DNA of 64,000 nucleotides from Salegentibacter salarius (GTDB taxonomy: Bacteria > Bacteroidota > Bacteroidia > Flavobacteriales > Flavobacteriaceae), in assembly GCF_900168265.1 (NCBI RefSeq), contig NZ_FVZF01000005.1, positions 62,001-126,000 of the forward strand, read 5' to 3'. The notes beneath the pieces are model-generated. The model was not told where the DNA came from, ran no database searches, and was given only the letters and a program-made list of their open reading frames with translations. Made by a program: the position numbers and the translations under genes. Shown here piece after piece: positions 1-64,000 of this stretch (within the stretch, counting starts at the first letter, position 1; every line of letters starts with the position of its first letter).

Positions 1-64
1 TTGGTCTACAATAAATCCGCAAAGACCAAGAAACTTTGCAGCAAGCTTAACTTATAATTTTTAA
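1..64 (+). CDS. TonB-dependent receptor, C-terminal end (partial)
   Basis: Only the last 20 codons are in the window, read from base 2 to a TAA at 62-64. The peptide ends NFAASLTYNF, the alternating aromatic last beta-strand with terminal Phe that outer-membrane beta-barrels use for BAM recognition. TonB-dependent siderophore receptors commonly end with a similar arginine-proline-arginine-asparagine turn and final strand. The next gene downstream encodes a PepSY membrane protein, a frequent partner of ferric-siderophore receptors, which supports the assignment. A terminator follows at 83-125. The body of the protein is outside the window, so substrate and family cannot be settled. Confidence 0.6.
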   Translation, partial: WSTINPQRPRNFAASLTYNF

Positions 65-82
65 TTAAATAGAATTTCCTTG

Positions 83-125
83 GTCACCACTAAAATTGTT
101 TTGAGTTTTGGTGGTGGCTTTTTTC
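83..125 (+). terminator. Rho-independent terminator after the receptor gene
   Basis: A 13-bp stem with G-U pairs (83-95 with 106-118) and a 10-nt loop is followed by a run of T. It lies 20 bp after the receptor stop. The T run leads directly into a palindromic repeat copy at 125. Confidence 0.8.
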
Positions 126-222
126 TCGATAATCGAGATTAAATGCTCCAAGGCCTGCCTCGAAATTAAATTATATTTTTCAATTAAGAATGCTTCGTGA
201 GCTTGTTCCCAAGTAGTTTTCT
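125..222 (+). repeat. Dispersed palindromic repeat, copy A
   Basis: It begins with the near-perfect palindrome CTCGATAATCGAG (125-137) and continues with about 85 bp that align with copies at 37799-37888 (reverse orientation), 44781-44868 and 45842-45932, including shared blocks GCCTCGAAAT and AATGCTTCGTGAGCTTG. It fills the whole space up to the start codon at 223, so it forms the 5' leader of the PepSY gene. Confidence 0.75.
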
Positions 223-1347
223 ATGAAGAATAAAAAAGCAAAAAATAAAAGCTTTAAGAAGTTTATTGCTAAACTTCATTTATGGCTGGGACTTGGTTCC
301 GGTCTTATTGTTTTTATAGTGGCTGTTACTGGTTGCATCTTTGTTTTTCACGATGAAATTAAAGATATCACCAGGGATTACCGAAAAGTAACTCCTGAAA
401 CTTCAGCATATGTTGCGCCTTCCAATCTTCAAAACAAAACTAAAAATATTTTTCCTGAAGCCCAACCGGGAATGGTAGTTTACCAGGGTAGTGATCGGTC
501 TGCTTTTGTTTATTCGATGATAGATGATGAGCCGCATCATATTTATTTTAATCCTTATTCTGCTGAATTTCTTCAGAAAGAAAATCTTGAAAATGACTTT
601 TTTCTTATCGTGGAAGATTTGCATATGCATCTCTGGCTTCCGGAGAAAATAGGAAAACAGGTGGTTGGGATCTCCACGCTCATTTTTGTTTTTATGCTTA
701 TTTCAGGAATAATACTCTGGTGGCCAAAAAAACAAAAAAACCTTAATAAAAAACTTCAAATTAAATGGAATGCAAAGTGGCGGCGCGTTAATTATGACTG
801 GCATAGCGTAACCGGATTGTATATTTCATTAATTGCCTTGTTTGTTGCCATTACAGGACTTAGTTTTTCTTATGAATGGATGAATCACGGCCTTTATGAT
901 CTGGCAAACTTTTGGCAGGAAAAGCCGAAAGATGAATTGAATATTCAGTTTGAAGAGGCCGAATATTCTGAAAATGCTATGGATATTGCTTTAGCTAGAA
1001 CCTTAAAACTAAAGCCTGAAGATGAAATGTTCTTTGTTTGGGAGCAGGGTGGAAGCGCGCCAATAACCACGGGTTCCTATCCTGATGCGCTGGATTATGA
1101 CCATCAGTCAAATTTCTATTTTCATCCTAAAACCGGGGCATTACTAGAAGATCACGAGTACTCCAGCAAAAGTGCCGGGATGAAATTACAGGAAATGACC
1201 TATGGTTTACACACCGGGCAATATTTTGGGATTACCGGTAAGATTATCGCTTTTTTTGCCAGCCTGTTTGTGGCCGCACTACCCGTTACTGGTTTTCTTA
1301 TTTGGTACGGTAGAAGAAACAAAAAACAAGCAGCTATTAAAAAATAG
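223..1347 (+). CDS. PepSY-associated TM helix protein (iron-uptake associated)
   Basis: The 374-residue protein has four predicted membrane helices (about 18-43, 147-168, 193-218 and 341-365). The first begins with the LHLWLGLGSG sequence typical of PepSY-associated TM proteins, and a His- and Trp-rich segment (MHLWLPEK) precedes helix 2. Two extracytoplasmic PepSY-like regions lie between helices 1-2 and 3-4. Family members sit in the inner membrane next to TonB-dependent siderophore receptors; several are thought to act as ferric-siderophore reductases or uptake accessories. Here the preceding gene is such a receptor's tail. The ATG follows a repeat-derived leader with no clear Shine-Dalgarno, as is common in this phylum. 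The family is confident; the biochemical role is inferred. Confidence 0.85.
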   Translation: MKNKKAKNKSFKKFIAKLHLWLGLGSGLIVFIVAVTGCIFVFHDEIKDITRDYRKVTPETSAYVAPSNLQNKTKNIFPEAQPGMVVYQGSDRSAFVYSMIDDEPHHIYFNPYSAEFLQKENLENDFFLIVEDLHMHLWLPEKIGKQVVGISTLIFVFMLISGIILWWPKKQKNLNKKLQIKWNAKWRRVNYDWHSVTGLYISLIALFVAITGLSFSYEWMNHGLYDLANFWQEKPKDELNIQFEEAEYSENAMDIALARTLKLKPEDEMFFVWEQGGSAPITTGSYPDALDYDHQSNFYFHPKTGALLEDHEYSSKSAGMKLQEMTYGLHTGQYFGITGKIIAFFASLFVAALPVTGFLIWYGRRNKKQAAIKK

Positions 1348-1440
1348 AACAAACTTTTATTAAGAATTAAATTGGTAATTCTAGCTAAAAATAATATTCT
1401 ATAAGTAGTATAAAAAAATTATAAACCTGATTCAGATGGC

Positions 1441-2244
1441 TTAAAAGGAGATGGTTACTCCAAAGTTAACATCATGAAATAAATTATCAATAGGCACTAT
1501 TGGTGATGAATCATAGATATTTTGATATAGAAATCTTAATCCTAAATATTGTGTAAAATTGTAGGTTAGTTCAAAACTACTTGCCAGCCTATAATTTTTG
1601 AATGGCGAAGAATAGGTAGGTTGGTAATAGCCGCTAATATCCAGATCGAATAAATCACCGAGATTTTGTTTTAAACTTATATAAGAATTACCTCGTACCT
1701 TATTTACTTCAATGGGAGATAAGTTTAGCGGCAAGAGCTTATCTTTTACACCGGAGTAGTCCCAACGCTCAAATTCGTATAAACTACCAATACCAAAAAA
1801 CAAAGCAGTCTGTTCTTTTACAATGGCTCGCCATCTTAAGTTTAAGCCAGCTGCATATTTTCTATCCAGTCCTCTTACTTCATTCCAATGCATCTGGTAA
1901 AAAGGTTCCAATGCTATCTTTTTGCTTTGCAGATTCATATATTCTAAATATAAAAAACCACCACTCATTAGGCTTTTATCACCAAAAAAGCTGTATTCAA
2001 TTTTATTGGCGATAGTAAAGGCATGATTTTTTATTCGAATTGAAATATCTGCCGTATTTTCTATTTCAAGAAATTCTTCCTTTAAATTTCTAAATCTAAA
2101 ACTTGGCGTGAAGTTCCCTTTTACAATTTGTGCTGTATCTATTACTACATTAAAATTCTCTGTATGCAATACCTGGGAAAATAATTTTTGCTGTGAGCCA
2201 ATAGCACAAACAAAGAATAGAAAAGTAAATAGCTTTTTTTTCAT
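1441..2244 (-). CDS. DUF481-like outer-membrane beta-barrel protein
   Basis: The 267-residue protein has an N-terminal signal peptide (about 1-23, ending near LFSQ). The rest is an alternating aromatic/polar beta-strand pattern with repeated turns and a final strand ending in Phe (FGVTISF), as expected for an integral outer-membrane barrel. The layout resembles DUF481 proteins, small barrels of unknown function in Bacteroidota and Proteobacteria. It is the last gene of a long minus-strand block of envelope genes. A terminator-like hairpin lies only 13 bp upstream of its start codon, so it may be expressed by readthrough. No substrate can be named. Confidence 0.6.
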   Translation of the reverse strand: MKKKLFTFLFFVCAIGSQQKLFSQVLHTENFNVVIDTAQIVKGNFTPSFRFRNLKEEFLEIENTADISIRIKNHAFTIANKIEYSFFGDKSLMSGGFLYLEYMNLQSKKIALEPFYQMHWNEVRGLDRKYAAGLNLRWRAIVKEQTALFFGIGSLYEFERWDYSGVKDKLLPLNLSPIEVNKVRGNSYISLKQNLGDLFDLDISGYYQPTYSSPFKNYRLASSFELTYNFTQYLGLRFLYQNIYDSSPIVPIDNLFHDVNFGVTISF

Positions 2245-2256
2245 TTTTTGGAATTA

Positions 2257-2297
2257 ATAAAAAAGCAGGATTAAACATTTTAAGTTGAAGCCTGCTT
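2257..2297 (-). terminator. Hairpin terminator or attenuator between 2304-2588 and the DUF481 gene
   Basis: A 7-bp stem AAGCAGG/CCTGCTT (2263-2269 with 2291-2297) is followed on the minus strand by six T. It lies after the stop of the coiled-coil gene and 13 bp before the ATG of the DUF481 gene. Confidence 0.6.
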
Positions 2298-2303
2298 ATA
2301 ATT

Positions 2304-2588
2304 TTAAGCGAATAAGGATTTTAATTTATCAAATCCCTCTTTAAAAGAATCTGAAGCAGATGAGAAAGCCTGTTTTACTTCTTCCCATTTCTCTTCAGAT
2401 GCATTTTCTAAATCTTCATATTTAGCTTCCAGGTCAATTTTTTTGGCTTCCAGGTCTCGCAGCGTTTCATCATATTCCGCTTTTGCATCTTCCTTTGCAG
2501 CTTCTCTTTTAGCTTTTAATTCGTTAATTTTAGCAGAAACCTCATCTATAGATTGTTTTGCTTTTGCTTTAAATTCTTCTTGATTCAT
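2304..2588 (-). CDS. Small cytoplasmic coiled-coil protein, possible sll1863-type stress protein
   Basis: The 94-residue protein is almost entirely charged heptad sequence (Lys, Glu, Asp and Ala rich), with neither signal peptide nor membrane segment, so a long alpha-helical coiled coil in the cytoplasm is expected. The last 25 residues (Phe-Ser-Ser, then Phe-Lys-Glu-Gly-Phe) look like a short amphipathic tail. It resembles small stress-induced coiled-coil proteins of the cyanobacterial sll1863 type found in Bacteroidota. It is followed by a terminator-like hairpin and preceded by a lipoprotein and an MscS channel, which fits an envelope or osmotic stress block. Function is not known from sequence. 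Confidence 0.65.
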   Translation of the reverse strand: MNQEEFKAKAKQSIDEVSAKINELKAKREAAKEDAKAEYDETLRDLEAKKIDLEAKYEDLENASEEKWEEVKQAFSSASDSFKEGFDKLKSLFA

Positions 2589-2655
2589 TTGTTTAATATT
2601 TATGTGTTATTTCCTACTCTTACAGCTTTTCGGATGACGCTTTATTAAAATTTTG

Positions 2656-3069
2656 CTAATTTTTTTCAGGAACTAATAGGGTAGCTCTTGTAATTTCGGT
2701 CCCAGATGGAAGGCAATTTCCTTCTTCATTTTCTGCGGTTATAAAAACTTCTACCGGTTGGTAAGGAAATGAAGCTTTATAAGTAGATTTTTCAGCATTT
2801 TCCTGGGTAAAGTGACCTGCGTTTCTAACCACCCCGGCCTCTGAAACTGCCCATATAACATATAATTTTTTTGGAGGTTCTAATCTTTCTGGTGCAGCAA
2901 GGTTATTAGCTTCTATTGTAACTTCGTAGTTTGATTCTCCTTGTTTTTTAATTTCTGCAGAAATATCTGCGGCAGGAGCAACTTTAGAAACAGGAAACTT
3001 AATAGTTTCTGAACAGGAAGACATTGTAGCCAGGATAAAAACGATTGATAGCAATTTTATAAATTTCAT
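2656..3069 (-). CDS. Small lipoprotein of unknown function
   Basis: The 137-residue protein has a type II signal peptide: a hydrophobic stretch after MKFIKLLS and a lipobox ending MSSC with the lipidated Cys at position 19. The mature part is mostly beta (about 25-137), with a motif-poor immunoglobulin-like pattern and one further Cys in the C-terminal third. I do not recognise a named family. It lies in the minus-strand envelope block between the coiled-coil protein gene and the MscS channel gene, 75 bp after the latter, and is probably co-transcribed with it. Confidence 0.6.
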   Translation of the reverse strand: MKFIKLLSIVFILATMSSCSETIKFPVSKVAPAADISAEIKKQGESNYEVTIEANNLAAPERLEPPKKLYVIWAVSEAGVVRNAGHFTQENAEKSTYKASFPYQPVEVFITAENEEGNCLPSGTEITRATLLVPEKN

Positions 3070-3144
3070 ATTAGTTATATTTTAGTTGACGATAATGGTT
3101 CTACTTGATTTTATTAGTTTTATTTAATTAAATATTGGTTTTTT

Positions 3145-4029
3145 CTAGTTGTTATCTTCTTTCTGTATGTTGAGATGCAAAGAATTTGAAGCATCATAAT
3201 TTTTTAATTCAAGAATGGAGGCAGGTAAACTAAAACCTTGTGAAACCAGTGCTGCGATTACGTTATTCATCACCTGGGAGCGAATGCTATGATGTACCGA
3301 TCGTTTTGAAGTGCTAAAGGTGTCTACCCAAAATTTTACATTTATATTTATAGTGTTTGTAGCCAATTCACTAATAATAATCGCTGGTTTTTTGTTTCCT
3401 AGCAAAACTCCATCTACCTTATTTACTGTTTCTAGGATGTTTTTAATGGCCTCTGTAGGATTATTTTCGTAGGCGATACCCAGTGTGAACTCATAGCGTA
3501 GAAATCCGTCTAAAGTATAATTAAACAACGGGTTTTTTAGAATGATAGAATTTGGTAGAAAGACATCTTTCCCATCGGGAGTTTTAATAAGAGTTTCTCT
3601 AATGTTAATATCCTTCACAAAGCCTTCAATACTATTTACTTCAATTAAATCGTCTAATCTAAAGGGACTTTTAAAAGCCAGGATAATTCCTGCAAGAAAA
3701 TTTTCTCCAATATCTTTTAGAGCAAAACCTATTACAAAAGTTAAAAGACCTGCTCCTGCTAATACCTTATTCGTAAAATCATCTAAGCCCAGTAGGTATA
3801 GGGTTATTAAAATGATAATGGACTTAAGTGTAAATCCGGTAATTTGAGAAATAAAAGTAGCGGTAATATGGTTGGGTGATTTTTTTATTAAACGCAGTCT
3901 TATTTTTCGCTTTATAAAATTGGCGATAAAAAAACCAACAATTAAAAATAAAATGGTGAAGGCCAGGTTAAGATAGTTTAACCTAAAATATTCTAAAATA
4001 TTATTGTAAAAATCACTTGTCTTTTCCAA
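3145..4029 (-). CDS. Small-conductance mechanosensitive channel, MscS family
   Basis: The 294-residue protein has three predicted helices (about 17-39, 59-82, 86-112). The third is the Gly/Ala-rich pore helix (AGAGLLTFVIGFALKDIGEN) typical of MscS. It is followed by the conserved cytoplasmic beta domain (FRLDDLIEV, then GFVKDINIRET and LPNSIILKNPLFNYT) and a mixed C-terminal domain. The length matches the E. coli MscS class. The channel releases solutes on hypo-osmotic shock. The start lies 1 bp after the stop of the gene at 4031, so the two are translationally linked in one operon with the OmpA-type lipoprotein gene upstream. Confidence 0.92.
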   Translation of the reverse strand: MEKTSDFYNNILEYFRLNYLNLAFTILFLIVGFFIANFIKRKIRLRLIKKSPNHITATFISQITGFTLKSIIILITLYLLGLDDFTNKVLAGAGLLTFVIGFALKDIGENFLAGIILAFKSPFRLDDLIEVNSIEGFVKDINIRETLIKTPDGKDVFLPNSIILKNPLFNYTLDGFLRYEFTLGIAYENNPTEAIKNILETVNKVDGVLLGNKKPAIIISELATNTININVKFWVDTFSTSKRSVHHSIRSQVMNNVIAALVSQGFSLPASILELKNYDASNSLHLNIQKEDNN

Positions 4030-4030
4030 A

Positions 4031-4801
4031 TTATTCAGTTTTTGATTTAAAGACTCTCCAGCTTATACCTGTACTCACAAAATAGTCGGTTACATTTTGA
4101 TTATCTCCAAACCCGGCAAAAAGATCTACAGAAACGTTGTTGTTAATTAGGTAACCTAATCCTGTATCGAACCTGGTTTGGTAGACCGATTGGTTTACCT
4201 GGCCATAATTTTCTATAAATCCACTAAGCTGTTTGTAGATGGGAAAACCAAAATTAATTACATATTTTCCGGTTGGTTTGGGATCATTGCCGCTATAAGA
4301 TAAAATCCAGTTTGTGGCTAGGCTCATATTTTTTGGCAAACCCCAATTGGCCACAAAAACCATAGCCGGTGCTAAATACTCACTTCCAAAATCATCAGAT
4401 ATATTAGGTAATTTTAATCGCATCTGGAATGCTGTAGCAGGAAGCCATTCTTTTTGATCATTTATATTTACCCGAAATCCTAAATGTAAATTACTTAATC
4501 CTTCCAGGCTCCTGGTGTTATTATTAAGCTCAAATTCCTGGTATTTATAGTCAATAACCGCACTAAGTTCTACTCTTTCTAAAACACCATACCTAATAAC
4601 GTTATTAGAAATAAAACCTTCGGGTAAATTTGCTTCTGAAGTGCCAAAATAGTCAAGCCCCTGTTGAAATTGCAGCACATTAGAACCTACGGTAAACGCG
4701 CCAATAGACTGGCCGGGCCTTCCGGTTCTAATAGTTTCATTAAATTGTCCAAAACAATAAGTTGATAGTATAAGTAATAGAAAAGTAGTTAAGTTTTTCA
4801 T
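4031..4801 (-). CDS. Outer-membrane barrel of the transporter / Phenol_MetA_deg type
   Basis: The 256-residue protein has a signal peptide (about 1-19, cleavage near YCFGQ) followed by a mature beta-barrel with alternating aromatic strands. The early segment TGRPGQSIGAFTVGSNVLQF, the central NLHLGFRVN and the late FAGFGDNQNVTDYFVSTGIS are typical of Bacteroidota proteins annotated as transporters in the MetA-pathway phenol degradation superfamily. Real transport activity is unproven for most of these. It is tightly linked to mscS (1 bp gap) and follows the OmpA-type lipoprotein gene by 71 bp, so a role in the envelope is likely. Confidence 0.65.
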   Translation of the reverse strand: MKNLTTFLLLILSTYCFGQFNETIRTGRPGQSIGAFTVGSNVLQFQQGLDYFGTSEANLPEGFISNNVIRYGVLERVELSAVIDYKYQEFELNNNTRSLEGLSNLHLGFRVNINDQKEWLPATAFQMRLKLPNISDDFGSEYLAPAMVFVANWGLPKNMSLATNWILSYSGNDPKPTGKYVINFGFPIYKQLSGFIENYGQVNQSVYQTRFDTGLGYLINNNVSVDLFAGFGDNQNVTDYFVSTGISWRVFKSKTE

Positions 4802-4872
4802 TGATTAGTTTGAGATGTGATTTTGATCATCGAGTTCTATATGTCTTGAATTTTATCCCGAACTTGTTTTGT

Positions 4873-6132
4873 TCAATTTAGGGTTTTTAATTTTCCTCCT
4901 AAATCTACATAAAATGTTATTTCAACCCTGCGTTCGCTGTTTACAATTTTATTTGAAGCAAAGGTATCGGCAAAATTTTGCAAAAATATTTTATTTAAAG
5001 GTAAAAATTCGGCTACGGTATCTTTAATGTAATCCAGTCGGGAATTAGTGATCTTTTTATTCACTATAGTATTTCCGGAAACATCTGTATAGCCCGAAAG
5101 TATTGCTTTTTCAATCGATTCGTTTTGTGCTATTTCTCTGATCCTTCCCATAATATTGTTGCTGGGTGTTGTCTTACCCATATCATAATATGCTGTTATT
5201 AGTACCGAATCAAGTTCCCTGGCTTGTAACGCCGGTACCTGAACAGTTTTATAAACCGTATCTGTTTTTTGAATTGTGTCCGGTACAGAGTTTAACTTTC
5301 TACGCAGTTGCCTAATGGTATCGTTTTTAATATTAAGCTCTTTATATATTGCTTCTAAATTGGTGTTTTCTCCAGAGGGTACTAAAATTTCCTTTACCTC
5401 ATGAACAGTGTCTGTTAGTTGTGGCCTTTTCTCATCTAATATGAGTTGCTTTTGTAATTGCCGGATTATCTCATCTTTCTCCCTAAGTTCCTGATAAAGA
5501 AATTCTTTATCCCCAGCTTGAATTTCGTCTTCCTGAATTCTTATAGTTTCTTCAAGAAGGTAGATACTATCCTGTTTTTGCTGCAAATTTTGAAGCGATT
5601 GCAGTTTATCTTTTCGCTGCTTTAAACTGTCTGTTTTTGTTTTATAGACAGCATCTCTACCATTTTTTAGCTGCTCTCTTAGTTGAGATATGGTGTCCTT
5701 TTTATTCCTAAGACTATCTAGAACCTCGAGATGGTTTAATTTTAGTTTGATAAAGCTATTATCTGTATCATTAACAGGATATTGCTGTAGCATACGAATT
5801 TCTAAATGCAATAACTGCAAAGAATCAGACATATCGCCAAGTCGTTCTCTAACTTGCTTTAGATATTGATTTTCTGCAGGAAGATTAGATAAAATCGACT
5901 TCCGGGATAAGTTTACCAGGGAATCTATTTCAACTTTAGATATTGAAATTTCTTTATTCTCTAAAATGCTGTCGCTTAATTTATTGCCATTGGGTTGTGC
6001 TGCCATAATTGGCGCGTAATCCTTATCTACATATAAACCGGCATAATTTATTTTCTGAACATTGCAAGCGGTAATTGTTGCAGCAATTAGAATTATTAAA
6101 CCAATTACTTTTATTTTTTTATTCCTAACCAT
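4873..6132 (-). CDS. OmpA-type peptidoglycan-binding lipoprotein with long coiled coil
   Basis: The 419-residue protein starts with a type II signal peptide (lipobox ITAC, Cys 23). Residues about 55-290 are Gln/Lys/Leu-rich coiled coil with repeated DTIxQLRxxL blocks. A C-terminal OmpA-like domain (about 305-412) contains LSGYTDVSGN and SNKIVNSERRVEITFY, matching the peptidoglycan-binding signature (NxxLSxxRA and R-x-V equivalents are diverged). The coiled coil could span the periplasm from a lipid anchor to the wall. The start overlaps the end of the gene at 6111 by 22 bp, so the two are probably co-translated. The ligand-binding residues are weakly conserved, so wall binding should be tested. 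Confidence 0.75.
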   Translation of the reverse strand: MVRNKKIKVIGLIILIAATITACNVQKINYAGLYVDKDYAPIMAAQPNGNKLSDSILENKEISISKVEIDSLVNLSRKSILSNLPAENQYLKQVRERLGDMSDSLQLLHLEIRMLQQYPVNDTDNSFIKLKLNHLEVLDSLRNKKDTISQLREQLKNGRDAVYKTKTDSLKQRKDKLQSLQNLQQKQDSIYLLEETIRIQEDEIQAGDKEFLYQELREKDEIIRQLQKQLILDEKRPQLTDTVHEVKEILVPSGENTNLEAIYKELNIKNDTIRQLRRKLNSVPDTIQKTDTVYKTVQVPALQARELDSVLITAYYDMGKTTPSNNIMGRIREIAQNESIEKAILSGYTDVSGNTIVNKKITNSRLDYIKDTVAEFLPLNKIFLQNFADTFASNKIVNSERRVEITFYVDLGGKLKTLN

Positions 6133-7277
6133 AAATCAAGTTCTAAGGCTAATCCAGCCGTTGGTAAAATAGATAAATTATTAAAGTCTTGTGTTCCTTT
6201 CTCTCCAATTATTAATACTCCTGCATTAAAGCGAGCCACTTTAAAAAATCTGAAACCAAGCCCTGTGTACAACGGTAAGTCTATTCCTGGGGTTACATAT
6301 TCTGTTCCTTCAGCATCTACAACAGGTTCCAATAAAACTCCTGCAGAAAAACCAAAAGAATCTAATACACGAGATTTTGTTGCCAGTCTACTCTTATTAT
6401 TAAAAGGAATGGTTAAGCCAATTCCTGGGGTAAAGTCTACATTTTCTGCTGAAGTGTTATTGATATCTACCGTTTTACTCCAGGCATACATACCAAAGTT
6501 TATAGGCAGGGTAAAAACTTCCTTATCGGTTTTAACAGATTTAATATTAACTTGTTTGTGATGTTGTACAAGTTCGCTATTAAAGAAAGGGGCAAGTTCA
6601 GAGCTAATTAATGCCACCAGGTGATCTACCTTTTTTGCAATAAGTTGGTTTGTAAGCTCATTTTTTTCATCTCTATTAGATTGTTTGAAAAGCCTGTTAA
6701 ATTTGAAATCACTTTGTTTCTTTAATTCCTGAAGCACTAAAGAGGATGGTGCTTCTATTGGAATTAAGCTTTTTGATTCCTGGTATTTTAAGGATTCATG
6801 AATTAGATCTTCTAATTCATTAAAAACATTTTTAGGTTTATTTACAACCACATTTTTGCCGTCAAAATAAATATTGTTCATTAGGAGGAAGCGTATGCGA
6901 TTCTCTAAATTACTTAGTAGTTTATTTTTTTGTGCCCGGTTTAAAAGCTTATAAGTAATAATTTCGAAATCATATTTTGTATTAGATTTTAAGACGGGAG
7001 GAATAACAATATTAAAAGTTTCTGAGGTATTGCTTTCAATCCTGTTCCATACATAAGAATCTAAAATATAATCTTTGTCTTCATAAAAGATATTAACCTT
7101 AACCAGTTCAATATCTTTCCCGGTTTCGCCTACTATTGTTAGGCTTTCATCAAAGGGGACTTTTGGATTATTGTAAAATGTTCCAGATTCAAAATCAATC
7201 TTCACACTTCTTTCCTGGCTAACAGAGGCGGTAAAGCTTAAGACAGTTAATATAGTAGATAGTAGTAATTTATTCAT
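6111..7277 (-). CDS. Secreted protein of unknown function with C-terminal barrel-like region
   Basis: The ATG at 7277 gives a 388-residue protein with a signal peptide (MNKLLLSTILTVLSF, cleavage near VSQ); the frame stays open to a TTG at 7289, but that would lengthen the signal oddly. An N-terminal beta region (about 20-125) is followed by a helical segment (about 130-235) rich in Lys and Leu, and then beta strands with Gly/Phe patterning (about 250-388) as in outer-membrane barrels. I know no named family. It heads the three-gene set with the OmpA-type lipoprotein and barrel genes, so it probably works with them at the outer membrane or periplasm. Confidence 0.55.
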   Translation of the reverse strand: MNKLLLSTILTVLSFTASVSQERSVKIDFESGTFYNNPKVPFDESLTIVGETGKDIELVKVNIFYEDKDYILDSYVWNRIESNTSETFNIVIPPVLKSNTKYDFEIITYKLLNRAQKNKLLSNLENRIRFLLMNNIYFDGKNVVVNKPKNVFNELEDLIHESLKYQESKSLIPIEAPSSLVLQELKKQSDFKFNRLFKQSNRDEKNELTNQLIAKKVDHLVALISSELAPFFNSELVQHHKQVNIKSVKTDKEVFTLPINFGMYAWSKTVDINNTSAENVDFTPGIGLTIPFNNKSRLATKSRVLDSFGFSAGVLLEPVVDAEGTEYVTPGIDLPLYTGLGFRFFKVARFNAGVLIIGEKGTQDFNNLSILPTAGLALELDLWLGIKK

Positions 7278-7372
7278 ATTTTTAATCAATTGTAGAGTTG
7301 CATTTTAAAAATTCTTCATTAATAAAATTTAGTTGTTCGGTTTTTTAAATGATAAAAACGGCTTATTTACAT

Positions 7373-7600
7373 TTAAAGCTGGGTATTATTATTTCTGTCA
7401 GTAGCTAATCTTTTTAAGATGGAAAAAAGTAAACCGCCAGATACAGCTCCCAGTATATAAAGTAGAATACTAAGAAATGATAAAGGTAATTCCAGGTGCC
7501 AACTTAAAAAAGCTAGATTCACCGTTTCAAGATTTTGAAAAGCAAAAATTATAGCTGCTGCTATCAGGAGTATTAATAAAATGGATTTTACGAAACGCAT
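7373..7600 (-). CDS. LapA-domain small inner-membrane protein (DUF1049)
   Basis: The 75-residue protein has two membrane helices (about 5-22 and 41-64). The loop NLETVNLAFLSWHLELPLS matches the LapA / DUF1049 signature, in which Asn, a Val or hydrophobic, Phe, Trp and Pro-Leu are conserved. In E. coli, LapA acts with LapB in control of LPS synthesis; many Bacteroidota have stand-alone LapA-like proteins with no LapB next to them, as here. No lapB-like gene is visible nearby. It lies between an AraC regulator and the envelope lipoprotein genes. Confidence 0.7.
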   Translation of the reverse strand: MRFVKSILLILLIAAAIIFAFQNLETVNLAFLSWHLELPLSFLSILLYILGAVSGGLLFSILKRLATDRNNNTQL

Positions 7601-7772
7601 ATTAAAAAATTAATGTGAATACCTTGTTATGCAGGTTTAAATACTTTTTAAAATTGAGAGTTGGGGGAGAATTAATAATAAAATATTTCTGATGGTGTAA
7701 AAATACAACAGATTAGATGCTATTTAATTATTTAAGTAAAATTTCATCTAATTAAGAGCTAAAAACAACTAT

Positions 7773-8774
7773 TCAAGAGTTTTTATACTTGCTGGGCGTA
7801 GTTCCAAATCGCTCTTTAAACCTGGTGCTGAACATTGAAGTACTCTTATACCCACAAGAATATGCAATTTCTTTTACATTTAATTCCCCCTTATCCAGTA
7901 AGGCTTTAGCTTTATTTAATCTTTCTGTTCTCATAATTTGGGTAAAAGTCTTACCGTACAATTGTTTAAACCCGGTTTTAAGTTTTGTGCTGTTTGTACC
8001 TATTGCACGCGAAATTAAAGATAGGGTAAGTTTATTATCAAGGTTTTCATGAATATAATCTTTAGCTTTTTTAATAATAATGATATCGTGTTTTCTTAAA
8101 ACTTTTGGATTATAACCCTCGTTTTTTTCCTGCTTAAATTGCTCAGTTTGGAGCCATAATAATTCCAGGGCTTTAGATTCTAGAAAAAAACGTTTAACGA
8201 TACCTTCTTTTTTGGTTTTAATAATTTTTTCAATAGTATCAGCAATATTCAGCGTATAAAAGCTATGGTAAATAATATGGCTATCCATTTTTTTATTCAT
8301 CAATACATCGCCAATATCCTGTGGAAGACTAAAAATATCTGATTTAAAATCTATTGAAAAGCTTTTGGTCTCTACTTGTAAAAACAGGATTTCTACATCT
8401 TTTTGGGCTGGAAAAGTAAAAATTTGGTCCTGTTGATCTTTGGCGGCTACCATGCAAGAATAATTATCTGTGAGCCTATAGCGTATGCTTGCAGAAACGG
8501 TATGTATTAATTCTCCTTTTTTGACAAAGAAAAACCTCAGGTAATTGTTGTTATCCTCTTCGAACTCAAACTTAAGTAGCGAATTAATATCTCCCTTTAA
8601 AATATTGAAATTAAATCCCTTATCAAATTCAAAACTTTTAAGAGATAAAACTCCAGCAGGTTTCGTAAAATAACTAAAGTACTCGAAATCGTCTTTGGAA
8701 AATTCTGTTTTTAAGGTTTGGTTTAAAGCCTGGTGAATTCCTTCAGCATTATTACGTTTTATTTTAATTTTCAT
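7773..8774 (-). CDS. AraC-family transcription regulator
   Basis: The 333-residue protein has an N-terminal sensing region without a recognised effector domain (about 1-225). Its C-terminal double helix-turn-helix (about 230-333) has the AraC pattern: LTLSLISRAIGTNSTKLKTG for the first helix pair and VKEIAYSCGYKSTSMFSTRF, then FGTTPSKYK, for the second. It is the first regulator upstream of the envelope block, with 172 bp before lapA-like 7373-7600. Control of those genes is plausible but not shown. The start ATG at 8774 follows the holin-like gene by 12 bp, so it may be transcribed with it. Confidence 0.85.
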   Translation of the reverse strand: MKIKIKRNNAEGIHQALNQTLKTEFSKDDFEYFSYFTKPAGVLSLKSFEFDKGFNFNILKGDINSLLKFEFEEDNNNYLRFFFVKKGELIHTVSASIRYRLTDNYSCMVAAKDQQDQIFTFPAQKDVEILFLQVETKSFSIDFKSDIFSLPQDIGDVLMNKKMDSHIIYHSFYTLNIADTIEKIIKTKKEGIVKRFFLESKALELLWLQTEQFKQEKNEGYNPKVLRKHDIIIIKKAKDYIHENLDNKLTLSLISRAIGTNSTKLKTGFKQLYGKTFTQIMRTERLNKAKALLDKGELNVKEIAYSCGYKSTSMFSTRFKERFGTTPSKYKNS

Positions 8775-8786
8775 CTTGTCTTTTGC

Positions 8787-9143
8787 CTAAAATAAAATCG
8801 CATCTACGATGGCACCAACAATGGCGATAAAAACGGCAAGCCACAGCGAAGGAAGAAAACCTTTTGTTTTAAAATCATCACTAAACTGATCGGCTATTTC
8901 AATAATGATAGCATAGGCAATGACCCGGGTGATAAAGCCTAGTCCCAGAAAATAAAAAATTCCGAAGGTTGCGACATTTAGTAATAAAGTAAGCACCCAA
9001 CTTAATAAGAAACTAAGTACCCCAATAATAAGCGCTACAATAATAGCTGTTTTGAAGCCCTCGAGTTTCACTTTAGGCATCATATTGGCTGCGGCGAGTA
9101 AAACCAGAGCATCTATAACGATATGCACTATCCACTGAAGCAT
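8787..9143 (-). CDS. Phage holin family / Mycobacterial 4TMS holin-like membrane protein
   Basis: The 118-residue protein has four closely spaced hydrophobic segments with short loops (MLQWIVHIVIDALVLLAAAN, then FKTAIIVALIIGVLSFLLSW, a third around 60-85, and a last around 95-118). That is the topology of the Bacteroidota family usually labelled phage holin family protein. There is no phage context: neighbours are a DUF218 protein and an AraC regulator. The name reflects fold similarity only and gives no evidence of lysis function. It may be co-transcribed with the AraC gene 12 bp downstream. Confidence 0.7.
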   Translation of the reverse strand: MLQWIVHIVIDALVLLAAANMMPKVKLEGFKTAIIVALIIGVLSFLLSWVLTLLLNVATFGIFYFLGLGFITRVIAYAIIIEIADQFSDDFKTKGFLPSLWLAVFIAIVGAIVDAILF

Positions 9144-9209
9144 AATTTTTTTGGATTTATGGTTAGGTTACTTAAAGATAGAAAAAAATTGCTAAAAACT
9201 TGAGCAATT

Positions 9210-9842
9210 TTAATCAGGCTGTTTTTCCAGTGTGGTAGGTTGCTGGTTAATAATAAGCTCCCAAATAGCTTTAAAATTAGCCAATTGTTCCCGGCGTTTA
9301 ATTGTTTCAGAAGAAGTATATGCTACAGGAGCAGCTTCTAAACCTTTATATTCAGCATCCAGGTTTTTAGCAATATAAAGACTTCTGGGTAAATGAAATT
9401 TCTGAGTAATTACGATAGCGTCTTCAATTTCAAATACAGTTTTAGCTCTAAACATACTGTCATACGTATCAAACCCGGAATGATCTAAAATAATATCTTC
9501 AGGAGGGACACCTTTTCTTTCCAGATGATTCTTTATCGAATTTACTTCGTCATAATCATCGGTTCTATGATCACCGCTTATTAGAAAATTTTCAATTTTA
9601 TTTTGTTTGTAAAGTTGGTAGGCAGTTTCTACACGATCCTCGAGAATAGGTGATAATTTTCCGTCTGAATGTACGCTCGCTCCCAGAATTATTCCTGTTT
9701 TAGCTGAAGGAATTTCTGAAATTTCAGAATAAATAAGATTAGATGTTTCTTTTAGGATATAAGCTTCTAACCCAAATATAATGAGGATACTTAAAATAAC
9801 GAAAAGTGAAAAAGCAAGGATTAGTTTTTTAAAAAACTTCAT
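9210..9842 (-). CDS. SanA/YdcF-family (DUF218) membrane-anchored protein
   Basis: The 210-residue protein has an N-terminal membrane anchor (about 6-26) and a DUF218 domain with the signatures IILGASVHSDGKLSPIL, LISGDHRTDDYDE and VITQKFHLPRSLYIAK. These are characteristic of the E. coli SanA/ElyC group, linked to envelope integrity and vancomycin sensitivity at high temperature. The domain faces the periplasm. It is monocistronic or first in the minus-strand block; the divergent nitroreductase gene starts at 9969, so the 126-bp space holds both promoters. Confidence 0.85.
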   Translation of the reverse strand: MKFFKKLILAFSLFVILSILIIFGLEAYILKETSNLIYSEISEIPSAKTGIILGASVHSDGKLSPILEDRVETAYQLYKQNKIENFLISGDHRTDDYDEVNSIKNHLERKGVPPEDIILDHSGFDTYDSMFRAKTVFEIEDAIVITQKFHLPRSLYIAKNLDAEYKGLEAAPVAYTSSETIKRREQLANFKAIWELIINQQPTTLEKQPD

Positions 9843-9912
9843 AAACTGCGCCGATTATAACACGAAGATAAAGAATAATAGTTTACCTATATGTTTAATT
9901 TATTGTGGATGC

Positions 9913-9943
9913 TTTAGGCATTAAACCTTATTGTTTACCTTTG
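9913..9943 (+). promoter_or_regulatory. Bacteroidota-type promoter for the nitroreductase gene
   Basis: A TACCTTTG box (9936-9943) matches the phylum's TAnnTTTG -7 element, with TTTA (9913-9916) 19 bp upstream as a -33 element. The ATG follows 25 bp later. Confidence 0.65.
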
Positions 9944-9968
9944 AAAATCTTAAAATAAGAATTAAAAA

Positions 9969-10601
9969 ATGAGCAATATTAAAGCTTTACAATGGCGTTA
10001 TGCTACCAAAAAGTTCGATCCAAATAAAATACTTTCTGAAGAGAAAATAGACATTCTTAAAGAAGCTTTTAACCTCACCGCAACTTCCTATGGTTTGCAA
10101 CCTTTAAAAATGGTTGTGGTGCGCGATAAAGAGTTACAGGAAAAGCTAAAAAGCGCTTCCTGGGGGCAACAGCAGCTAAATACGGCCTCACACGTTTTGG
10201 TAATTTGTATTGAAAAAAAAGTAGATAAGCATTTTATTGAACAATACTTTAAACGGGTAAAGCATATAAGAGAAACTCCAGATGAGGTTTTAGATCCTTT
10301 TAAAAAATCTTTGGTAGATAGTTTTGAATCAAAAGCTGAAGAAGAGGTGCACGCCTGGGCGCTAAACCAGGCTTATTTAACCCTGGGAACGCTTTTAACC
10401 GTTTGTGCTACCGAAGAAATTGATGCCTGCCCTATGGAAGGCTTTGAGCCCGATAAATATGATGAAATTCTAAATTTAGAAGCTCGTAATTTAAAATCGG
10501 TTTTGGCCTTGCCTGTAGGTTATCGAGCCGAAGATGATATGTTTTCTGAATTTAAAAAAGTGCGAAGACCACTTGATGATGTGATCATTGAAATTAACTA
10601 A
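9969..10601 (+). CDS. NAD(P)H-dependent oxidoreductase, nitroreductase family
   Basis: The 210-residue protein has the FMN-binding signature near the N terminus (RYATKKFD, then TATSYGLQPLKMVVV) and WALNQAYLTLGTLLTVCATE with LPVGYRAEDD near the end, as in NfsB-type enzymes. Such proteins form dimers and reduce nitro-aromatics, quinones or flavins using NAD(P)H. Length is normal. The ATG at 9969 sits behind a good phylum-type promoter. It is convergent with ribB, and the two stop codons overlap by 4 bp (10598-10601), so no terminator separates them. Confidence 0.88.
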   Translation: MSNIKALQWRYATKKFDPNKILSEEKIDILKEAFNLTATSYGLQPLKMVVVRDKELQEKLKSASWGQQQLNTASHVLVICIEKKVDKHFIEQYFKRVKHIRETPDEVLDPFKKSLVDSFESKAEEEVHAWALNQAYLTLGTLLTVCATEEIDACPMEGFEPDKYDEILNLEARNLKSVLALPVGYRAEDDMFSEFKKVRRPLDDVIIEIN

Positions 10602-11746
10602 TAGTTTACGTATCGCGTAATTTCCAATCCGTAGCCAATCATTCCAACACGTTTGGTTTGCTGGGTATTTGAAAGTAATTTGATTTTATGAATTTCCAGG
10701 TCGTGTAGAATCTGTGCGCCTATACCAAAATCTTTATTATCCATATTTATTGGCGGAGCTTTTACTTCGCCTTTTTTCTGGCGTTCTTTTAGTTCGGCCA
10801 GACGAGGTAGAAGGTTCAAAGACTGCCTTGCAGGATTTATAAAAACAATAGCGCCGCGACCTTCTTCGTTAACTGCCCTAAACATATTATCCAGTTTTTT
10901 ATCGGCATCATTGGTAAGTGTGCCCAGGATATCGTTATTAACCAGGGTAGAGTTCATACGAACAAGAATTTCTTCATCGCTTTTCCAGCTTCCTTTGGTT
11001 AGTGCAAGATGAACCTGCCCGTTTGTAGTCTGGCGGTAAGCTCTTAATCTAAATTTTCCAAAACGAGTTTCAAGATCAAAATCTTCTTTCTTTTCAATTA
11101 AAGAATCGTGTTGCATCCTGTAAGCAACCAGGGCTTCAATAGAAACAATTTTAAGATCAAATTTCTGGGCAACCTCCATTAATTGCGGAAGCCTTGCCAT
11201 AGTTCCATCCTCATTCATAATTTCTACAATCACTCCTGCAGGCTCAAAACCGGCAAGTCTTGCGAAATCTATAGCAGCTTCGGTATGCCCGGTTCTTCTT
11301 AATACCCCGCCTTCTTTTGCTTTAAGCGGAAAAATATGCCCGGGACGGTTAAGGTCTGTGGGATTGGTTTCGGGATCTATGAGAGATTGTATGGTTTTAG
11401 CTCTATCTGAAGCTGAAATCCCAGTGGTAACACCTTTGCCGCGTAAATCTACAGAAATGGTAAACCCGGTTTCCATAGGATCGGTATTGTTGCTCACCAT
11501 CATTTCCAGTTTCAGGTTCTTGCAACGTTCTTCGGTAATAGGGGCGCAAATGAGTCCGCGACCGTGAGTGGCCATAAAATTGATCATTTCCGGAGTCACC
11601 TTTTCGGCAGCGGCAACAAAATCTCCTTCATTTTCCCTGTCTTCATCGTCTACCACAATAATCACCTTTCCTGCACGAATATCATCAATCGCTTCCTGAA
11701 TGCTGTGAAGTTTAAGGGTGTTTTGGGTAGTTGTTTCCTGAGCCAT
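10598..11746 (-). CDS. ribB: 3,4-dihydroxy-2-butanone 4-phosphate synthase with degenerate GTP cyclohydrolase II-like domain
   Basis: The ATG at 11746 gives 382 residues (a TTG further up adds 8). The first half is an intact RibB: acidic loop DDEDRENEGD (33-42), THGRGLICAP, GHIFPLKA and RRTGHTEA (about 150-157). It forms the four-carbon riboflavin precursor from ribulose 5-phosphate. The second half (about 217-382) aligns with GTP cyclohydrolase II, but the three zinc Cys positions are Leu 268, Asn 279 and Ala 281, and the catalytic RGHEGRG region reads INPARQS. It should therefore lack cyclohydrolase activity, like the RibBX variants reported in Proteobacteria; a separate ribA is needed elsewhere. 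It follows the LptF/G-type gene by 30 bp. Confidence 0.9.
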   Translation of the reverse strand: MAQETTTQNTLKLHSIQEAIDDIRAGKVIIVVDDEDRENEGDFVAAAEKVTPEMINFMATHGRGLICAPITEERCKNLKLEMMVSNNTDPMETGFTISVDLRGKGVTTGISASDRAKTIQSLIDPETNPTDLNRPGHIFPLKAKEGGVLRRTGHTEAAIDFARLAGFEPAGVIVEIMNEDGTMARLPQLMEVAQKFDLKIVSIEALVAYRMQHDSLIEKKEDFDLETRFGKFRLRAYRQTTNGQVHLALTKGSWKSDEEILVRMNSTLVNNDILGTLTNDADKKLDNMFRAVNEEGRGAIVFINPARQSLNLLPRLAELKERQKKGEVKAPPINMDNKDFGIGAQILHDLEIHKIKLLSNTQQTKRVGMIGYGLEITRYVNY

Positions 11747-11776
11747 GTTGTGTGTTATTTTGGGCTGCAAAGATAT

Positions 11777-13225
11777 TTAATCTATTTTTCTTTTCGGCTT
11801 AATAATACCAGCTTTTTTAAGGCCTTTCCGTATAGGTTCGGTAATAGTATCAAAAGCAAAAAGACCCTGATCGGTAGTGGCCCGGTAAGTAAGATAAATT
11901 CCCAATGGCAGCATAATTAAAGTGGAAAGCCAGGTAGCCCAAAACGGACTAATACTGCCATCTTCTGCACTGTTTTTAGCAAATATTCCTATAAAGTGAT
12001 AGGTTAGAAAAAGTAGAATTGCAACCACCATTGGTAATCCCATTCCTCCTTTTCTAATAATTGCGCCTAATGGTGCGCCTACAAAAAAGAGCACTATACA
12101 GGCAGCAGCTAAAACGTATTTTTCGTGTAATGCTATCTCAAATTTATTAAGTTGCTTGGTTGAATTCTTTAATTCAGATTTTTTAATATTAAGATGCGAA
12201 AGTGCCCCATTTACTGAGCCGATCGATAAGTTGACAATTTGTACCGCCTGGTAAGTGTCATATTCTTCAAGGATGGTATTTTCTATTTCCTTAATAGAAT
12301 CTGAAGGATTTAAATTCACCGCAATATTATCAAAATCTGTACGCTGGTACATATTTTCGGTTAAGGCTCTTTTCTTTTCATTATATGAAGTAGTAAAGGA
12401 ATCTATACTCTGGCGGAGTTCCGAAATATTCAGCATTCCCTGGGTATTGCTATAACTTTCATCTTCCAGGTCTACATTATTAAAATCAGATAGATCCAGG
12501 TTTATCGTATATTCTTCAAAATAGCTTTTTGCAAAAGGTTTATCCCTTCTTTTGGAATAATCTGAAGGTTGAATTTCATCGTAATAATTACCGTCTTTCA
12601 GGATAAGGGAAAGTACATCAGAATCTGTACTTCCAACCAATTCTCCTTCTTTGGCTTTCATTACGGTAAAATTTCCGCTGCGATTTGTTTTTTTATGAAT
12701 AATCACATCGGTAAGATATTGACCGTTATCGCCGCTTTTATCTTCAACTTTAATATTTATAGTTCCAAGATCGTTAAAAACGCCTTCGGTAATAGCCATT
12801 GCCGGTTTTAACTTGGCAATATTTTTCCGAAGATTTATGGATTTATATTCTGCGGCCGGAATTACATTATTTGCAAAAAAGAAGGCGGTGACACTAACCA
12901 GTAGAATAAAAACGGTTAAGCTGCGCATTGCCCGTTGCAGGGAAATCCCTGAAGATTTCATAGCTGCAAACTCATAATTTTCGGCAAAATTACCAAAAGT
13001 CATTATGGAGGTAAGCAGGATGGTTAGCGGTAGAACCAGTGGCACCAGTTTAGGGGAAAAATAGAGAAGGAATTTCAGAATAATTTCTGTATCCAAATCT
13101 TTTCCCGCCAGTTCACCTATGTACAACCAAATGGTTTGGAGTACAAAGATGAACATAAGAATTATAAAAACTGAAAAAAATGTTTTTAAGTAACTGGTGA
13201 GTATGTACCGGTCTAGTATTTTCAA
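11777..13225 (-). CDS. LptF/LptG-family permease (YjgP/YjgQ)
   Basis: The 482-residue protein has the family layout: an N-terminal helix set (about 10-110) starting ILDRYILTSYLKTFF, a large periplasmic beta region (about 120-330), and three C-terminal helices (about 355-470) including GAPLGAIIRKGGMGLP. It is a subunit of the inner-membrane lipopolysaccharide transporter that pairs with LptB. Bacteroidota often carry this gene next to lolA and ftsK, as here, with 1 bp between the LolA-like stop and this start. LptF and LptG cannot be told apart from the sequence alone. A long C-terminal Lys-rich tail ends the protein. Confidence 0.9.
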   Translation of the reverse strand: MKILDRYILTSYLKTFFSVFIILMFIFVLQTIWLYIGELAGKDLDTEIILKFLLYFSPKLVPLVLPLTILLTSIMTFGNFAENYEFAAMKSSGISLQRAMRSLTVFILLVSVTAFFFANNVIPAAEYKSINLRKNIAKLKPAMAITEGVFNDLGTINIKVEDKSGDNGQYLTDVIIHKKTNRSGNFTVMKAKEGELVGSTDSDVLSLILKDGNYYDEIQPSDYSKRRDKPFAKSYFEEYTINLDLSDFNNVDLEDESYSNTQGMLNISELRQSIDSFTTSYNEKKRALTENMYQRTDFDNIAVNLNPSDSIKEIENTILEEYDTYQAVQIVNLSIGSVNGALSHLNIKKSELKNSTKQLNKFEIALHEKYVLAAACIVLFFVGAPLGAIIRKGGMGLPMVVAILLFLTYHFIGIFAKNSAEDGSISPFWATWLSTLIMLPLGIYLTYRATTDQGLFAFDTITEPIRKGLKKAGIIKPKRKID

Positions 13226-13226
13226 C

Positions 13227-13868
13227 TTAGTCTAATCTATTGATGTAAAAATCTTCGTAACGAGCTTCTTCAAAAGTAAAAAGGTTTTTAGCCAGCTCCT
13301 GGTCGGTTTTAAAGCTTTTTACGGTAATAGTAATTTTTGTATCGTTATCCTGGGTTTGGATAAGGTTATAAATATGTTTGGTTTGGTTATCAATCCCCAA
13401 TAAAATATTCTTAACCTCGGCATTGCTGTCTTTAGGAGTTAATTTTACGTATTGAATATTGCGACCATTTACATTTTTAGCAACGTCCATTTCGTAGTTA
13501 TAACCTTCTTCATAAAAGCTGAACATTTTTGAAGGGGTTATATTATTTTCTTCCTCTTCCACATAGGTAGAGATATTAATCTCCTCATCTTCCGGAATTA
13601 TAGTGTAGACTTTCTTCCCATCAAACATTTGGGTAGTTCCCATCAGGTTTAATACATATTTTTCTCCTTTAATGCTAACATCGCCACGAGTTTCCTGGTT
13701 TACGTTGGCAGCATTATTTTGAAGGCTATATTTAAAATCGATCACCATATTGTCGTAGGTTTTAACCTTAGAAGAAACTTCGTTAAGAAGGCTTTCAGCT
13801 TTTTTAGAATTTTGAGCTTGCAAGCCTATGGTGAAAATAGCGAGCGTAATAAAAATTAAATTTTTCAT
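13227..13868 (-). CDS. LolA-like outer-membrane lipoprotein carrier protein
   Basis: The ATG at 13868 gives 213 residues and a clean signal peptide MKNLIFITLAIFTIGLQAQ; a start 9 codons earlier would place polar residues before it and overlap ftsK. The mature part is the LolA-type half-barrel: LLNEVSSKVKTYDNMVIDFK, then DVSIKGEKYVLNLMGTTQMFDGKKVYTI, and a C-terminal VKSFKTDQELAKNLFTFEEA. LolA proteins carry lipoproteins across the periplasm. The gene lies between ftsK (16 bp upstream) and lptF/G (1 bp downstream), a typical arrangement in this family. Confidence 0.85.
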   Translation of the reverse strand: MKNLIFITLAIFTIGLQAQNSKKAESLLNEVSSKVKTYDNMVIDFKYSLQNNAANVNQETRGDVSIKGEKYVLNLMGTTQMFDGKKVYTIIPEDEEINISTYVEEEENNITPSKMFSFYEEGYNYEMDVAKNVNGRNIQYVKLTPKDSNAEVKNILLGIDNQTKHIYNLIQTQDNDTKITITVKSFKTDQELAKNLFTFEEARYEDFYINRLD

Positions 13869-13884
13869 TTTAGTAATTAGGTGT

Positions 13885-16257
13885 TTATTCTTCATTTAAT
13901 AATTGATCTAAGGCTGCAAGATCTGTCACTAAAACCTGCCTGGCTTTACTGCCTTCAAAAGGTCCTACAATTCCCGCCGCTTCTAATTGATCTATGATCC
14001 TGCCGGCGCGGTTGTAACCAAGTTTTAATTTACGTTGCAGCAAAGAAGCCGAGCCTTGTTGAGCGGTAACGATCACTTCAGCTGCTTCCCTAAAGAGTTT
14101 ATCTCTTTCACTTACATCTATATCAACACCTGTGCCACTATCATCTGCTTCGTAGGCAGGAAGTTGGTGTGCTTCCGGATAAGCTTTTTGAGAACCTATA
14201 AACTCTGTTATCTTATCAACTTCGGGAGTGTCTACAAAAGCACATTGTAGCCTTTTCAATTCATTTCCCTGGGTAAAAAGCATATCTCCGCGACCAATTA
14301 GCTGATCTGCGCCCTGGCCATCTAAAATAGTTCTGGAATCTATTTTTGAAGTTACTCTAAAGGCAATTCTCGCCGGGAAGTTAGCTTTTATAATACCGGT
14401 AATTACGTTTACCGAGGGTCTTTGGGTAGCAATAATTAAGTGAATACCAATTGCACGGGCTAACTGCGCTAAACGGGCAATAGGGGTTTCTACCTCTTTC
14501 CCGGCAGTCATAATCAAATCGGCAAATTCATCTACGACCAGAACAATATAAGGTAGGAATTTATGGCCCTCTTCCGGATTTAATTTTCTTGCTTTAAACT
14601 TAACATTGTATTCTTTGATGTTACGAACCATCGCATTTTTAAGCAGTTCGTAGCGATCATCCATTTCAATACACAAGGAATTTAGTGTATTAATTACCTT
14701 GGTATTATCAGTAATAATTGCGTCACCTGAATCTGGCAGTTTTGCGAGATAATGGCGTTCAATTTTATTAAAAAGCGTAAGCTCTACTTTTTTAGGATCT
14801 ACCAGTACAAATTTTACTTCAGCAGGATGTTTGCTATAGAGTAGGGAAGTAAGAATGGCATTTAATCCAACCGATTTACCCTGACCTGTTGCACCGGCCA
14901 TAAGCATATGCGGCATTTTTGCAAGGTCTACCACGAAGGTTTCGTTAGAAATAGTTTTTCCTAAAGCCATTGGTAATTCCATCTCAGCATTCTGGAATTT
15001 AGGTGAAGCAATCACCGAACGCATCGAAACAATGGTAGAGTTTTTATTGGGAACCTCTATACCTATAGTCCCTTTACCCGGAATTGGCGCAATAATCCTA
15101 ATACCCAATGCCGAAAGGGAAAGCGCAATATCGTCTTCCAGGTTTTTAATTTTTGAAATTCTAATCCCTGCTTCGGGTACAATTTCGTATAAAGTTACCG
15201 TTGGGCCAACCGTAGCTTTAATTTGGGCAATTTCGATTTTGTAGTTTTTAAGCGTGTCTACAATACGGTTTTTATGTTCTTCCAGTTCTTCCTGGTCTAC
15301 CGTAATACCGCCACCATATTCCTGGAGCAATTCCAGGGTAGGAAATTTATAATTACTTAATTCTAAAGTAGGATCAAATTCCCCAAAATCTTTAACGATC
15401 TTATTGCTGATCTTATCTTCTTCTACTTCTTCTTCCTCGGTGGTTTCTACTTCCATTTCCACTTCGCCACTATCTTCTTTCTTTGCGGGTTTAGGCGAAG
15501 GAGAAGGGATTTCTTCTTTTGGAGGTGTTTTTTCCAGTTTTATTTCTGCGGAAGTTTTTTCGGCAGGTTTTTCTTGTTTTGGCGCAACTTGTTCTTTCCA
15601 GTCGGTTTCTTCTTCGGTAGCCGAAATTTCTTCTTTATTTGATTGAAATTCTTTGTTTAGGCTTTCTTTCTTAGACTTCACAAAACCGCCAATCAATTCG
15701 GGGGTTAATTTTAATCTTAAGCTTAAATAGGCAATAAACAGGAATAACATTAATAAAATAGTTCCGAAGAAACCTAAATAATCCTGAAGAAAATCGTTCA
15801 TTTCATAACCTATTCTTCCGCCTAATAGTGGATTTTTAGCAGCAAAAAAACCGAAGAAAATAGCTAGCCACAACATAATTAAAATTCCCCAAAACCAGGA
15901 TTCCCTTAGTTTGGTAGATTTTACGCCAAGAAATAAATGAAATCCGCTGTAGCTTACCAAAATTGAAAAGATAAAAGCGGCAACGCCAAATCCTTTATAC
16001 ATAAAAAAGTCGCTAACTGAAGCGCCAAATTTACTTAGCCAGTTTTTGGTTTCTACTTCGCGATTTGAGAATTCACCAAGCGTGCTTTGGTCTACCTCCC
16101 AATTGAATAAAAATGAGATGAATGCGACACTTAAAGCCAGGCCGAATAACATTAAAAAACTACCTAAAACTACCTTTTGTTGCCGGTTAAGTTTGAAGGA
16201 AAATTTAGTCGACTTTTTCCCGGTGTTTGTTTTAGTCCTGGTTTTCTTTTTGGCCAT
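13885..16257 (-). CDS. ftsK: FtsK/SpoIIIE DNA translocase
   Basis: The ATG at 16257 (MAKKKTRTKT) gives 790 residues; an earlier in-frame ATG would add 11 residues unlike the family. Four N-terminal membrane helices (about 25-190) are followed by a Pro/Glu/Lys-rich linker (about 210-290), and then the motor: Walker A GATGQGKSVGLN near 449-460, Walker B IVLVVDEFADLI, and ATQRPSVNVITG. The C-terminal gamma domain (RKLKLGYNRAGRIIDQLEAAG) reads KOPS-like sequences to orient translocation. FtsK clears DNA from the division septum and activates Xer recombination at dif. It heads the ftsK-lolA-lptF/G-ribB run. Its promoter should lie in 16258-16450. Confidence 0.97.
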   Translation of the reverse strand: MAKKKTRTKTNTGKKSTKFSFKLNRQQKVVLGSFLMLFGLALSVAFISFLFNWEVDQSTLGEFSNREVETKNWLSKFGASVSDFFMYKGFGVAAFIFSILVSYSGFHLFLGVKSTKLRESWFWGILIMLWLAIFFGFFAAKNPLLGGRIGYEMNDFLQDYLGFFGTILLMLFLFIAYLSLRLKLTPELIGGFVKSKKESLNKEFQSNKEEISATEEETDWKEQVAPKQEKPAEKTSAEIKLEKTPPKEEIPSPSPKPAKKEDSGEVEMEVETTEEEEVEEDKISNKIVKDFGEFDPTLELSNYKFPTLELLQEYGGGITVDQEELEEHKNRIVDTLKNYKIEIAQIKATVGPTVTLYEIVPEAGIRISKIKNLEDDIALSLSALGIRIIAPIPGKGTIGIEVPNKNSTIVSMRSVIASPKFQNAEMELPMALGKTISNETFVVDLAKMPHMLMAGATGQGKSVGLNAILTSLLYSKHPAEVKFVLVDPKKVELTLFNKIERHYLAKLPDSGDAIITDNTKVINTLNSLCIEMDDRYELLKNAMVRNIKEYNVKFKARKLNPEEGHKFLPYIVLVVDEFADLIMTAGKEVETPIARLAQLARAIGIHLIIATQRPSVNVITGIIKANFPARIAFRVTSKIDSRTILDGQGADQLIGRGDMLFTQGNELKRLQCAFVDTPEVDKITEFIGSQKAYPEAHQLPAYEADDSGTGVDIDVSERDKLFREAAEVIVTAQQGSASLLQRKLKLGYNRAGRIIDQLEAAGIVGPFEGSKARQVLVTDLAALDQLLNEE

Positions 16258-16450
16258 AGATGATTTGAAGGATTTTGAGCAAAAATACAAATTAGCCCCT
16301 TCTAAAATAAAGAAAATTGACTTCAGTTTAGAGGAGGTTATTTTATAAGCTTAAACGTTCAAATCTAAGCAATTATTTTTTGAGAAGTAACGCTTCAAAT
16401 AATTCAGAATTTAAGTGCCTTAGGTTCTGAAAGCTAGACTATAATTTATT

Positions 16451-16813
16451 TTAAAAAATGTAGGGAAAGTAAATAAATGCTCCAATAATTACCGCGATTA
16501 TAGCTGCTATAAAAACCGCTCCCGCCGCAATATCTTTAATATGGCCAATCTTACTATGAAAATCTGGATGCACAAAATCTGCCATAGCTTCCAACCCGGA
16601 ATTTAAACCTTCAGCAGTCATCACCAGGCCTATGGCTACAAACTGAAACATCCATTCGGTTTTCGTGATTTCAAAGAAATAGCCGGCAATACACATGATT
16701 ATGGCAAGCACAAATTGCACCTGTATACTCTGCTCGTGTTTTAATAACAACCAGGCTCCTTTAATGGCATAGCCGCCTCCTCTTATTCTTTTTCCGAGGA
16801 AACTATCCCGCAT
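16451..16813 (-). CDS. dgkA: Diacylglycerol kinase family membrane protein
   Basis: The 120-residue protein has three predicted membrane helices (about 31-48, 52-70 and 95-118). The signature EGLNSGLEAMADFV, then HIKDIAAGAVFIAA, matches the prokaryotic DgkA/UdpK group, where the conserved Glu-Asn-Glu set and the Asp-Ala-Ala-Gly-Ala-Val stretch bind ATP and lipid substrate. It recycles diacylglycerol or undecaprenol at the inner membrane. Its ATG shares one base with the tpx stop codon (16813), indicating translational coupling with tpx, which is an odd partner functionally. Which lipid is the substrate cannot be told. Confidence 0.9.
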   Translation of the reverse strand: MRDSFLGKRIRGGGYAIKGAWLLLKHEQSIQVQFVLAIIMCIAGYFFEITKTEWMFQFVAIGLVMTAEGLNSGLEAMADFVHPDFHSKIGHIKDIAAGAVFIAAIIAVIIGAFIYFPYIF

Positions 16814-17313
16814 TATAACAGGGTTTTAAGTGCAGCAAGATAATCTGGTTCTTCACCAATCTCCGGAACTTGTTGGCTATGAATAACGTTTCCGTTTTCA
16901 TCTAATACAATTACAACCCTGGAAAGCAAAGCCTCAAAAGGACCATCCATAATTTCCAGGCCGTAATCTTTTCCGAAGTTTCTATCTCTAAAGTCAGATA
17001 GGTTGATGACATTATCTAAACCTTCATCATCTACAAAACGTTTTTGAGCAAAAGGTAGATCTCGTGAGATACAAAGCACGACCGTATTTTCAAGTTCTGT
17101 AGCACGTTCGTTAAACTTTCTTACAGAGGTTGCACAAACCCCGGTGTCTATACTTGGGAAGATATTTAAAATAACGCGCTTTCCTTTAAAATCGTTTAAA
17201 GTTGCGGTACTAAGATCAGATTTAATAAGTTCAAAATGGGGAGCTCTTTCGCCTTTCTCGGGTAGGCTACCATAGGTGTTTATTTTTTCACCTTTTAATG
17301 TTATTTGCGACAT
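16813..17313 (-). CDS. tpx: Thiol peroxidase (Tpx) apparently lacking the resolving Cys
   Basis: The 166-residue protein is a Tpx-type atypical peroxiredoxin, with peroxidatic Cys 60 in the motif SIDTGVCATSVRKFNE. E. coli Tpx places its resolving Cys in DLPFAQSRFC; here the equivalent DLPFAQKRFV has Val at position 94. Cys 81 sits in a strand close by (VVLCISRDLP) and could replace it, or the enzyme may work in a 1-Cys manner. It reduces hydroperoxides in the cytoplasm with thioredoxin. A thioredoxin and a typical peroxiredoxin are encoded just upstream, separated by a terminator. It overlaps dgkA by one base. Confidence 0.93.
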   Translation of the reverse strand: MSQITLKGEKINTYGSLPEKGERAPHFELIKSDLSTATLNDFKGKRVILNIFPSIDTGVCATSVRKFNERATELENTVVLCISRDLPFAQKRFVDDEGLDNVINLSDFRDRNFGKDYGLEIMDGPFEALLSRVVIVLDENGNVIHSQQVPEIGEEPDYLAALKTLL

Positions 17314-17379
17314 GGATGTTTTCTATTAAATTGGATTGATAAATTTAGAACATCTGTTTTAGGGATTTACTAAAATTAT

Positions 17380-17420
17380 CATAAAAACAAAGGGCTGCCT
17401 AAATATAAGGCAGCCCTCTT
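17380..17420 (-). terminator. Terminator after the Prx-thioredoxin-DUF6952 operon
   Basis: A perfect 10-bp stem AGGGCTGCCT/AGGCAGCCCT (17391-17400 with 17408-17417) with a 7-nt loop is followed on the minus strand by TTTGTTTTT. It separates the operon from tpx. Confidence 0.88.
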
Positions 17421-17445
17421 TAAAATATAATTAAAATGCGATTTT

Positions 17446-17694
17446 CTAACGGTCTATAGAACCAACTACTTTTTGCATAAAGTTATTACAGGCATCTTTT
17501 TCTGGCGTTCCACCATCAATAGAATGCTTAACTTCTACAGCTCCGCATAGATTCGAGATCAATTCACCTATCACATCCATTTCCTCGTCTTTTACCGAAC
17601 GATGTTCCGTATAACTTTCAAGTACTTCTATGGTATGCTCCAATTTTTGAGCTTCGTTCTCGCGTGCTAAATGTTTAATTACTGGTAACTTCAT
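17446..17694 (-). CDS. DUF6952-type small protein linked to thioredoxin and Prx
   Basis: The 82-residue acidic, mostly helical protein has two conserved-looking Cys (in ISNLCGAVEV and EKDACNNFM) and no signal peptide. I recognise the pattern of a small conserved Flavobacteriia family (DUF6952) whose gene tends to follow thioredoxin and a peroxiredoxin gene. Here its start overlaps the thioredoxin end by 20 bp, which indicates translational coupling. The two Cys might take part in thiol exchange or be structural; this is inference. A strong terminator follows the gene. Confidence 0.7.
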   Translation of the reverse strand: MKLPVIKHLARENEAQKLEHTIEVLESYTEHRSVKDEEMDVIGELISNLCGAVEVKHSIDGGTPEKDACNNFMQKVVGSIDR

Positions 17695-17989
17695 TTACTA
17701 GGTCTTTTAGAGGTTCAAATTTGTTAGTTTGCACCTGATTAACGAAACTTCCGTTTTTAAAAGTGGCAAAAGTTGGTAGGTTATCTACCTTGGCCAGTTT
17801 TCTGGATTCCGGATATTTTTCGGCATCTACCATCAAGAACGTTGCGTTCTCATTTTCTGAAGCTAATTTCTTGAATTTAGGCTTCATTAATCGGCAGTTA
17901 CCGCACCATCCGGCCATATACTGTACCACAACGGTTTCGTTATCTGAAACTATTTCGTTTAAATTATCCTGTTCTAATTCTTTTATCAT
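17675..17989 (-). CDS. Thioredoxin-family protein
   Basis: The 104-residue protein is one thioredoxin fold with redox motif Trp-Cys-Gly-Asn-Cys (28-32; CGNC) in MAGWCGNCRLMKPKFKKLA. Classic thioredoxin has CGPC; Asn at the third position should alter redox potential. The cis-Pro segment is present (VDNLPTFATFKNGSF). No signal peptide is seen, so it acts in the cytoplasm. It lies 22 bp after the peroxiredoxin gene and is probably the reductant of that enzyme. It overlaps the DUF6952 gene by 20 bp. Confidence 0.9.
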   Translation of the reverse strand: MIKELEQDNLNEIVSDNETVVVQYMAGWCGNCRLMKPKFKKLASENENATFLMVDAEKYPESRKLAKVDNLPTFATFKNGSFVNQVQTNKFEPLKDLVNEVTSN

Positions 17990-18011
17990 AACAATCTCTT
18001 TCCCTTTTTTC

Positions 18012-18650
18012 TTAGTTTAAGCTTAGGTAAGAAGCAACTCCGTCTCTATCGGCATTCATTGCGTCTTTACCTTCTTCCCAGTTTGCAGGACAAACCTCAC
18101 CTTTTTCCTGTACGTGAGTGTAAGCATCTACAAGTCTTAAGAATTCTGCTACGTTTCTACCTAATGGCATATCGTTTACACCTTCGTGAAAGATTTTCCC
18201 TTCCTCATCAATAAGGTATGTAGCACGGTAAGTTACGTTGTCTCCTTCTAGAGTAAGATCTCCGGTTTCTTCATCATAAGATTCTCCGGTAATATCTAGA
18301 ATTCCAAGACGGGAACTTAGATTTCTGTTAGAATCTGCAAGAATTGGATATTTAACGCCTTCAATTCCTCCGTTATCTTTTGGAGTATTTAACCAGGCAA
18401 AATGTACTTCTGGAGTATCGCAAGAAGCTCCTACTACCATTACATTTCTTTTCTGAAATTCTTCAGCAGCTTTTTGGAAAGCGTGTAATTCTGTAGGGCA
18501 AACAAAGGTGAAATCTTTTGGGTACCAGAATAACAATACTTTTTTCTTGTTTTTCTGAGCTTCTTCTAAAATATTTAGTTGAAAGGTATCACCCATTTCA
18601 TCCATTGCGTTTACGCTTAAGTTTGGAAACTTTTTTCCTACTAATGACAT
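18012..18650 (-). CDS. Typical 2-Cys peroxiredoxin (AhpC/Prx1 type)
   Basis: The 212-residue protein has the peroxidatic Cys 51 in KDFTFVCPTELHAFQ and the resolving Cys 187 in GEVCPANWEEG; both are needed for the intermolecular disulfide cycle of typical 2-Cys Prx. It reduces hydrogen peroxide and organic peroxides, here probably reduced by the adjacent thioredoxin rather than AhpF, because no ahpF is present. The segment between the Cys (DSNRNLSSRLGILDITGESY) fits the family. A phylum-type promoter lies at 18696-18726. The name ahpC is often used, but I leave the symbol open. Confidence 0.93.
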   Translation of the reverse strand: MSLVGKKFPNLSVNAMDEMGDTFQLNILEEAQKNKKKVLLFWYPKDFTFVCPTELHAFQKAAEEFQKRNVMVVGASCDTPEVHFAWLNTPKDNGGIEGVKYPILADSNRNLSSRLGILDITGESYDEETGDLTLEGDNVTYRATYLIDEEGKIFHEGVNDMPLGRNVAEFLRLVDAYTHVQEKGEVCPANWEEGKDAMNADRDGVASYLSLN

Positions 18651-18695
18651 ATAAATTCTGTTTTTATTGGTTTAACTTTTATTGTAATTCGAGTA

Positions 18696-18726
18696 CAAAT
18701 TTAGGGAAAGTTCTCGCTGAAAAAAG
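18696..18726 (-). promoter_or_regulatory. Bacteroidota-type promoter for the peroxiredoxin operon
   Basis: On the minus strand TAAATTTG (18696-18703) matches TAnnTTTG, with a T-rich -33 (18723-18726) 19 bp upstream. The ATG at 18650 is 45 bp downstream. Oxidative control (OxyR or similar) is possible, but no operator was recognised. Confidence 0.65.
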
Positions 18727-18835
18727 TTATTAAAATTTTAAAATACTATCTAAGAATAAGTTTTGTTTATAGGTGTTTCTAAATTGAATAGAAAACTCCT
18801 ATTTAATAAGTGTAATGCCTATTATTGCTGAAATT

Positions 18836-20323
18836 CTAAGCCGTTTGAGTTTTTGCAGATTCACTTAATTCCTTGATTTTAATGCCGAAAGCAGCAAAAA
18901 GTAAGGTCATAAACGGACTCAAATAATTAAAGAAGGCATAACCCGCGTAACTTAGGGTTGGAACACCTAGAACACCGCTATGATATGCGCCACAGGTATT
19001 CCATGGAATTAGCACCGAAGTTACCGTTCCCGAATCTTCTAAGGCTCTACTTAGGTTTTCTGGAGCAAGGCCTTTATCACGGTAAGCCTTTGCGAACATT
19101 TTTCCCGGAACTACAATTGCTAAATATTGATCTGAAGCAGTTGCGTTTAAAGCTAAGCAGCTAAAAACTGTACTGGCGAATAAACCAAAGGTGGTATGGA
19201 ATAAATTTAGCAAAGCTTTACTAATTCTAGCAAGGGCACCAATCGCTTCCATAATTCCTCCAAAAACCATTGCACAAATAATTAGCCAGATAGTTCCAAG
19301 CATTCCCGCCATTCCTCCAGAAGAAAATAGATCATTTAAGTTTTTATTATCGGTTTCTATCGCGGTATCTACGGTAATAGCCTGCATAACTCCACGGTAA
19401 CCGCTAATAAAGTTAAGATCTGTAGTTCCTGCAATTTGCGCTACAATGCCCGGTTGAAAGAATAGGGCAGCGACTGCACCCAAAAGTGTTCCTAGCAATA
19501 AAGCGATTAAAGGCGAGGTTTTTTTAACGATTAGTGCAATTACAATTGCCGGAACAAGAAAAAGCCACGGGCTAATTGTAAAAGATTTCTCTATAGAGGT
19601 CAGGATCGCAGAAGTATCTGTAGTTCCCGAAGTTTCTAAATTAAAGCCGATGATGACGAAAATAATAAGTGTAATAGTAATAGTAGGAACCGTAGTTAGG
19701 GTCATATAGCGAATATGCGTAAACAAATCTGTTCCCGCCATTGCCGGAGCAAGGTTGGTAGTATCACTTAAAGGTGATAATTTATCACCAAAATAAGCTC
19801 CGGAAAGAATTGCACCCGCAGTCATCCCTACCGATATTCCCAAAGCTTCAGCTATTCCTATTAATGCAATACCTACGGTTGCTGAAGTAGTCCAGCTACT
19901 TCCGGTGGCCACTGAGATCACGGCGCAAATAATCACACAGGCCGCTAAAAATATTGTAGGGTTTAATATTTGTAGTCCATAATAGATCATGGTAGGAATA
20001 ATCCCTGAAATAAGCCAGGTTCCTGCCAAAGCTCCCACCATTAGAAGAATAAGAATAGCACCGGCTGTACTTTGAATATTTCCGGCAACTTCATCTATCA
20101 TTTTATCATATTCTACATTATTGAAATAACCAACAATGGCAGCGACAGCGCCACCCAATAATAAAACAAACTGATTGGAACCACTTAGTGCATCATCTCC
20201 AAACACAAATACATTAAAAGCAAGCATTGCAATAAGCGCAAAAACGGGAATTAATGCCGGCCAAATACCGAGTTCTTTATTAGTAGGAATTTGTTCAGTT
20301 TGAGACGGGTCTTGGTTTTCCAT
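18836..20323 (-). CDS. nhaC: Na+/H+ antiporter, NhaC family
   Basis: The 495-residue protein has about 11-12 hydrophobic segments. The signatures GSSWTTSATVGIALIGIAEALG, GAILSGAYFGDKLSPLSDTTNLAP and the later LNATASDQYLAIVVPGKMF belong to the NhaC family. It exchanges sodium for protons at the inner membrane and supports growth in salt, which fits a marine or halophilic organism. The gene is monocistronic as far as can be seen: 185 bp precede the peroxiredoxin region downstream and 134 bp separate it from the barrel gene at 20458. The repeated internal pseudo-symmetry of such carriers is visible. Confidence 0.93.
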   Translation of the reverse strand: MENQDPSQTEQIPTNKELGIWPALIPVFALIAMLAFNVFVFGDDALSGSNQFVLLLGGAVAAIVGYFNNVEYDKMIDEVAGNIQSTAGAILILLMVGALAGTWLISGIIPTMIYYGLQILNPTIFLAACVIICAVISVATGSSWTTSATVGIALIGIAEALGISVGMTAGAILSGAYFGDKLSPLSDTTNLAPAMAGTDLFTHIRYMTLTTVPTITITLIIFVIIGFNLETSGTTDTSAILTSIEKSFTISPWLFLVPAIVIALIVKKTSPLIALLLGTLLGAVAALFFQPGIVAQIAGTTDLNFISGYRGVMQAITVDTAIETDNKNLNDLFSSGGMAGMLGTIWLIICAMVFGGIMEAIGALARISKALLNLFHTTFGLFASTVFSCLALNATASDQYLAIVVPGKMFAKAYRDKGLAPENLSRALEDSGTVTSVLIPWNTCGAYHSGVLGVPTLSYAGYAFFNYLSPFMTLLFAAFGIKIKELSESAKTQTA

Positions 20324-20457
20324 TCAGCTATGAAGTATATGATGAAACCTTTTTTAAAGGTTTTGGTTGAATTTATTTTAATCAATTTTTCACTTTCGCT
20401 TGTAATTTTACGATTTTACACGAAAATGAGCAAGTTTTGTATTAAACTATAAATTAA

Positions 20458-21039
20458 TTAAAACCTATAACCAACCCCAAGTTGTACCCCAAAACTGGTA
20501 AGTTTTTGATGATAATCTTCTTCCTCAAAAGGAATTACCGCATATCTTCTAAAATTGGGATTTACATATATACTGAAATTATTAAACGCATATTGAGCGC
20601 CTAGGCCAAAGCCTACGCCAATTCCTGCTTGTGGGTCTACAGACTCACTCTCTGAATCTTGAAAATCCATCACCGGACCACCATTTACAAAGAAATAATC
20701 TAAAAAAGTATAATTGGCAAAAATAGGAATAGAAGTAGTTTGCAATTCTTGCGATCTAGAAGTTTCGCCCGGCCTGGGTAGCGCAGAATTAATCACTACA
20801 TCGCCTTTCCAGTAGTTAAGTCCTGTTTCCAACGCTAAATTATCGGTTACTTCCAGGAGGTATCGAAATCCAAATTCATAAGAGTTTTCAACATCAGGAC
20901 TGCTGGCTCCATCAAGATCTTCACCTCTTAATAATTTGCTATCAGTTATTCCAAAATACAGTCGAACTTCATTTTGGGTTTGTGAAAAAGCGCTAAGGCT
21001 AAAAAATGCAAGAAATAGGGGGAGAAATAGTTTTTTCAA
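20458..21039 (-). CDS. Outer-membrane beta-barrel protein
   Basis: The 193-residue protein has a signal peptide (MKKLFLPLFLAFFSLSAFSQ) and a mature chain of about eight aromatic/polar strands (EVRLYFGITDS, YEFGFRYLLEVTD, GLNYWKGDVV, ending in GVGYRF with terminal Phe). This pattern is seen in the porin-family/outer-membrane beta-barrel domain proteins of Bacteroidota. No ligand or enzyme motif is present. A terminator lies between it and the upstream megL-type gene, so it should be transcribed on its own. Function unknown. Confidence 0.65.
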   Translation of the reverse strand: MKKLFLPLFLAFFSLSAFSQTQNEVRLYFGITDSKLLRGEDLDGASSPDVENSYEFGFRYLLEVTDNLALETGLNYWKGDVVINSALPRPGETSRSQELQTTSIPIFANYTFLDYFFVNGGPVMDFQDSESESVDPQAGIGVGFGLGAQYAFNNFSIYVNPNFRRYAVIPFEEEDYHQKLTSFGVQLGVGYRF

Positions 21040-21063
21040 AGTTTTATTTTTTGTGAATATACA

Positions 21064-21120
21064 AAAAAGAAGAAGTTCGGAAATACTGCCCGTAAATTAG
21101 ACAGTAAATCCGAACTATTT
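21064..21120 (-). terminator. Terminator after the PLP lyase gene
   Basis: An 8-bp stem AGTTCGGA/TCCGAACT (21074-21081 with 21109-21116), with a second internal pair ACTG/CAGT, is followed on the minus strand by a T-rich stretch. It separates the lyase gene from the barrel gene. Confidence 0.65.
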
Positions 21121-21142
21121 TTAAGAATGATAAAGCTTGTAA

Positions 21143-22345
21143 TTAATTGAAAACTCCTACTTCCTGCATACAGGATTTCATCATTTTATAAGTGCGTTCT
21201 ATATCGTTATCCAAACCAATAGAAAATCGAATTAAACCGTTACTTAAGCCCATTTTTTCCTGTTCTTCTATGGGGATTTCCGAAGAAGTAGAACTACCGG
21301 GTGCACTAAAAAGTGTTTTGTAAAAACCTAAACTTACCGCCAGGTAACCCAAATTTTTCTCCTGCATAAGTTCCATCAATTCATTGGCTTTTTCCAGGCT
21401 ACCAACATCTATGGTCAATAAACCTCCAAACCCATAATCTTGATTCATCATTCTTTTAAAGGTTTCATGGCCCGGATGATCTTTTAAACCCGGATAAACT
21501 GTTCTTAAGCCATCTTGCTGAAATTTCTCAGCCAGGAACATGGCATTTTTGCTATGTTGTTTAATCCTAATGTGTAGTGTTCTTAAGTTCTTTAAAACCG
21601 AAGCCGCTCGCATACTATCCATCGTGGGACCTAATAGCATATTTGCACCATCGTTCACACTGCGCAGGGCGTTGATAAACTCCTGGCTGCCGCAGGTCAC
21701 ACCGCCAACAGTATCGCTGCTACCGTTAATGAATTTGGTTAAACTATGAATTACCACATCGGCACCCAATTCTTTCGGACTAATGGAAAGTGGAGAAAAG
21801 GTATTATCTACTACAAAAGTAAGCTGATGTTTTTTCGCGATCTTAGCCAATGCTTCAATATCGGCAACTTCCAGCAAGGGATTGCTTACAGATTCGCAGT
21901 ATAGAACTTTGGTGTCTTTGGTGATCGCTGCTTCAACCTGTTCAAGATTGGTGATATCTACAAAGGAAGTTTGAATATTAAACTTCGGGATAAAATTCTT
22001 CATAAAAGCATAGGTCCCACCGTAAACGGTTCGGCTGGAAACAATATGATCGCCGGCCTGGCATAATTGGAGCAGGGTAGAAGTGATAGCGCCCATCCCA
22101 CTTGCCGCAACATTTGCGGTTTCGGTACCTTCCATTGCTGCAAGCGCCTCGCCTAAATATAAATTTGAAGGAGAAGAATGCCTGGAATAAAGGTAGCAAC
22201 CTTCTGCATTTCCTTCAAAGGTATCGAACATTGTTTTTGCCGAAAGAAACGTATAGGTAGAGGAATCGGAGATTGAAGGATTTACACCTCCATATTCTCC
22301 AAAATATTGAAGATCCTGAATATTATCTGCAGGTTTATATTTCAT
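21143..22345 (-). CDS. Cys/Met-metabolism PLP enzyme, methionine gamma-lyase type
   Basis: The 400-residue protein is a gamma-family PLP enzyme: Tyr-Ser-Arg at 53-55, substrate region TVYGGTYAFM (107-115) and the Schiff-base Lys 204 in VVIHSLTKFINGSSDTVGGV. It is closest in pattern to the methionine gamma-lyase and cystathionine lyase/synthase group. Classic methionine gamma-lyases have Cys in the YGCT motif; this protein has Gly 110, so substrate is uncertain (methionine, cystathionine or O-acylhomoserine). It is divergent from an Lrp/AsnC regulator, an arrangement like mdeA/mdeR in pseudomonads. Cytoplasmic tetramers are expected. Confidence 0.85.
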   Translation of the reverse strand: MKYKPADNIQDLQYFGEYGGVNPSISDSSTYTFLSAKTMFDTFEGNAEGCYLYSRHSSPSNLYLGEALAAMEGTETANVAASGMGAITSTLLQLCQAGDHIVSSRTVYGGTYAFMKNFIPKFNIQTSFVDITNLEQVEAAITKDTKVLYCESVSNPLLEVADIEALAKIAKKHQLTFVVDNTFSPLSISPKELGADVVIHSLTKFINGSSDTVGGVTCGSQEFINALRSVNDGANMLLGPTMDSMRAASVLKNLRTLHIRIKQHSKNAMFLAEKFQQDGLRTVYPGLKDHPGHETFKRMMNQDYGFGGLLTIDVGSLEKANELMELMQEKNLGYLAVSLGFYKTLFSAPGSSTSSEIPIEEQEKMGLSNGLIRFSIGLDNDIERTYKMMKSCMQEVGVFN

Positions 22346-22502
22346 TTTTACTGAATTTTAGGTTTATATAAAATTAAGGCTATAAAGAATGAAAGTCAAT
22401 TGAATGCATTATATTCAGTGAATAAAACTATATAAATTATATTTAGTAGAATTATAATCTATATTAAGGCGTTAATTACTTCAGCTTAGAAAAATTTTCA
22501 GT
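22346..22502 (-). promoter_or_regulatory. Shared AT-rich control region of the lyase gene and its Lrp regulator
   Basis: This 157-bp stretch separates two divergent start codons. It is very AT rich, with repeated TATA steps (for example 22407-22460), as favoured by Lrp-family proteins that bend DNA. No single clear palindrome was found, so an operator cannot be placed. Confidence 0.35.
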
Positions 22503-22961
22503 ATGAAATTAGACCAAAAAGATCTTCAGATCTTAAAACACTTGCAACAGGATAGTAAAATGACCAATAAGGAAATTTCCAACAAGCTGGAACTTTCTGT
22601 AACTGCAGTTTTTGAACGTATTAAACGCCTGGAAAGGGAAGGGGTTATTGCAAATTACGTGGCTCTTATTTCTCCCGAAAAGGTGGAAAAGAATTTTATG
22701 GTTTTTTGCCAGATAAAACTTATTCAGCATTCCAGATCTTATTTAACGAAGTTTGAAGCCGAGGTCGCAAAGCTTTCCGAAGTTTTGGAATGTTACCATG
22801 TTAGTGGTGAGTATGATTATATTCTAAAAGTTCTGGTAAAGGATATGGAAGCCTATCGAGAATTTATGGTAACTAAACTCACCAACCTTGACCATATAGG
22901 GAGTACCCAAAGTACTTTTATAATCTCACCGGTAAAAAGCACAACTGCTGTCCCGCTATAA
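22503..22961 (+). CDS. Lrp/AsnC-family transcription regulator
   Basis: The 152-residue protein has an N-terminal winged helix-turn-helix (about 1-60: LDQKDLQILKHLQQDSKMTN, then LSVTAVFERIKRLEREGVI) and a C-terminal RAM/AsnC ligand domain (about 68-152: ECYHVSGEYDYILKVLVKDM, the Gly-Asp/Glu-Tyr-Asp signature). Such proteins form octamers that respond to amino acids. It is divergent from the methionine gamma-lyase-type gene and so probably controls it in response to methionine or a related amino acid. It is also upstream of the amine cluster (415 bp away), which could be a second target. Confidence 0.9.
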   Translation: MKLDQKDLQILKHLQQDSKMTNKEISNKLELSVTAVFERIKRLEREGVIANYVALISPEKVEKNFMVFCQIKLIQHSRSYLTKFEAEVAKLSEVLECYHVSGEYDYILKVLVKDMEAYREFMVTKLTNLDHIGSTQSTFIISPVKSTTAVPL

Positions 22962-23376
22962 CTTAATAATGAAATAAGTAATTATTTCGTCAATAAATTA
23001 AACTTATGTCTAAGTAATAAGTTATATGTTAGTATTTATTTAAAATAAATTTTATTTTTTTTATGAAAAATTTAATTGCCTGAAATATATCGTTTTATAA
23101 TTCTCTTTAATTCCTATTTCAAAACTCTTTAATTTATTGAATATTAATCAAGTAAAATATGTTCTAGCTCATCTTCTAAAGTGAAAATTATACAGATTTT
23201 CTCTTCATAAATCAGTTCTTAATCGCCTTTCTAATTGATTTTCAGGCTAAAAGGCGCTTAGGGTGCGAAAAAAAATGGTATATTAACAAGCAGCGAATCT
23301 AAGCCCGGCCCCTACACTATTTCTACTTAGCCCGCTAGTTTTTTGATTAAGCATTCAACTGAACAACCATTTATTT
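22962..23376 (+). other. 415-bp intergenic region upstream of the amine cluster
   Basis: No gene was found. A short inverted repeat GAAATAA/TTATTTC (22971-22988) follows the lrp stop, and a 7-bp hairpin CGCCTTT/AAAGGCG lies at 23224-23256. The distal 120 bp are less AT rich and must hold the promoter for the gene at 23377, but no convincing TTTG/TAnnTTTG pair was seen, which may point to a regulated or atypical promoter. Confidence 0.5.
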
Positions 23377-24684
23377 ATGACTGAAGAGCAAACAAAATCT
23401 CAGCAGCTCCATGACAGGAGAAAAAATATTGTAGCCAACGGAGTTGGTGTTTTCAATACGGCCACGGTAAGCAAGGCCAAAGGAGCAATAATTACAGATG
23501 TAGACGGAAAAGAACATATAGACTTCGCCGGTGGTATAGGCGTTGTGAATGCGGGTCATTGCCCACCGCCTGTGGTAAAAGCTATACAGGAGCAGGCTGA
23601 AAAATATCTGCACACCAGTTTTAATGTAGTTACTTACGAGCCTTATATAAAACTCTGTGAAGAGCTTGCAGAAATACTTCCGCACGGCGATCATACTAAA
23701 GCGATGCTTATTAGTACCGGTGCTGAGGCTGTAGAGAACGCTATTAAAATTGCACGCCAGGCCACAAAAAGACCCGCAGTAATTTGTTTTACCGAAGCTT
23801 ATCACGGGCGCACCCTAATGGGAATGAGTCTTACCAGTAAAGTGAATTATAAATTCTTTTCTGGTCCTTTTGCTCCTGAAGTTTACCGAATCCCTTTTCC
23901 TAATTTTTACAAATATCATGGCACGCAGAATATGGATGAGTTTGTGGAAACGGAGCTCAACCGACTTAAAGACAGTGCCCATAGTATGGTAGATATTGAT
24001 AGCGTGGCTGCAATAATTGTAGAGCCAATTCAGGGGGAAGGAGGTTTTAATCCAATTCCTCAAAAATATATGGAAGGCCTTCGCTCATTTTGTGACCAGC
24101 ATGGCGTTATGCTAATTTTTGATGAAATTCAAAGTGGTTTCTGCCGTACGGGGCATTGGGCAAGCTGGCAACATTATGGCGTGCAACCCGATATAAGCAC
24201 CTATGCAAAATCTATGGGCTCGGGGCTTCCAATTGCCGCTGTACTTGGTAGAGGCGAAATTATGGATGCTGCTTTACCCGGAACTATTGGCGGCACCTAC
24301 ATTGGCAGTCCTGTTTGTTGTGCTGCAGCTTTAGCTACTATACAATATATGAAGGATGAAAACCTTAACGAGCGGGCGGTTTATATAGGTAAGATTATTA
24401 CAGAGCGGTTGGAGAAATTCCGAAAAGAATGTCCTGAAATTGGAGATGTAAGAGGATTGGGTGCAATGATAGGGATTGAATTTATAAAAGATAATGATCC
24501 CGGGAAACCGCATACCGATTTATGCGCCAGTATTGTAAAAGGTTGCGCCGAAGAAGGCTTAATTCTTATAAGTGCCGGTACTTTTAAAAATGTTTTAAGG
24601 ATATTATGTCCCCTGGTTATTACCGAAGAGCAGTTAAACAAGGCGCTGGATATTCTGGAAAACCAAATTCGAAAACATACTTAA
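23377..24684 (+). CDS. Class III PLP aminotransferase, GABA/omega-amine type
   Basis: The 435-residue protein has the class III fold: GGIGVVNAGHCPPPVVKAIQ, then STGAEAVENAIKIAR (112-126), AYHGRTLMGMSLTSK, Asp 249 in IFDEIQSGFCRTG and PLP Lys 278 in STYAKSMGSGLP. It is closest in pattern to 4-aminobutyrate aminotransferases and would take the amino group off an omega-amine (GABA, putrescine-derived or beta-alanine like). It is the first gene of a co-directional cluster with an amidohydrolase, decarboxylase, ATP-grasp ligase, C45 hydrolase and aldehyde dehydrogenase, which argues for an amine-degradation role. The true substrate is not fixed by sequence. Confidence 0.9.
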   Translation: MTEEQTKSQQLHDRRKNIVANGVGVFNTATVSKAKGAIITDVDGKEHIDFAGGIGVVNAGHCPPPVVKAIQEQAEKYLHTSFNVVTYEPYIKLCEELAEILPHGDHTKAMLISTGAEAVENAIKIARQATKRPAVICFTEAYHGRTLMGMSLTSKVNYKFFSGPFAPEVYRIPFPNFYKYHGTQNMDEFVETELNRLKDSAHSMVDIDSVAAIIVEPIQGEGGFNPIPQKYMEGLRSFCDQHGVMLIFDEIQSGFCRTGHWASWQHYGVQPDISTYAKSMGSGLPIAAVLGRGEIMDAALPGTIGGTYIGSPVCCAAALATIQYMKDENLNERAVYIGKIITERLEKFRKECPEIGDVRGLGAMIGIEFIKDNDPGKPHTDLCASIVKGCAEEGLILISAGTFKNVLRILCPLVITEEQLNKALDILENQIRKHT

Positions 24685-24737
24685 GTTTTAAAATACCACT
24701 TGAAGTTCTATCAAAAGTAATTTTCAGGAGGATAAAG

Positions 24738-24755
24738 TGCGTAAAATTTTACGCA
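24738..24755. promoter_or_regulatory. Perfect 18-bp palindrome, candidate operator
   Basis: TGCGTAAAATTTTACGCA is identical to its own reverse complement. It lies 54 bp after the aminotransferase stop and 100 bp before the amidohydrolase start, followed by a 10-bp palindrome ATCAGCTGAT (24765-24774). There is no T run, so a terminator is unlikely. Confidence 0.45.
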
Positions 24756-24855
24756 TTAAAAAATATCAGCTGATCAGTTTTTTTGAAAACTTGGAAGAGA
24801 TCGATCAGGAAATCCGGTGGAAATATTTTCTACGGAAAACAAGAAATAAAAATAT

Positions 24856-25788
24856 ATGAATCCATTTGCAATAGCAGGAATACAAATGAAGGTTTCCGCA
24901 GTCGCTTCTAATGTAGAAATGATGAAGCTGAAACTTGATATAACTATGAGTCTTTATCCCTGGGTAGATATGGTAGTGTTTAGCGAGTTATGTGGCTACG
25001 GCCCATTAACCCACAATGCTCAGGAGATTCCGGGAGAATTTGAGAAGGAAATGCAGGCAATGGCCAAAAAGCACGGAATTTGGTTATTGCCGGGTTCTAT
25101 TTTTGAAAAAAGCGAAGGTAAGATCTATAATACCGCCACCGTGATTAATCCTGAAGGTGAGGTTGTTACGCGGTATAGAAAAGTTTTTCCTTTTTATCCT
25201 TATGAAGTAGGAGTAACTCCGGGTGCGGGATTCTGTGTATTTGATGTTCCCGGAGTAGCAAAATTCGGATTATCTATATGTTATGACATGTGGTTTCCTG
25301 AAACCGTGCGAACCCTGGCCGTGATGGGAGCAGAAGTTATTTTGCACCCAACCATGACGGGTACTATAGACCGCGATATAGAATTATCTATTGTAAGGGC
25401 TATGGCGGCTGTAAATCAGTGTTATTTCTTCGATGTAAACGGATTGGAATCCGGTGGAAATGGTAGGTCACTGGTTTGCGGTCCCGATGGTCGCGTGATT
25501 TACCAGGCAGAAGGTAATGAGGAGATCTTTCCGCTGGAACTTAATATCAATCGGGTGCGCCGAAGTCGGGAACTTGGGGTATTGCGCTTAGGGCAACCTT
25601 TAAAAAGTTTTAGAGATCATATAGGTGATTTTCATATTTATCAAAAGGGAGCTGAGCTGCCATATCTTAATTCTTTAGGACCACTTATTAAACCTACAAG
25701 ATTAGACAGCCTGGCAAAATTAAAAATGAAAGAACATGAATACGAACCACCGGAAAACCCTACAGGATATAAAGGATTTGGAGGATAA
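24856..25788 (+). CDS. Carbon-nitrogen hydrolase (nitrilase superfamily)
   Basis: The 310-residue protein has the full catalytic triad: Glu 44 (VFSELCGYG), Lys 109 (RYRKVFPFYP) and Cys 142 (LSICYDMWFPE), plus the second conserved Glu region (AEVILHPTM). These enzymes hydrolyse C-N bonds in amides, carbamoyl compounds or nitriles. The closest general type is amidase or N-carbamoylputrescine/ureido hydrolase. Within this cluster it could release an N-acyl or carbamoyl group from an amine. Length and C-terminal tail (to PPENPTGYKGFGG) are normal. It lies 171 bp after the aminotransferase gene and 14 bp before the VOC gene. Confidence 0.9.
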   Translation: MNPFAIAGIQMKVSAVASNVEMMKLKLDITMSLYPWVDMVVFSELCGYGPLTHNAQEIPGEFEKEMQAMAKKHGIWLLPGSIFEKSEGKIYNTATVINPEGEVVTRYRKVFPFYPYEVGVTPGAGFCVFDVPGVAKFGLSICYDMWFPETVRTLAVMGAEVILHPTMTGTIDRDIELSIVRAMAAVNQCYFFDVNGLESGGNGRSLVCGPDGRVIYQAEGNEEIFPLELNINRVRRSRELGVLRLGQPLKSFRDHIGDFHIYQKGAELPYLNSLGPLIKPTRLDSLAKLKMKEHEYEPPENPTGYKGFGG

Positions 25789-25802
25789 TTAAAAACAGCA
25801 CA

Positions 25803-26210
25803 ATGGGAGGAACAACGAGAAGAAAACAAAAAGAGGATACACCTGTAAAAGATTTTATAAGCTGGTTTGAAATTCCCGCAATCAATTTTCAACAGGCGGT
25901 AGACTTCTATAATCGCATCTTTAAGATGGATATGGAAACCCAATTTGACGGGAATTATGCCATGGCATTTTTTCCGGCCGAAAAAGGTATTGGGGGAGCT
26001 ATTGTTACCGGTCCAAATTCTATTCCCGGTGTAATTGGTCCTTTGCTTTATCTCAATGCCGGTAAAGACCTTAATCGTATTCTTAAAAGAGTTGAACCAG
26101 CAGGAGGCAGGGTTGTAATGACCAAAACCTTAATAAATCCGGAGTCTGGACATTTTGCCATTTTTATTGATTCTGAAGGAAACAAACTAGCCCTACATTC
26201 AAAAGATTAA
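25803..26210 (+). CDS. VOC-family protein (glyoxalase/bleomycin-resistance fold)
   Basis: The 135-residue protein has one VOC beta-alpha-beta-beta-beta pair per half: ISWFEIPAINFQQAVDFYNR at the start and GHFAIFIDSEGNKLALHSK at the end. His and Glu positions normally bind a metal ion; a candidate ligand set (Glu 31-region and His 116-region) is not certain. This subgroup (DUF1428-like/CFP32-like in databases) has no settled reaction. It is tightly packed between the nitrilase-type gene (14 bp) and the decarboxylase gene (2 bp), so it is almost surely translated in the same operon and could act on an intermediate. Confidence 0.8.
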   Translation: MGGTTRRKQKEDTPVKDFISWFEIPAINFQQAVDFYNRIFKMDMETQFDGNYAMAFFPAEKGIGGAIVTGPNSIPGVIGPLLYLNAGKDLNRILKRVEPAGGRVVMTKTLINPESGHFAIFIDSEGNKLALHSKD

Positions 26211-26212
26211 TT

Positions 26213-28960
26213 ATGCCAGAGAATAAAATAGACAGTTCACATTACTATAATATCGCTCAATTTAGAGTAGAATCCTGGAATGACTTAAAAAATGAGTCGA
26301 CCAAACTTTATTCTTCCCCTCGCGGTTCAGAAGACGAAAAATTATATAAAAAGAATCTTCGGAAATTATTAAAAGATATTGAAGGAGTAGAGTGTTATTT
26401 TGCTTTTCCGGGTTTGTCTTGTTTAGAGTCGCTGCGGGCAATGTTAGACAGGCATGAGCATACCGCGCTTTCCAATAAAATTGCTGAGATTACCAAGAAC
26501 CTGGTAAGTGACAGGTATAGAAGTAATCCAGATTTCCTTGAAGATGATGATCCAACCGTTGAAATAAGCGATAAAGGGGATCGCGCTGAAGTTTCCAGGA
26601 AAACTTATTTTGAAGTGATGTTCGTAGAAGATGTTTCTCATGCAGAAGATAGTAAACTAAGGCATGATCTAAAAGAACTTAGGCTTTCTAACGAGCAATT
26701 TGCGTATGGGATTGTGGTGCAACGTTCGTTTGAAGATGCTTTGATCGCGCTTCAGTTTAATTACAATATACAGGCGGTAGTAATTCGATATGCACCTCCG
26801 TACCATTCCAAAAAGATCACTCCGGTGATCAAACCTTTTATTCAGAATATTCTAAAATTAGATTTCGCTTCCAGGACTCCAAAGGAATTAGGACCAATTT
26901 TGGGTATGATAATTAAGAAATTCAGGCCAGAACTGGATACCTATTATGTAACTGATACCGCTTTAGGGAATTTAAAAGACAGTACTTTAAAAACTTTCAG
27001 AAGAATATTCTATCGGGCTGAAGATTTGCAAGAACTTCACCTAACTATTATAAGAGGAATAAGTGAGCGTTTTGAAACTCCTTTTTTCTCGGCTTTAAAA
27101 GATTACAGTAAGAAACCTACCGGGATTTTTCACGCAATGCCAATTTCCCGAGGTAACTCGGTTTTTAAATCCAGATGGATCAACGATTTCGGGAATTTTT
27201 ACGGGCGGAATATGTTTTTGGCCGAAACATCTTCCACCACCGGCGGATTGGACTCTCTGTTGCAACCAACCGGTTCACTAAAAAAAGCGCAGCAAAAAGC
27301 CAGTGAAGCCTATGGTTCCAGAAACACATATTTTGTAACCAATGGTACTTCTACGGCTAATAAAATTGTAGTGCAAGCCCTGGTAAAACCAGGCGATGTG
27401 ATCTTAATTGATAGAGATTGCCATAAATCTCATCACTACGGACTCGTTTTGGCAGGAGCTTACCCGGTTTACCTGGATTCTTATCCTATAGAAGAATATT
27501 CTATGTATGGAGCAGTTCCGTTGGAGCAGATCAAAGAAAAATTATTGCAATTAAAAAAGGCAGGAAGGTTAAACCTCGTGAAAATGCTTTTACTTACCAA
27601 CTGTACTTTTGACGGCCTGGTTTATAATGTAGAAAGGGTAATGCAGGAAATACTGGCTATTAAACCAGATATGATTTTCTTATGGGATGAAGCCTGGTTT
27701 GCTTTTGCCGGTTTCACTTATAATTATAAGCAGCGTACAGGAATGTTTGTGGCCCAGAAATTATGTGATAAATACCAAAGCAATAGTTACCGCGAAGAAT
27801 ACAAGGCCCATATTAAAAGCCTGAAAAAGAATGAAATTCCCAGATTACCAGATCCTGATAAGGTGAAAATTAGGGTGTATTCTACTCAAAGTACGCATAA
27901 AACACTCAGTAGTTTCCGGCAGGGCTCCATGATACATATCTGGGATGAGGAATTTCGAAAAAAGAGCGAGAATACCTTTATGGAGGCTTATATGACGCAT
28001 ACTTCCACTTCCCCTAATTACCAAATGTTGGCTTCGCTGGATGTTGGTAGAAGACAGGTGCAATTTGAAGGTTATGAGTTGGTGGAAAAAAGTATAGAAT
28101 TGGCGATGGTGCTAAGAGCCAAGATCAACGATCATCCCAAGCTTAAGAAATATTTTGATGTATTAACCATCAGTAATTTTATCCCTCAACAACATCGAAA
28201 ATCAGGTATTAAGGAATATTATAATTCTAACGATGGTTGGAACAGGATGGAAGCCGCCTGGGAGCAGGATGAATTTGTGTTAGATCCTACCAAAATTACT
28301 TTACACATTGGTAGAACAGGGGTAGATGGAGATACTTTCAAAAATAAATATTTGATGGATAAGTTTAATATTCAAATTAATAAAACCTCCAGGAATACGG
28401 TTTTATTTATGACGAATATAGGAACCACCAGGGGAAGTGTAACTTATTTGACCAATGCCTTGTTAAAGATAGCCGATGAGTTAGATGAGGAATTTAAAAC
28501 GCTTAGTGAGAAAGAGGGCAGGAACCGTAAAGACCGTATAAAATCCTTAACCGAAGATTTTCCTCCATTACCCGATTTTAGTTATTTCCACCATTCTTTT
28601 CAGGCCGTTCCGGGTGTGCCGGGAGGAAATATAAGAGAAGCTTTTTTTCTCGCTTATAATGAAGAGAATTATGAATATATGCCACTAACAGATTGTTTGC
28701 CGGCGATGGAAGAGAATAGGATACTTGTGGCCTCTTCTTTTATAATCCCTTATCCGCCGGGATTCCCCGTGCTTGTACCGGGGCAGGTGGTGAGCAAGGA
28801 AATAATAAGATTTCTTACTGCTTTAGACGTATCTGAAATTCACGGCTACCGGGCAGATCTTGGTCTTAGAGTTTTCAGGGATAATGTGCTTAACCGGCAG
28901 AAAACAGTGAGTTCAATGGGCTCTATGGGAAATAATTCTAAGAAAAAATTACTAACCTAA
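26213..28960 (+). CDS. Orn/Lys/Arg decarboxylase-family PLP enzyme, extra long (915 aa)
   Basis: The C-terminal two thirds match the fold-type I amino-acid decarboxylase: CHKSHHYGLVLAGAYPVYLD, LTNCTFDGLVYNVERV, FLWDEAWFAF, and PLP Lys 563 in STQSTHKTLSSFRQGSM. The end (IPYPPGFPVLVPGQVVS) is the family C-terminal signature. The first 250 residues contain a wing-type domain plus a further charged, unfamiliar segment. Biodegradative enzymes are about 710-755 residues, so this one is roughly 160 longer. Substrate (ornithine, lysine, arginine or another) cannot be read from sequence. It lies 2 bp after the VOC gene and 11 bp before the ATP-grasp gene. Confidence 0.88.
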   Translation: MPENKIDSSHYYNIAQFRVESWNDLKNESTKLYSSPRGSEDEKLYKKNLRKLLKDIEGVECYFAFPGLSCLESLRAMLDRHEHTALSNKIAEITKNLVSDRYRSNPDFLEDDDPTVEISDKGDRAEVSRKTYFEVMFVEDVSHAEDSKLRHDLKELRLSNEQFAYGIVVQRSFEDALIALQFNYNIQAVVIRYAPPYHSKKITPVIKPFIQNILKLDFASRTPKELGPILGMIIKKFRPELDTYYVTDTALGNLKDSTLKTFRRIFYRAEDLQELHLTIIRGISERFETPFFSALKDYSKKPTGIFHAMPISRGNSVFKSRWINDFGNFYGRNMFLAETSSTTGGLDSLLQPTGSLKKAQQKASEAYGSRNTYFVTNGTSTANKIVVQALVKPGDVILIDRDCHKSHHYGLVLAGAYPVYLDSYPIEEYSMYGAVPLEQIKEKLLQLKKAGRLNLVKMLLLTNCTFDGLVYNVERVMQEILAIKPDMIFLWDEAWFAFAGFTYNYKQRTGMFVAQKLCDKYQSNSYREEYKAHIKSLKKNEIPRLPDPDKVKIRVYSTQSTHKTLSSFRQGSMIHIWDEEFRKKSENTFMEAYMTHTSTSPNYQMLASLDVGRRQVQFEGYELVEKSIELAMVLRAKINDHPKLKKYFDVLTISNFIPQQHRKSGIKEYYNSNDGWNRMEAAWEQDEFVLDPTKITLHIGRTGVDGDTFKNKYLMDKFNIQINKTSRNTVLFMTNIGTTRGSVTYLTNALLKIADELDEEFKTLSEKEGRNRKDRIKSLTEDFPPLPDFSYFHHSFQAVPGVPGGNIREAFFLAYNEENYEYMPLTDCLPAMEENRILVASSFIIPYPPGFPVLVPGQVVSKEIIRFLTALDVSEIHGYRADLGLRVFRDNVLNRQKTVSSMGSMGNNSKKKLLT

Positions 28961-28971
28961 AAAACTAAATT

Positions 28972-30678
28972 ATGGAATCTAAGAAACCAAAAGCGTCCAA
29001 TAAAAAGGGAGCTGCTAATAAAAAGAAATCAGCAATTAAAACAGGAACTGACAGAACTAAAATTCCAATTACAGGAAAAGCTCATAAAGCTAAAGAACAG
29101 GGTGGTTCCGCAGAAAAGTCAAAGAAGTCAACCTCAAAATCGCCTGTAAAGAAAAGTCCGGCCAAACGGAAAACCTCGTTAGCTTCCAAAAAACCATTGG
29201 TCCAAAAGAAACCTCAAAATACTTCAGTATCTGAATTAAGTGGAGTTTCCGATATCCGAAGGTCTTTTCATAAAAATGAAGAACCCCTTTACTTTATAAG
29301 TGCGACCAATTTTAATCTTCTGGGAGCCGATGAATGGATAAAAGGTTTTAAGTTCATTACCTATATCGAATGTTTTGATGGTTTACATCCAAATGTATTT
29401 TCTCCAAAAAATGAGATCCCACACGATGATTTTGAAGGTATTGAAGATATTAATAATTATCTATTACAACATCCCGAAGTTCAGGACTATCTTAAAACAA
29501 GATCTGTAGACGGGAGAGCCGGGAAAGCAATGTTTTTGATGTTCAATGAGAAAACTGAAGTGCTTGCAGAGAAACTCGGCTTGGAAATTATGTTTCCCAC
29601 CGCTGAAATGCGAACTTTCCTGGATAATAAAGTAAACACCAATCGTATTGCAGAAAAAGCAGGGGTAGCCTGCGTGCCATACGTTTTGACCAAAATTGAT
29701 AGCTACGAGCATTTAAGAGAAGTTTCTAAACATCTTAGCAACGATTTAGTTATACAAACTCCGTTTGGCGATTCCGGCCATACCACCTTCTTTATCTCTA
29801 ACGAAGAGCAATATGATAAACACGCAGAAGAGATCGAGAAAGAAGAGGAAGTTAAGGTAATGAAACGTATTCGTTGTAGGGGTTCTGCTATAGAAGCTTG
29901 TGTTACCCGTCACGGAACAATTGTAGCACCGCTAATGACAGAATTGGTAGGATTTAAGGAACTTACACCTTATGAAGGTGGATGGTGTGGTAACGAAATT
30001 TACCCTAATGCATTTACTCCCGAGCTAAGAGAGAAAGCAATAGAATACACCCAATTATTTGGAAACCAGTTGCGGGAAGAAGGTTACAAAGGCTATTTTG
30101 AATTAGACTTTTTAATAGATCAGGATAATGGGGAGATCTATTTAGGCGAATTGAATCCAAGAGTTACGGGCGCAAGTTCTATAACCAACCACGCCGTGTT
30201 TGCCCTGGCAGATGCACCTCTATTTGTTTTCCATATTTTAGAATGGATGGATATAGATTATGAACTTGATATTGATGCTATAAATGATCGCTGGGCACGC
30301 CAGGAAAATATAGATGGCTGGAGCCAGTTAATTGTGAAGCATACCGAAGATACCATAGAATACGTTACAAAGGCACCAAGTTCAGGAATCTATAGAATGT
30401 ATGATACCGGGCATATTCAGTTTGATAGAATGGATACGCACCGTAGAGCAGTAGAGAATGAAAATGAAGCTTTTTTCTTACGAATAAGCAGAAAAGGTGA
30501 TTATCTATACGAAGGAGCCGATATGGGAATATTGGTAAGTCGTGGTCGTATGATGACCGATGATTTTAGACTTAATAACAGGGCAAAACATTGGATTAAG
30601 GCCATTAGGGGGCAGTATGCTTCAGAAGTGGTAGAGGATAAAAAGAAACCAAAACTATCAGGAACTTTAACTAAATAA
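28972..30678 (+). CDS. ATP-grasp ligase (biotin-carboxylase-like) with Lys/Ser/Pro-rich N-terminal tail
   Basis: The 568-residue protein begins with an 85-residue disordered tail rich in Lys, Ser, Ala and Pro with SPVKK and SPAKR units, like the tail of histone H1. The rest is an ATP-grasp domain: pre-ATP-grasp region with ATNFNLLGADEW, then MFPTAEMRTFLDNKVNTN, and the Mg/ATP end motif GYFELDFLID...IYLGELNPRVTGASS, in which Glu and Asn bind metal. Such enzymes ligate a carboxylate to an amine through acyl phosphate. No biotin carboxyl-carrier gene is near, so a peptide-type ligase role is more likely than carboxylation. It is in the amine cluster, 11 bp after the decarboxylase gene. Confidence 0.85.
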   Translation: MESKKPKASNKKGAANKKKSAIKTGTDRTKIPITGKAHKAKEQGGSAEKSKKSTSKSPVKKSPAKRKTSLASKKPLVQKKPQNTSVSELSGVSDIRRSFHKNEEPLYFISATNFNLLGADEWIKGFKFITYIECFDGLHPNVFSPKNEIPHDDFEGIEDINNYLLQHPEVQDYLKTRSVDGRAGKAMFLMFNEKTEVLAEKLGLEIMFPTAEMRTFLDNKVNTNRIAEKAGVACVPYVLTKIDSYEHLREVSKHLSNDLVIQTPFGDSGHTTFFISNEEQYDKHAEEIEKEEEVKVMKRIRCRGSAIEACVTRHGTIVAPLMTELVGFKELTPYEGGWCGNEIYPNAFTPELREKAIEYTQLFGNQLREEGYKGYFELDFLIDQDNGEIYLGELNPRVTGASSITNHAVFALADAPLFVFHILEWMDIDYELDIDAINDRWARQENIDGWSQLIVKHTEDTIEYVTKAPSSGIYRMYDTGHIQFDRMDTHRRAVENENEAFFLRISRKGDYLYEGADMGILVSRGRMMTDDFRLNNRAKHWIKAIRGQYASEVVEDKKKPKLSGTLTK

Positions 30679-30764
30679 TATGCTGGATTTTAGAAAGTTC
30701 AAAGCAAATTAAAACTATTTTGCGAAACCTTTCTAAGAGAGGCGATTATTTAAAATTTAAATTT

Positions 30765-32015
30765 ATGCAATTACATTTCAATGCTATTTCCGAACCCGGC
30801 AAACCGGGAACCAAATGGCAAAGATTATATAAAACTCACTGGCCGGCTTATAAGAACTGGCTTAATTCTAAAGGGACGGTTAATTATCCAGACCTAAAGA
30901 CTTCGCAGGCAGCACTTAAAAAATATATGCCGGAGATGTGGCCTACTTATCAGCGTTTGTGCAAATTAGCAAAAGGTGATAAGGTAGCGGCACGTTTTTT
31001 AACGGGTTTTCAGCCGCCGGCTTATATAAGTGGCTGTTCACAGGCGGTTACCACCGGGAAGGATATCCAGCTAGTTAGAAATTACGATTTTCATCCAGAT
31101 CTCATGGAGGGCACACAATTGCTCACCTGCTGGAATAAGAAGAAAGTAATCGCCACCAGCGATTGCCTTATTGGAGCTGTAGATGGTATGAACGATGGTG
31201 GCCTGGCTGTTTCTCTAACTTTTGGAGGAAGAAAAGAAGTAGGAGTAGGCTTCGGTATTCCTTTTATTCTGCGTTATGTGTTGGAATTTTGCAGTAATGT
31301 TGATGAAGCTGTCGCGGCTTTAACTAGGATTCCCTCGCATATGTCTTATAACGTCACCGTTGTAGATAAAACAGGTAAATTCAAAACCGTTCAACTGGCG
31401 CCAGATAAAACTCCTGTAATTACTGATGCCTCTTTTACTACTAATCACCAGGGAATTATAGACTGGCCGGAAAATGCTGCTTTTAATAAAACGCTGGAAA
31501 GGTCTTCTTTTCTGAAAAAGATGCTTTCAGTTAAAAATGTGAATTCAAATCAGGTAGCTGATGCCTTTCTAAAGGCACCACTTTACAATACCAAGTTTAA
31601 GGAAGGTTTTGGAACTCTATTTACCTCTGTATATCGCCCATTAGAAGATAAAGTTATACTTCGCTGGCCGGGAACTTCGGTAGTGCAGACTTTCGATGAT
31701 TTCCAGGAAGTATATAGACTTATAAATTATAAACAGGCTAAAGTTGCACCAGAATTGTGGAAACAAGAAGTTGTGGAAACCATTAAAACGGTAGAAGATC
31801 CTTTCGAAGAGCAAACTGTGCAAAATGTGGAATGGCAGGAGACTCTAACTGAAATTATGGTAAATGCCATGGCCCAGGCTCATCCGTCGACAAATGAACA
31901 GGAACTTGAAAAATTAAGAGGTGAAATAATTGATAATGGAGAAGTATCCTGGCAGGCAGTAGCCGGCTTTTGGAGTAAAATGGGTTCGGGATATGCTGAT
32001 AGTTGGACAAGTTAA
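30765..32015 (+). CDS. C45-family Ntn-hydrolase (acyltransferase/amidohydrolase)
   Basis: The ATG at 30765 gives 416 residues; a TTG at 30720 would add 15 and is less likely. The protein has the C45 self-processing site Gly-Cys in ISGCSQAV (Cys 91 from this start), then VRNYDFHPDL, GMNDGGLAVSLTFGG and ASFTTNHQG, as in isopenicillin N acyltransferase-like and beta-alanyl-amine hydrolase-like proteins. Autocleavage would leave Cys as the N-terminal nucleophile. No signal peptide is seen, so it should act in the cytoplasm on N-acyl amines. The ATP-grasp gene lies just upstream and an aldehyde dehydrogenase downstream, so a ligation-hydrolysis pair is plausible. Confidence 0.83.
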   Translation: MQLHFNAISEPGKPGTKWQRLYKTHWPAYKNWLNSKGTVNYPDLKTSQAALKKYMPEMWPTYQRLCKLAKGDKVAARFLTGFQPPAYISGCSQAVTTGKDIQLVRNYDFHPDLMEGTQLLTCWNKKKVIATSDCLIGAVDGMNDGGLAVSLTFGGRKEVGVGFGIPFILRYVLEFCSNVDEAVAALTRIPSHMSYNVTVVDKTGKFKTVQLAPDKTPVITDASFTTNHQGIIDWPENAAFNKTLERSSFLKKMLSVKNVNSNQVADAFLKAPLYNTKFKEGFGTLFTSVYRPLEDKVILRWPGTSVVQTFDDFQEVYRLINYKQAKVAPELWKQEVVETIKTVEDPFEEQTVQNVEWQETLTEIMVNAMAQAHPSTNEQELEKLRGEIIDNGEVSWQAVAGFWSKMGSGYADSWTS

Positions 32016-32069
32016 ACGGCAGTAATTTTTTTCTAAAAGCCGTAAAAAAAGGAAAAAATTATCCAATTA

Positions 32070-32130
32070 TCATCCTGAACTTGTTTCAGAGGCTGCTCCG
32101 AAATTTATTCGGAGATCTAACTTGTTGGAG
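32070..32130 (+). repeat. Nested palindromic repeat, second family, copy 1
   Basis: Block TCATCCTGAACTTGTTTCAG (32070-32089) is followed by a hairpin CTCCGAA/TTCGGAG (32096-32114) and GATCTAAC. It matches a block at 37922-37950 with a few changes and lies in the 165-bp gap between the C45 gene and the aldehyde dehydrogenase gene. Confidence 0.6.
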
Positions 32131-32180
32131 TTCCTCAGGCCTTTTTGCCAATTTTCAACAACTATTTAAAATAAAACACA

Positions 32181-33539
32181 ATGGAATTTTATAGCGTAAA
32201 CCCTTACAGTGGGAAGCAAGTTGGAAAATATACGGCACAAACCAGGGAAGAAACAATAAAGGCTCTGGATCAATCTGGAGAAGCTTTTAAAGACTGGAGT
32301 AAACAGCCGCTTTCTTACAGAACCGAACTTTTACAAAAAGCTGGGCAGGTATTAAGAGATAAGCTGGAGGAATATGCCAAAATGATCACCCAGGAAATGG
32401 GAAAACCAATTTCTGAATCTAGGGCTGAGGTTAACAAGTGCGCCTGGGTTTGTGATTATTATGCTGAAAATGCTTCAGATTTTCTTCAGCAGGAAGAAAT
32501 AAAAACTGATGCAACTCATAGTTATGTAAGGCACGACCCTATAGGAAGTGTTTTCGCCATTATGCCCTGGAATTTCCCATTCTGGCAGGTTTTTAGGTTT
32601 GCTGCTCCTACACTTACCGCCGGCAACACCGGTATTTTAAAACATGCGCCTAATGTTTTTGGCTGTGCTTTAATGATCGAAGACGTTTTTAAAAAAGCAG
32701 GTTATCCGTACGGAGTTTTTCAGAATTTAATTGTGCATCACGATCAAACTGAAATGATCATTGCGCACGATGCCGTTCAGGCGGTTACCCTAACCGGAAG
32801 TGAAGCTGCGGGAGCTGCAGTAGCACAGCTTGCGGGCAAATATATTAAAAAAAGTTTGCTGGAATTGGGAGGCAATAATTCTTTTATTGTCTGGGAAGAT
32901 GCAGATATTGATCAGGCTGTGAAAACTGCTCTAACCGCCAGGATGCTAAATTGCGGACAGAGCTGTATCGCAGCGAAGCGCTTTATTCTGCTGGAAGGAA
33001 TTTACGATGAGTTTGTTTCTAAATTCAAGGCTGCAGTAAGCGAATTAAAATCTGGCGACACTATGGATGATACTACGCAGGTTGGTCCGCTTGCCAGAAA
33101 AGATCTTGCAGATCAACTTCAAAGTCAGGTTAAAAGGTCTGTTGAAAAAGGAGCCGAATTACTACTTGGAGGGGAGCAGAACCAATGTTTCCATCAGCCA
33201 ACTATTTTAGGAAATGTAAAACCGGGAATGCCCGCTTTTGATGAAGAGACCTTTGGCCCGCTTGCAGCAATGATAAAGGCAAAAAATATTGAAGAGGCTT
33301 TTGAACTTTCAGAGAAATCAAAATTTGGATTGGGAACTACGGTTTTCACAAAAAATATTGAAAAAGCTATGCAGATGGCTGATAAGGTTAGTGACGGCGC
33401 CTATTTCGTTAATGAACTGGTAAAATCAGATCCCAGGCTTCCGTTTGGTGGAACTAAGCGATCTGGCTATGGACGCGAGCTAGCAAAAGATGGAATGATG
33501 GAGTTTGTTAATAAGAAAACAGTTTATGTTAAAGCCTAA
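32181..33539 (+). CDS. Aldehyde dehydrogenase, succinate-semialdehyde dehydrogenase type
   Basis: The 452-residue protein has catalytic Cys 262 in LNCGQSCIAAKR, general-base Glu 228 in LLELGGNNSF and the PWNFPFWQVFR motif (about 128). The pattern is the GabD/Sad-type NAD(P)-dependent succinate-semialdehyde dehydrogenase, though 4-amino- or acylamino-butyraldehyde substrates are possible. It would oxidise the aldehyde made by the aminotransferase of the cluster. A nested palindromic repeat lies in its leader (32070-32130), which might separate it from the C45 gene; no T-tailed terminator was seen. It is the last gene before lpdA. Confidence 0.9.
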   Translation: MEFYSVNPYSGKQVGKYTAQTREETIKALDQSGEAFKDWSKQPLSYRTELLQKAGQVLRDKLEEYAKMITQEMGKPISESRAEVNKCAWVCDYYAENASDFLQQEEIKTDATHSYVRHDPIGSVFAIMPWNFPFWQVFRFAAPTLTAGNTGILKHAPNVFGCALMIEDVFKKAGYPYGVFQNLIVHHDQTEMIIAHDAVQAVTLTGSEAAGAAVAQLAGKYIKKSLLELGGNNSFIVWEDADIDQAVKTALTARMLNCGQSCIAAKRFILLEGIYDEFVSKFKAAVSELKSGDTMDDTTQVGPLARKDLADQLQSQVKRSVEKGAELLLGGEQNQCFHQPTILGNVKPGMPAFDEETFGPLAAMIKAKNIEEAFELSEKSKFGLGTTVFTKNIEKAMQMADKVSDGAYFVNELVKSDPRLPFGGTKRSGYGRELAKDGMMEFVNKKTVYVKA

Positions 33540-33557
33540 AGCATAATTTTTTCCGCA

Positions 33558-33588
33558 TTGGTCATTGCCACGAATAGTTGTACTTTTG
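33558..33588 (+). promoter_or_regulatory. Bacteroidota-type promoter for lpdA
   Basis: TACTTTTG (33581-33588) matches TAnnTTTG with TTG (33558-33560) 20 bp upstream. The lpdA ATG at 33628 is 40 bp downstream, so lpdA is not dependent on the amine operon. Confidence 0.6.
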
Positions 33589-33627
33589 TGTTTACTTTGT
33601 TCAAAAATCAACACAAAAAATAAAATT

Positions 33628-35034
33628 ATGAGTAAATATGATGTTGCAGTTATAGGTTCTGGCCCTGGAGGATATGTGGCCGCTATACGCTGCGCGCAAC
33701 TGGGAATGAAAACTGCTATCATAGAAAAATATTCAACTTTAGGAGGAACCTGCCTTAATGTTGGTTGTATTCCAAGTAAAGCTTTACTTGATTCTTCTCA
33801 CCATTACCACGATGCCGTAAAACATTTTGAAGAACACGGGATAGATATTCCGGGTGAGGTAAAAGTAAACCTTGAGAAAATGATGGAGCGTAAATCTTCA
33901 GTAGTAAGTCAAACTTGCGATGGAGTAAAGTTCCTGATGGATAAAAATAAGATTGATGTTTTTGAAGGCGTAGGATCTTTTAAAGATAAAACCCACATCA
34001 ATATTGAAAAAAACGATGGTGAAACAGAAACTATTGAAGCTGCCAAAACGATTATCGCTACTGGTTCAAAACCGGCAAATCTTCCGTTTATCGAGCTGGA
34101 TAGAGAACGAATAATTACTTCTACCGAAGCTTTAAAATTAAAGGAGATTCCTAAACACATGGTAGTAATTGGCGGTGGTGTAATTGGTTTGGAATTAGGT
34201 CAGGTTTACCGTCGTTTGGGAGCTGAGGTTACTGTTGTTGAATTTTTAGACCGAATTATTCCTACCATGGATGCTGCACTTTCAAAAGAACTTCAAAAGG
34301 TGCTTAAGAAACAAGGTGTGAAATTCCATACTTCTACCAAAGTGAAATCGGTAGAGCGTAAAGATGATGAAATCATTATAAAAGCTGACGATAAAAAGGA
34401 TAAAGAAATTGAAATAAAGGCAGATTACTGTCTTGTTTCTGTAGGCCGTAAACCTTTTACCGATGGTTTAAATGCTGATGCTGCGGGAGTAAAGGTTGAT
34501 GACAAAGGCAGAATTGAGGTGAACGAACATCTGCAAACCAATACAGATAACATTTATGCTATTGGTGATGTGGTAAAAGGCGCGATGCTGGCTCATAAAG
34601 CCGAAGAAGAAGGAACTTTTGTTGCTGAAACTATCGCCGGTCAAAAACCACATATTGATTATAACCTAATTCCGGGTGTTGTTTATACCTGGCCTGAAGT
34701 TGCTTCCGTAGGAAAAACCGAAGAACAACTTAAGGAAGATGGCGTTAAATATAAAGAAGGGAAATTCCCAATGCGTGCTCTTGGACGTTCCAGAGCAAGT
34801 GGAGATACAGATGGATTTGTAAAAATCCTTGCCGATGAAAAGACCGATGAGGTTTTAGGCGTGCACATGATTGGAGCCCGTACCGCCGATCTTATTGCTG
34901 AAGCTGTTACTGCAATGGAATACAGAGCATCTGCTGAAGATATAGCAAGAATGAGCCACGCTCATCCAACTTATGCTGAAGCCGTTAAGGAAGCTGCTCT
35001 TGCTGCTACCGATAACCGTGCACTTCACGTATAG
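33628..35034 (+). CDS. lpdA: Dihydrolipoyl dehydrogenase (E3)
   Basis: The ATG at 33628 gives 468 residues starting MSKYDVAVIGSGPGGYVAAI, the FAD-binding Rossmann motif; upstream starts would add a hydrophobic tail unlike the family. The redox disulfide is Cys 42 and Cys 47 in GGTCLNVGCIPSKALL, the NAD motif is VVIGGGVIGLELGQVYRRLG, and the His-Glu pair ends the protein (SHAHPTYAEAVKEA). It reoxidises dihydrolipoamide of pyruvate, 2-oxoglutarate and branched-chain dehydrogenase complexes. No E1/E2 genes are near. A strong bidirectional terminator follows. Confidence 0.97.
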   Translation: MSKYDVAVIGSGPGGYVAAIRCAQLGMKTAIIEKYSTLGGTCLNVGCIPSKALLDSSHHYHDAVKHFEEHGIDIPGEVKVNLEKMMERKSSVVSQTCDGVKFLMDKNKIDVFEGVGSFKDKTHINIEKNDGETETIEAAKTIIATGSKPANLPFIELDRERIITSTEALKLKEIPKHMVVIGGGVIGLELGQVYRRLGAEVTVVEFLDRIIPTMDAALSKELQKVLKKQGVKFHTSTKVKSVERKDDEIIIKADDKKDKEIEIKADYCLVSVGRKPFTDGLNADAAGVKVDDKGRIEVNEHLQTNTDNIYAIGDVVKGAMLAHKAEEEGTFVAETIAGQKPHIDYNLIPGVVYTWPEVASVGKTEEQLKEDGVKYKEGKFPMRALGRSRASGDTDGFVKILADEKTDEVLGVHMIGARTADLIAEAVTAMEYRASAEDIARMSHAHPTYAEAVKEAALAATDNRALHV

Positions 35035-35060
35035 GCGATTTTAAAATTAATCTTATAAAA

Positions 35061-35100
35061 AAAGTGGCTGTTTGAAATTCTATCAAACAGCCACTTTTTT
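35061..35100. terminator. Bidirectional terminator between lpdA and the minus-strand ECF module
   Basis: A perfect 15-bp stem (35061-35075 with 35083-35097; arms begin AAAGTGGCTGTTTGA) with a 7-nt loop and T runs on both strands lies between convergent genes. Confidence 0.93.
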
Positions 35101-35123
35101 ATATTTATAAGAAATCAATTATT

Positions 35124-35762
35124 CTAAATCTCCAATTTCTTGAGTTCTTTATAGTTTCTATTTAATCTTCTTAGTAGAATTCCGTAAACCACTCGGTAGA
35201 ATAACCATATCAAGCCGAGGAAAACAGCGAGACCACCAATCATAATTCCGGCAAACATTAGCCACTGGAGCGGAGTAAAACTATATTTCTCCATATCATC
35301 CACTACGGTGCTTGAGGTGTGATAATCCATCATAAAATAGGTGTAGATCAAAGCTACCAGGGCAGTGGAAATTAAAATATAGCCTATATAATATTTAACA
35401 GTTTTCTTTGTGCGTAAAATGTTTTTCATCAATTCAGCCGCATTATCTGTAGCAGATATTTTTCGGTAATTTTTATAAAAGCAATAGATAAAGAAAAAGG
35501 TGATGGCATAATTAATTACATAAGTTGCCACGGTAAATTCTTTTAGGTGAATTTGTTCCATCTCTTCCCAATATTCATGATCTGCCATAAAAATATTTAT
35601 GACTCCCCAGAATAAAAATTCAATAATACTAATTACAAAAATCCACTTCACTATAGAAGATGAGCGCTTCCACAGCATTTGGTAAATTTGGTCGTAGGAA
35701 AGATGCGGAAGGCTGCCTTCTCGTTTTTTCCAGTCTTTTTTTAATAAATCCAATCCATCCAT
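35124..35762 (-). CDS. Four-helix membrane protein in an ECF sigma operon, possible anti-sigma
   Basis: The 212-residue protein has a soluble N-terminal start (MDGLDLLKKDWKKREGSLPH, then LSYDQIYQMLWKRSSS) and four predicted membrane helices (about 38-55, 78-97, 122-144 and 165-195). The cytoplasmic N-terminal region of about 35 residues could hold a sigma-binding segment, but no ZAS or RskA domain was recognised. It is encoded 6 bp after an ECF sigma gene, the usual place of a cognate anti-sigma factor. The role is inferred from position only. The hydrophobic pattern and the C-terminal Arg/Lys-rich tail suggest an inner-membrane location. Confidence 0.55.
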   Translation of the reverse strand: MDGLDLLKKDWKKREGSLPHLSYDQIYQMLWKRSSSIVKWIFVISIIEFLFWGVINIFMADHEYWEEMEQIHLKEFTVATYVINYAITFFFIYCFYKNYRKISATDNAAELMKNILRTKKTVKYYIGYILISTALVALIYTYFMMDYHTSSTVVDDMEKYSFTPLQWLMFAGIMIGGLAVFLGLIWLFYRVVYGILLRRLNRNYKELKKLEI

Positions 35763-35768
35763 TATTCA

Positions 35769-36263
35769 CTACGGATTTAAAATGTTCTTTAATTTTGTTT
35801 TTACCCTGTTCATCTTCACTCTTGCATTCACTTCAGTAATACCAAGGGTTTCAGAAATCTCCCTGTAATTTTTATCTTCGAGATATAAAAAAACAAGGGC
35901 CTTTTCAATATCATTTAATTCTTGAATTGCAGAATACATCACTTTTAATTGCTGCTCAGTTTCATCGTCATATTCCTCCGCCTTTATCTTAAAATCTACC
36001 GTATCAAAATCCTGAGTCGGTATACTTCTCTTTTTCTTTCGGTATAAAGTAATCGCGGTATTAAGGGCAACACGGTACATCCAGGTGCTAAACTTTGCCT
36101 CGCCTCTAAATTTTGGGTAAGCTTTCCAGAGCTGAATGGTAATTTCCTGAAAAAGATCGTTATGCGAATCTTGATTATTCGTATAAATACGGCAAATTTT
36201 ATGCGCAATATTCTGGTGCTTTTCCAGGTTGGTTACAAACTGATGTTCTAATTCCTTATTCAC
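35769..36263 (-). CDS. RNA polymerase ECF sigma factor
   Basis: The 164-residue protein has sigma region 2 (about 20-75, with NDLFQEITIQLWKAYPKFRG and FSTWMYRVALNTAITLYRKK) and region 4 (about 105-160, with LNDIEKALVFLYLEDKNYREISETLGITEVNARVKMNR). The length is short, as is usual for ECF proteins. It is divergent from ndh and followed by a membrane protein likely to control it. A candidate autoregulatory promoter lies at 36285-36311. The regulon is unknown. The start ATG at 36263 has no clear Shine-Dalgarno. Confidence 0.9.
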   Translation of the reverse strand: MNKELEHQFVTNLEKHQNIAHKICRIYTNNQDSHNDLFQEITIQLWKAYPKFRGEAKFSTWMYRVALNTAITLYRKKKRSIPTQDFDTVDFKIKAEEYDDETEQQLKVMYSAIQELNDIEKALVFLYLEDKNYREISETLGITEVNARVKMNRVKTKLKNILNP

Positions 36264-36284
36264 AATAGTTGGTTAGCACTTATA

Positions 36285-36311
36285 TGTAGCGCAAGTGGTT
36301 GCAATGTTACA
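36285..36311 (-). promoter_or_regulatory. Putative ECF-type promoter of the sigma gene
   Basis: On the minus strand TGTAACATTGC (36301-36311) precedes GCGCTACA (36285-36292) by 8 bp. The AAC core and CG-containing downstream box resemble ECF-type elements, but spacing is shorter than usual for some groups. Weak evidence. Confidence 0.25.
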
Positions 36312-36455
36312 AAAAAGTATAAAGTATCGTTAATGCACCCTTATTTTTTCAGGCAAAGCAGGAGAAAACTTAAATTTGGATAAATTCCTTTAAACCGGGA
36401 ATTGAATATTAAAAAGGATACTGTACATTAAACTTAAGTTTAAAATATTCTAAAT

Positions 36456-36468
36456 CTCGATTATCGAG
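36456..36468. repeat. Isolated palindrome of the CTCGATAATCGAG repeat family, copy E
   Basis: CTCGATTATCGAG is the reverse complement of the head palindrome of the dispersed repeat, followed by TAAAA as in copy B. The rest of the element is missing. It lies 13 bp before the ATG of the NDH-2 gene. Confidence 0.7.
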
Positions 36469-36481
36469 TAAAACCAAGCGT

Positions 36482-37789
36482 ATGAATATTCCAAGAACAA
36501 ATTTACCGAGAGTCGTTATTATTGGTGGCGGTTTTGCGGGAATGGCGATAGTGAGAAAGTTAATTGGCGAAGATGTCCAAACTGTAATTTTAGACCGGCA
36601 TAACTATCATACTTTTCAGCCCTTACTTTACCAGGTATCAACCTCTGGGCTGGAGCCAGACTCTATTGCCTATCCTATGCGTAAAATTACACGTAATAGT
36701 AAGAAATGTCTTTTTAGGATGGCCGAGGTGAAATCTATAAATGCCGAAAAAAGCTTGATTGAGACCTCTATTGGAGATTTGATCTACGATTACCTGGTGA
36801 TTGCAACCGGTTCTAAGACTAATTTCTTCGGAAATAAAAGTATTGAAAAGAATGGTATGTGGATGAAGACCGTACCGCAAGCATTGAATATTCGTAGTTT
36901 GATCCTGGAAAATTTAGAACAGGCGGTAATTACCGATGATCCCGAACTAAGAAAAGCATTGCTAAACTTTGTTTTAGTAGGAGCAGGCCCAACAGGAGTG
37001 GAGCTTAGTGGCGCCATTGCCGAACTTAAAAACCATATTGTTCCGAATGATTATCCTGATATAAATCCAAATGAGATGAATATTCATCTCCTGGAAGGTC
37101 TGGATAGAGTGCTGCCTCCAATGAGTGAAAAATCTTCAAAAAGAGCCCACGAATTTTTGGAAGAGCTAGGAGTGAAAATTCACTTAAATACCATGGTGGA
37201 AGAGTATGACGGCCATTTGGTAACCACCAATACCGATCTTGCACTAAAAACCGAAACCTTTATTTGGGCAGCTGGAGTAACGGGTGCGCCGGTAAAAGGT
37301 CTAAATGCCGAAGCAATGGTTGAAAAGGCGAATAGGTATGAGGTAAATGCTTTTAATCAAATTAACGGTTATGATAATATTTTCGCCATTGGTGATATTG
37401 CCTTAATGCAAACCGAAGATTACCCAAAGGGCCATCCAATGGTTGCCCAGCCGGCAATTCAGCAAGGGAAGCATCTGGCCAGAAATATTATGAACATCGT
37501 AGAAGGTAAAAAACTTGAACCTTTTAAATATAAAGATAAAGGAACTATGGCCACGGTAGGAAGAAACCGGGCAGTAGTAGACCTGGATAAAGGCTCCTTT
37601 GGCGGATTTTTCGCCTGGTTTATCTGGATGTTCGTGCATCTTTGGTTCCTTATTGGCTTTAGAAACCGATTGGTCACCTTTTTTAACTGGCTTTATAATT
37701 ACTGGAATTACGATAAGGCCGCCAGGCTAATTATCAGGCCTTTTAAAGGTTATGAAAATCAAATGAAAGTTGATAAAGAAGAGATATAA
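36482..37789 (+). CDS. ndh: Type II NADH:quinone oxidoreductase (NDH-2)
   Basis: The 435-residue protein has an N-terminal FAD motif (VIIGGGFAGMAIVRKL), a second Rossmann motif for NADH (FVLVGAGPTGVELSGAIAEL), and the C-terminal FAIGDIALMQTEDYPKGHPM and QPAIQQGKHLARNI regions of NDH-2. A hydrophobic C-terminal stretch (FGGFFAWFIWMFVHLWFLIG) would attach it to the inner membrane. It passes electrons from NADH to menaquinone without pumping. The gene is preceded by a short repeat palindrome and followed by a large palindromic region (37799-38029) that may end transcription of both convergent genes. Confidence 0.93.
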   Translation: MNIPRTNLPRVVIIGGGFAGMAIVRKLIGEDVQTVILDRHNYHTFQPLLYQVSTSGLEPDSIAYPMRKITRNSKKCLFRMAEVKSINAEKSLIETSIGDLIYDYLVIATGSKTNFFGNKSIEKNGMWMKTVPQALNIRSLILENLEQAVITDDPELRKALLNFVLVGAGPTGVELSGAIAELKNHIVPNDYPDINPNEMNIHLLEGLDRVLPPMSEKSSKRAHEFLEELGVKIHLNTMVEEYDGHLVTTNTDLALKTETFIWAAGVTGAPVKGLNAEAMVEKANRYEVNAFNQINGYDNIFAIGDIALMQTEDYPKGHPMVAQPAIQQGKHLARNIMNIVEGKKLEPFKYKDKGTMATVGRNRAVVDLDKGSFGGFFAWFIWMFVHLWFLIGFRNRLVTFFNWLYNYWNYDKAARLIIRPFKGYENQMKVDKEEI

Positions 37790-37798
37790 ATAGTAATC

Positions 37799-37888
37799 AA
37801 CTTCGGAGCAAGCCCACGAAGCATAATTTTTGGAAAATATAATTTGATTTCGTGACAAGCCTAGCAGCATTTAACCTCGATTATCGAG
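37799..37888 (-). repeat. Dispersed palindromic repeat, copy B (inverted)
   Basis: In reverse orientation this copy aligns over its full length with copies A and D: CTCGATAATCGAG head (37876-37888 on the complement), then CACGAAATCAAATTATATTT and ATGCTTCGTGGGCTTGCTCC. It starts 10 bp after the ndh stop codon. Confidence 0.78.
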
Positions 37889-37890
37889 TA

Positions 37891-38029
37891 AAAAGAGACT
37901 GTCTGAAAAGTTTTAAAACCGTCATCCTGAATTTATTTCAGGATCTAACATGTTGATAATTAAAGAACATATTAGAAGCTGAAACAAGTTCAGCTTGATG
38001 AGAATAAACTTTTTCCGACAATCTCTTTT
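37891..38029. repeat. Large nested-palindrome element, second repeat family, copy 2
   Basis: Terminal inverted repeats of about 23 bp (37891-37913 with 38006-38029) match at nearly all positions. Inside are hairpins CCTGAA/TTCAGG (37926-37942) and GCTGAA/TTCAGC (37978-37994), and the TCATCCTGAA...TTTCAG block shared with 32070. It lies between convergent genes and may serve as a two-way terminator. Confidence 0.65.
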
Positions 38030-38087
38030 CTTTAGCCTGAATCCCTTTTTTAATTTAGCCCGGAAGCTTATTTATTAGCCTTTCCAA

Positions 38088-38522
38088 TTACCTCATCTTC
38101 TTAATTTCCTTATTATAGTCTGAAGCGAGCGAAGTCTTTTGGTTATCGGTTAATGCTTTTCCTGCCATTTGAAAAACTTCCTGTTCTTCTTCATCTAAAT
38201 GATGAATTACCTTATGTTCAAGCTCTTTGGCTATTTTTAGCCAGTTTGAAGCGTCCATTTCAGTATCTTCCAGTTGCTCTATAAGTTCATCCATCTCGTG
38301 GTGTTCTGCAACACTATGCCTGGCTTTTTCCTGGGTAAGGTCTTTCTTGATCAGTGGGATATAAAAATGCCTTTCTTCGGCATCAGCGTGAATCTTCAAT
38401 TCATGTTTTAATTGCTCAAAGATCTTTTTGCGCTCCTGAGTATCACCATGGGTTTCTACCAGTTTGGCGACAAGGTTTCGCTGTATTTCATGTTCCTGGC
38501 GTAAAGCTTCAAAAATATTCAT
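38088..38522 (-). CDS. Hemerythrin-domain protein
   Basis: The 144-residue protein is a four-helix bundle with His and Glu spaced as in the hemerythrin HHE domain: QEHEIQRNLVAK, KIHADAEERHFYIPLI, AEHHEMDELIEQLE and HHLDEEEQEVFQMAGK. These carboxylate and His residues would bind a di-iron site for oxygen, nitric oxide or peroxide sensing or storage. The length is typical of bacterial single-domain hemerythrins. It is cytoplasmic, with no signal. The gene is divergent from the LytS-type kinase gene (191 bp away) and convergent with ndh, so it is probably monocistronic. The partner and function are unknown. Confidence 0.88.
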   Translation of the reverse strand: MNIFEALRQEHEIQRNLVAKLVETHGDTQERKKIFEQLKHELKIHADAEERHFYIPLIKKDLTQEKARHSVAEHHEMDELIEQLEDTEMDASNWLKIAKELEHKVIHHLDEEEQEVFQMAGKALTDNQKTSLASDYNKEIKKMR

Positions 38523-38713
38523 AATTTAGGTATTGGTTAAGCTTCTAAAATATTGATTTATATGTTAAGGAAAATTTAAACCAGAGTTTTTCGTAAGCAG
38601 TTTAAATCGGTTCTAAAGAATTTAACGGTTCAGTTTCGTTTTTCTACAATTCAGAAATATTAATTAGCAATGAAGACTACTTTCACGCATCTTAGCTCTA
38701 TAAATAAAAATCG

Positions 38714-40039
38714 ATGAAATTCTTTCTGAAAATATTAAAAATTAGTCTTGCGATTACCATTCTCATTATTGGTTTAGAATTGCTCTTTGGAGGTTTTGAG
38801 CTCGAAAAATTCTTGAATTTTGAAACCTGGTTCATATTTTTCGCTTATAGCTTTATTCTTACGCTAATAAATGGAAGTTATTTTTGGTGGTTTGGCGCTA
38901 AAATAGGTTGGGAGAAAGCTACTTTAAAAAAGGTACTGGTAGGGGCGTCTGGTGCTGTAGTTGTAACTTTAATAGGGTATTTCTTATGCCGTCTGTTGCA
39001 CTACGTGGTTTATGACGGAATTCCACTTCAGGAATTTATAATTAATGAAAAGATGGCTTCCTATCTTTTTCCTTTACTTTTTACAACCATCATCTCTTTG
39101 TTTTTTCATCTTATTTATTTCTATAAAGCTTTACAGGAAAAGAAAGTAAAAGAGCAAAAAATAATAGCGGGCACTGCTTCGGCTAAATTTGATGCGCTTA
39201 AAAATCAGTTAGATCCACACTTTTTATTTAATAGTTTAAATGTGTTAAGTGCGCTGATTGATGAAAACCCCGACCAGGCACAAAAATTTACCAGCGGGCT
39301 TTCCAAGGTATATCGTTATGTATTGGAGCAGAAGAATAAAGAACTTGTGGATTTGGAAGAAGAATTAAAATTTGCGAAAACTTATATGGATTTGCTGAAA
39401 ATGCGGTTTGAAGATGCGATTATTTTCAATTTCCCCGCCAAATTAAAAAATCCCGACGCCAAGGTTGTTCCACTTTCACTTCAGTTGTTATTAGAAAACA
39501 CCATAAAACACAATACGGTAAATTCTGAGAATCCTTTAGAAATAACCATCGTGGAAGAAGACCGAAACCTGGTGGTGCAAAATAATGTTCAGCCAAAAGA
39601 AATATTGAAACGGGGGAGTGGGGTTGGACTTTCTAATATTCAGCAACGCTATCATTTACTTACCGATAGAAAAGTTGAAATCTCTAACACCAACCACACA
39701 TTTAGGGTGAAACTACCACTCTTAACTAAGATTGTAAAAATGGAAAAACAAGCACCGGTTTATGCCAAACAAGACGCTTATTTACGAGCCCAAAAGCAGG
39801 TAAAAGCAGAGCGCGATTTCTATGGAAATTTAACTTCTTACTTAATTGTAATTCCTGTTTTAGGCTTATTTAATTATCTCACCTACGGCGGATTCGTTTG
39901 GGTTGTTTTCCCAGCAATTGGCTGGGGAATAGGTGTGTTTTTTCACGGGTTATCTGTATTCAATTACAATCTTCTACTCGGTAAAAACTGGGAAGAGCGT
40001 AAAATAAAGGAACTAATGCAAAAAGATAAAACTAACTAA
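38714..40039 (+). CDS. LytS-family sensor histidine kinase with C-terminal 2TM domain
   Basis: The 441-residue protein has four N-terminal membrane helices (about 5-27, 37-57, 76-98, 115-138), then the His-kinase module: phospho-His 169 in KNQLDPHFLFNSLNVLSALI, LQLLLENTIKHNT as N box and RGSGVGLSNIQQRYHL as G box. A C-terminal 2TM domain (about 355-441: AYLRAQKQVKAERDFYGNLT, then NWEERKIKELM) is fused after the catalytic part, an uncommon layout. It is followed, 2 bp on, by a stand-alone 2TM protein and the LytTR regulator, which is its likely partner. The signal sensed is unknown. Confidence 0.92.
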   Translation: MKFFLKILKISLAITILIIGLELLFGGFELEKFLNFETWFIFFAYSFILTLINGSYFWWFGAKIGWEKATLKKVLVGASGAVVVTLIGYFLCRLLHYVVYDGIPLQEFIINEKMASYLFPLLFTTIISLFFHLIYFYKALQEKKVKEQKIIAGTASAKFDALKNQLDPHFLFNSLNVLSALIDENPDQAQKFTSGLSKVYRYVLEQKNKELVDLEEELKFAKTYMDLLKMRFEDAIIFNFPAKLKNPDAKVVPLSLQLLLENTIKHNTVNSENPLEITIVEEDRNLVVQNNVQPKEILKRGSGVGLSNIQQRYHLLTDRKVEISNTNHTFRVKLPLLTKIVKMEKQAPVYAKQDAYLRAQKQVKAERDFYGNLTSYLIVIPVLGLFNYLTYGGFVWVVFPAIGWGIGVFFHGLSVFNYNLLLGKNWEERKIKELMQKDKTN

Positions 40040-40041
40040 TT

Positions 40042-40335
40042 ATGGAAACTTCAGAAGACAAATATCTACAAGCACGGGAGCGGGTTAAAGAATTACGTGA
40101 ATTTTATAATCACTTATTCTCCTATATTATAGTGAATATATTCCTGGCCGGGATCAATTACTATTCAAATCAATGGGCGTATCCCTGGTTTTTATGGGTT
40201 GTAGGCGGTTGGGGAATTGGTTTAGCCTTTGATGCGCTAAAAGCCTTTAGGTTGAACCCTATGTTCGATAAGCGATGGGAAGAACGCAAGATCCAGGAAT
40301 ATATGGAAAAAGAAGAAAAACAGCGCTGGGAATAA
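40042..40335 (+). CDS. Stand-alone 2TM-domain membrane protein
   Basis: The 97-residue protein has two membrane helices (about 23-42 and 47-68) between amphipathic, charged ends: YLQARERVKELREFYNHLFS at the front and RWEERKIQEYMEKEEKQRW at the end. The pattern is the 2TM domain and is clearly homologous to the C-terminal domain of the kinase encoded just upstream (both share an Ala-Arg-x-x-Val start and WEERKI end). Its stop codon overlaps the ATG of the response regulator (TAATG at 40333-40337), so the three genes are one translational unit. It may oligomerise with the kinase. Confidence 0.85.
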   Translation: METSEDKYLQARERVKELREFYNHLFSYIIVNIFLAGINYYSNQWAYPWFLWVVGGWGIGLAFDALKAFRLNPMFDKRWEERKIQEYMEKEEKQRWE

Positions 40336-41087
40336 TGGAAGTAGTAATTGTAGAAGACGAAAAGCCTGCTGCGCGCCGTTTGCAACGAATGCTGAAAAAA
40401 CTGGATTTAGAAGTGAATACCATGCTGCATTCGGTTAATGAGGGAATCGCCTGGTTTAAAGAAAATCCTGAACCAGATCTTGTTTTTCTTGATATTCAAT
40501 TGAGTGATGGCATTTCCTTTGAAATTTTTGAGAAGGTAAAAATCAATAGCGCTGTTATTTTTACCACAGCTTATGATGAATATGCTCTAAAAGCATTTAA
40601 GCTGAATAGTGTTGATTACTTACTGAAGCCCATAGATGAAGAAGAATTGCTAAATGCAGTGGCAAAATTCAAAGAAAATTACCTCAAAAATTCTCCACAA
40701 ATAGATTTTAATGCCTTTAGAAAAATCCTGGAAACAGGAAATAAACCAGATTATAAAATCCGTTTTACGATTCAGGTTGGCCAGCATTTAAAGATTATCC
40801 CTGCTAACGAAATTTGCTGTTTTTATTCTGAAAATAAGGCATCGTATCTAACTACTACTTCAGGGAGAAATTACCCGGTAGATGTTTCGCTTGAAAACTT
40901 AGAAAAGGATCTTGACCCCGAGAAATTCTTCAGAATTAATCGAAAATCTATTGTGAACATTGACTGTATAGAAGATATTATTAGCTATACTAATAGTCGC
41001 TTAGAGGTTAAAGTGAAAGTGTTTAGTGAATTTCAGTTTATTGTTAGTCGGGAGCGAGTGCGAGACTTTAAAAACTGGATTTCTTAG
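40335..41087 (+). CDS. LytTR-family response regulator
   Basis: The ATG at 40335 gives 250 residues starting MEVVIVEDEKPAARRLQRML, the receiver domain with phospho-acceptor Asp 53 (LVFLDIQLSDG) and Lys in YLLKPIDEEEL. The C-terminal LytTR DNA-binding domain spans about 145-250 (ICCFYSENKASYLTTTSGR, then FFRINRKSIVNI). The start overlaps the stop of the 2TM gene. It most likely receives phosphate from the kinase at 38714. LytTR regulators bind short direct repeats; none was identified here. A terminator lies 140 bp downstream. Confidence 0.95.
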   Translation: MEVVIVEDEKPAARRLQRMLKKLDLEVNTMLHSVNEGIAWFKENPEPDLVFLDIQLSDGISFEIFEKVKINSAVIFTTAYDEYALKAFKLNSVDYLLKPIDEEELLNAVAKFKENYLKNSPQIDFNAFRKILETGNKPDYKIRFTIQVGQHLKIIPANEICCFYSENKASYLTTTSGRNYPVDVSLENLEKDLDPEKFFRINRKSIVNIDCIEDIISYTNSRLEVKVKVFSEFQFIVSRERVRDFKNWIS

Positions 41088-41421
41088 GCTGAAAAGTTAA
41101 AATTGTCGCTAATAAAAACCGCGGACCGATTTTCTACGTAAATATCTATGAAAAGTTGGGTAACTAAAAGCAGATTCGTTTTTATTAGCCCCCTGGTTTT
41201 CCGAATTTTATTTTTTTGGTTGGTTATGTGAAGGTTTGCTGTAATAATTATGGCAGACCTTCATTTTTTATTGGATAATCAAGAATAAAATGTTCCTTAG
41301 TCTATCCAAACAAAAACAATCTTTTCTAGAAATTAAAATATATTTTCCAGGCGGGTTTTCCTGGCAGTTGTATAAATAGTTAAATTACCTGGAGTAAAAG
41401 CTATCTGTGATTACGCTATTG
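41088..41421. other. 334-bp intergenic region with inverted repeat and terminator
   Basis: No gene was found. It holds a perfect 12-bp inverted repeat GCTAATAAAAAC/GTTTTTATTAGC (41108-41119 with 41178-41189) and a T-tailed terminator at 41229-41269. The arms could frame a small structured RNA or a mobile remnant. The remaining 150 bp before the anti-sigma stop show no clear structure. Confidence 0.5.
41229..41269 (+). terminator. Terminator of the LytS-2TM-LytTR operon
   Basis: An 11-bp stem with one G-U pair (41229-41239 with 41253-41263; GAAGGTTTGC paired to GCAGACCTTC) is followed by TTTTTTATT. Confidence 0.85.
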
Positions 41422-42225
41422 TTAGGGTGCAGCTACAGTTCCTAAAACGTATAACTGATCCATTGTTGGAGTTTCACTACCACCTTCAGGCTCTAAGGTA
41501 ATTCCAAAAGCTTCAGATTGGTTCTGGTTTTCAAGACTAAAAACCTTATTGTCATCGGCTTCAAAATCAGCCAGCAAACCTATGCTGGTAGGAGTAAGTG
41601 GTTGCATGGTAAGTGACCAAACCTGGTAAACTTTCCCTCGGGGAGGTTCGGGTAGATCTTTTGCATCTATATAAGCGGTATTCTCTTCGGTATTCCAATA
41701 AACGGAAGCAAAGGCTTCAGGAGCTACCTGCTGACCTTTTAGCGGGATTCGCTGTACGTTTCTATTTCTTATAACCGCAAGTAGTTCTTCTGCTTTTTCC
41801 GCATCCTCACGTGCGTTAGCGATTTGTTCTTCCATTTGAATATTTCTGGCATTGGCAGCTTGCAAGTCTTCTCTTAGTTCGTTGGTTCGGTTAAAGAAAA
41901 CGAAAAGACCAATAAGCAATAATAAACTTGCTGCCCAACCGGAATAAGTGATCCAGTTTATGGTTCTAACCGGAGTCGCAACCGGAGCGGTAGTTGTAGT
42001 TGGTTTGCTTAATTTCTCTTTTATTGAAGCAATTAAGTGTTCGGCATTATTTGGTGCCGTAGCAGCTGAAAGTGTAAGCAATGCTTTTTCTATTTCTTCT
42101 ACTTCGGTTTTAACTTCAGGATATTTTTTAAGCACACGGCTTACCTCACGACTTTCCTTTTCAGAAAGCGCTCCATAAACATAAAGTTCAAGAATTCCAG
42201 ACGATATGTACTTTTGAATATCCAT
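41422..42225 (-). CDS. Anti-sigma factor, RskA-type
   Basis: The 267-residue protein starts with a helical cytoplasmic region (about 1-75: SGILELYVYGALSEKESREV) as in anti-sigma factors, followed by a membrane helix (about 91-112) and a periplasmic region with an RskA-like domain (about 170-267: FASVYWNTEENTAYIDAKDL, PPRGKVYQVWSLT and TPTMDQLYVLG). A coiled coil lies between (about 113-150). It is translationally coupled to the ECF sigma gene (shared base at 42225) and should hold that sigma factor inactive at the membrane. The periplasmic signal is unknown. Confidence 0.85.
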   Translation of the reverse strand: MDIQKYISSGILELYVYGALSEKESREVSRVLKKYPEVKTEVEEIEKALLTLSAATAPNNAEHLIASIKEKLSKPTTTTAPVATPVRTINWITYSGWAASLLLLIGLFVFFNRTNELREDLQAANARNIQMEEQIANAREDAEKAEELLAVIRNRNVQRIPLKGQQVAPEAFASVYWNTEENTAYIDAKDLPEPPRGKVYQVWSLTMQPLTPTSIGLLADFEADDNKVFSLENQNQSEAFGITLEPEGGSETPTMDQLYVLGTVAAP

Positions 42226-42755
42226 TATTTAATTACCATTGCTCTTAATTTATCGATACAAATTCTATTGCGGGTTTTTACAGTTCCCAGCGGCATGTCT
42301 AATTCTTCTGAAGTTTCTTTTTGCGTATAGCCTTTAAAAAAGAGGTAGTCTATTAATTTTTTACAAACCGGCTTTAAGGCATCAATATATTTTTTGAGTC
42401 CTATTGAATCTACAGCTTCAGAGAAATTAGTTTTAGACTCTAATATATCTACGAAGTTATCGGTCTTAAGGTTTTGTTGGTCGTTTTTAAAATCTTTTGA
42501 TCTTATTTTGTCAATAGAAGCATTTCGGGCAATATTCAAAATCCAGGTAAAAAATCGGCCTTTATCAGAATTATAGCTTGGCGCTTTATCCCAAATTTTT
42601 AAAAACACATCCTGGAGCACTTCTTCTGCAATCTTTTCGTCCCTAATTATACTATAAATAATTCCGTAGGTGCTTTCTGAATACAAATGGTATATACGTT
42701 CAAAGGCACGCTCGTTACCATTTTGAAGTTCTAAAATTAAAGCATCTTGTTGCAT
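42225..42755 (-). CDS. RNA polymerase ECF sigma factor, cognate of RskA-type anti-sigma
   Basis: The ATG at 42755 gives 176 residues (MQQDALILELQNGNERAFER); an upstream start would add a hydrophobic tail of 22 residues. Region 2 includes AFERIYHLYSESTYGIIYSI, EEVLQDVFLKIW and FFTWILNIARNASIDKIRSK; region 4 includes KLIDYLFFKGYTQKETSEELDMPLGTVKTRNRI. The anti-sigma factor is encoded next and coupled. A terminator for the sodC gene lies just upstream of it, so the operon has its own promoter in 42756-42805. It is the second ECF module of the window. Confidence 0.9.
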   Translation of the reverse strand: MQQDALILELQNGNERAFERIYHLYSESTYGIIYSIIRDEKIAEEVLQDVFLKIWDKAPSYNSDKGRFFTWILNIARNASIDKIRSKDFKNDQQNLKTDNFVDILESKTNFSEAVDSIGLKKYIDALKPVCKKLIDYLFFKGYTQKETSEELDMPLGTVKTRNRICIDKLRAMVIK

Positions 42756-42804
42756 AAAAAAATGTGGCTTGCGGAGTAAAAGTATGTAAATATAGAGCCT
42801 GAAA

Positions 42805-42836
42805 AAAATAAAAAGCGGCATTTAGCCGCTTTTTAT
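42805..42836 (-). terminator. Terminator after sodC
   Basis: A 9-bp stem AAAAGCGGC/GCCGCTTTT (42811-42819 with 42825-42833) with a 5-nt loop and A/T tails on both sides lies 20 bp after the sodC stop on the minus strand. Confidence 0.87.
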
Positions 42837-42856
42837 TAAAATTTATGTGAAAATGA

Positions 42857-43456
42857 TTACATTTTTATAACTCCACATCCAACTCTAGTACCTGCAGCAC
42901 CAGAAGGTTGAGAAGTATAGTCGTCCACACCGTCATGTACAATTATAGCTTTTCCAACAATATTTTTGTTTTCGTCGTCACAACCTATACACCAATCATC
43001 GGTAGTCATACTAACAGTTCCTTCTCCATTGGCATCCACTTCAAAGTTTCCAATATCACCTTTATGGTAACCTTCAGCATCACCCCATTTCCCATGCTTT
43101 TCGTTGGTTGGATTCCAGTGGCCACCTGCAGAAGTTCCATCTTCAGCCGAGCAATCTGCTTTCTGGTGAATATGGATCGCGTGCTGACCTTCAGCTAAAC
43201 CTGTAATTGTAGCTTCCATAGTAACTTTGCCATCTTCTTGAGTAAAAGTTACTTCTCCACCCAGGTCGCTTCCGCTTTTTGGTTCTAAAGAAACAGTGAT
43301 CTCTTTAGTTTCTTCTTCTTTTTCCATACTGTTGTCCATCTCAGAATTCATTTCTGTTTCGGCAGCATTTTCAGTATCGTTTTCTTTTTTGTCGTTTTTA
43401 CAACCTATTATAAATAATGAGGCGCAAAATACTAGTGATAAACTTATTCGTTTCAT
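42857..43456 (-). CDS. sodC: Cu/Zn superoxide dismutase lipoprotein
   Basis: The 199-residue protein has a type II signal peptide (lipobox IIGC, Cys 19) and an acidic linker (about 20-52), so it is lipid-anchored outside the cytoplasm. All metal ligands of SodC are present: Cu His 95, His 97 and His 174, bridging His 113 (GGHWNP), Zn His 121, His 131 and Asp 134, and the catalytic Arg 191 with disulfide Cys 102-Cys 194. An extra Cys-x-x-Cys (156-159, DDWCIGCDDE) lies in the loop before the last strands. It removes superoxide in the periplasm or at the surface. A promoter lies at 43487-43518. Confidence 0.95.
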   Translation of the reverse strand: MKRISLSLVFCASLFIIGCKNDKKENDTENAAETEMNSEMDNSMEKEEETKEITVSLEPKSGSDLGGEVTFTQEDGKVTMEATITGLAEGQHAIHIHQKADCSAEDGTSAGGHWNPTNEKHGKWGDAEGYHKGDIGNFEVDANGEGTVSMTTDDWCIGCDDENKNIVGKAIIVHDGVDDYTSQPSGAAGTRVGCGVIKM

Positions 43457-43486
43457 AATCTGGATTGGTTTTTAGATTTAACATTA

Positions 43487-43518
43487 CTAAATTAATCGTA
43501 TCCCGTTGTATAGCCAAA
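43487..43518 (-). promoter_or_regulatory. Bacteroidota-type promoter for sodC
   Basis: On the minus strand TAATTTAG (43487-43494) is one mismatch from TAnnTTTG, with TTTG (43515-43518) 20 bp upstream. The ATG at 43456 lies 30 bp downstream. Confidence 0.5.
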
Positions 43519-43555
43519 GATTTAAGGATAGGTTAACAAACACCGGGTTTCAGTT

Positions 43556-44767
43556 TTAGATTAATTTGGTTTTAATGTTTGTGGCTGAAGTTAAACTTTT
43601 ATGAACAGGGCAACGATCTGCAATTTCTAGCAATCGTTTTTTCTGTTTTTCGTCTAAATCGCCATAGAGTTTGATCTCTCTTTTAAATGTATCAATTTTA
43701 GAATTACTGTTTTCGCAATCCTCGCAGTCTTTTTCATGTTCTCTGGAGTAATAAACGTGCGTTTCCACATCTTCCAATGGCCATTTCTTTCGTTTAGCAT
43801 ACATCTGAAGCGTCATAGAAGTACAGGAAGCCAACCCGGACGATAAAAACTGATAGGGAGTAGGGCCGTAGTCTTTTCCGCCGGCGCTTATCGGTTCATC
43901 GGCCAGGAAAGTATGATTTCCAGCTTTCATTCTTGTAGTAAAAGCATCTTCTTTTTCTAAGCCTGCTACTACATCGGCATTAGACTCCGGAATTTCTTTA
44001 TTCGGAATTGTTAAATAACGGGAAGCCCAGGTTGCAATCACGTTACCGGCATAAGCAGCATCTCCTTCAGCAGCTAAAAGGTGTTCTGCTCCATCTAGCG
44101 AAACAAAACTTTTAGGATGTCTTGCGGCAATGTATAATTCTTCGGCATTTTTAATACTTACAATATTATCTTGCGGCGAATGCATTATTAAAAGTGATTT
44201 TCTAAGTTCACTTAGGTAAGGTTTCAATTCATGCTGGTCAATATCTTCTAGAAACTGTTTTTTGATTTTAAAACTTCTTCCCCCAATATTTACTTTTGCT
44301 TCCCCATTTTTTTCGATCTCGTCTACGTTATTTTCTATTAAATGCTGAACGTGGGCGGTAGTGGAAGGGGCGGCAATAGTTGTAACCGCTTTAACCGATT
44401 CTATTTCCTTTGCAGCAAATAAAACCGCGGCACCACCAAGGGAATGTCCAATTAAAAGGCTTGGAGCTTTAAATTTATCTTCCAGATAAGTTGCTGCAGC
44501 TAGAAGATCCTGGATATTTCCAGAAAAATTACTGTCAGCAAAATCACCTTCACTTTCTCCCAATCCAGTAAAATCGAAACGTAAAACTCCGTAGCCGTTT
44601 TGCGCTAAGGTTCGACTTATATTTTTAGCGGCAAAGAAATTTTTATTGCAGGTAAAACAGTGTGCAAAAAGAACAAAATTATGCGGATCCTGGTTTAATG
44701 GAAGTTCCAGGTAACCCGATAAATCATCCCCATTCTTATTTTTGAAATTTACTTTTTCGGTTCTCAT
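43556..44767 (-). CDS. Alpha/beta-hydrolase fused to OsmC-family domain
   Basis: The 403-residue protein has an N-terminal alpha/beta-hydrolase (about 1-250) with nucleophile Ser 109 in IGHSLGG, candidate acid Asp 200 and His 229, and the oxyanion-side HCFTCNK motif at 36-42. A C-terminal OsmC-like domain (about 270-403) has peroxidatic Cys 315 (GLASCTSMT) and Cys 386 (DRCPVHKS). The fusion is known in Bacteroidota and some other bacteria; the OsmC half would reduce organic hydroperoxides, the hydrolase half may cleave esters. It is probably cytoplasmic, with no signal. A palindromic repeat follows its start region upstream. Confidence 0.9.
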   Translation of the reverse strand: MRTEKVNFKNKNGDDLSGYLELPLNQDPHNFVLFAHCFTCNKNFFAAKNISRTLAQNGYGVLRFDFTGLGESEGDFADSNFSGNIQDLLAAATYLEDKFKAPSLLIGHSLGGAAVLFAAKEIESVKAVTTIAAPSTTAHVQHLIENNVDEIEKNGEAKVNIGGRSFKIKKQFLEDIDQHELKPYLSELRKSLLIMHSPQDNIVSIKNAEELYIAARHPKSFVSLDGAEHLLAAEGDAAYAGNVIATWASRYLTIPNKEIPESNADVVAGLEKEDAFTTRMKAGNHTFLADEPISAGGKDYGPTPYQFLSSGLASCTSMTLQMYAKRKKWPLEDVETHVYYSREHEKDCEDCENSNSKIDTFKREIKLYGDLDEKQKKRLLEIADRCPVHKSLTSATNIKTKLI

Positions 44768-44780
44768 AGCTTAACTTTTA

Positions 44781-44868
44781 CTCGATAATCGAGGTTTAAT
44801 TTTCCGAGACTTGCCTCGAAATCTAAAAATCTTTCCATTTAATGCTTCATGGACTTGCCGCGAGGTAT
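44781..44868 (+). repeat. Dispersed palindromic repeat, copy C
   Basis: It starts with CTCGATAATCGAG (44781-44793), then GCCTCGAAAT and AATGCTTCAT, with more changes than A, B and D (for example CCGAGACTTGC and GGACTTGCCGCGAGG). It lies just upstream of the hydrolase-OsmC gene start. Confidence 0.65.
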
Positions 44869-44907
44869 TTTATTAAATGTACAAATTGTTTAGCGCAAGT
44901 GCCAAAA

Positions 44908-44974
44908 CAAAAAAGCCGATTAAAAGATCAGAAAATATTTTGACGATATCCCCTAATTTTTAATCAGCTTTTTT
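44908..44974 (-). terminator. Terminator after the DUF1080 gene
   Basis: A 15-bp stem with one mismatch (44911-44925 with 44958-44972; AAAAGCCGATTAAAA against TTTTAATCAGCTTTT) with A/T tails on both sides lies 20 bp after the DUF1080 stop on the minus strand. Confidence 0.75.
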
Positions 44975-44992
44975 ATAAAATTTGGATCAGGT

Positions 44993-45751
44993 TTATTGCA
45001 ACTCCTTTATTTTAATATTTCTAAACCATACTTTGTCACTGTGGTCTTGCAATGCAATATGGCCTTCTCTACTTTTTCCGAAATCTTCCCAATCTTTAAA
45101 CTTCGAGTTTTCTACCAATTTACTCCATTCTTCTCCGTGAACCGGGAATTCGTTGATTAGAGTTCCATTTAAACGAACTGAACCTTTATTGGTTTTATGA
45201 TTAATTCGTATTACCGTTTTGTTCCATTCGCCGGCATTACGGGTTTTATCTTCGCTTGGCGGCATCATATCGTAAAGTGCGCCGGCCTGTCTAACTTCAC
45301 CGTTTTTAGCATCTGGATGTAATTTATTATCTAAAATTTGAATTTCAGGCCCGGTTAAATAAGGTTCAGAAAACTCTTCACTTTCCTGAACTCCCCACAT
45401 AATTCCGCTGTTTCCTCCTTCTGAAATTTTCCACTCCAGGGAAAGTTCAAAATTAGTATAGGTGTTTTCTGAAATAAGGTTTTCTGTACTTTCACGTTCA
45501 CCTTCCGCCGGAGTAAAAGCAATAACACCATCTTTTACCTGCCATTGGTCTGAAATTGAATCGGCGTTAAATGCTTTCCAACCTTCAAGGTTTTCGCCGT
45601 TAAATAGTTTGTTCCAATTATCTTCGTTACTGGCCATTGCGGTAGTATCTTGAGCAGTACTGGCTTCCTCTGCCTTATTTTCTTTTTTATCAGATTTACA
45701 GGCGGAAGCTATTACTGCAGCCGTTACTAAAATTAAAATATTTTTCTTCAT
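44993..45751 (-). CDS. DUF1080 (3-keto-disaccharide hydrolase) lipoprotein
   Basis: The 252-residue protein has a type II signal peptide (lipobox ASAC, Cys 18), a short acidic linker and a DUF1080 domain (about 45-250) with the family segments LFNGENLEGWKAFNADS, FELSLEWKISEGGNSGIMWG and GPEIQILDNKLHPDA. DUF1080 proteins include hydrolases that cleave 3-keto glycosides. The lipid anchor puts the enzyme outside the cytoplasm, where a 3-keto sugar made by a GMC-type oxidase (encoded at 50593) could be its substrate. It is last in the minus-strand sugar block; a repeat copy lies between it and the isomerase gene. Confidence 0.87.
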   Translation of the reverse strand: MKKNILILVTAAVIASACKSDKKENKAEEASTAQDTTAMASNEDNWNKLFNGENLEGWKAFNADSISDQWQVKDGVIAFTPAEGERESTENLISENTYTNFELSLEWKISEGGNSGIMWGVQESEEFSEPYLTGPEIQILDNKLHPDAKNGEVRQAGALYDMMPPSEDKTRNAGEWNKTVIRINHKTNKGSVRLNGTLINEFPVHGEEWSKLVENSKFKDWEDFGKSREGHIALQDHSDKVWFRNIKIKELQ

Positions 45752-45841
45752 TTACTTTTGATTTTTACCCTTTAGCGGGAATTTATCACGTGTAATTATT
45801 AATTTAATCGTGATCTTACGTCCAGCATTTTGCTGGTTTTA

Positions 45842-45932
45842 CTCGATAATCGAGATTGAATGCTTCGAGGCTTTCCTCGAAATCAAATTGTATTTTTTAA
45901 TAATAATGCTTCGTGAGCTTGCTCCGAATTAG
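45842..45932 (+). repeat. Dispersed palindromic repeat, copy D
   Basis: It starts with CTCGATAATCGAG (45842-45854), then a hairpin TTCGAGG/CCTCGAA and a third hairpin in CTTCGTGAGCTTGCTCCGAA. It is the copy most like inverted copy B. It lies between the DUF1080 gene start and the isomerase stop. Confidence 0.78.
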
Positions 45933-45947
45933 GTTAATCTAAATATA

Positions 45948-47003
45948 TTAATTAATTCCTAAGATTCGTTTTAATTTTTGTTCGTCTATTTCACTACCGG
46001 CAAAATCATCAAATTTCTTTTCGGTAGCTTCAATAATATGACTTTGGATAAAAGGTGCGCCTTCACGGGCTCCCTGGTCTGGAGATTTAATACAGCATTC
46101 CCATTCCAGAACTGCCCAAACATCGCAACCGTATTCGGTTAATTTAGAAAATATAGTTTTAAAATCTACCTGGCCGTCTCCGGGATGTCTATAACGCCCG
46201 GCGCGATCTATCCAGTCTCCATAACCGCCAAAAGAACCTTTTTTTCCGGTAGGATTAAATTCGGCATCTTTTACGTGGAACATTTTTATGAATTCGTGGT
46301 AGTGATCTATATAGGAAATATAGTCTAATTGTTGTAGCACGAAGTGGCTGGGGTCATACAATAAATTTACTCGTTTATGGTTATTGGTTGCTTCCAGAAA
46401 ACGTTCAAAAGTTACGCCATCATGAAGATCTTCTCCTGGGTGAACTTCGTAGCAAACATCTACACCTTGTTCGTCAAATTCGTTTAAAATAGGAGTCCAG
46501 CGTTTTGCGAGTTCCTGGAACCCCATTTCAACAAGACCTTCCGGCCTTTGTGGCCAGGGATGTGCGGTATGCCAAAGCAGTGAGCCGCTAAAAGTACCGT
46601 GTACGTCTAAGCCAAAATGCCGGCTGGCGCGGGCTGCACTTTTCATTTGGTCCACGGCCCATTCGGTTCTCGCTTTTGGATTGCCTTTAACTTCATCTGG
46701 CGCGAAATTATCGAACATGGTATCGTAAGCTGAATGCACTGCAACAAGTTGACCTTGCAGATGCGTGCAAAGCTCAGTAACTTCTAACCCGTAAGATTCT
46801 ACTTTTCCTTTAATCTCCTGGCAGTAATCTTTACTTTCACCGGCTTTTTTTAAATCTATTAAAGCCGACTCCCAGGTTGGGATTTGAATTCCTTTATATC
46901 CTAAATCTGCTGCCCATTTGCACAACCCATCCAAACTGTTGAATGGCGCTTTAGAATCCATAAATTGTGCTAAATAAACCGCAGGTCCTTTTACTGTTTT
47001 CAT
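45948..47003 (-). CDS. Sugar phosphate isomerase/epimerase (TIM barrel), cytoplasmic
   Basis: The 351-residue protein has the AP-endonuclease-2-type TIM barrel with metal-site residues in the motifs VDVCYEVHPGEDLHD (Glu), NLLYDPSHFVL (Asp, His), KMFHVKDAEFN (His, Asp) and VWAVLEWECC (Glu). No signal peptide is present, so it acts in the cytoplasm. Such proteins isomerise or epimerise keto sugars; in 3-keto-glycoside operons they act after the oxidation and reduction steps. It lies 12 bp after the Gfo/Idh/MocA gene, so the two are probably in one operon. The exact sugar is not known. Confidence 0.88.
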   Translation of the reverse strand: MKTVKGPAVYLAQFMDSKAPFNSLDGLCKWAADLGYKGIQIPTWESALIDLKKAGESKDYCQEIKGKVESYGLEVTELCTHLQGQLVAVHSAYDTMFDNFAPDEVKGNPKARTEWAVDQMKSAARASRHFGLDVHGTFSGSLLWHTAHPWPQRPEGLVEMGFQELAKRWTPILNEFDEQGVDVCYEVHPGEDLHDGVTFERFLEATNNHKRVNLLYDPSHFVLQQLDYISYIDHYHEFIKMFHVKDAEFNPTGKKGSFGGYGDWIDRAGRYRHPGDGQVDFKTIFSKLTEYGCDVWAVLEWECCIKSPDQGAREGAPFIQSHIIEATEKKFDDFAGSEIDEQKLKRILGIN

Positions 47004-47015
47004 CTTGTTAAAATT

Positions 47016-48155
47016 TTATGCGTCTAATTTTATCCAAACATTTCCTTTGGCGTGAGAGGCTACAACTTTCTCAATAAAGTTCATTCCGCGTATACCGTCT
47101 TTCATTGTTGGGAATTCTGCGGGATGATATTTTTCACCATTAATTGCTTTTGCAACTCCTTTATAGATATTTCCCATAGAATCGAAAATCCCTTCCGGAT
47201 GTCCTGGAGGCAATTTTGTTCCGTCTAAAGAAAGTGCCGAATTATATTCATGCCCGGGTTTTAAAACTTTAAGCGGTTGCCCGTCTTCTAGCTTATAAAG
47301 GTAATTCGGATTTTCCTGCTCCCATTTTAGGCCGGCTTTTTTTCCGTAGATCTTAACGGCAAAATTATTTTCCTCTCCGGTAGCGATCTGGCTGGATCTA
47401 AGTACTCCTTTTACATATTCTGAAAAACGAAGCAACACAGTACCGTCCACATCCATTTTATTATCTGAATACACATAATTTAGATCTGCTAAAAGTTCCT
47501 TTACTTCCAAACCTGAAACATATTCTATCATATCAAAAGCATGCGTACCAATATCACCAATACAACAGCTGATTCCTCCTTTTTCAGGATCAAGACGCCA
47601 AATACTGTTTCTTTCATCTTTATCGTGAATAATAGGATTTATCCATCCCTGGTAATATTGCACGTCTATTTTTTGAATTTCACCAATCTCGCCCGCCGCG
47701 ATCATTTCTTTCATTTGGCGAATCATTGGGTAACCGGTATAAGTATAAGTTACCGCAAAGATGGTTTTAGATTTATTGAGGGTATCTTCAAGAATTTTAG
47801 CTTCTTCGTAAGAAGTGGTCATTGGTTTTTCACAAATCACGTTAAAGCCATTTTCCAAAAGCTGCTTTGCCATAGGGAAATGCAGGAAGTTTGGCGTAAG
47901 TATAGAAACAACTTTTATGCGCTCATCTTCCGGCAATTTTGCTTCTTCAGCAATTAAATGGTCCAGGTCTTTATAAACCCTATCGGTACCAATCCCTAAT
48001 TCCTGAGCGAATTTTTTACTCTCTTCATGGTTGGGATTAAAAACCCCACCAACAAATTCAAATTTATCGAACATAGAAGAGGCCACGCGGTGTAAGATCC
48101 CGATAAGGGAATCGCCGCCACCGCCTAATACTCCTAATTTTATCTTTTTACCCAT
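47016..48155 (-). CDS. Gfo/Idh/MocA-family NAD(P)-dependent oxidoreductase
   Basis: The 379-residue protein has the N-terminal Rossmann region (GVLGGGGDSLIGILHRVAS), the EKPMTTSYEEAKIL motif with the conserved Lys-Pro, and the catalytic region GGISCCIGDIGTHAFDMIEY. These enzymes oxidise or reduce sugar carbonyls at C2 or C3. In this operon it would reduce a 3-keto sugar to glucose or a similar sugar, or the reverse. It lies 22 bp after the MFS gene and 12 bp before the isomerase gene. Substrate is inferred from the neighbours only. Confidence 0.92.
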   Translation of the reverse strand: MGKKIKLGVLGGGGDSLIGILHRVASSMFDKFEFVGGVFNPNHEESKKFAQELGIGTDRVYKDLDHLIAEEAKLPEDERIKVVSILTPNFLHFPMAKQLLENGFNVICEKPMTTSYEEAKILEDTLNKSKTIFAVTYTYTGYPMIRQMKEMIAAGEIGEIQKIDVQYYQGWINPIIHDKDERNSIWRLDPEKGGISCCIGDIGTHAFDMIEYVSGLEVKELLADLNYVYSDNKMDVDGTVLLRFSEYVKGVLRSSQIATGEENNFAVKIYGKKAGLKWEQENPNYLYKLEDGQPLKVLKPGHEYNSALSLDGTKLPPGHPEGIFDSMGNIYKGVAKAINGEKYHPAEFPTMKDGIRGMNFIEKVVASHAKGNVWIKLDA

Positions 48156-48177
48156 AATTTTTTAATCTTTTGCTTGG

Positions 48178-49413
48178 TTATATTTCAATATCCTTTTTCG
48201 CGATATCTTCATTTTTGAAGAAAATAGCAAATATTATCATTACCACAAAGGCAAAACCTGCCGGAACTATCCATATTTGTTGCCAGTTGTGTGTACCATC
48301 TGCGTTTAAATAGAGGTCACTAATTTGTCCTGCTACCCAGAAACCAATTAACATTCCCACCCCATAAGTGGCGAGAGTAATTAAGCCCTGTGCCGCACTC
48401 TTAATTTTTGGTCCCGCTTTAGAATCGGTATAGATTTGCCCGGAAACAAAGAAAAAGTCGTAACAAATTCCGTGAAGTGCAATTCCCAGAATTAGCATAT
48501 AAACTAATTCGCCGGCGTTGCCATAAGCAAATAGTAAATACCGAAGTACCCAGGCTAACATACCGGCTAATAAAGTAATTTTAAAACCGAATTTCTTAAA
48601 AAAGAAAGGAAGTAATAAGAGGAATAATGCTTCAGAGATTTGCCCTATAGACATCATAAAAGTAGGATCTTCCATTCCAACTTCAGAAAGAAACGGGTTG
48701 GCATTTTGATAGTAAAAAGCTAATGGAATACAAATTAAAACCGATGAAATAAAGAACATCAAAAAGTTTCTTCCTTTAAGTAAAGCAAGCGCTTCCAGAC
48801 CTAAAATATCAGATAAGGTTACTTTTTCTCCTTTACTGCTTGGCGGGGTTTTAGGTAAGGTAAAACTAAATAATCCTAAGACTGCAGAAGCAGCCGCAGC
48901 CATTAAAAACGTATATTTAAGCATTCCTTCTTCTCGCGCCATAGCAGAATCCCATCCAAATACCAGGCTAATTACCACTCCTGAAACAATCCATCCCAGT
49001 GTTCCAAAAACCCTGATGCTGGAAAACTGTTTAGAAGGATCTGTCATTTGGTAAAAGGAAATTGAATTTACCAATGCCAGGGTAGGCATATAAAGAATCA
49101 TATAGCCTAAAACGAAAGGATAGAAATTAGTAAAATCTTCTGATTGAAACATCATATAAAGTAAAACCGCTCCTACGAGATGAAGAAATCCTAAAATTCG
49201 TTCGGCATTAAAAAAGCGGTCGGCAATGAGACCAATAAGAAAGGGAGCGATAATTGCTCCCCAGGATTGTGTTGAAAAAGCCATCCCGGTTTGGGCACCG
49301 GTAGCACTTAAATTTTGCCCTAAAAATGTTCCTAAAGTTACAAACCATCCGCCCCAAATAAAGAATTCGAGGAACATCATGGTTGATAGTTGAAATCTGG
49401 TTAAACTTTTCAT
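48178..49413 (-). CDS. MFS transporter, NupG-like nucleoside/sugar permease
   Basis: The 411-residue protein has 12 predicted membrane helices. The start (MKSLTRFQLSTMMFLEFFIW), then TQSWGAIIAPFLIGLIADRF, is the pattern of the nucleoside:H+ symporter (NupG/XapB) subgroup of the major facilitator superfamily. In Bacteroidota such permeases often sit with Gfo/Idh/MocA and isomerase genes, and then more likely carry sugars or keto sugars than nucleosides. It lies 18 bp after the lipoprotein isomerase gene and 22 bp before the oxidoreductase gene. Specificity is inferred from context. Confidence 0.9.
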   Translation of the reverse strand: MKSLTRFQLSTMMFLEFFIWGGWFVTLGTFLGQNLSATGAQTGMAFSTQSWGAIIAPFLIGLIADRFFNAERILGFLHLVGAVLLYMMFQSEDFTNFYPFVLGYMILYMPTLALVNSISFYQMTDPSKQFSSIRVFGTLGWIVSGVVISLVFGWDSAMAREEGMLKYTFLMAAAASAVLGLFSFTLPKTPPSSKGEKVTLSDILGLEALALLKGRNFLMFFISSVLICIPLAFYYQNANPFLSEVGMEDPTFMMSIGQISEALFLLLLPFFFKKFGFKITLLAGMLAWVLRYLLFAYGNAGELVYMLILGIALHGICYDFFFVSGQIYTDSKAGPKIKSAAQGLITLATYGVGMLIGFWVAGQISDLYLNADGTHNWQQIWIVPAGFAFVVMIIFAIFFKNEDIAKKDIEI

Positions 49414-49431
49414 TATCTACTCTAGCTTCTC

Positions 49432-50445
49432 TTAGTTATTATTAGTGTTTAGCTCGCTGCCAACTTCTATTAAAAGTTCTTTGGTTGCTTCAATACCTTC
49501 TTCTGCCGATAAATTCTCACCTTCATATTCTACACCCACAAAACCGGTATAACCCGCATCCTGTACAATTTTAAGGATTCTTTTATAATCTAGTGTAGTT
49601 TCTTCGCCTTCTTCATTAAAAGCGTAAGATTTTGCGCTTACGGCTTTTGCATAAGGCATCATTTCTTTTATACCCTGGTATTTTGGATACTCTTCAATAC
49701 ACTTTGCTTCCCAGCGTTCTCCACCTTCTCTTTTAAGACAGAAATTTCCAAAGTCGGGAAGGGTACCACAGTTTTCCATATTTACATCTTTAATTACTTC
49801 TACCAGTAATTCAGCGTTGGAAGAAAGGTAACCGTGATTTTCTACAAGAACATTTACATTTTTTTCAGCTGCATATTCACTAAGAGCTTTTAAACCTTCG
49901 GTAGCCGAAGTTTTCCACTCCTCCGGCTCTTCACTTCCAAAAAGATTTACACGTATAGAGTGAGCTCCCAGAAAACTGGCGGCATCTACCCATTTTTTAT
50001 GATTTTCAACGGCTTCTTCACGTTCAGCTTTGTCAGGGCTGGCTAATTCCCCTTCCCCATCTATCATAATTAAAACATTCTCTACATTAAATTCTTCACT
50101 TTTAGCTTTTAAAGTATCCAGAACCTTCTGCATTGCTTCTTCCGGGTTTTCTGCTTTTTTAATTTTTTCAGCATAAAAAGCGCTAACATATTCAATACCT
50201 TCAAAACCCATTTCGTTTGCTTTTTCAGCAAAATCCATAGGATCTAACTCCCCGGCGAAAATAGGCCTGTTAAGCGACCATTGGGCAAGAGAAAGTTTAA
50301 AGAACGGCTCTGCATCTGCCTCGGTTTTAGTTTCAGATATATCAGTATTTTCTTTTTCTGATTTTTGGTCTTTACAGGAATAGATTCCGAGGAATAAAAA
50401 AAGTATGAGTGAAAGGGAGAAAATTTTGGTCGGTGTAATTTTCAT
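49432..50445 (-). CDS. TIM-barrel sugar isomerase/epimerase-like lipoprotein
   Basis: The 337-residue protein has a type II signal peptide (lipobox IYSC, Cys 24), an acidic linker and an AP-endonuclease-2-type TIM barrel (about 50-330) with SLAQWSLNRPIFAGELDPMD, NVNVLVENHGY, CGTLPDFGNF and FVGVEYEGENLSAE. The metal-binding Glu, Asp and Glu are present. It is unusual for a sugar isomerase to be lipid-anchored outside the cytoplasm; it pairs with the cytoplasmic isomerase at 45948. It is first in the minus-strand sugar operon, with a promoter at 50496-50525 and 18 bp before the MFS gene. Confidence 0.87.
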   Translation of the reverse strand: MKITPTKIFSLSLILFLFLGIYSCKDQKSEKENTDISETKTEADAEPFFKLSLAQWSLNRPIFAGELDPMDFAEKANEMGFEGIEYVSAFYAEKIKKAENPEEAMQKVLDTLKAKSEEFNVENVLIMIDGEGELASPDKAEREEAVENHKKWVDAASFLGAHSIRVNLFGSEEPEEWKTSATEGLKALSEYAAEKNVNVLVENHGYLSSNAELLVEVIKDVNMENCGTLPDFGNFCLKREGGERWEAKCIEEYPKYQGIKEMMPYAKAVSAKSYAFNEEGEETTLDYKRILKIVQDAGYTGFVGVEYEGENLSAEEGIEATKELLIEVGSELNTNNN

Positions 50446-50495
50446 AAAGTGAATTTTAGTTACTGGAATGTGTTGTTACTGATATTTTAGAATCT

Positions 50496-50525
50496 TAAAA
50501 GTATACTTTTTTTTAAAGAAGCAAA
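50496..50525 (-). promoter_or_regulatory. Promoter of the minus-strand sugar operon
   Basis: On the minus strand TACTTTTA (50496-50503) is one base from TAnnTTTG, with TTTG (50522-50525) 18 bp upstream. It lies 50 bp before the lipoprotein gene start. Confidence 0.5.
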
Positions 50526-50543
50526 ATTATAACCTTAAATTTA

Positions 50544-50551
50544 TATATTTG
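50544..50551 (+). promoter_or_regulatory. -7 box of the GMC oxidoreductase operon
   Basis: TATATTTG matches TAnnTTTG exactly, 41 bp before the GTG start. The -33 position (50521-50525) has no TTTG, so the promoter may need an activator. Confidence 0.45.
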
Positions 50552-50592
50552 GAAGGATTCGATTAACTAAATTATTAATTAACTACAAGACA

Positions 50593-52296
50593 GTGAGCAA
50601 TTATTATGAAAATGACACTTATGATGCTATAGTCGTAGGTACAGGAATTAGCGGCGGTTGGGCCGCAAAAGAGCTTAGTGAGAAAGGATTCAAAACACTG
50701 GTTCTAGAACGTGGGCGTATGGTAAAACATATTGAAGATTATCCTACAATGAACGATGATCCCTGGGATTATAAGTTTAAGGGACAACTAACAAGGGAAG
50801 AGGAGAAACGTCAGCAAAAACAATCCCGTACAGGTTATACTACGAATAAAGCAAGTGCGCATTGGTTTGTAGACGATATTAAACATCCCTATAATGAAAC
50901 TAAAAGATTTGACTGGATGCGTGGTTACCACGTAGGTGGAAGATCTATAATGTGGGGAAGACATAGCTACCGCTTAAGTGATCTGGATTTTGCTGCAAAT
51001 AAGAACGATGGTCACGGTGTAGATTGGCCAATTCGCTATAAAGATATCGCTCCCTGGTATGATTATGTAGAATCTTTTATTGGAGTAAGTGGTGAGAATC
51101 TTGGTTTAAGCCAATTGCCTGATGGAAAGTTTCTACCGCATATGCCTTTAAATTGTGTGGAAGATCATCTTAAAAAAAGCATGGCCGAAAACTTTACTGA
51201 TGGGCGAGTGCTAACTGCCGGAAGAGTTGCACATCTTACAGGAGATAAGGAATTTGAAGGCCGTTCAAATTGTCAGTTTAGAAATAGATGTATTCGCGGG
51301 TGTCCTTACGGAGGCTATTTTAGCAGTAATTCTTCTACCTTACCTGCAGCCGAGCGTACAGGTAATATGACTTTAAGACCAAATTCTGTAGTTCACGAAG
51401 TAGTTTACGATCCTGAAACCAAATTAGCTACCGGTGTAAAAATCATTGATGCGGAAACTAAAGAGGAAATAGAATTTAAAGCAAATGTGATTTTCCTTTG
51501 TGCTTCTGCCATTGCTTCTACAAGTATCCTTATGCAATCAAAATCTGATAGATTTGAGAACGGAATGGGGAACGATAGTGGGGAATTAGGACATAATGTA
51601 ATGGACCATCATTTTCGTGCAGGAGCTTCAGCTAAGTACGATGGCTTTGAGGATAAATATTATAAAGGTCGAAAACCAAACGGAATTTATTTGCCTCGAT
51701 TTAGAAACTTAAAAGATGGCGATAATCTTGACTTTAAACGTGGATATGGTTACCAGGGCGGTGCCGGTCGTGGAGACTGGAGCGAAACTATTGCTGAAGC
51801 ATCTTATGGTAAAGAACTAAAAGAAGCTATAGTGAAGCCTGGAGGATGGACTATGGGCCTAATGGGCTTTGGTGAAACCTTGCCTTATCACGAAAATAAA
51901 ATGACTCTGGATTATAATAAAACAGACGAATGGGGCCTTCCAACCGTAACTTTTGATGCTGAGTTCAAAGAAAACGAGCTTAAAATGAGAAAGGATATGG
52001 TAGACCAGGCTGTAGAAATGCTGGAGAAAGGTGGTTTTAAAGATATTAAACCTTACGATTATTTGGGTGCTCCGGGTCTGGGAATTCACGAAATGGGAAC
52101 AGCCCGAATGGGTAGAGATCCAAAAACATCGGTTTTAAATGGTAATAACCAGGTGCACGCAGCTCCTAATGTATATGTTACCGATGGTTCGTTTATGACC
52201 TCTGCTGGTTGTCAAAATCCATCTTTAACCTATATGGCTATGACGGCAAGAGCAGCAGATCACGCTTCTAAAAATTTCAAAAAATCTAACGCCTAA
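50593..52296 (+). CDS. GMC-family FAD oxidoreductase, gluconate/sugar dehydrogenase large subunit
   Basis: The 567-residue protein starts at a GTG. It has the FAD motif AIVVGTGISGGWAAKELSEK and the C-terminal GMC region (MGTARMGRDPKTSVLNGNNQ, then SFMTSAGCQNPSLTYMAMTA). The Cys-rich stretch CQFRNRCIRGCPYGG (about 229-243) is found in the gluconate 2-dehydrogenase type. The lack of a signal peptide fits the large subunit being exported with its small, Tat-signal subunit, encoded 10 bp downstream. It would oxidise a sugar, most likely at C3, and pass electrons to a cytochrome that is not in this window. It is divergent from the minus-strand sugar operon. Confidence 0.92.
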   Translation: MSNYYENDTYDAIVVGTGISGGWAAKELSEKGFKTLVLERGRMVKHIEDYPTMNDDPWDYKFKGQLTREEEKRQQKQSRTGYTTNKASAHWFVDDIKHPYNETKRFDWMRGYHVGGRSIMWGRHSYRLSDLDFAANKNDGHGVDWPIRYKDIAPWYDYVESFIGVSGENLGLSQLPDGKFLPHMPLNCVEDHLKKSMAENFTDGRVLTAGRVAHLTGDKEFEGRSNCQFRNRCIRGCPYGGYFSSNSSTLPAAERTGNMTLRPNSVVHEVVYDPETKLATGVKIIDAETKEEIEFKANVIFLCASAIASTSILMQSKSDRFENGMGNDSGELGHNVMDHHFRAGASAKYDGFEDKYYKGRKPNGIYLPRFRNLKDGDNLDFKRGYGYQGGAGRGDWSETIAEASYGKELKEAIVKPGGWTMGLMGFGETLPYHENKMTLDYNKTDEWGLPTVTFDAEFKENELKMRKDMVDQAVEMLEKGGFKDIKPYDYLGAPGLGIHEMGTARMGRDPKTSVLNGNNQVHAAPNVYVTDGSFMTSAGCQNPSLTYMAMTARAADHASKNFKKSNA

Positions 52297-52306
52297 AATT
52301 AGAATT

Positions 52307-52951
52307 ATGAACAGAAGACAGGCATTAAGAAACATAGGACTTGGAGCTGGGGCCATTATCGTAGGCCCAACTACCTTAAACCTTTTACAAAGCTGTAAAA
52401 ATGATCCTACCTATAACTGGGAACCTACATTTTTAAGTGCATCTAATGGTTTTGCGTTAAAACAGATTTTAGAGGTAATTATTCCCAAAACTGAAACTCC
52501 CGGAGCCGAAGACCTAAATATTGCTGAATTTATAGATTCCTATATGCAAGAAGTAGCTTCTAAGGAAAGACAGGATAAATTCAAACAATCTGCAGATGCA
52601 TTTTCAAGAGCATTTAAGAATGAATTTGATAAAGAAGAAGGAGAAGGAAGTCCTGAAGAATATGACCAAATGGTGGCCAAATACTTAAAGGCTACTCCTG
52701 CTGAAATGGATGAGATTGCGAAACGAAATACCGAAACTCAAGATCCACAGGATAGAGATCTAAAAGTTACTTTAGATGCAGATGCCGGTTCCCTGGCTTA
52801 TTTACAGGAGGTACGCAATATGGGAATATGGGCATATAAAACCAGTGAAGAGATCGGTGAAAATGTAATGTGGTATGATCCGGTTCCCGGGGAGTATATT
52901 CCTTGCGGACCAGTAGATGAATTAGGTGGAGGTAAAGCTATGTCTCTTTAA
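52307..52951 (+). CDS. Gluconate 2-dehydrogenase subunit 3-like protein with Tat-lipoprotein signal
   Basis: The 214-residue protein has a twin-arginine signal (NRRQALRNIGLGAGAI) ending in a possible lipobox LLQSC (Cys 30). The rest (about 45-210) matches the small-subunit family that escorts GMC dehydrogenases (FALKQILEVIIPKTETPGA and AEFIDSYMQEVAS). It probably carries the folded large subunit across the inner membrane through Tat. It is coupled to the GMC gene with a 10-bp gap, and a terminator follows. The c-type cytochrome usually found in such three-part enzymes is absent here. Confidence 0.9.
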   Translation: MNRRQALRNIGLGAGAIIVGPTTLNLLQSCKNDPTYNWEPTFLSASNGFALKQILEVIIPKTETPGAEDLNIAEFIDSYMQEVASKERQDKFKQSADAFSRAFKNEFDKEEGEGSPEEYDQMVAKYLKATPAEMDEIAKRNTETQDPQDRDLKVTLDADAGSLAYLQEVRNMGIWAYKTSEEIGENVMWYDPVPGEYIPCGPVDELGGGKAMSL

Positions 52952-52991
52952 TCATTATTTAAAACTTAAATCGCATTACTGAATAATTAAG

Positions 52992-53022
52992 CCCTCACAG
53001 TTTCATTCTGTGAGGGTTTTTT
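52992..53022 (+). terminator. Terminator of the GMC operon
   Basis: A perfect 9-bp stem CCCTCACAG/CTGTGAGGG (52992-53000 with 53008-53016), a 7-nt loop and TTTTTT lie 41 bp after the stop. Confidence 0.93.
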
Positions 53023-53063
53023 GATTTTTAAAATCAGAGTTTAGCGTGTTTTTCTTTGTGTTC

Positions 53064-53966
53064 TTATTCGGCAATAGGAAGGTATATATCTGCCTGCCAT
53101 TGCGATTCATCCCCTCCCATTTGAGGATTATTCTGAAAAACCTCCAGGATATTCTCAGTTTTCACTGCAATATTATTTTTTTCTGCATAATCTATTAGAT
53201 GCATCCAGGCGTAATGGGAAAACATATAATTTCCGTAATAACTGGCTTTTAAGGTTTTTTCCGCAGGAATATTTTTAATCTTAATAATAGGATGTGCCGG
53301 ATATGATCCCATTTTTACAATAGGAAAACAGAAATTAAAACTGATTTGTTTAGTGGTTTGATCCCATGAATCAATTAGTATTCTGGGCCTGCCGCGTGTT
53401 TCTAGTTCATTGTTCAGGATATAACCAGATAATATATCTATGGTTTTCATCATCTCAAAAGCTTTCTGCTCAACGCTGCTTTCAGCATCTATGCAAGCAC
53501 AAATATTTTCAGGAGAAGAGGTTTTTCCTTTAATTTTTACAGAATATAGTTTGAGATTAGCATTGAGGGCTTCTTTAAAAAACTGTATTTCTTCTTTCAT
53601 TTCCTGTTGGAAATCGTTTTGCCCTGTTAGCAATAAAAAGCGATCCTTAAAGGAATGGTTTTGATTCTTAACATTCACTTTTACCTTATGAATAGAATCA
53701 TTCTTTTTGCTAATGATCCAGTTAAGGTCGTAGGACTCCTCACCTAATTTTGCGTTTTGTAATACTTTAGAAAAGTCAGCTCCAATCGTTGTGTTCTTAA
53801 TCTCCAAATTATCAAAACGAGGGACATCCAGCCTATAGGCTATTTCGCCGGGTATTGCTTTAGTTTCAAAATGAATTGCATAATCTCTATCCTTAATTGC
53901 AAAATACCAGAGCAAAAAAAGTACAGGTATACCTATAAGGATGAACAGCCAATTTTTTTTTGACAT
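53064..53966 (-). CDS. Membrane-anchored GyrI-like/effector-binding domain protein
   Basis: The 300-residue protein has one N-terminal membrane helix (about 7-24) followed by a polyketide-cyclase/START-like first part (about 35-140) and a GyrI-like effector-binding domain (about 150-298; for example KTLKASYYGNYMFSHYAWMH and PQMGGDESQWQADIYLPIAE). GyrI-like domains bind small molecules. The anchor leaves the domain outside the cytoplasm. It is the last gene of the haloperoxidase/VCBS block, 4 bp after the haloperoxidase stop, so it is probably co-transcribed. It may be a sensor or carrier; function unknown. Confidence 0.65.
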   Translation of the reverse strand: MSKKNWLFILIGIPVLFLLWYFAIKDRDYAIHFETKAIPGEIAYRLDVPRFDNLEIKNTTIGADFSKVLQNAKLGEESYDLNWIISKKNDSIHKVKVNVKNQNHSFKDRFLLLTGQNDFQQEMKEEIQFFKEALNANLKLYSVKIKGKTSSPENICACIDAESSVEQKAFEMMKTIDILSGYILNNELETRGRPRILIDSWDQTTKQISFNFCFPIVKMGSYPAHPIIKIKNIPAEKTLKASYYGNYMFSHYAWMHLIDYAEKNNIAVKTENILEVFQNNPQMGGDESQWQADIYLPIAE

Positions 53967-53970
53967 TTAC

Positions 53971-55305
53971 TTAGTAGGTGAGAGGTTGTAGGTTGAGGTC
54001 TTTTACGACGTGGTTGCCCAAATTTTTCCCTTGAACAAGGCCGTTTTCTATAGCAGCACGATAGTGTATACCGCCATACAATCTACTTACGGCAGCCTCG
54101 CTGGCGGCGTGAGAGAAAGATTTAAAAGATCTTACCGGTAAGCCATATTTTACTTCAGTATCGTCTTCAAAACTAAATTCTTCCCCAAAAATTTTAGTAA
54201 GCACTATGGAAGCTGCCCCTGATACAACAGAATGACCACTGGAATACTCCGGGAATGGAGGAGTTTGTAAAACAGGTTTCCAATTTTCATCTACGTATTT
54301 ATTAATTAAAGTTTCTGGTCTTACCAGGTTGCTACTGTATTTTTCCTCCCAGCAACTTATAAATCCGTCAGCAAGTGCGATAGCTGTGGCCGTGTATGCG
54401 TAAGAACTCTGAGCGAAATCAAGATCGACTTTTTTTGAGGCTATTTTGCAAATACCCATCCAGTGGCCTCCGGGAGTTATCTTTTTTGTAGCAAACATTA
54501 GATGACCACGTTGAGTAGAAACATAAGGGTTGCAATCCCAGAATTGAGCAATTTTAACCTCTTCAGCTTCATCTCCCTCTTTCTCCATTTTTTTGTTTAT
54601 TTCATAAACTTCAATAAGTTCATCATAGAATGCCGTGCCTTCTTCTAAAGAGAAATCGGGGTGAGGTGCTGGTTTAAATTGGGAAGCAGAATCCAGGGTA
54701 AAAGGTCTTATTTTTGGCCAGTGTGGCTCAATCCCATCCATATAGGAAGGCGGCGTAGGCTGCCAACGACCCGGGTCGTCACTATACACGGAGTATTTAG
54801 GCATAGTACGCGTTTCTTTATAATTATCTTTATCTATCCATTTAGAAAGATGTTGCGCAACTTCCAGCCCATAAGATTTCGAGGTATTGAATTCCTCCTC
54901 ATTCGTTTTTTTCCAATTAGTGTAAAGACTGTCACGATAGGAAGTTAGGAATTCTTCAGAAAATATTAATTTTTTTCCTATCTCCATTTGGGCAACCAGT
55001 GCTGCAACTTTAAAATTTATTTTAGCTGTAGAATCGGCTTTTGGAATTGGTTGTAGTTCCTTAAAATTTGAAGTTAGATCAATTAAATCTTTGTTCTCCT
55101 GTCGTATAATTTGGTAGGCGGCCAGGTTGGAATAAGCGTATATTCGGCTGGCTACCGGAGGTGAAAAAATATCATGCACCATAATATCTGTGATCTTATC
55201 AACAGTTTGATGATAATTTTCAGCAGAAATCACAATAGGTTTTTCTTCCTTAGTACAGGAACTTAAAACAACAGTACAAATAATTATATAAAGAAATTTC
55301 CTCAT
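53971..55305 (-). CDS. Vanadium-haloperoxidase/PAP2-fold lipoprotein
   Basis: The 444-residue protein has a type II signal peptide (lipobox LSSC, Cys 17). The vanadate/phosphate-binding signature is there in part: Lys 322-x6-Arg 329-Pro, then SSGH at 355-358 (normally PSGH) and Ser-Arg 407-408 followed by His 414. The Asp expected four residues after that His is Ala 418. A normal vanadium haloperoxidase has both Pro and Asp, so catalysis may be phosphatase-like or altered. The start follows the stop of the VCBS gene with no gap. It is lipid-anchored outside the cytoplasm, in the SusCD/VCBS block. Confidence 0.8.
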   Translation of the reverse strand: MRKFLYIIICTVVLSSCTKEEKPIVISAENYHQTVDKITDIMVHDIFSPPVASRIYAYSNLAAYQIIRQENKDLIDLTSNFKELQPIPKADSTAKINFKVAALVAQMEIGKKLIFSEEFLTSYRDSLYTNWKKTNEEEFNTSKSYGLEVAQHLSKWIDKDNYKETRTMPKYSVYSDDPGRWQPTPPSYMDGIEPHWPKIRPFTLDSASQFKPAPHPDFSLEEGTAFYDELIEVYEINKKMEKEGDEAEEVKIAQFWDCNPYVSTQRGHLMFATKKITPGGHWMGICKIASKKVDLDFAQSSYAYTATAIALADGFISCWEEKYSSNLVRPETLINKYVDENWKPVLQTPPFPEYSSGHSVVSGAASIVLTKIFGEEFSFEDDTEVKYGLPVRSFKSFSHAASEAAVSRLYGGIHYRAAIENGLVQGKNLGNHVVKDLNLQPLTY

Positions 55306-58300
55306 TTAATCCTTTAATTTATAAAATTCTGGTTTACCGTTATTCAGACTTACCATAAGATAATTATTACCACTGAAAGACACAATATCAAGGCTTCTTA
55401 CACTTTTTTGCGTCAAATTTAAACCAATCTCAACACCCTCCAGAATTTCGCCATTTTTCGTAATAATATTTCCTGCCAGGGCATCAAACCTGCCGTGATA
55501 AGGTGTTACTCCAAAATAATTCCCGGCAACTAATACTTCTTCCTGATTATCCTTATTAAAATCTGCTTTTAAAAATGCCAAAATAGGTGCAGTTTGCAAC
55601 GCATTTTTAAACGCTTTAAAAGTAAACTTTCCATCCTGATTTAGCAAATATCCGGAAGCCATTGTGTGTACTTCCAGTAAGTTAGCTTTTTCTAAAGCCT
55701 CTTTTTCAAAAATATTTTCAATGGTTTTTCCGGCAAAATCCTTATAAGCTGGGAATTTCTTACGTAAATAGGAAAGTTGCCCAACCAATTCATCCAGCCC
55801 ATTTGCAGGATAATACTTTTCATTTTTTGCATAAGCCACAATTGTTTCTGTACTTCCGTTATTGTCAAAATCTGAATAATACATTTTTAACGGAAACTCT
55901 GCTGAAGCAGGGAATTTGGTGTTCAGCCCCCAATTTCCTAGCAAATAATCCATTTGCCCGTCGTCATTTATATCAAACGGAACGATGCTTTGCCAAAGGC
56001 CGTTTAGTTTTTTATCCAGGATTTTTCCTGAAATATTCTCTAATTTCCCATTGCTATTTCTGAAAAATTGCGGTGACATCCATTCGCCAATTACAATAAG
56101 ATCTTCCTGGCCATCTTGATCAAAATCGGTCCAAATGGCGTCAGTTACCATTCCTAAGTTTTCTAATTCTGGATTCTTCTGAATCTTAAAATTTCCGTCT
56201 TCATTTATAAGCAAATAGGAGGATGGAAGTTTTCCAAAATCGTTAGAAACTGCCGCTCCGCCTACAAAAACATCCAGGTCCCCATCGCCATCAATATCAC
56301 TTAATTTCGCTACTGAAGTATTTTCGAAATATTCAGGCAATTCTTTAGCCGTAAGTTCTCCATTTTCAAAGGCATAAAGTCTATCCAGTAAAGCATCAGC
56401 CTCGCCATAGAATTCACCACCGCCTGAAGTAACAAAAAGTTCATTGCTGCTATCCTTGTTTAAATTCGCAATAACTGCCGAGGTGTTTTCGGTTTTTTCA
56501 TCTGCCTTCAATAATTTTAGATCCTGCTTTATAAAGGAATTCTTCTGTTGAAAATAGATTTCTGCCGAGTCAAATTTTGAATTTCCGAAGTAAATATCAT
56601 CCAAACCATCAGCGTTTAAATCTCCAACTGCAACCGCTGGGCCGCGATCGGAAATTTGATAAGGAATCAATTTTTGGCGATCAAAATCTGTGTACCTGTT
56701 TTCCCGGTGGTTGAAATTAATACCCGGTAAAGAATCTATTTTCTCAAACCAGGGCTTTGGAGCAGGAAAAAGTTTTTTATAGTTGATCTTTTCAAGATTC
56801 TGACCTGGACTTATTTCTAAATGCTGATTTAGAACAACTCCTGTTTGTTTCTGAAATGTATTGTCTGGCCAAATAATTAAGAGGGAATCTAATTTCTTAT
56901 TCTTCTGAAATCCGAAATGAATAATAGGTTCTGAAGAAGATTGAAATCCCTTAGAATTATAGAGCTGACGGGTTTGCATTTTGCCATCCTGCCAGGCGAT
57001 TGCTTTTGTGCCAATCCCGAATGTATTTTTATTTTTCAGCTTAAATGATAATTGTAAGTAAGCCGAAGTGGAATCAGATTGGTTTTCGTAAATACTCGCA
57101 TTAGCATCAATATTATTACTCACAACATCCAAATCGCCGTCATTGTCTAGATCGGCATAAGCGATTCCCGTAGAGATCACAGAATCGCGCGTAATCCATT
57201 TGCCCGATTGATCTTTAAAATCAAGGTCTTCCGAACCTTTAAAGACATAATTGTGCACCTTTCCCGATGGCATCCTATCCAGGGCTTCGTTATCTACCAG
57301 GCGAGTATTATTTATTTTATTACGGATCTGGTTACTGGAAACATATTTAATATAATCCAAATCGTTAGGGCGTTTTGGAATCCCGGTTGCAATAAAAAGA
57401 TCCTGAAATCCATCCTGATCAAAATCGGCGAACAGGGGAGCCCAACTCCAATCTGTTGCTGCTACGCCATTTAAAAGTCCGGTTTCCTGGAAATATTCAC
57501 CGCGTTGGTTAATATGGAGCATATTCCTGGTATACTGGTTATGATATCCAAGTTCTTCGGTTTTTAGTTTATCCAGGTCTCTGGGATCGTCACCTACAGA
57601 TGCTTTTAAAACTTTTTCATCTTCCGGAAGCATATCCAGCGTCATCATATCTATAAAACCATCATTATTCACATCGGCCGCATCATTTCCCATTGAAAAC
57701 CGACTCACATGCCCAAATTTAGATTTTAGCGTTTCGGTAAAGGTACCGTCGCCGTTATTTAAATAATAATAGTCGTCTTCATGAAAATCATTACTTACAT
57801 AAATATCCGTAAAGCCATCATTATTAAAATCAGCGGTAGCGAGGCCCAGCCCATAACCATTTGCACCTCCATAAATGCCGGCTTCTTCACTTATATCTGT
57901 AAATTTTCCGTCGTCATTTCTTAAAAGTTTATCTCCACTTTCTGCAATCCGCTTATTGCGAATATCAGCCGGGCCATAAGTATTTACAGTGTGTACGGCA
58001 TGGTTTAGGAGATACATATCCAAATCGCCATCGTTATCAAAATCGAAAAAAGCAGCGGTAGAAGAATAATTCCTAAAATCTAACCCGAATTCTTCGGCTT
58101 TTTCAGTAAATGTACCATCACCGTTATTGATGAATAATTCGTTTTTTCCATTTAAACCGTTGATTCCAGAGACGGCGCATACATAAATATCCAGAAAACC
58201 ATCGCCGTTAACATCAGCCATAACTACTCCGGTATTCCAGTCTGAATTTCCTGCCACGCCAGCCTTTTCTGTAATATCTTCAAACTGCATATTTCCCTTA

Positions 58301-58572
58301 TTGAGAAAAAGCTTGTTTTTCACCTGGTTTCCGGTAAGGTAAATATCGGGTAGCCCATTGTTATCAATATCTCCAACGGCTACACCGCCGCCATTGTAGA
58401 AGTATAAATAATCTAAAATATTAAGCGCGTTGGTTTCCGTAAGCTCGTTGCTAAAATTTAAGCCTGTAGTTTCTGCCGGAAGTTTTTCAAAGAGAAAATC
58501 CTCAGGTGTTTTTTCTTTTTCACAGGAAGCGAAAAAGATCATTAAAATTATCAGGCTAAAGGGCTTTTTCAT
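55306..58572 (-). CDS. VCBS/FG-GAP repeat lipoprotein with ASPIC/UnbV domain
   Basis: The 1088-residue protein has a type II signal peptide (lipobox FASC, Cys 17) and two sets of FG-GAP/VCBS blades with calcium-type loops, for example GDIDNNGLPDIYLTGN, ADVNGDGFLDIYVC and SDIDGDGDLDVFVGG. Between the sets lies an ASPIC/UnbV region (about 500-595: FGIGTKAIAWQDG, then SLLIIWPDNT). The blades form beta-propellers that bind calcium and ligands at the cell surface. It overlaps the upstream paralogue by 17 bp and is followed without gap by the haloperoxidase-fold gene, so the block is one operon. Its ligand is unknown. Confidence 0.9.
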   Translation of the reverse strand: MKKPFSLIILMIFFASCEKEKTPEDFLFEKLPAETTGLNFSNELTETNALNILDYLYFYNGGGVAVGDIDNNGLPDIYLTGNQVKNKLFLNKGNMQFEDITEKAGVAGNSDWNTGVVMADVNGDGFLDIYVCAVSGINGLNGKNELFINNGDGTFTEKAEEFGLDFRNYSSTAAFFDFDNDGDLDMYLLNHAVHTVNTYGPADIRNKRIAESGDKLLRNDDGKFTDISEEAGIYGGANGYGLGLATADFNNDGFTDIYVSNDFHEDDYYYLNNGDGTFTETLKSKFGHVSRFSMGNDAADVNNDGFIDMMTLDMLPEDEKVLKASVGDDPRDLDKLKTEELGYHNQYTRNMLHINQRGEYFQETGLLNGVAATDWSWAPLFADFDQDGFQDLFIATGIPKRPNDLDYIKYVSSNQIRNKINNTRLVDNEALDRMPSGKVHNYVFKGSEDLDFKDQSGKWITRDSVISTGIAYADLDNDGDLDVVSNNIDANASIYENQSDSTSAYLQLSFKLKNKNTFGIGTKAIAWQDGKMQTRQLYNSKGFQSSSEPIIHFGFQKNKKLDSLLIIWPDNTFQKQTGVVLNQHLEISPGQNLEKINYKKLFPAPKPWFEKIDSLPGINFNHRENRYTDFDRQKLIPYQISDRGPAVAVGDLNADGLDDIYFGNSKFDSAEIYFQQKNSFIKQDLKLLKADEKTENTSAVIANLNKDSSNELFVTSGGGEFYGEADALLDRLYAFENGELTAKELPEYFENTSVAKLSDIDGDGDLDVFVGGAAVSNDFGKLPSSYLLINEDGNFKIQKNPELENLGMVTDAIWTDFDQDGQEDLIVIGEWMSPQFFRNSNGKLENISGKILDKKLNGLWQSIVPFDINDDGQMDYLLGNWGLNTKFPASAEFPLKMYYSDFDNNGSTETIVAYAKNEKYYPANGLDELVGQLSYLRKKFPAYKDFAGKTIENIFEKEALEKANLLEVHTMASGYLLNQDGKFTFKAFKNALQTAPILAFLKADFNKDNQEEVLVAGNYFGVTPYHGRFDALAGNIITKNGEILEGVEIGLNLTQKSVRSLDIVSFSGNNYLMVSLNNGKPEFYKLKD

Positions 58573-61500
58573 CGAACTTAAAGATTTTTGGTTCCTGATT
58601 ATTTATGGCTACTAGAATTAAAATTTCTCCATTTTTATTTGAAATTTTCCTGATATACTTTACTTCGCCATCAATGGAGAATCCTGATTTTTCTGCTGGA
58701 ATAATTTCCATAGCTCCGTTTTTACCAATTTTAAGCAGAAGACCTTTATTTGCGTCCAACCGGGAAAATTGGGGTTTTAAGTCAAAATCGTTTCCGGCAA
58801 GCAAGAAATAGTTATTTCCATTCTTAGTGGTTAAATGCTCTATCGCATGAATGCTGGAAAATTGTGCTTCTGCGGGGAGTTCTTTAAATTCATAATTTCC
58901 TTTAGAATCGCTTAAGGCCAAAAGACTATTAAATGTTGTTATTTCTTTTACGATGGAATTTTCAACAATTTCAGTAGAAAAGAGCTCTTGAATAGATTTT
59001 GTGGCATATTCTGAAAATTTTAAATTCTGCTTTTTTATTGCTGAAATTTGGCCGGCCAGTTCCCGTCTTAAATGAATTGGAACATCTTTGCCATCTATAT
59101 TTCTGGTGAAAATTTGCTCTATAGTGCCATTATTGTCAAAATCGTTAATATAAACTTTAACCGGGTTTTCGGCTGAAGTTTGATAAAACGAGTTGGTCCC
59201 TCGATTTCCTAAAATAAAATCAGGGTTTTCATCTTTATTTATATCGAAAACCGAAAGAGCTGTCCAGGCTCCGGAAATTTCGTTCAGGTTATTTTCGTCA
59301 AGTTTAAAAGAATTTCCATTGTTTAGAAGAATTTTAGGTGCCATCCAGTCGCCGGTTAGCACGAGATCTTTTTTATCATCACTATTAGTATCGCTCCAGG
59401 AAGCATCGGTTATCATTCCCAGATCATTAAGAATATAAGCTTTCCCATCGGTTACATCTTTAAAACTTCCTTTTCCATCATTTTCTAATAATTGATGTTT
59501 TGGGTTAATTCCAAAAATTCCCGGAACGCTTCTGGTTCCTATAAATAGATCGGTATCGCCATCATCATCAAAATCGTGAGGCGCGATTACAGAAGTATTT
59601 TGTGCAGAATTAGGTAGTTGGTATTCTGAAGCCCTGAAATTTCCATTTCCCTGATTTATATAAATTATATTGCGAAATACTTCTTTATCTACGTTTGCTT
59701 CATTCCCACCAGAACCTACTATCAGGTCTGGTTTATTATCGCCATTTACATCAGCAAAAACAGCATAGGTGTCTTCAAAACTTGAATTTGAGCTAAAAAC
59801 TTCAAGATTTTTTTCGCTGAAGTTTCCTGAATTATTCTGTAAATAAAGAACTCCTGCCTGGCTTTTTGCGCCTCCTAAGTATAAGTCTTCGTTACCATCT
59901 CCATTAACATCTGCCACAGCTAATGCAGGACCTTCCCGGGACAGCATTTTTGAGATGAGCCCTTCGTAATCGTAATCTATATAGTTATTCTCTGTGTGCG
60001 CTTTAAAGTTTGCCTTTACTTCAGAAAATATGGGTTTTATATTATTTTGCTGTGGCTTATAGGTTGAATTAGCTTCAGCCTGATTAAATTCTAAAGTGGT
60101 ATTGATCTTAGGATTTTCAACGAGTTGTGTTGATCTATCTGGCCAGATAATTCTGAGGGAATCTATTTTTTTTGCTTTCCCCAGGCCAAATGTTAGGCTG
60201 TAATCTATTGAAGATTGAAAACCTCGAGTAGGAATTAATTCCTGAGAAATCACCTGATTATTGAGGTAGAGGAGTGCCTTGCTGCCAATAGCAAATGTGT
60301 TTTTGTCATTACCTCGGAGATTTAATTTTAAATAATTATTCCCCAATTTTTCTGTAGATCTATTTTTAAAAATAAAGATTTCCTGGTTTACATTGTTTAC
60401 CACGAGGTCCAGATCGCCATCGTTATCCAGATCAGCATAAGCAGAGCCGTTAGAGAAGCTGGGTTCATTTAGGCCCCAATCTTTAGTTTTATTATCAAAT
60501 GTTAGGTCTTGATTATTCTGAAAGGCATAATTAGGAATAGGATTGCTAGGCATTTCACTTAGAATGGAGTCAAATTCTTTTTTCTTACCGGTAAGGACCA
60601 TTTCCTGAAGAATATCGTTGGCAAAGAAATCCATAAAATCCTGGTTAGTAAGGTCATGGTAGATACCATTGCTCACATAAATATCTTTGAAGCCGTCATT
60701 ATCCATATCAAAAATTAGGGCACCCCAACTCCAGTCTGTTTGTGCAACACCACTTTGAAATGCGATTTCAGAGAACGAATTTTCCCCGGTATTGAGCTGT
60801 AGGGTGTTCTGCATAAACTGGTGATAAAAATCCCTGCTTTCTTTAAGTTTATAGATATCAAATCGCTCAAAATCTGTAGTTTCTTTAAGGCGTTTATCGC
60901 TTTCCGGAAGCATATCGGTCACAAATATTTCTGGGCGAGCATCGTTGTTAATGTCGGCCATATCTGCACCCATAGAAGAAAGACTAAGATGTGAAACCCG
61001 GTTTTTAATGTCTTCATTAAAAGTGCCATCGCCGTTATTTATATAAAGGTAATCCCGCTCATAAAAATCGTTAGAAATATAGAGGTCGGGTAATTGATCG
61101 TTGTTTACATCACCTACGGTAACTCCAAGTCCGAAACCTATTAAGCTTCCGTAAATTCCTGCTTCTTCACTAACATCGGTAAATTTCCCATCATCGTTGC
61201 GTAGTAATTTATCACCACCGCCTTTAAAGATCTCCGGTAGATCCCAGTCTTCACTTCTAAGATCTCGCTTGTTATTAAAACTAAGGCTGGAAACCGGGAT
61301 AAAACTATTGTTGAGAATATATACATCAAGATCCCCGTCACCGTCATAATCAAAGAAAGCGGCGTGGGTGGTAAATCCGTTTTCATCTAAGTTATAGGAA
61401 GAGGCGTCTTCAGTAAAGGTTAGATCTCCGTTATTTATAAAAAGTTCATTTTTACGATCGGCCCCTTCGATATTTCCGGCATTGCTAACATAGATATCTA

Positions 61501-61930
61501 GAAGACCGTCGTGATTAATGTCTACAAGGCTTACACCGGTACTCCAATTTTTTGTTCCTGCTGTGCCTGAGCTTTCAGTAATATCTTCAAATTTAAAATC
61601 GCCTTTATTCAGGTAAAGTTTGTTTTTACCAAGATTTGAGGTTAGATAAATATCCGGGAGACCATCGTTATTGATGTCACCAATACCTACACCGGCTCCA
61701 TTATAGAAATTTCGATACCTAAAGATGTTGAATTCTTTAGTATTGGTAATAGTATTTTCAAAATCTATTCCTGTTTCGTCAGATTTCATTTTAGTAAATA
61801 AAGCATCTTTATTTTCCTCTTTTTCTTGTAGTTCTTTTTCCTGCTTATCGTCTGAACAAGAAATAAAAATCAAGTTAATAAGAATTAAAATGAAAGTCGT
61901 AGAGGTAGGGAAGTGGAGGTTCAATTTCAT
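58556..61930 (-). CDS. VCBS/FG-GAP repeat lipoprotein with ASPIC/UnbV domain, paralogue
   Basis: The ATG at 61930 gives 1124 residues with a type II signal peptide (lipobox FISC, Cys 25); an upstream start would add 17 residues before it. The layout mirrors the gene at 55306: blades such as GDINNDGLPDIYLTSN, FFDYDGDGDLDVYILNN and ADLDNDGDLDLVVNNV, then ASPIC/UnbV (FAIGSKALLYLNNQ, then LRIIWPDRS), then a second set (ADVNGDGNEDLYLGG). It is a tandem duplicate of moderate divergence. It overlaps the next gene by 17 bp and is preceded by a terminator after susD, so it may have its own promoter in 61931-62000. Confidence 0.9.
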   Translation of the reverse strand: MKLNLHFPTSTTFILILINLIFISCSDDKQEKELQEKEENKDALFTKMKSDETGIDFENTITNTKEFNIFRYRNFYNGAGVGIGDINNDGLPDIYLTSNLGKNKLYLNKGDFKFEDITESSGTAGTKNWSTGVSLVDINHDGLLDIYVSNAGNIEGADRKNELFINNGDLTFTEDASSYNLDENGFTTHAAFFDYDGDGDLDVYILNNSFIPVSSLSFNNKRDLRSEDWDLPEIFKGGGDKLLRNDDGKFTDVSEEAGIYGSLIGFGLGVTVGDVNNDQLPDLYISNDFYERDYLYINNGDGTFNEDIKNRVSHLSLSSMGADMADINNDARPEIFVTDMLPESDKRLKETTDFERFDIYKLKESRDFYHQFMQNTLQLNTGENSFSEIAFQSGVAQTDWSWGALIFDMDNDGFKDIYVSNGIYHDLTNQDFMDFFANDILQEMVLTGKKKEFDSILSEMPSNPIPNYAFQNNQDLTFDNKTKDWGLNEPSFSNGSAYADLDNDGDLDLVVNNVNQEIFIFKNRSTEKLGNNYLKLNLRGNDKNTFAIGSKALLYLNNQVISQELIPTRGFQSSIDYSLTFGLGKAKKIDSLRIIWPDRSTQLVENPKINTTLEFNQAEANSTYKPQQNNIKPIFSEVKANFKAHTENNYIDYDYEGLISKMLSREGPALAVADVNGDGNEDLYLGGAKSQAGVLYLQNNSGNFSEKNLEVFSSNSSFEDTYAVFADVNGDNKPDLIVGSGGNEANVDKEVFRNIIYINQGNGNFRASEYQLPNSAQNTSVIAPHDFDDDGDTDLFIGTRSVPGIFGINPKHQLLENDGKGSFKDVTDGKAYILNDLGMITDASWSDTNSDDKKDLVLTGDWMAPKILLNNGNSFKLDENNLNEISGAWTALSVFDINKDENPDFILGNRGTNSFYQTSAENPVKVYINDFDNNGTIEQIFTRNIDGKDVPIHLRRELAGQISAIKKQNLKFSEYATKSIQELFSTEIVENSIVKEITTFNSLLALSDSKGNYEFKELPAEAQFSSIHAIEHLTTKNGNNYFLLAGNDFDLKPQFSRLDANKGLLLKIGKNGAMEIIPAEKSGFSIDGEVKYIRKISNKNGEILILVAINNQEPKIFKFDEKAL

Positions 61931-61999
61931 TAAGCTAATGCAGGTTTTGATATGGGCTTTTACGCCTAGCAATTTAAGCAAATTTTAAGAAAAGTTTAG

Positions 62000-62055
62000 G
62001 TGTATAAAAAAGAAAAGAGACTAAAAATGCAATGCATTGATAGCCTCTTTTATAA
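62000..62055 (-). terminator. Terminator after susD
   Basis: A 10-bp stem with one mismatch (62013-62022 with 62042-62051) is followed on the minus strand by TTTTCTTTTTT. It lies 19 bp after the susD stop and before the VCBS genes. Confidence 0.78.
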
Positions 62056-62070
62056 AACTAATTCAAGTTA

Positions 62071-63672
62071 TTAATAACCTTCGTTCTGTACTAAGTTAGG
62101 ATTAGAAGTAAGTGCAACTGATGGAATAGGGAATAGGTTAACAAATTCGCCTTTGGCTTCTTTAAACTCCCAGGCTGTATTGAACTGGCCAAATCTAATA
62201 AGATCCTGCCTTCTCCACAATTCGATATACAATTCTCTACCTCTTTCATCCAACATATCCTGGTCGGTTAATGATCCTAAAGGAGAAGCCTGTCTTAGTT
62301 CTCTTAACTCATTAACCATATCAAGTGCTGATGCATCTGCACTTCCACCTCTCATTACGGCTTCTGCTTTCATAAGATGAGCATCGGCATACCTGAACAA
62401 AATCATGTGGCCGGCAAAAGCTCCATTTGATGGGTGATATTTTAAAACCCTTATCCCAGTACTTTCACTATTACCTAGCAAACCTGGCATTTCTTTGGTG
62501 AAAAATAGAGGGTTTCCTCCACGGTCTTCCGTTTCAGATCCATCCAGATTGTATTGTTGACCATACAGAAAACCAAGTCCGATATCTGATCCATCTACAA
62601 AACCATCGCCATCTTCATCCTTTCGTCCAGCGAAATAACCTTCAGAAGTTGTAGGAGATGTTCCTTCGAATGGCACATAACCTCTTCTTTCTTCCTGATT
62701 AGCGCCAGGATGATTATTATCATCATCTCCTTCAAATAGATCATAAAATTCCGCTAGAGTAGAGAATCCATTCCATCCACCTCCTGAATTATCTGGAGTA
62801 GTTTGGAAGTAATGAAGACCGTTCCACATTCTAGAACCTACACCGGTTTCTGTAAAAAATATAGTTTCAGAATCTACTGCTGGTGTAAAGAGTTCGAAGA
62901 AACCACTTTGTAAACCAAAACCTTCAGCGGCTATAGCATCAACGTGATTTATTACCTGGTTCATATCTTCAGTAGCGGCTGAACCGGTACCTGTATATAT
63001 ATGTTTATTGAGATACAATTTTGCCAGTAGGTAATGAGCCGCCGCTTTAGAAGCAAACTTAGCATCTGGTCCTGGTCCTGTACTTGGCAGGTCTGGCATA
63101 GCTTCGGTTAAATCCTGAAGAATAAAATCAAAAGCTTCTGATCTTTGCATAACACGAGGATTTACAGAAGGTCCTTCATCTACTTCTCTAAAAGGAACCT
63201 GGCCATATAAGTCCATTACCCAATACATACTAAAAGCGCGAAGAAATTTTGCTTCGGCTAATTGCTGAGGATTTGCATTACTTTCTGGAGCAATAATCTC
63301 AGATAAGTTAAATACATTCCGGTTATTATTGTTCCAGGTGTTAAGTACAAACTGGTGGTTTGCATCCCAGGTATGCTGGTGCAAAGTTCTCCAAAGTCCA
63401 TTGTCACCCCAGTCGGTTCCTCTTGTAGGTACCAACATTTCATCAGAAGAAACTTCCTGTAATGCAAAAAGGTTTTCCTGGGTATCTAGTTGGCCTCGCA
63501 AGTTATTGTAGTTGTTAACCAGAGCAGAGGATACATCTCCTACTCCAGAAAATCCTTCTCCCGTATCTTCACGAAAGATAGAATCTGTTTCCTCGAGTTC
63601 CAGGTCTGTACATGCTGATACTCCCAGCAGTACTCCCAGAACAATCGTGGATTTCATTAAATTAATTTTCAT
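62071..63672 (-). CDS. RagB/SusD-family nutrient-uptake lipoprotein
   Basis: The 533-residue protein has a type II signal peptide (lipobox VSAC, Cys 21). The TPR-like N-terminal half contains LAEAKFLRAFSMYWVMDLYG, the typical SusD segment, and LAKLYLNKHIYTG; the C-terminal end GHMILFRYADAHLMKAEAVM, then LYIELWRRQDLIRFG, and LFPIPSVALTSNPNLVQNEGY are also family hallmarks. It caps the SusC barrel encoded 13 bp upstream and binds the substrate on the surface. Which glycan or peptide it takes up is not known; the VCBS and haloperoxidase genes downstream may act on the same molecule. Confidence 0.97.
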   Translation of the reverse strand: MKINLMKSTIVLGVLLGVSACTDLELEETDSIFREDTGEGFSGVGDVSSALVNNYNNLRGQLDTQENLFALQEVSSDEMLVPTRGTDWGDNGLWRTLHQHTWDANHQFVLNTWNNNNRNVFNLSEIIAPESNANPQQLAEAKFLRAFSMYWVMDLYGQVPFREVDEGPSVNPRVMQRSEAFDFILQDLTEAMPDLPSTGPGPDAKFASKAAAHYLLAKLYLNKHIYTGTGSAATEDMNQVINHVDAIAAEGFGLQSGFFELFTPAVDSETIFFTETGVGSRMWNGLHYFQTTPDNSGGGWNGFSTLAEFYDLFEGDDDNNHPGANQEERRGYVPFEGTSPTTSEGYFAGRKDEDGDGFVDGSDIGLGFLYGQQYNLDGSETEDRGGNPLFFTKEMPGLLGNSESTGIRVLKYHPSNGAFAGHMILFRYADAHLMKAEAVMRGGSADASALDMVNELRELRQASPLGSLTDQDMLDERGRELYIELWRRQDLIRFGQFNTAWEFKEAKGEFVNLFPIPSVALTSNPNLVQNEGY

Positions 63673-63685
63673 AATAATTTTTTAT

Positions 63686-64000
63686 TTAGAATGATACATT
63701 TAAACCTAAGGTCACAGTTGTAGCCCTTGGATAAGTGGTGTATTCAATACCTGCGGTAGGAATACCATTTAAGGATTTATCTGTGTTCACTTCTGGATCT
63801 AAACCACTATAATCTGTGATAAGAAATAAATTTTGTCCCGTTGCACTTATTCTTAAAGATTTAAGGAAACTATCTTCATTTATATCAAAATTATATCCTA
63901 AAGTAGCATTTTGTAATCTCAAGAAATCTCCTTTTTCAAGGAAACGTGTTGAAACATCTGGTGCGTTATTAGCAGCCTCACCATTACCAATTACATTACG
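63686..64000 (-). CDS. SusC/RagA TonB-linked outer-membrane protein, C-terminal part (partial)
   Basis: The frame is open from the right edge of the window (64000) to the stop at 63686, giving 104 residues. The sequence contains FLEKGDFLRLQNATLGYNF, the SusC signature near the C terminus, then LRISATGQNLFLITDYSGLDPEV and ends TVTLGLNVSF with terminal Phe. It is the TonB-dependent barrel partner of the SusD lipoprotein 13 bp downstream and imports the substrate through the outer membrane. The N-terminal plug and carboxypeptidase-like domain lie outside the window. Confidence 0.95.
   Translation of the reverse strand, partial: RNVIGNGEAANNAPDVSTRFLEKGDFLRLQNATLGYNFDINEDSFLKSLRISATGQNLFLITDYSGLDPEVNTDKSLNGIPTAGIEYTTYPRATTVTLGLNVSF

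What the first reader, a model, noticed from the sequence alone, without database searches (positions are those of the whole stretch)
23377..33539. Candidate undescribed acyl-protected amine degradation cluster
Seen: seven co-directional genes encode a class III aminotransferase, nitrilase-fold amidohydrolase, VOC protein, Orn/Lys/Arg decarboxylase, ATP-grasp ligase, C45 Ntn-hydrolase and SSADH-type aldehyde dehydrogenase, with tight gaps (2-14 bp) at the VOC and ATP-grasp junctions. Known: the E. coli Puu pathway ligates glutamate to putrescine (PuuA), oxidises the free end (PuuB, PuuC) and hydrolyses the amide (PuuD), then GABA is transaminated and oxidised. Inference: here an ATP-grasp enzyme could replace PuuA and a C45 or nitrilase enzyme PuuD, with the amine made in place by the decarboxylase. 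No glutamine-synthetase-like or PuuB-like gene is present.
Basis: partly seen in the sequence, partly recalled or inferred. Interest (0 to 1): 0.82.

Follow-up and report, generated by a model that had tools for sequence, protein, structure and literature searches.

The report
Conserved ATP-grasp amine-degradation gene cluster
A set of enzyme genes that travels together across several bacterial phyla looks like an undescribed route that turns a basic amino acid into succinate by briefly capping an amine with an ATP-using ligase, but what is capped, and with what, is not yet known.

Summary
The seven genes are real and partly tightly packed, and their core is one evolutionary unit. Among 61 homologous loci with enough flank, aminotransferase, nitrilase-fold enzyme, decarboxylase and ATP-grasp match in 60, 60, 61 and 61. 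Decarboxylase and ATP-grasp occur in the same 11 of 60 relatives. VOC and C45 are optional (49 and 46 of 61). Pseudomonadota and Gemmatimonadota carry versions. The aminotransferase is closest to GabT/PuuE and the dehydrogenase to Sad among solved structures, so GABA to succinate is the likely end. The decarboxylase is of the Rv2531c type, activity unknown. The ATP-grasp is named 'biotin carboxylase' but lacks that enzyme's catalytic Glu. All 73 loci examined match a nitrilase-fold or C45 hydrolase, two as fragments. A Puu-like amine-capping route explains this best (about 0.4). The capping acid, the amine and the amine-oxidising step are not shown. Four loci without the decarboxylase match a keto-arginine decarboxylase instead, pointing to Arg/Orn. 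Seven paper searches on the cluster found no description.

The parts
23377..24684 (+). Class-III aminotransferase (AT3), GabT/PuuE-like; inferred GABA (and perhaps capped-diamine) transaminase
   Evidence: PF00202 411.7 bits; best solved-structure matches 1sf2 GabT and 6wj8 PuuE, 381-384 bits; below the NCBIfam GABA-T cut-offs, but the homologue in L147 passes TIGR00700, 507.2 over 506.65
24856..25788 (+). Nitrilase-fold C-N hydrolase (NIT), own subfamily; inferred amide hydrolase
   Evidence: PF00795 112.5 bits; all NCBIfam cut-offs missed, AguB 84.4 of 410; E44 and C142 invariant in 18 rows, K109 in 17 of 18
25803..26210 (+). VOC-fold protein, optional, role unknown
   Evidence: PF00903 24.9 bits; in 49 of 61 loci
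26213..28960 (+). OKR-family PLP decarboxylase of the Rv2531c type, 915 aa
   Evidence: 791.7 bits to 9n0n over residues 16-899; S560-K563 and D492 invariant in 20 homologues
28972..30678 (+). ATP-grasp enzyme (NCBIfam NF005096, 'biotin carboxylase'); inferred carboxylate-amine ligase
   Evidence: 830.8 bits over cut-off 684; ATP-grasp fold in the model; BC catalytic Glu replaced
30765..32015 (+). C45 Ntn-hydrolase; inferred accessory or alternative amide hydrolase, optional
   Evidence: NF040521 168.5 over cut-off 85; C91 invariant in 31 rows; model closest to isopenicillin-N acyltransferase 2x1c, Z 29.9, rmsd 3.3, 304 aligned
32181..33539 (+). Aldehyde dehydrogenase, Sad/SSADH-like; inferred succinate-semialdehyde dehydrogenase
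   Evidence: Best solved-structure matches Sad 8qms and SSADH 4it9, 424-425 bits; below NCBIfam cut-offs; replaced in L090 by an enzyme that passes TIGR01780 SSADH, 719.5 over 646.35
22503..22961 (+). Lrp/AsnC-type regulator upstream; possible regulator of the cluster (inference)
   Evidence: PF01037 84.0 bits; beside the cluster in 9 of 80 loci

Best explanation
A catabolic operon that decarboxylates a basic amino acid (most likely ornithine, possibly arginine or lysine) with the Rv2531c-type OKR enzyme, caps the resulting amine with a carboxylic acid using the ATP-grasp enzyme, oxidises the free end of the capped amine by transamination (AT3) and dehydrogenation (ALDH), removes the cap with NIT and/or C45, and finishes through GABA, succinate semialdehyde and succinate with the same AT3 and ALDH. 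It works like the E. coli Puu pathway but with unrelated enzymes for capping and uncapping. Shown here: gene content, co-inheritance, family membership, catalytic residues kept, and AT3/ALDH resemblance to GabT/PuuE and Sad. Inferred: every substrate, the identity of the cap, the order of steps, and the double duty of AT3 and ALDH.
For: Core block in 60-61 of 61 loci; all-or-none presence in relatives and across 395 phylum genomes (ATP-grasp 7, OKR 8, 7 shared; the eighth OKR sits at a contig edge behind VOC, NIT and AT3). OKR and ATP-grasp adjacent and overlapping in some phyla (ATGA in L144; 44 bp in L102), which suggests consecutive steps. AT3 and ALDH are nearest to GabT/PuuE and Sad. All 73 loci with enough flank match NIT or C45: both 54, NIT only 16, C45 only 3 (in L114 the NIT, and in L104 the C45 are fragments), as expected if the two can stand in for each other. 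The NIT subfamily (51% identity or more) was found in 7 plasmid records, all 7 with the ATP-grasp. Arg/Orn link: the four OKR-less loci match AruI, three of them with an agmatinase-like and an ornithine-racemase-like gene.
Against: No gene for oxidising a capped amine other than AT3/ALDH, which look specialised for GABA and succinate semialdehyde. AruI with NIT but no ATP-grasp in the stretch shown for L137, where NIT has lost the Lys. Rhizobial OKR relatives (42%) stand next to AspT-type antiporters, which do not suggest a diamine. C45 is missing from 15 of 17 genomes tested. The fold match does not separate carboxylases from amide ligases. The pairwise-identity correlations (0.66-0.92) were not corrected for species descent.
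Confidence: 0.4

Rival explanations
1. OKR is not a basic-amino-acid enzyme but makes GABA (or another omega-amino acid) from glutamate; AT3 and ALDH are then a plain GABA shunt, and ATP-grasp, NIT and C45 form and break a GABA- or glutamate-containing amide used for storage, signalling or uptake.
For: AT3 and ALDH resemble GabT/PuuE and Sad; GABA is then reached in one step with no missing oxidation; AspT-type antiporters flank OKR relatives in L109 and one follows it in L108; peptide-type ABC importers follow C45 in L102, L105 and L135; a glutamate-synthase-like gene is near in L102 and L099.
Against: No member of the OKR family is known to me to use glutamate (recalled); the AspT-linked OKRs are only 41-42% identical; AruI-type front ends point to Arg/Orn.
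Confidence: 0.17
2. Arginine route: OKR makes agmatine, AT3 and ALDH turn it into 4-guanidinobutyrate, and the ATP-grasp/NIT/C45 module acts on the guanidino group or on GABA.
For: The same module sits with AruI, an agmatinase-family gene and an arginase/ornithine-racemase-like fusion in L103, with the same gene set in L106 and L115; NIT relative beside AruI in L137; agmatinase-family genes in 16 of 16 genomes.
Against: Agmatinase-family genes occur with or without the cluster; agmatine deiminase in 0 of 16 genomes; no ureohydrolase in the window cluster; the ATP-grasp then has no clear task.
Confidence: 0.17
3. Lysine route: OKR makes cadaverine; 5-aminovalerate and glutarate are the products, as in the DavBATD pathway, with NIT in the place of DavA.
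For: DavA is a nitrilase-fold amidase and DavT/DavD are GabT/GabD-like (recalled); OKR matches lysine decarboxylases with 160-174 bits; GabT- and SSADH-like enzymes often accept C5 substrates (recalled).
Against: No glutarate-using gene in the window cluster; the AruI links favour C4 products.
Confidence: 0.13
4. The ATP-grasp is a carboxylase-type enzyme (carboxyphosphate chemistry) that carboxylates an amine or guanidine, with NIT and C45 hydrolysing the product.
For: Closest folds are biotin carboxylases and PurK; the only Pfam hit is CPSase_L_D2.
Against: The Glu of 'RIQVEH' aligns with Ala and the ATP-site Lys with Gln; no biotin carrier gene in the window cluster; L-amino-acid ligase 3vot and PylC score about as well.
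Confidence: 0.08

Closest known systems
E. coli Puu pathway (PuuA-PuuB-PuuC-PuuD-PuuE, then Sad/GabD)
   Same: Proposed logic (cap, oxidise, uncap, transaminate, oxidise); AT3 and ALDH nearest to GabT/PuuE and Sad
   Different: ATP-grasp instead of a glutamine-synthetase-like PuuA; no PuuB; NIT/C45 instead of PuuD; the decarboxylase is in the cluster; cap unknown
M. tuberculosis Rv2531c (PDB 9n0n, 9n0o, 9n0p)
   Same: OKR aligns over its full length, 791.7 bits
   Different: Rv2531c has no known activity (PMC12910592, passages); its gene neighbourhood was not looked at here
NCBIfam NF005096 (PRK06524 'biotin carboxylase')
   Same: Window ATP-grasp scores 830.8, cut-off 684
   Different: The name implies biotin carboxylation; the BC catalytic Glu is absent and no carrier gene is in the cluster
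C45 / isopenicillin-N acyltransferase family
   Same: NF040521 over cut-off, Cys invariant, fold Z 29.9 to 2x1c
   Different: Substrate unknown; optional in the cluster
Arginine/ornithine racemase-dehydrogenase-AruI route (as in L103, L106, L115)
   Same: Carries the same NIT, ATP-grasp and C45 genes
   Different: Keto-acid decarboxylase (AruI) in place of OKR
DavBATD lysine pathway (recalled)
   Same: Nitrilase-fold amidase, GabT-like and GabD-like enzymes
   Different: No DavB-like monooxygenase in the cluster; has OKR, ATP-grasp and C45

Membership tests
Puu pathway | Glutamine-synthetase-like gamma-glutamyl ligase (PuuA) | tested here: not met
   None of the seven cluster proteins hits that family; genome not searched
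Puu pathway | FAD amine oxidase (PuuB) in the cluster | tested here: not met
   No such family among the seven
Puu pathway | PuuC-type aldehyde dehydrogenase | tested here: not met
   NF007352 PuuC 235.6 bits, cut-off 850; nearest is Sad
Puu pathway | PuuD-type class-I glutamine-amidotransferase-like hydrolase | tested here: not met
   Candidate hydrolases are CN_hydrolase and C45
Puu pathway | PuuE-type GABA transaminase | tested here: inconclusive
   380.9 bits to PuuE 6wj8, but every NCBIfam GABA-T cut-off shown is missed
Puu pathway | Gamma-glutamylated intermediates | not testable with these tools
   Needs enzyme assays
Biotin carboxylase | Catalytic Glu of the EMNTRIQVEH motif | tested here: not met
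   Profile alignment places ELNPRITGASS there, Ala at the Glu position, window residue A401
Biotin carboxylase | Biotin carrier partner in the cluster | tested here: not met
   No such gene among the seven; genome not searched
ATP-grasp superfamily / NF005096 | Score over the curated cut-off and ATP-grasp fold | tested here: met
   830.8 over 684; model aligns to ATP-grasp enzymes, best Z 20.6, rmsd 4.0, 390 aligned
OKR decarboxylase, Rv2531c type | PLP lysine motif and full-length match | tested here: met
   PF01276 265.5 bits; S-T-H-K563 invariant in 20 rows; 791.7 bits to 9n0n
OKR decarboxylase | Activity on Orn, Lys or Arg | not testable with these tools
   Needs assay
C45 Ntn-hydrolase | Family score and nucleophile Cys | tested here: met
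   168.5 over 85; C91 invariant in 31 rows
Nitrilase superfamily | Glu-Lys-Cys triad | tested here: met
   E44, K109, C142; the assignment of these as the triad is from recalled family knowledge
N-carbamoylputrescine amidase (AguB) | TIGR03381 curated cut-off | tested here: not met
   84.4 of 410.25 bits

The most novel reading that the evidence does not exclude
A widespread, glutamine-synthetase-independent amine-capping catabolic pathway: an ATP-grasp enzyme caps the amine made by Rv2531c-type decarboxylases, and a nitrilase-fold or C45 hydrolase uncaps the oxidised product. The front end can be swapped for a keto-acid route from arginine or ornithine. It would give a substrate class to three enzyme families that are now only named by fold.
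Probability: 0.35. Interest if true: 0.75.

Novelty: new variant of a known kind. Interest (0 to 1): 0.56.

Why it matters
If right, a conserved pathway of marine, saline and soil bacteria from several phyla has been hidden behind names such as 'biotin carboxylase', 'C45 family peptidase' and 'amino acid decarboxylase'. It would show that amine protection in catabolism arose with an ATP-grasp enzyme as well as with glutamine-synthetase-like enzymes, would give a first testable substrate class for Rv2531c-type decarboxylases, and would correct automatic annotations. Even if the substrate guess is wrong, the all-or-none co-inheritance makes the function directly testable.

Tried and rejected
Rejected: biotin carboxylase in the strict sense (catalytic Glu absent); AguB for NIT; C45 as an obligatory part; agmatine deiminase route (0 of 16 genomes). 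Not informative: the agmatinase-family search, positive in all 16 genomes with or without the cluster; two paper searches and one set of passages on the substrate specificity of OKR enzymes; the Rv2531c structure paper is not held.

An artefact that I made and dropped: my simple ORF caller mis-called GC-rich loci, so that L147 seemed to hold a fused aminotransferase and L144 seemed to hold family-less genes downstream; tblastn showed ordinary ALDH-AT3-NIT-OKR-ATP-grasp order, plus C45 in L144. The TIGR00700 score of L147 comes from the true AT3 part. The first neighbourhood script hid some matches through its overlap filter; one search replaces its counts.

Limits: I read the contexts of 10 of 32 plasmid records with the ATP-grasp and of 4 more OKR, 3 more C45 and 2 more NIT hits. 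The genome scan kept the best 80 of at least 552 relatives, so the loci lean to close relatives. Many are MAGs. 20 of 93 loci were dropped before the main count because of short flanks. Matches in that count were not all checked for intact frames: L104 (C45) and L114 (NIT) are fragments, and the C45 regions of L083 and G042 hold a stop.
Full report
Observation. The window lies in a genome of 3.33 Mb; the nearest named hit is Salegentibacter holothuriorum, 94% identity in the ATP-grasp protein. Seven + strand ORFs stand at 23377-33539 as described. The ATP-grasp protein belongs to NF005096, named 'biotin carboxylase' (830.8 bits, cut-off 684), and the decarboxylase is of the Rv2531c type (791.7 bits to 9n0n).

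Is it one unit? Together with 13 further loci this made 93; 73 had at least 6.5 kb upstream and 3 kb downstream. In those 73, matches were found for NIT 70, OKR 69, AT3 63, C45 57, ALDH 53 and VOC 49; in the 61 from the named-genome scan AT3 60, NIT 60, OKR 61, VOC 49, C45 46 and ALDH 47. The flanking Lrp, MGL-like, NhaC-like and LPD genes were found in only 8-9 of the 80 loci, so the cluster ends at AT3 and ALDH.

Co-occurrence. In 60 related genomes a strong ATP-grasp match, OKR and C45 are in the same 11. One search also lists two weak ATP-grasp hits (20-25% identity; G036, G050) and one weak C45 hit (G035). In the own genus 9 of 15 genomes have the unit, so it is gained or lost as a block. 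In 395 genomes of the phylum the ATP-grasp is in 7 and OKR in 8; 7 are shared, and the eighth OKR lies at a contig edge behind VOC, NIT and AT3. Pairwise identities of AT3, NIT, OKR and ATP-grasp correlate at 0.75-0.92 over 70 loci; species descent was not corrected for.

Spread. Record titles name Salegentibacter, Gillisia, Psychroflexus, Polaribacter, Maribacter, Algoriphagus, Brumimicrobium, Ignavibacteriae, Calditrichaeota, Balneolaceae and a Gemmatimonadaceae MAG. In the phylum of that last genome 5 of 150 have the ATP-grasp family at E 1e-60 or better, 4 over its cut-off. On plasmids 32 records hold an ATP-grasp match, all Pseudomonadota by their names and all under 60% identity.

Variation. 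(a) C45 is dispensable: of 17 genomes whose cluster lacks it, 15 have no match anywhere at E 1e-10, nor has the genome of L061. (b) All 73 loci match NIT or C45: both 54, NIT only 16, C45 only 3; two of these matches are fragments, NIT in L114 and C45 in L104, a broken copy on a plasmid that also has a fuller OKR-ATP-grasp-C45 copy (L135). (c) The NIT subfamily at 51% identity or more is in 7 plasmid records, all 7 with the ATP-grasp. (d) The four loci without OKR (L103, L106, L112, L115) all match AruI, the 5-guanidino-2-oxopentanoate decarboxylase; in L112 it is only a 91-residue piece about 11 kb away. In L103 the neighbours also include an agmatinase (over its cut-off), a D-amino-acid dehydrogenase and an ornithine-racemase-like/arginase-like fusion; L106 and L115 carry the same set. 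L103's plasmid carries an OKR elsewhere. (e) In L090 the ALDH is a different enzyme that passes the SSADH cut-off. (f) OKR relatives with no ATP-grasp in the stretch shown stand beside AspT-type antiporters in two rhizobia.

Proteins. OKR keeps the PLP motif S-T-H-K563 in 20 aligned homologues; its relative Rv2531c has no known activity (PMC12910592, passages). NIT keeps E44 and C142 in 18 rows and K109 in 17. C45 keeps C91 in 31 rows, and its model is closest to isopenicillin-N acyltransferase (Z 29.9, rmsd 3.3, 304 aligned; mean pLDDT 81.5). The ATP-grasp model (mean pLDDT 77.4) matches biotin carboxylases, PurK, an L-amino-acid ligase and PylC about equally well, so the fold does not decide. 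The biotin carboxylase Glu in RIQVEH aligns with Ala (A401) and the ATP-site Lys with Gln (Q262). AT3 is nearest to GabT and PuuE and ALDH to Sad and SSADH.

Mechanism. OKR and ATP-grasp are neighbours in most contexts and overlap in some (ATGA in L144; 44 bases in L102), which suggests that the ATP-grasp uses the product of OKR. A ligase beside one or two amide hydrolases and a GABA-to-succinate pair fits a cap-oxidise-uncap route like Puu. The weak point is the oxidation of the capped amine: AT3 and ALDH would have to do it as well as the GABA steps. If OKR used glutamate instead, the cluster would be a GABA shunt with an amide side module. If it used arginine, 4-guanidinobutyrate would be the link to the AruI-type loci. 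I put the Puu-like reading at 0.4.

Literature. Ten searches of the library were run; seven bear on the cluster. Four returned no paper; I saw listings only (20 of 36, 20 of 57 and 2 of 2 papers), and no title or abstract start described the cluster. Subscription journals are mostly not held.

Verdict. Its chemistry is untested.

Noticed in passing
L077:11476-12186, and L041, L043, L049, L051 (L059 further downstream): A 236-aa protein without Pfam or NCBIfam match stands between ATP-grasp and ALDH in loci that lack C45.
   Followed up: partly
L104, L135 (Rhizobium leguminosarum OyaliB plasmid p3): Two OKR-ATP-grasp copies about 22 kb apart; L135 lies beside nifHDK and has C45, a peptide-type ABC importer and an amidase; in L104 OKR is split and C45 cut short near an IS30 gene.
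   Followed up: no
L108, L109: OKR relatives (42%) beside aspartate-alanine antiporter genes, in L108 also aspartate 4-decarboxylase and an HdeA-like chaperone, which looks like acid resistance.
   Followed up: no
L114:11783-11887: A 35-residue, 77% identical remnant of the NIT C-terminus in S. meliloti, just before the ATP-grasp gene.
   Followed up: no
L137:2615-9705: NIT relative that lacks the conserved Lys, near AruI, an ALDH piece and a polar amino-acid-type ABC transporter; the record annotates the other strand of that stretch.
   Followed up: partly
window 18836-20323 (-) and 21143-22345 (-): NhaC/ArcD-like antiporter and MGL-like PLP enzyme beside the cluster, found in 8 and 9 of 80 loci, all close relatives.
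   Followed up: no
L093, L094, L095, L053, L065, L068, L071: An amino-acid permease of the APC type is part of or next to the cluster in 7 loci.
   Followed up: partly
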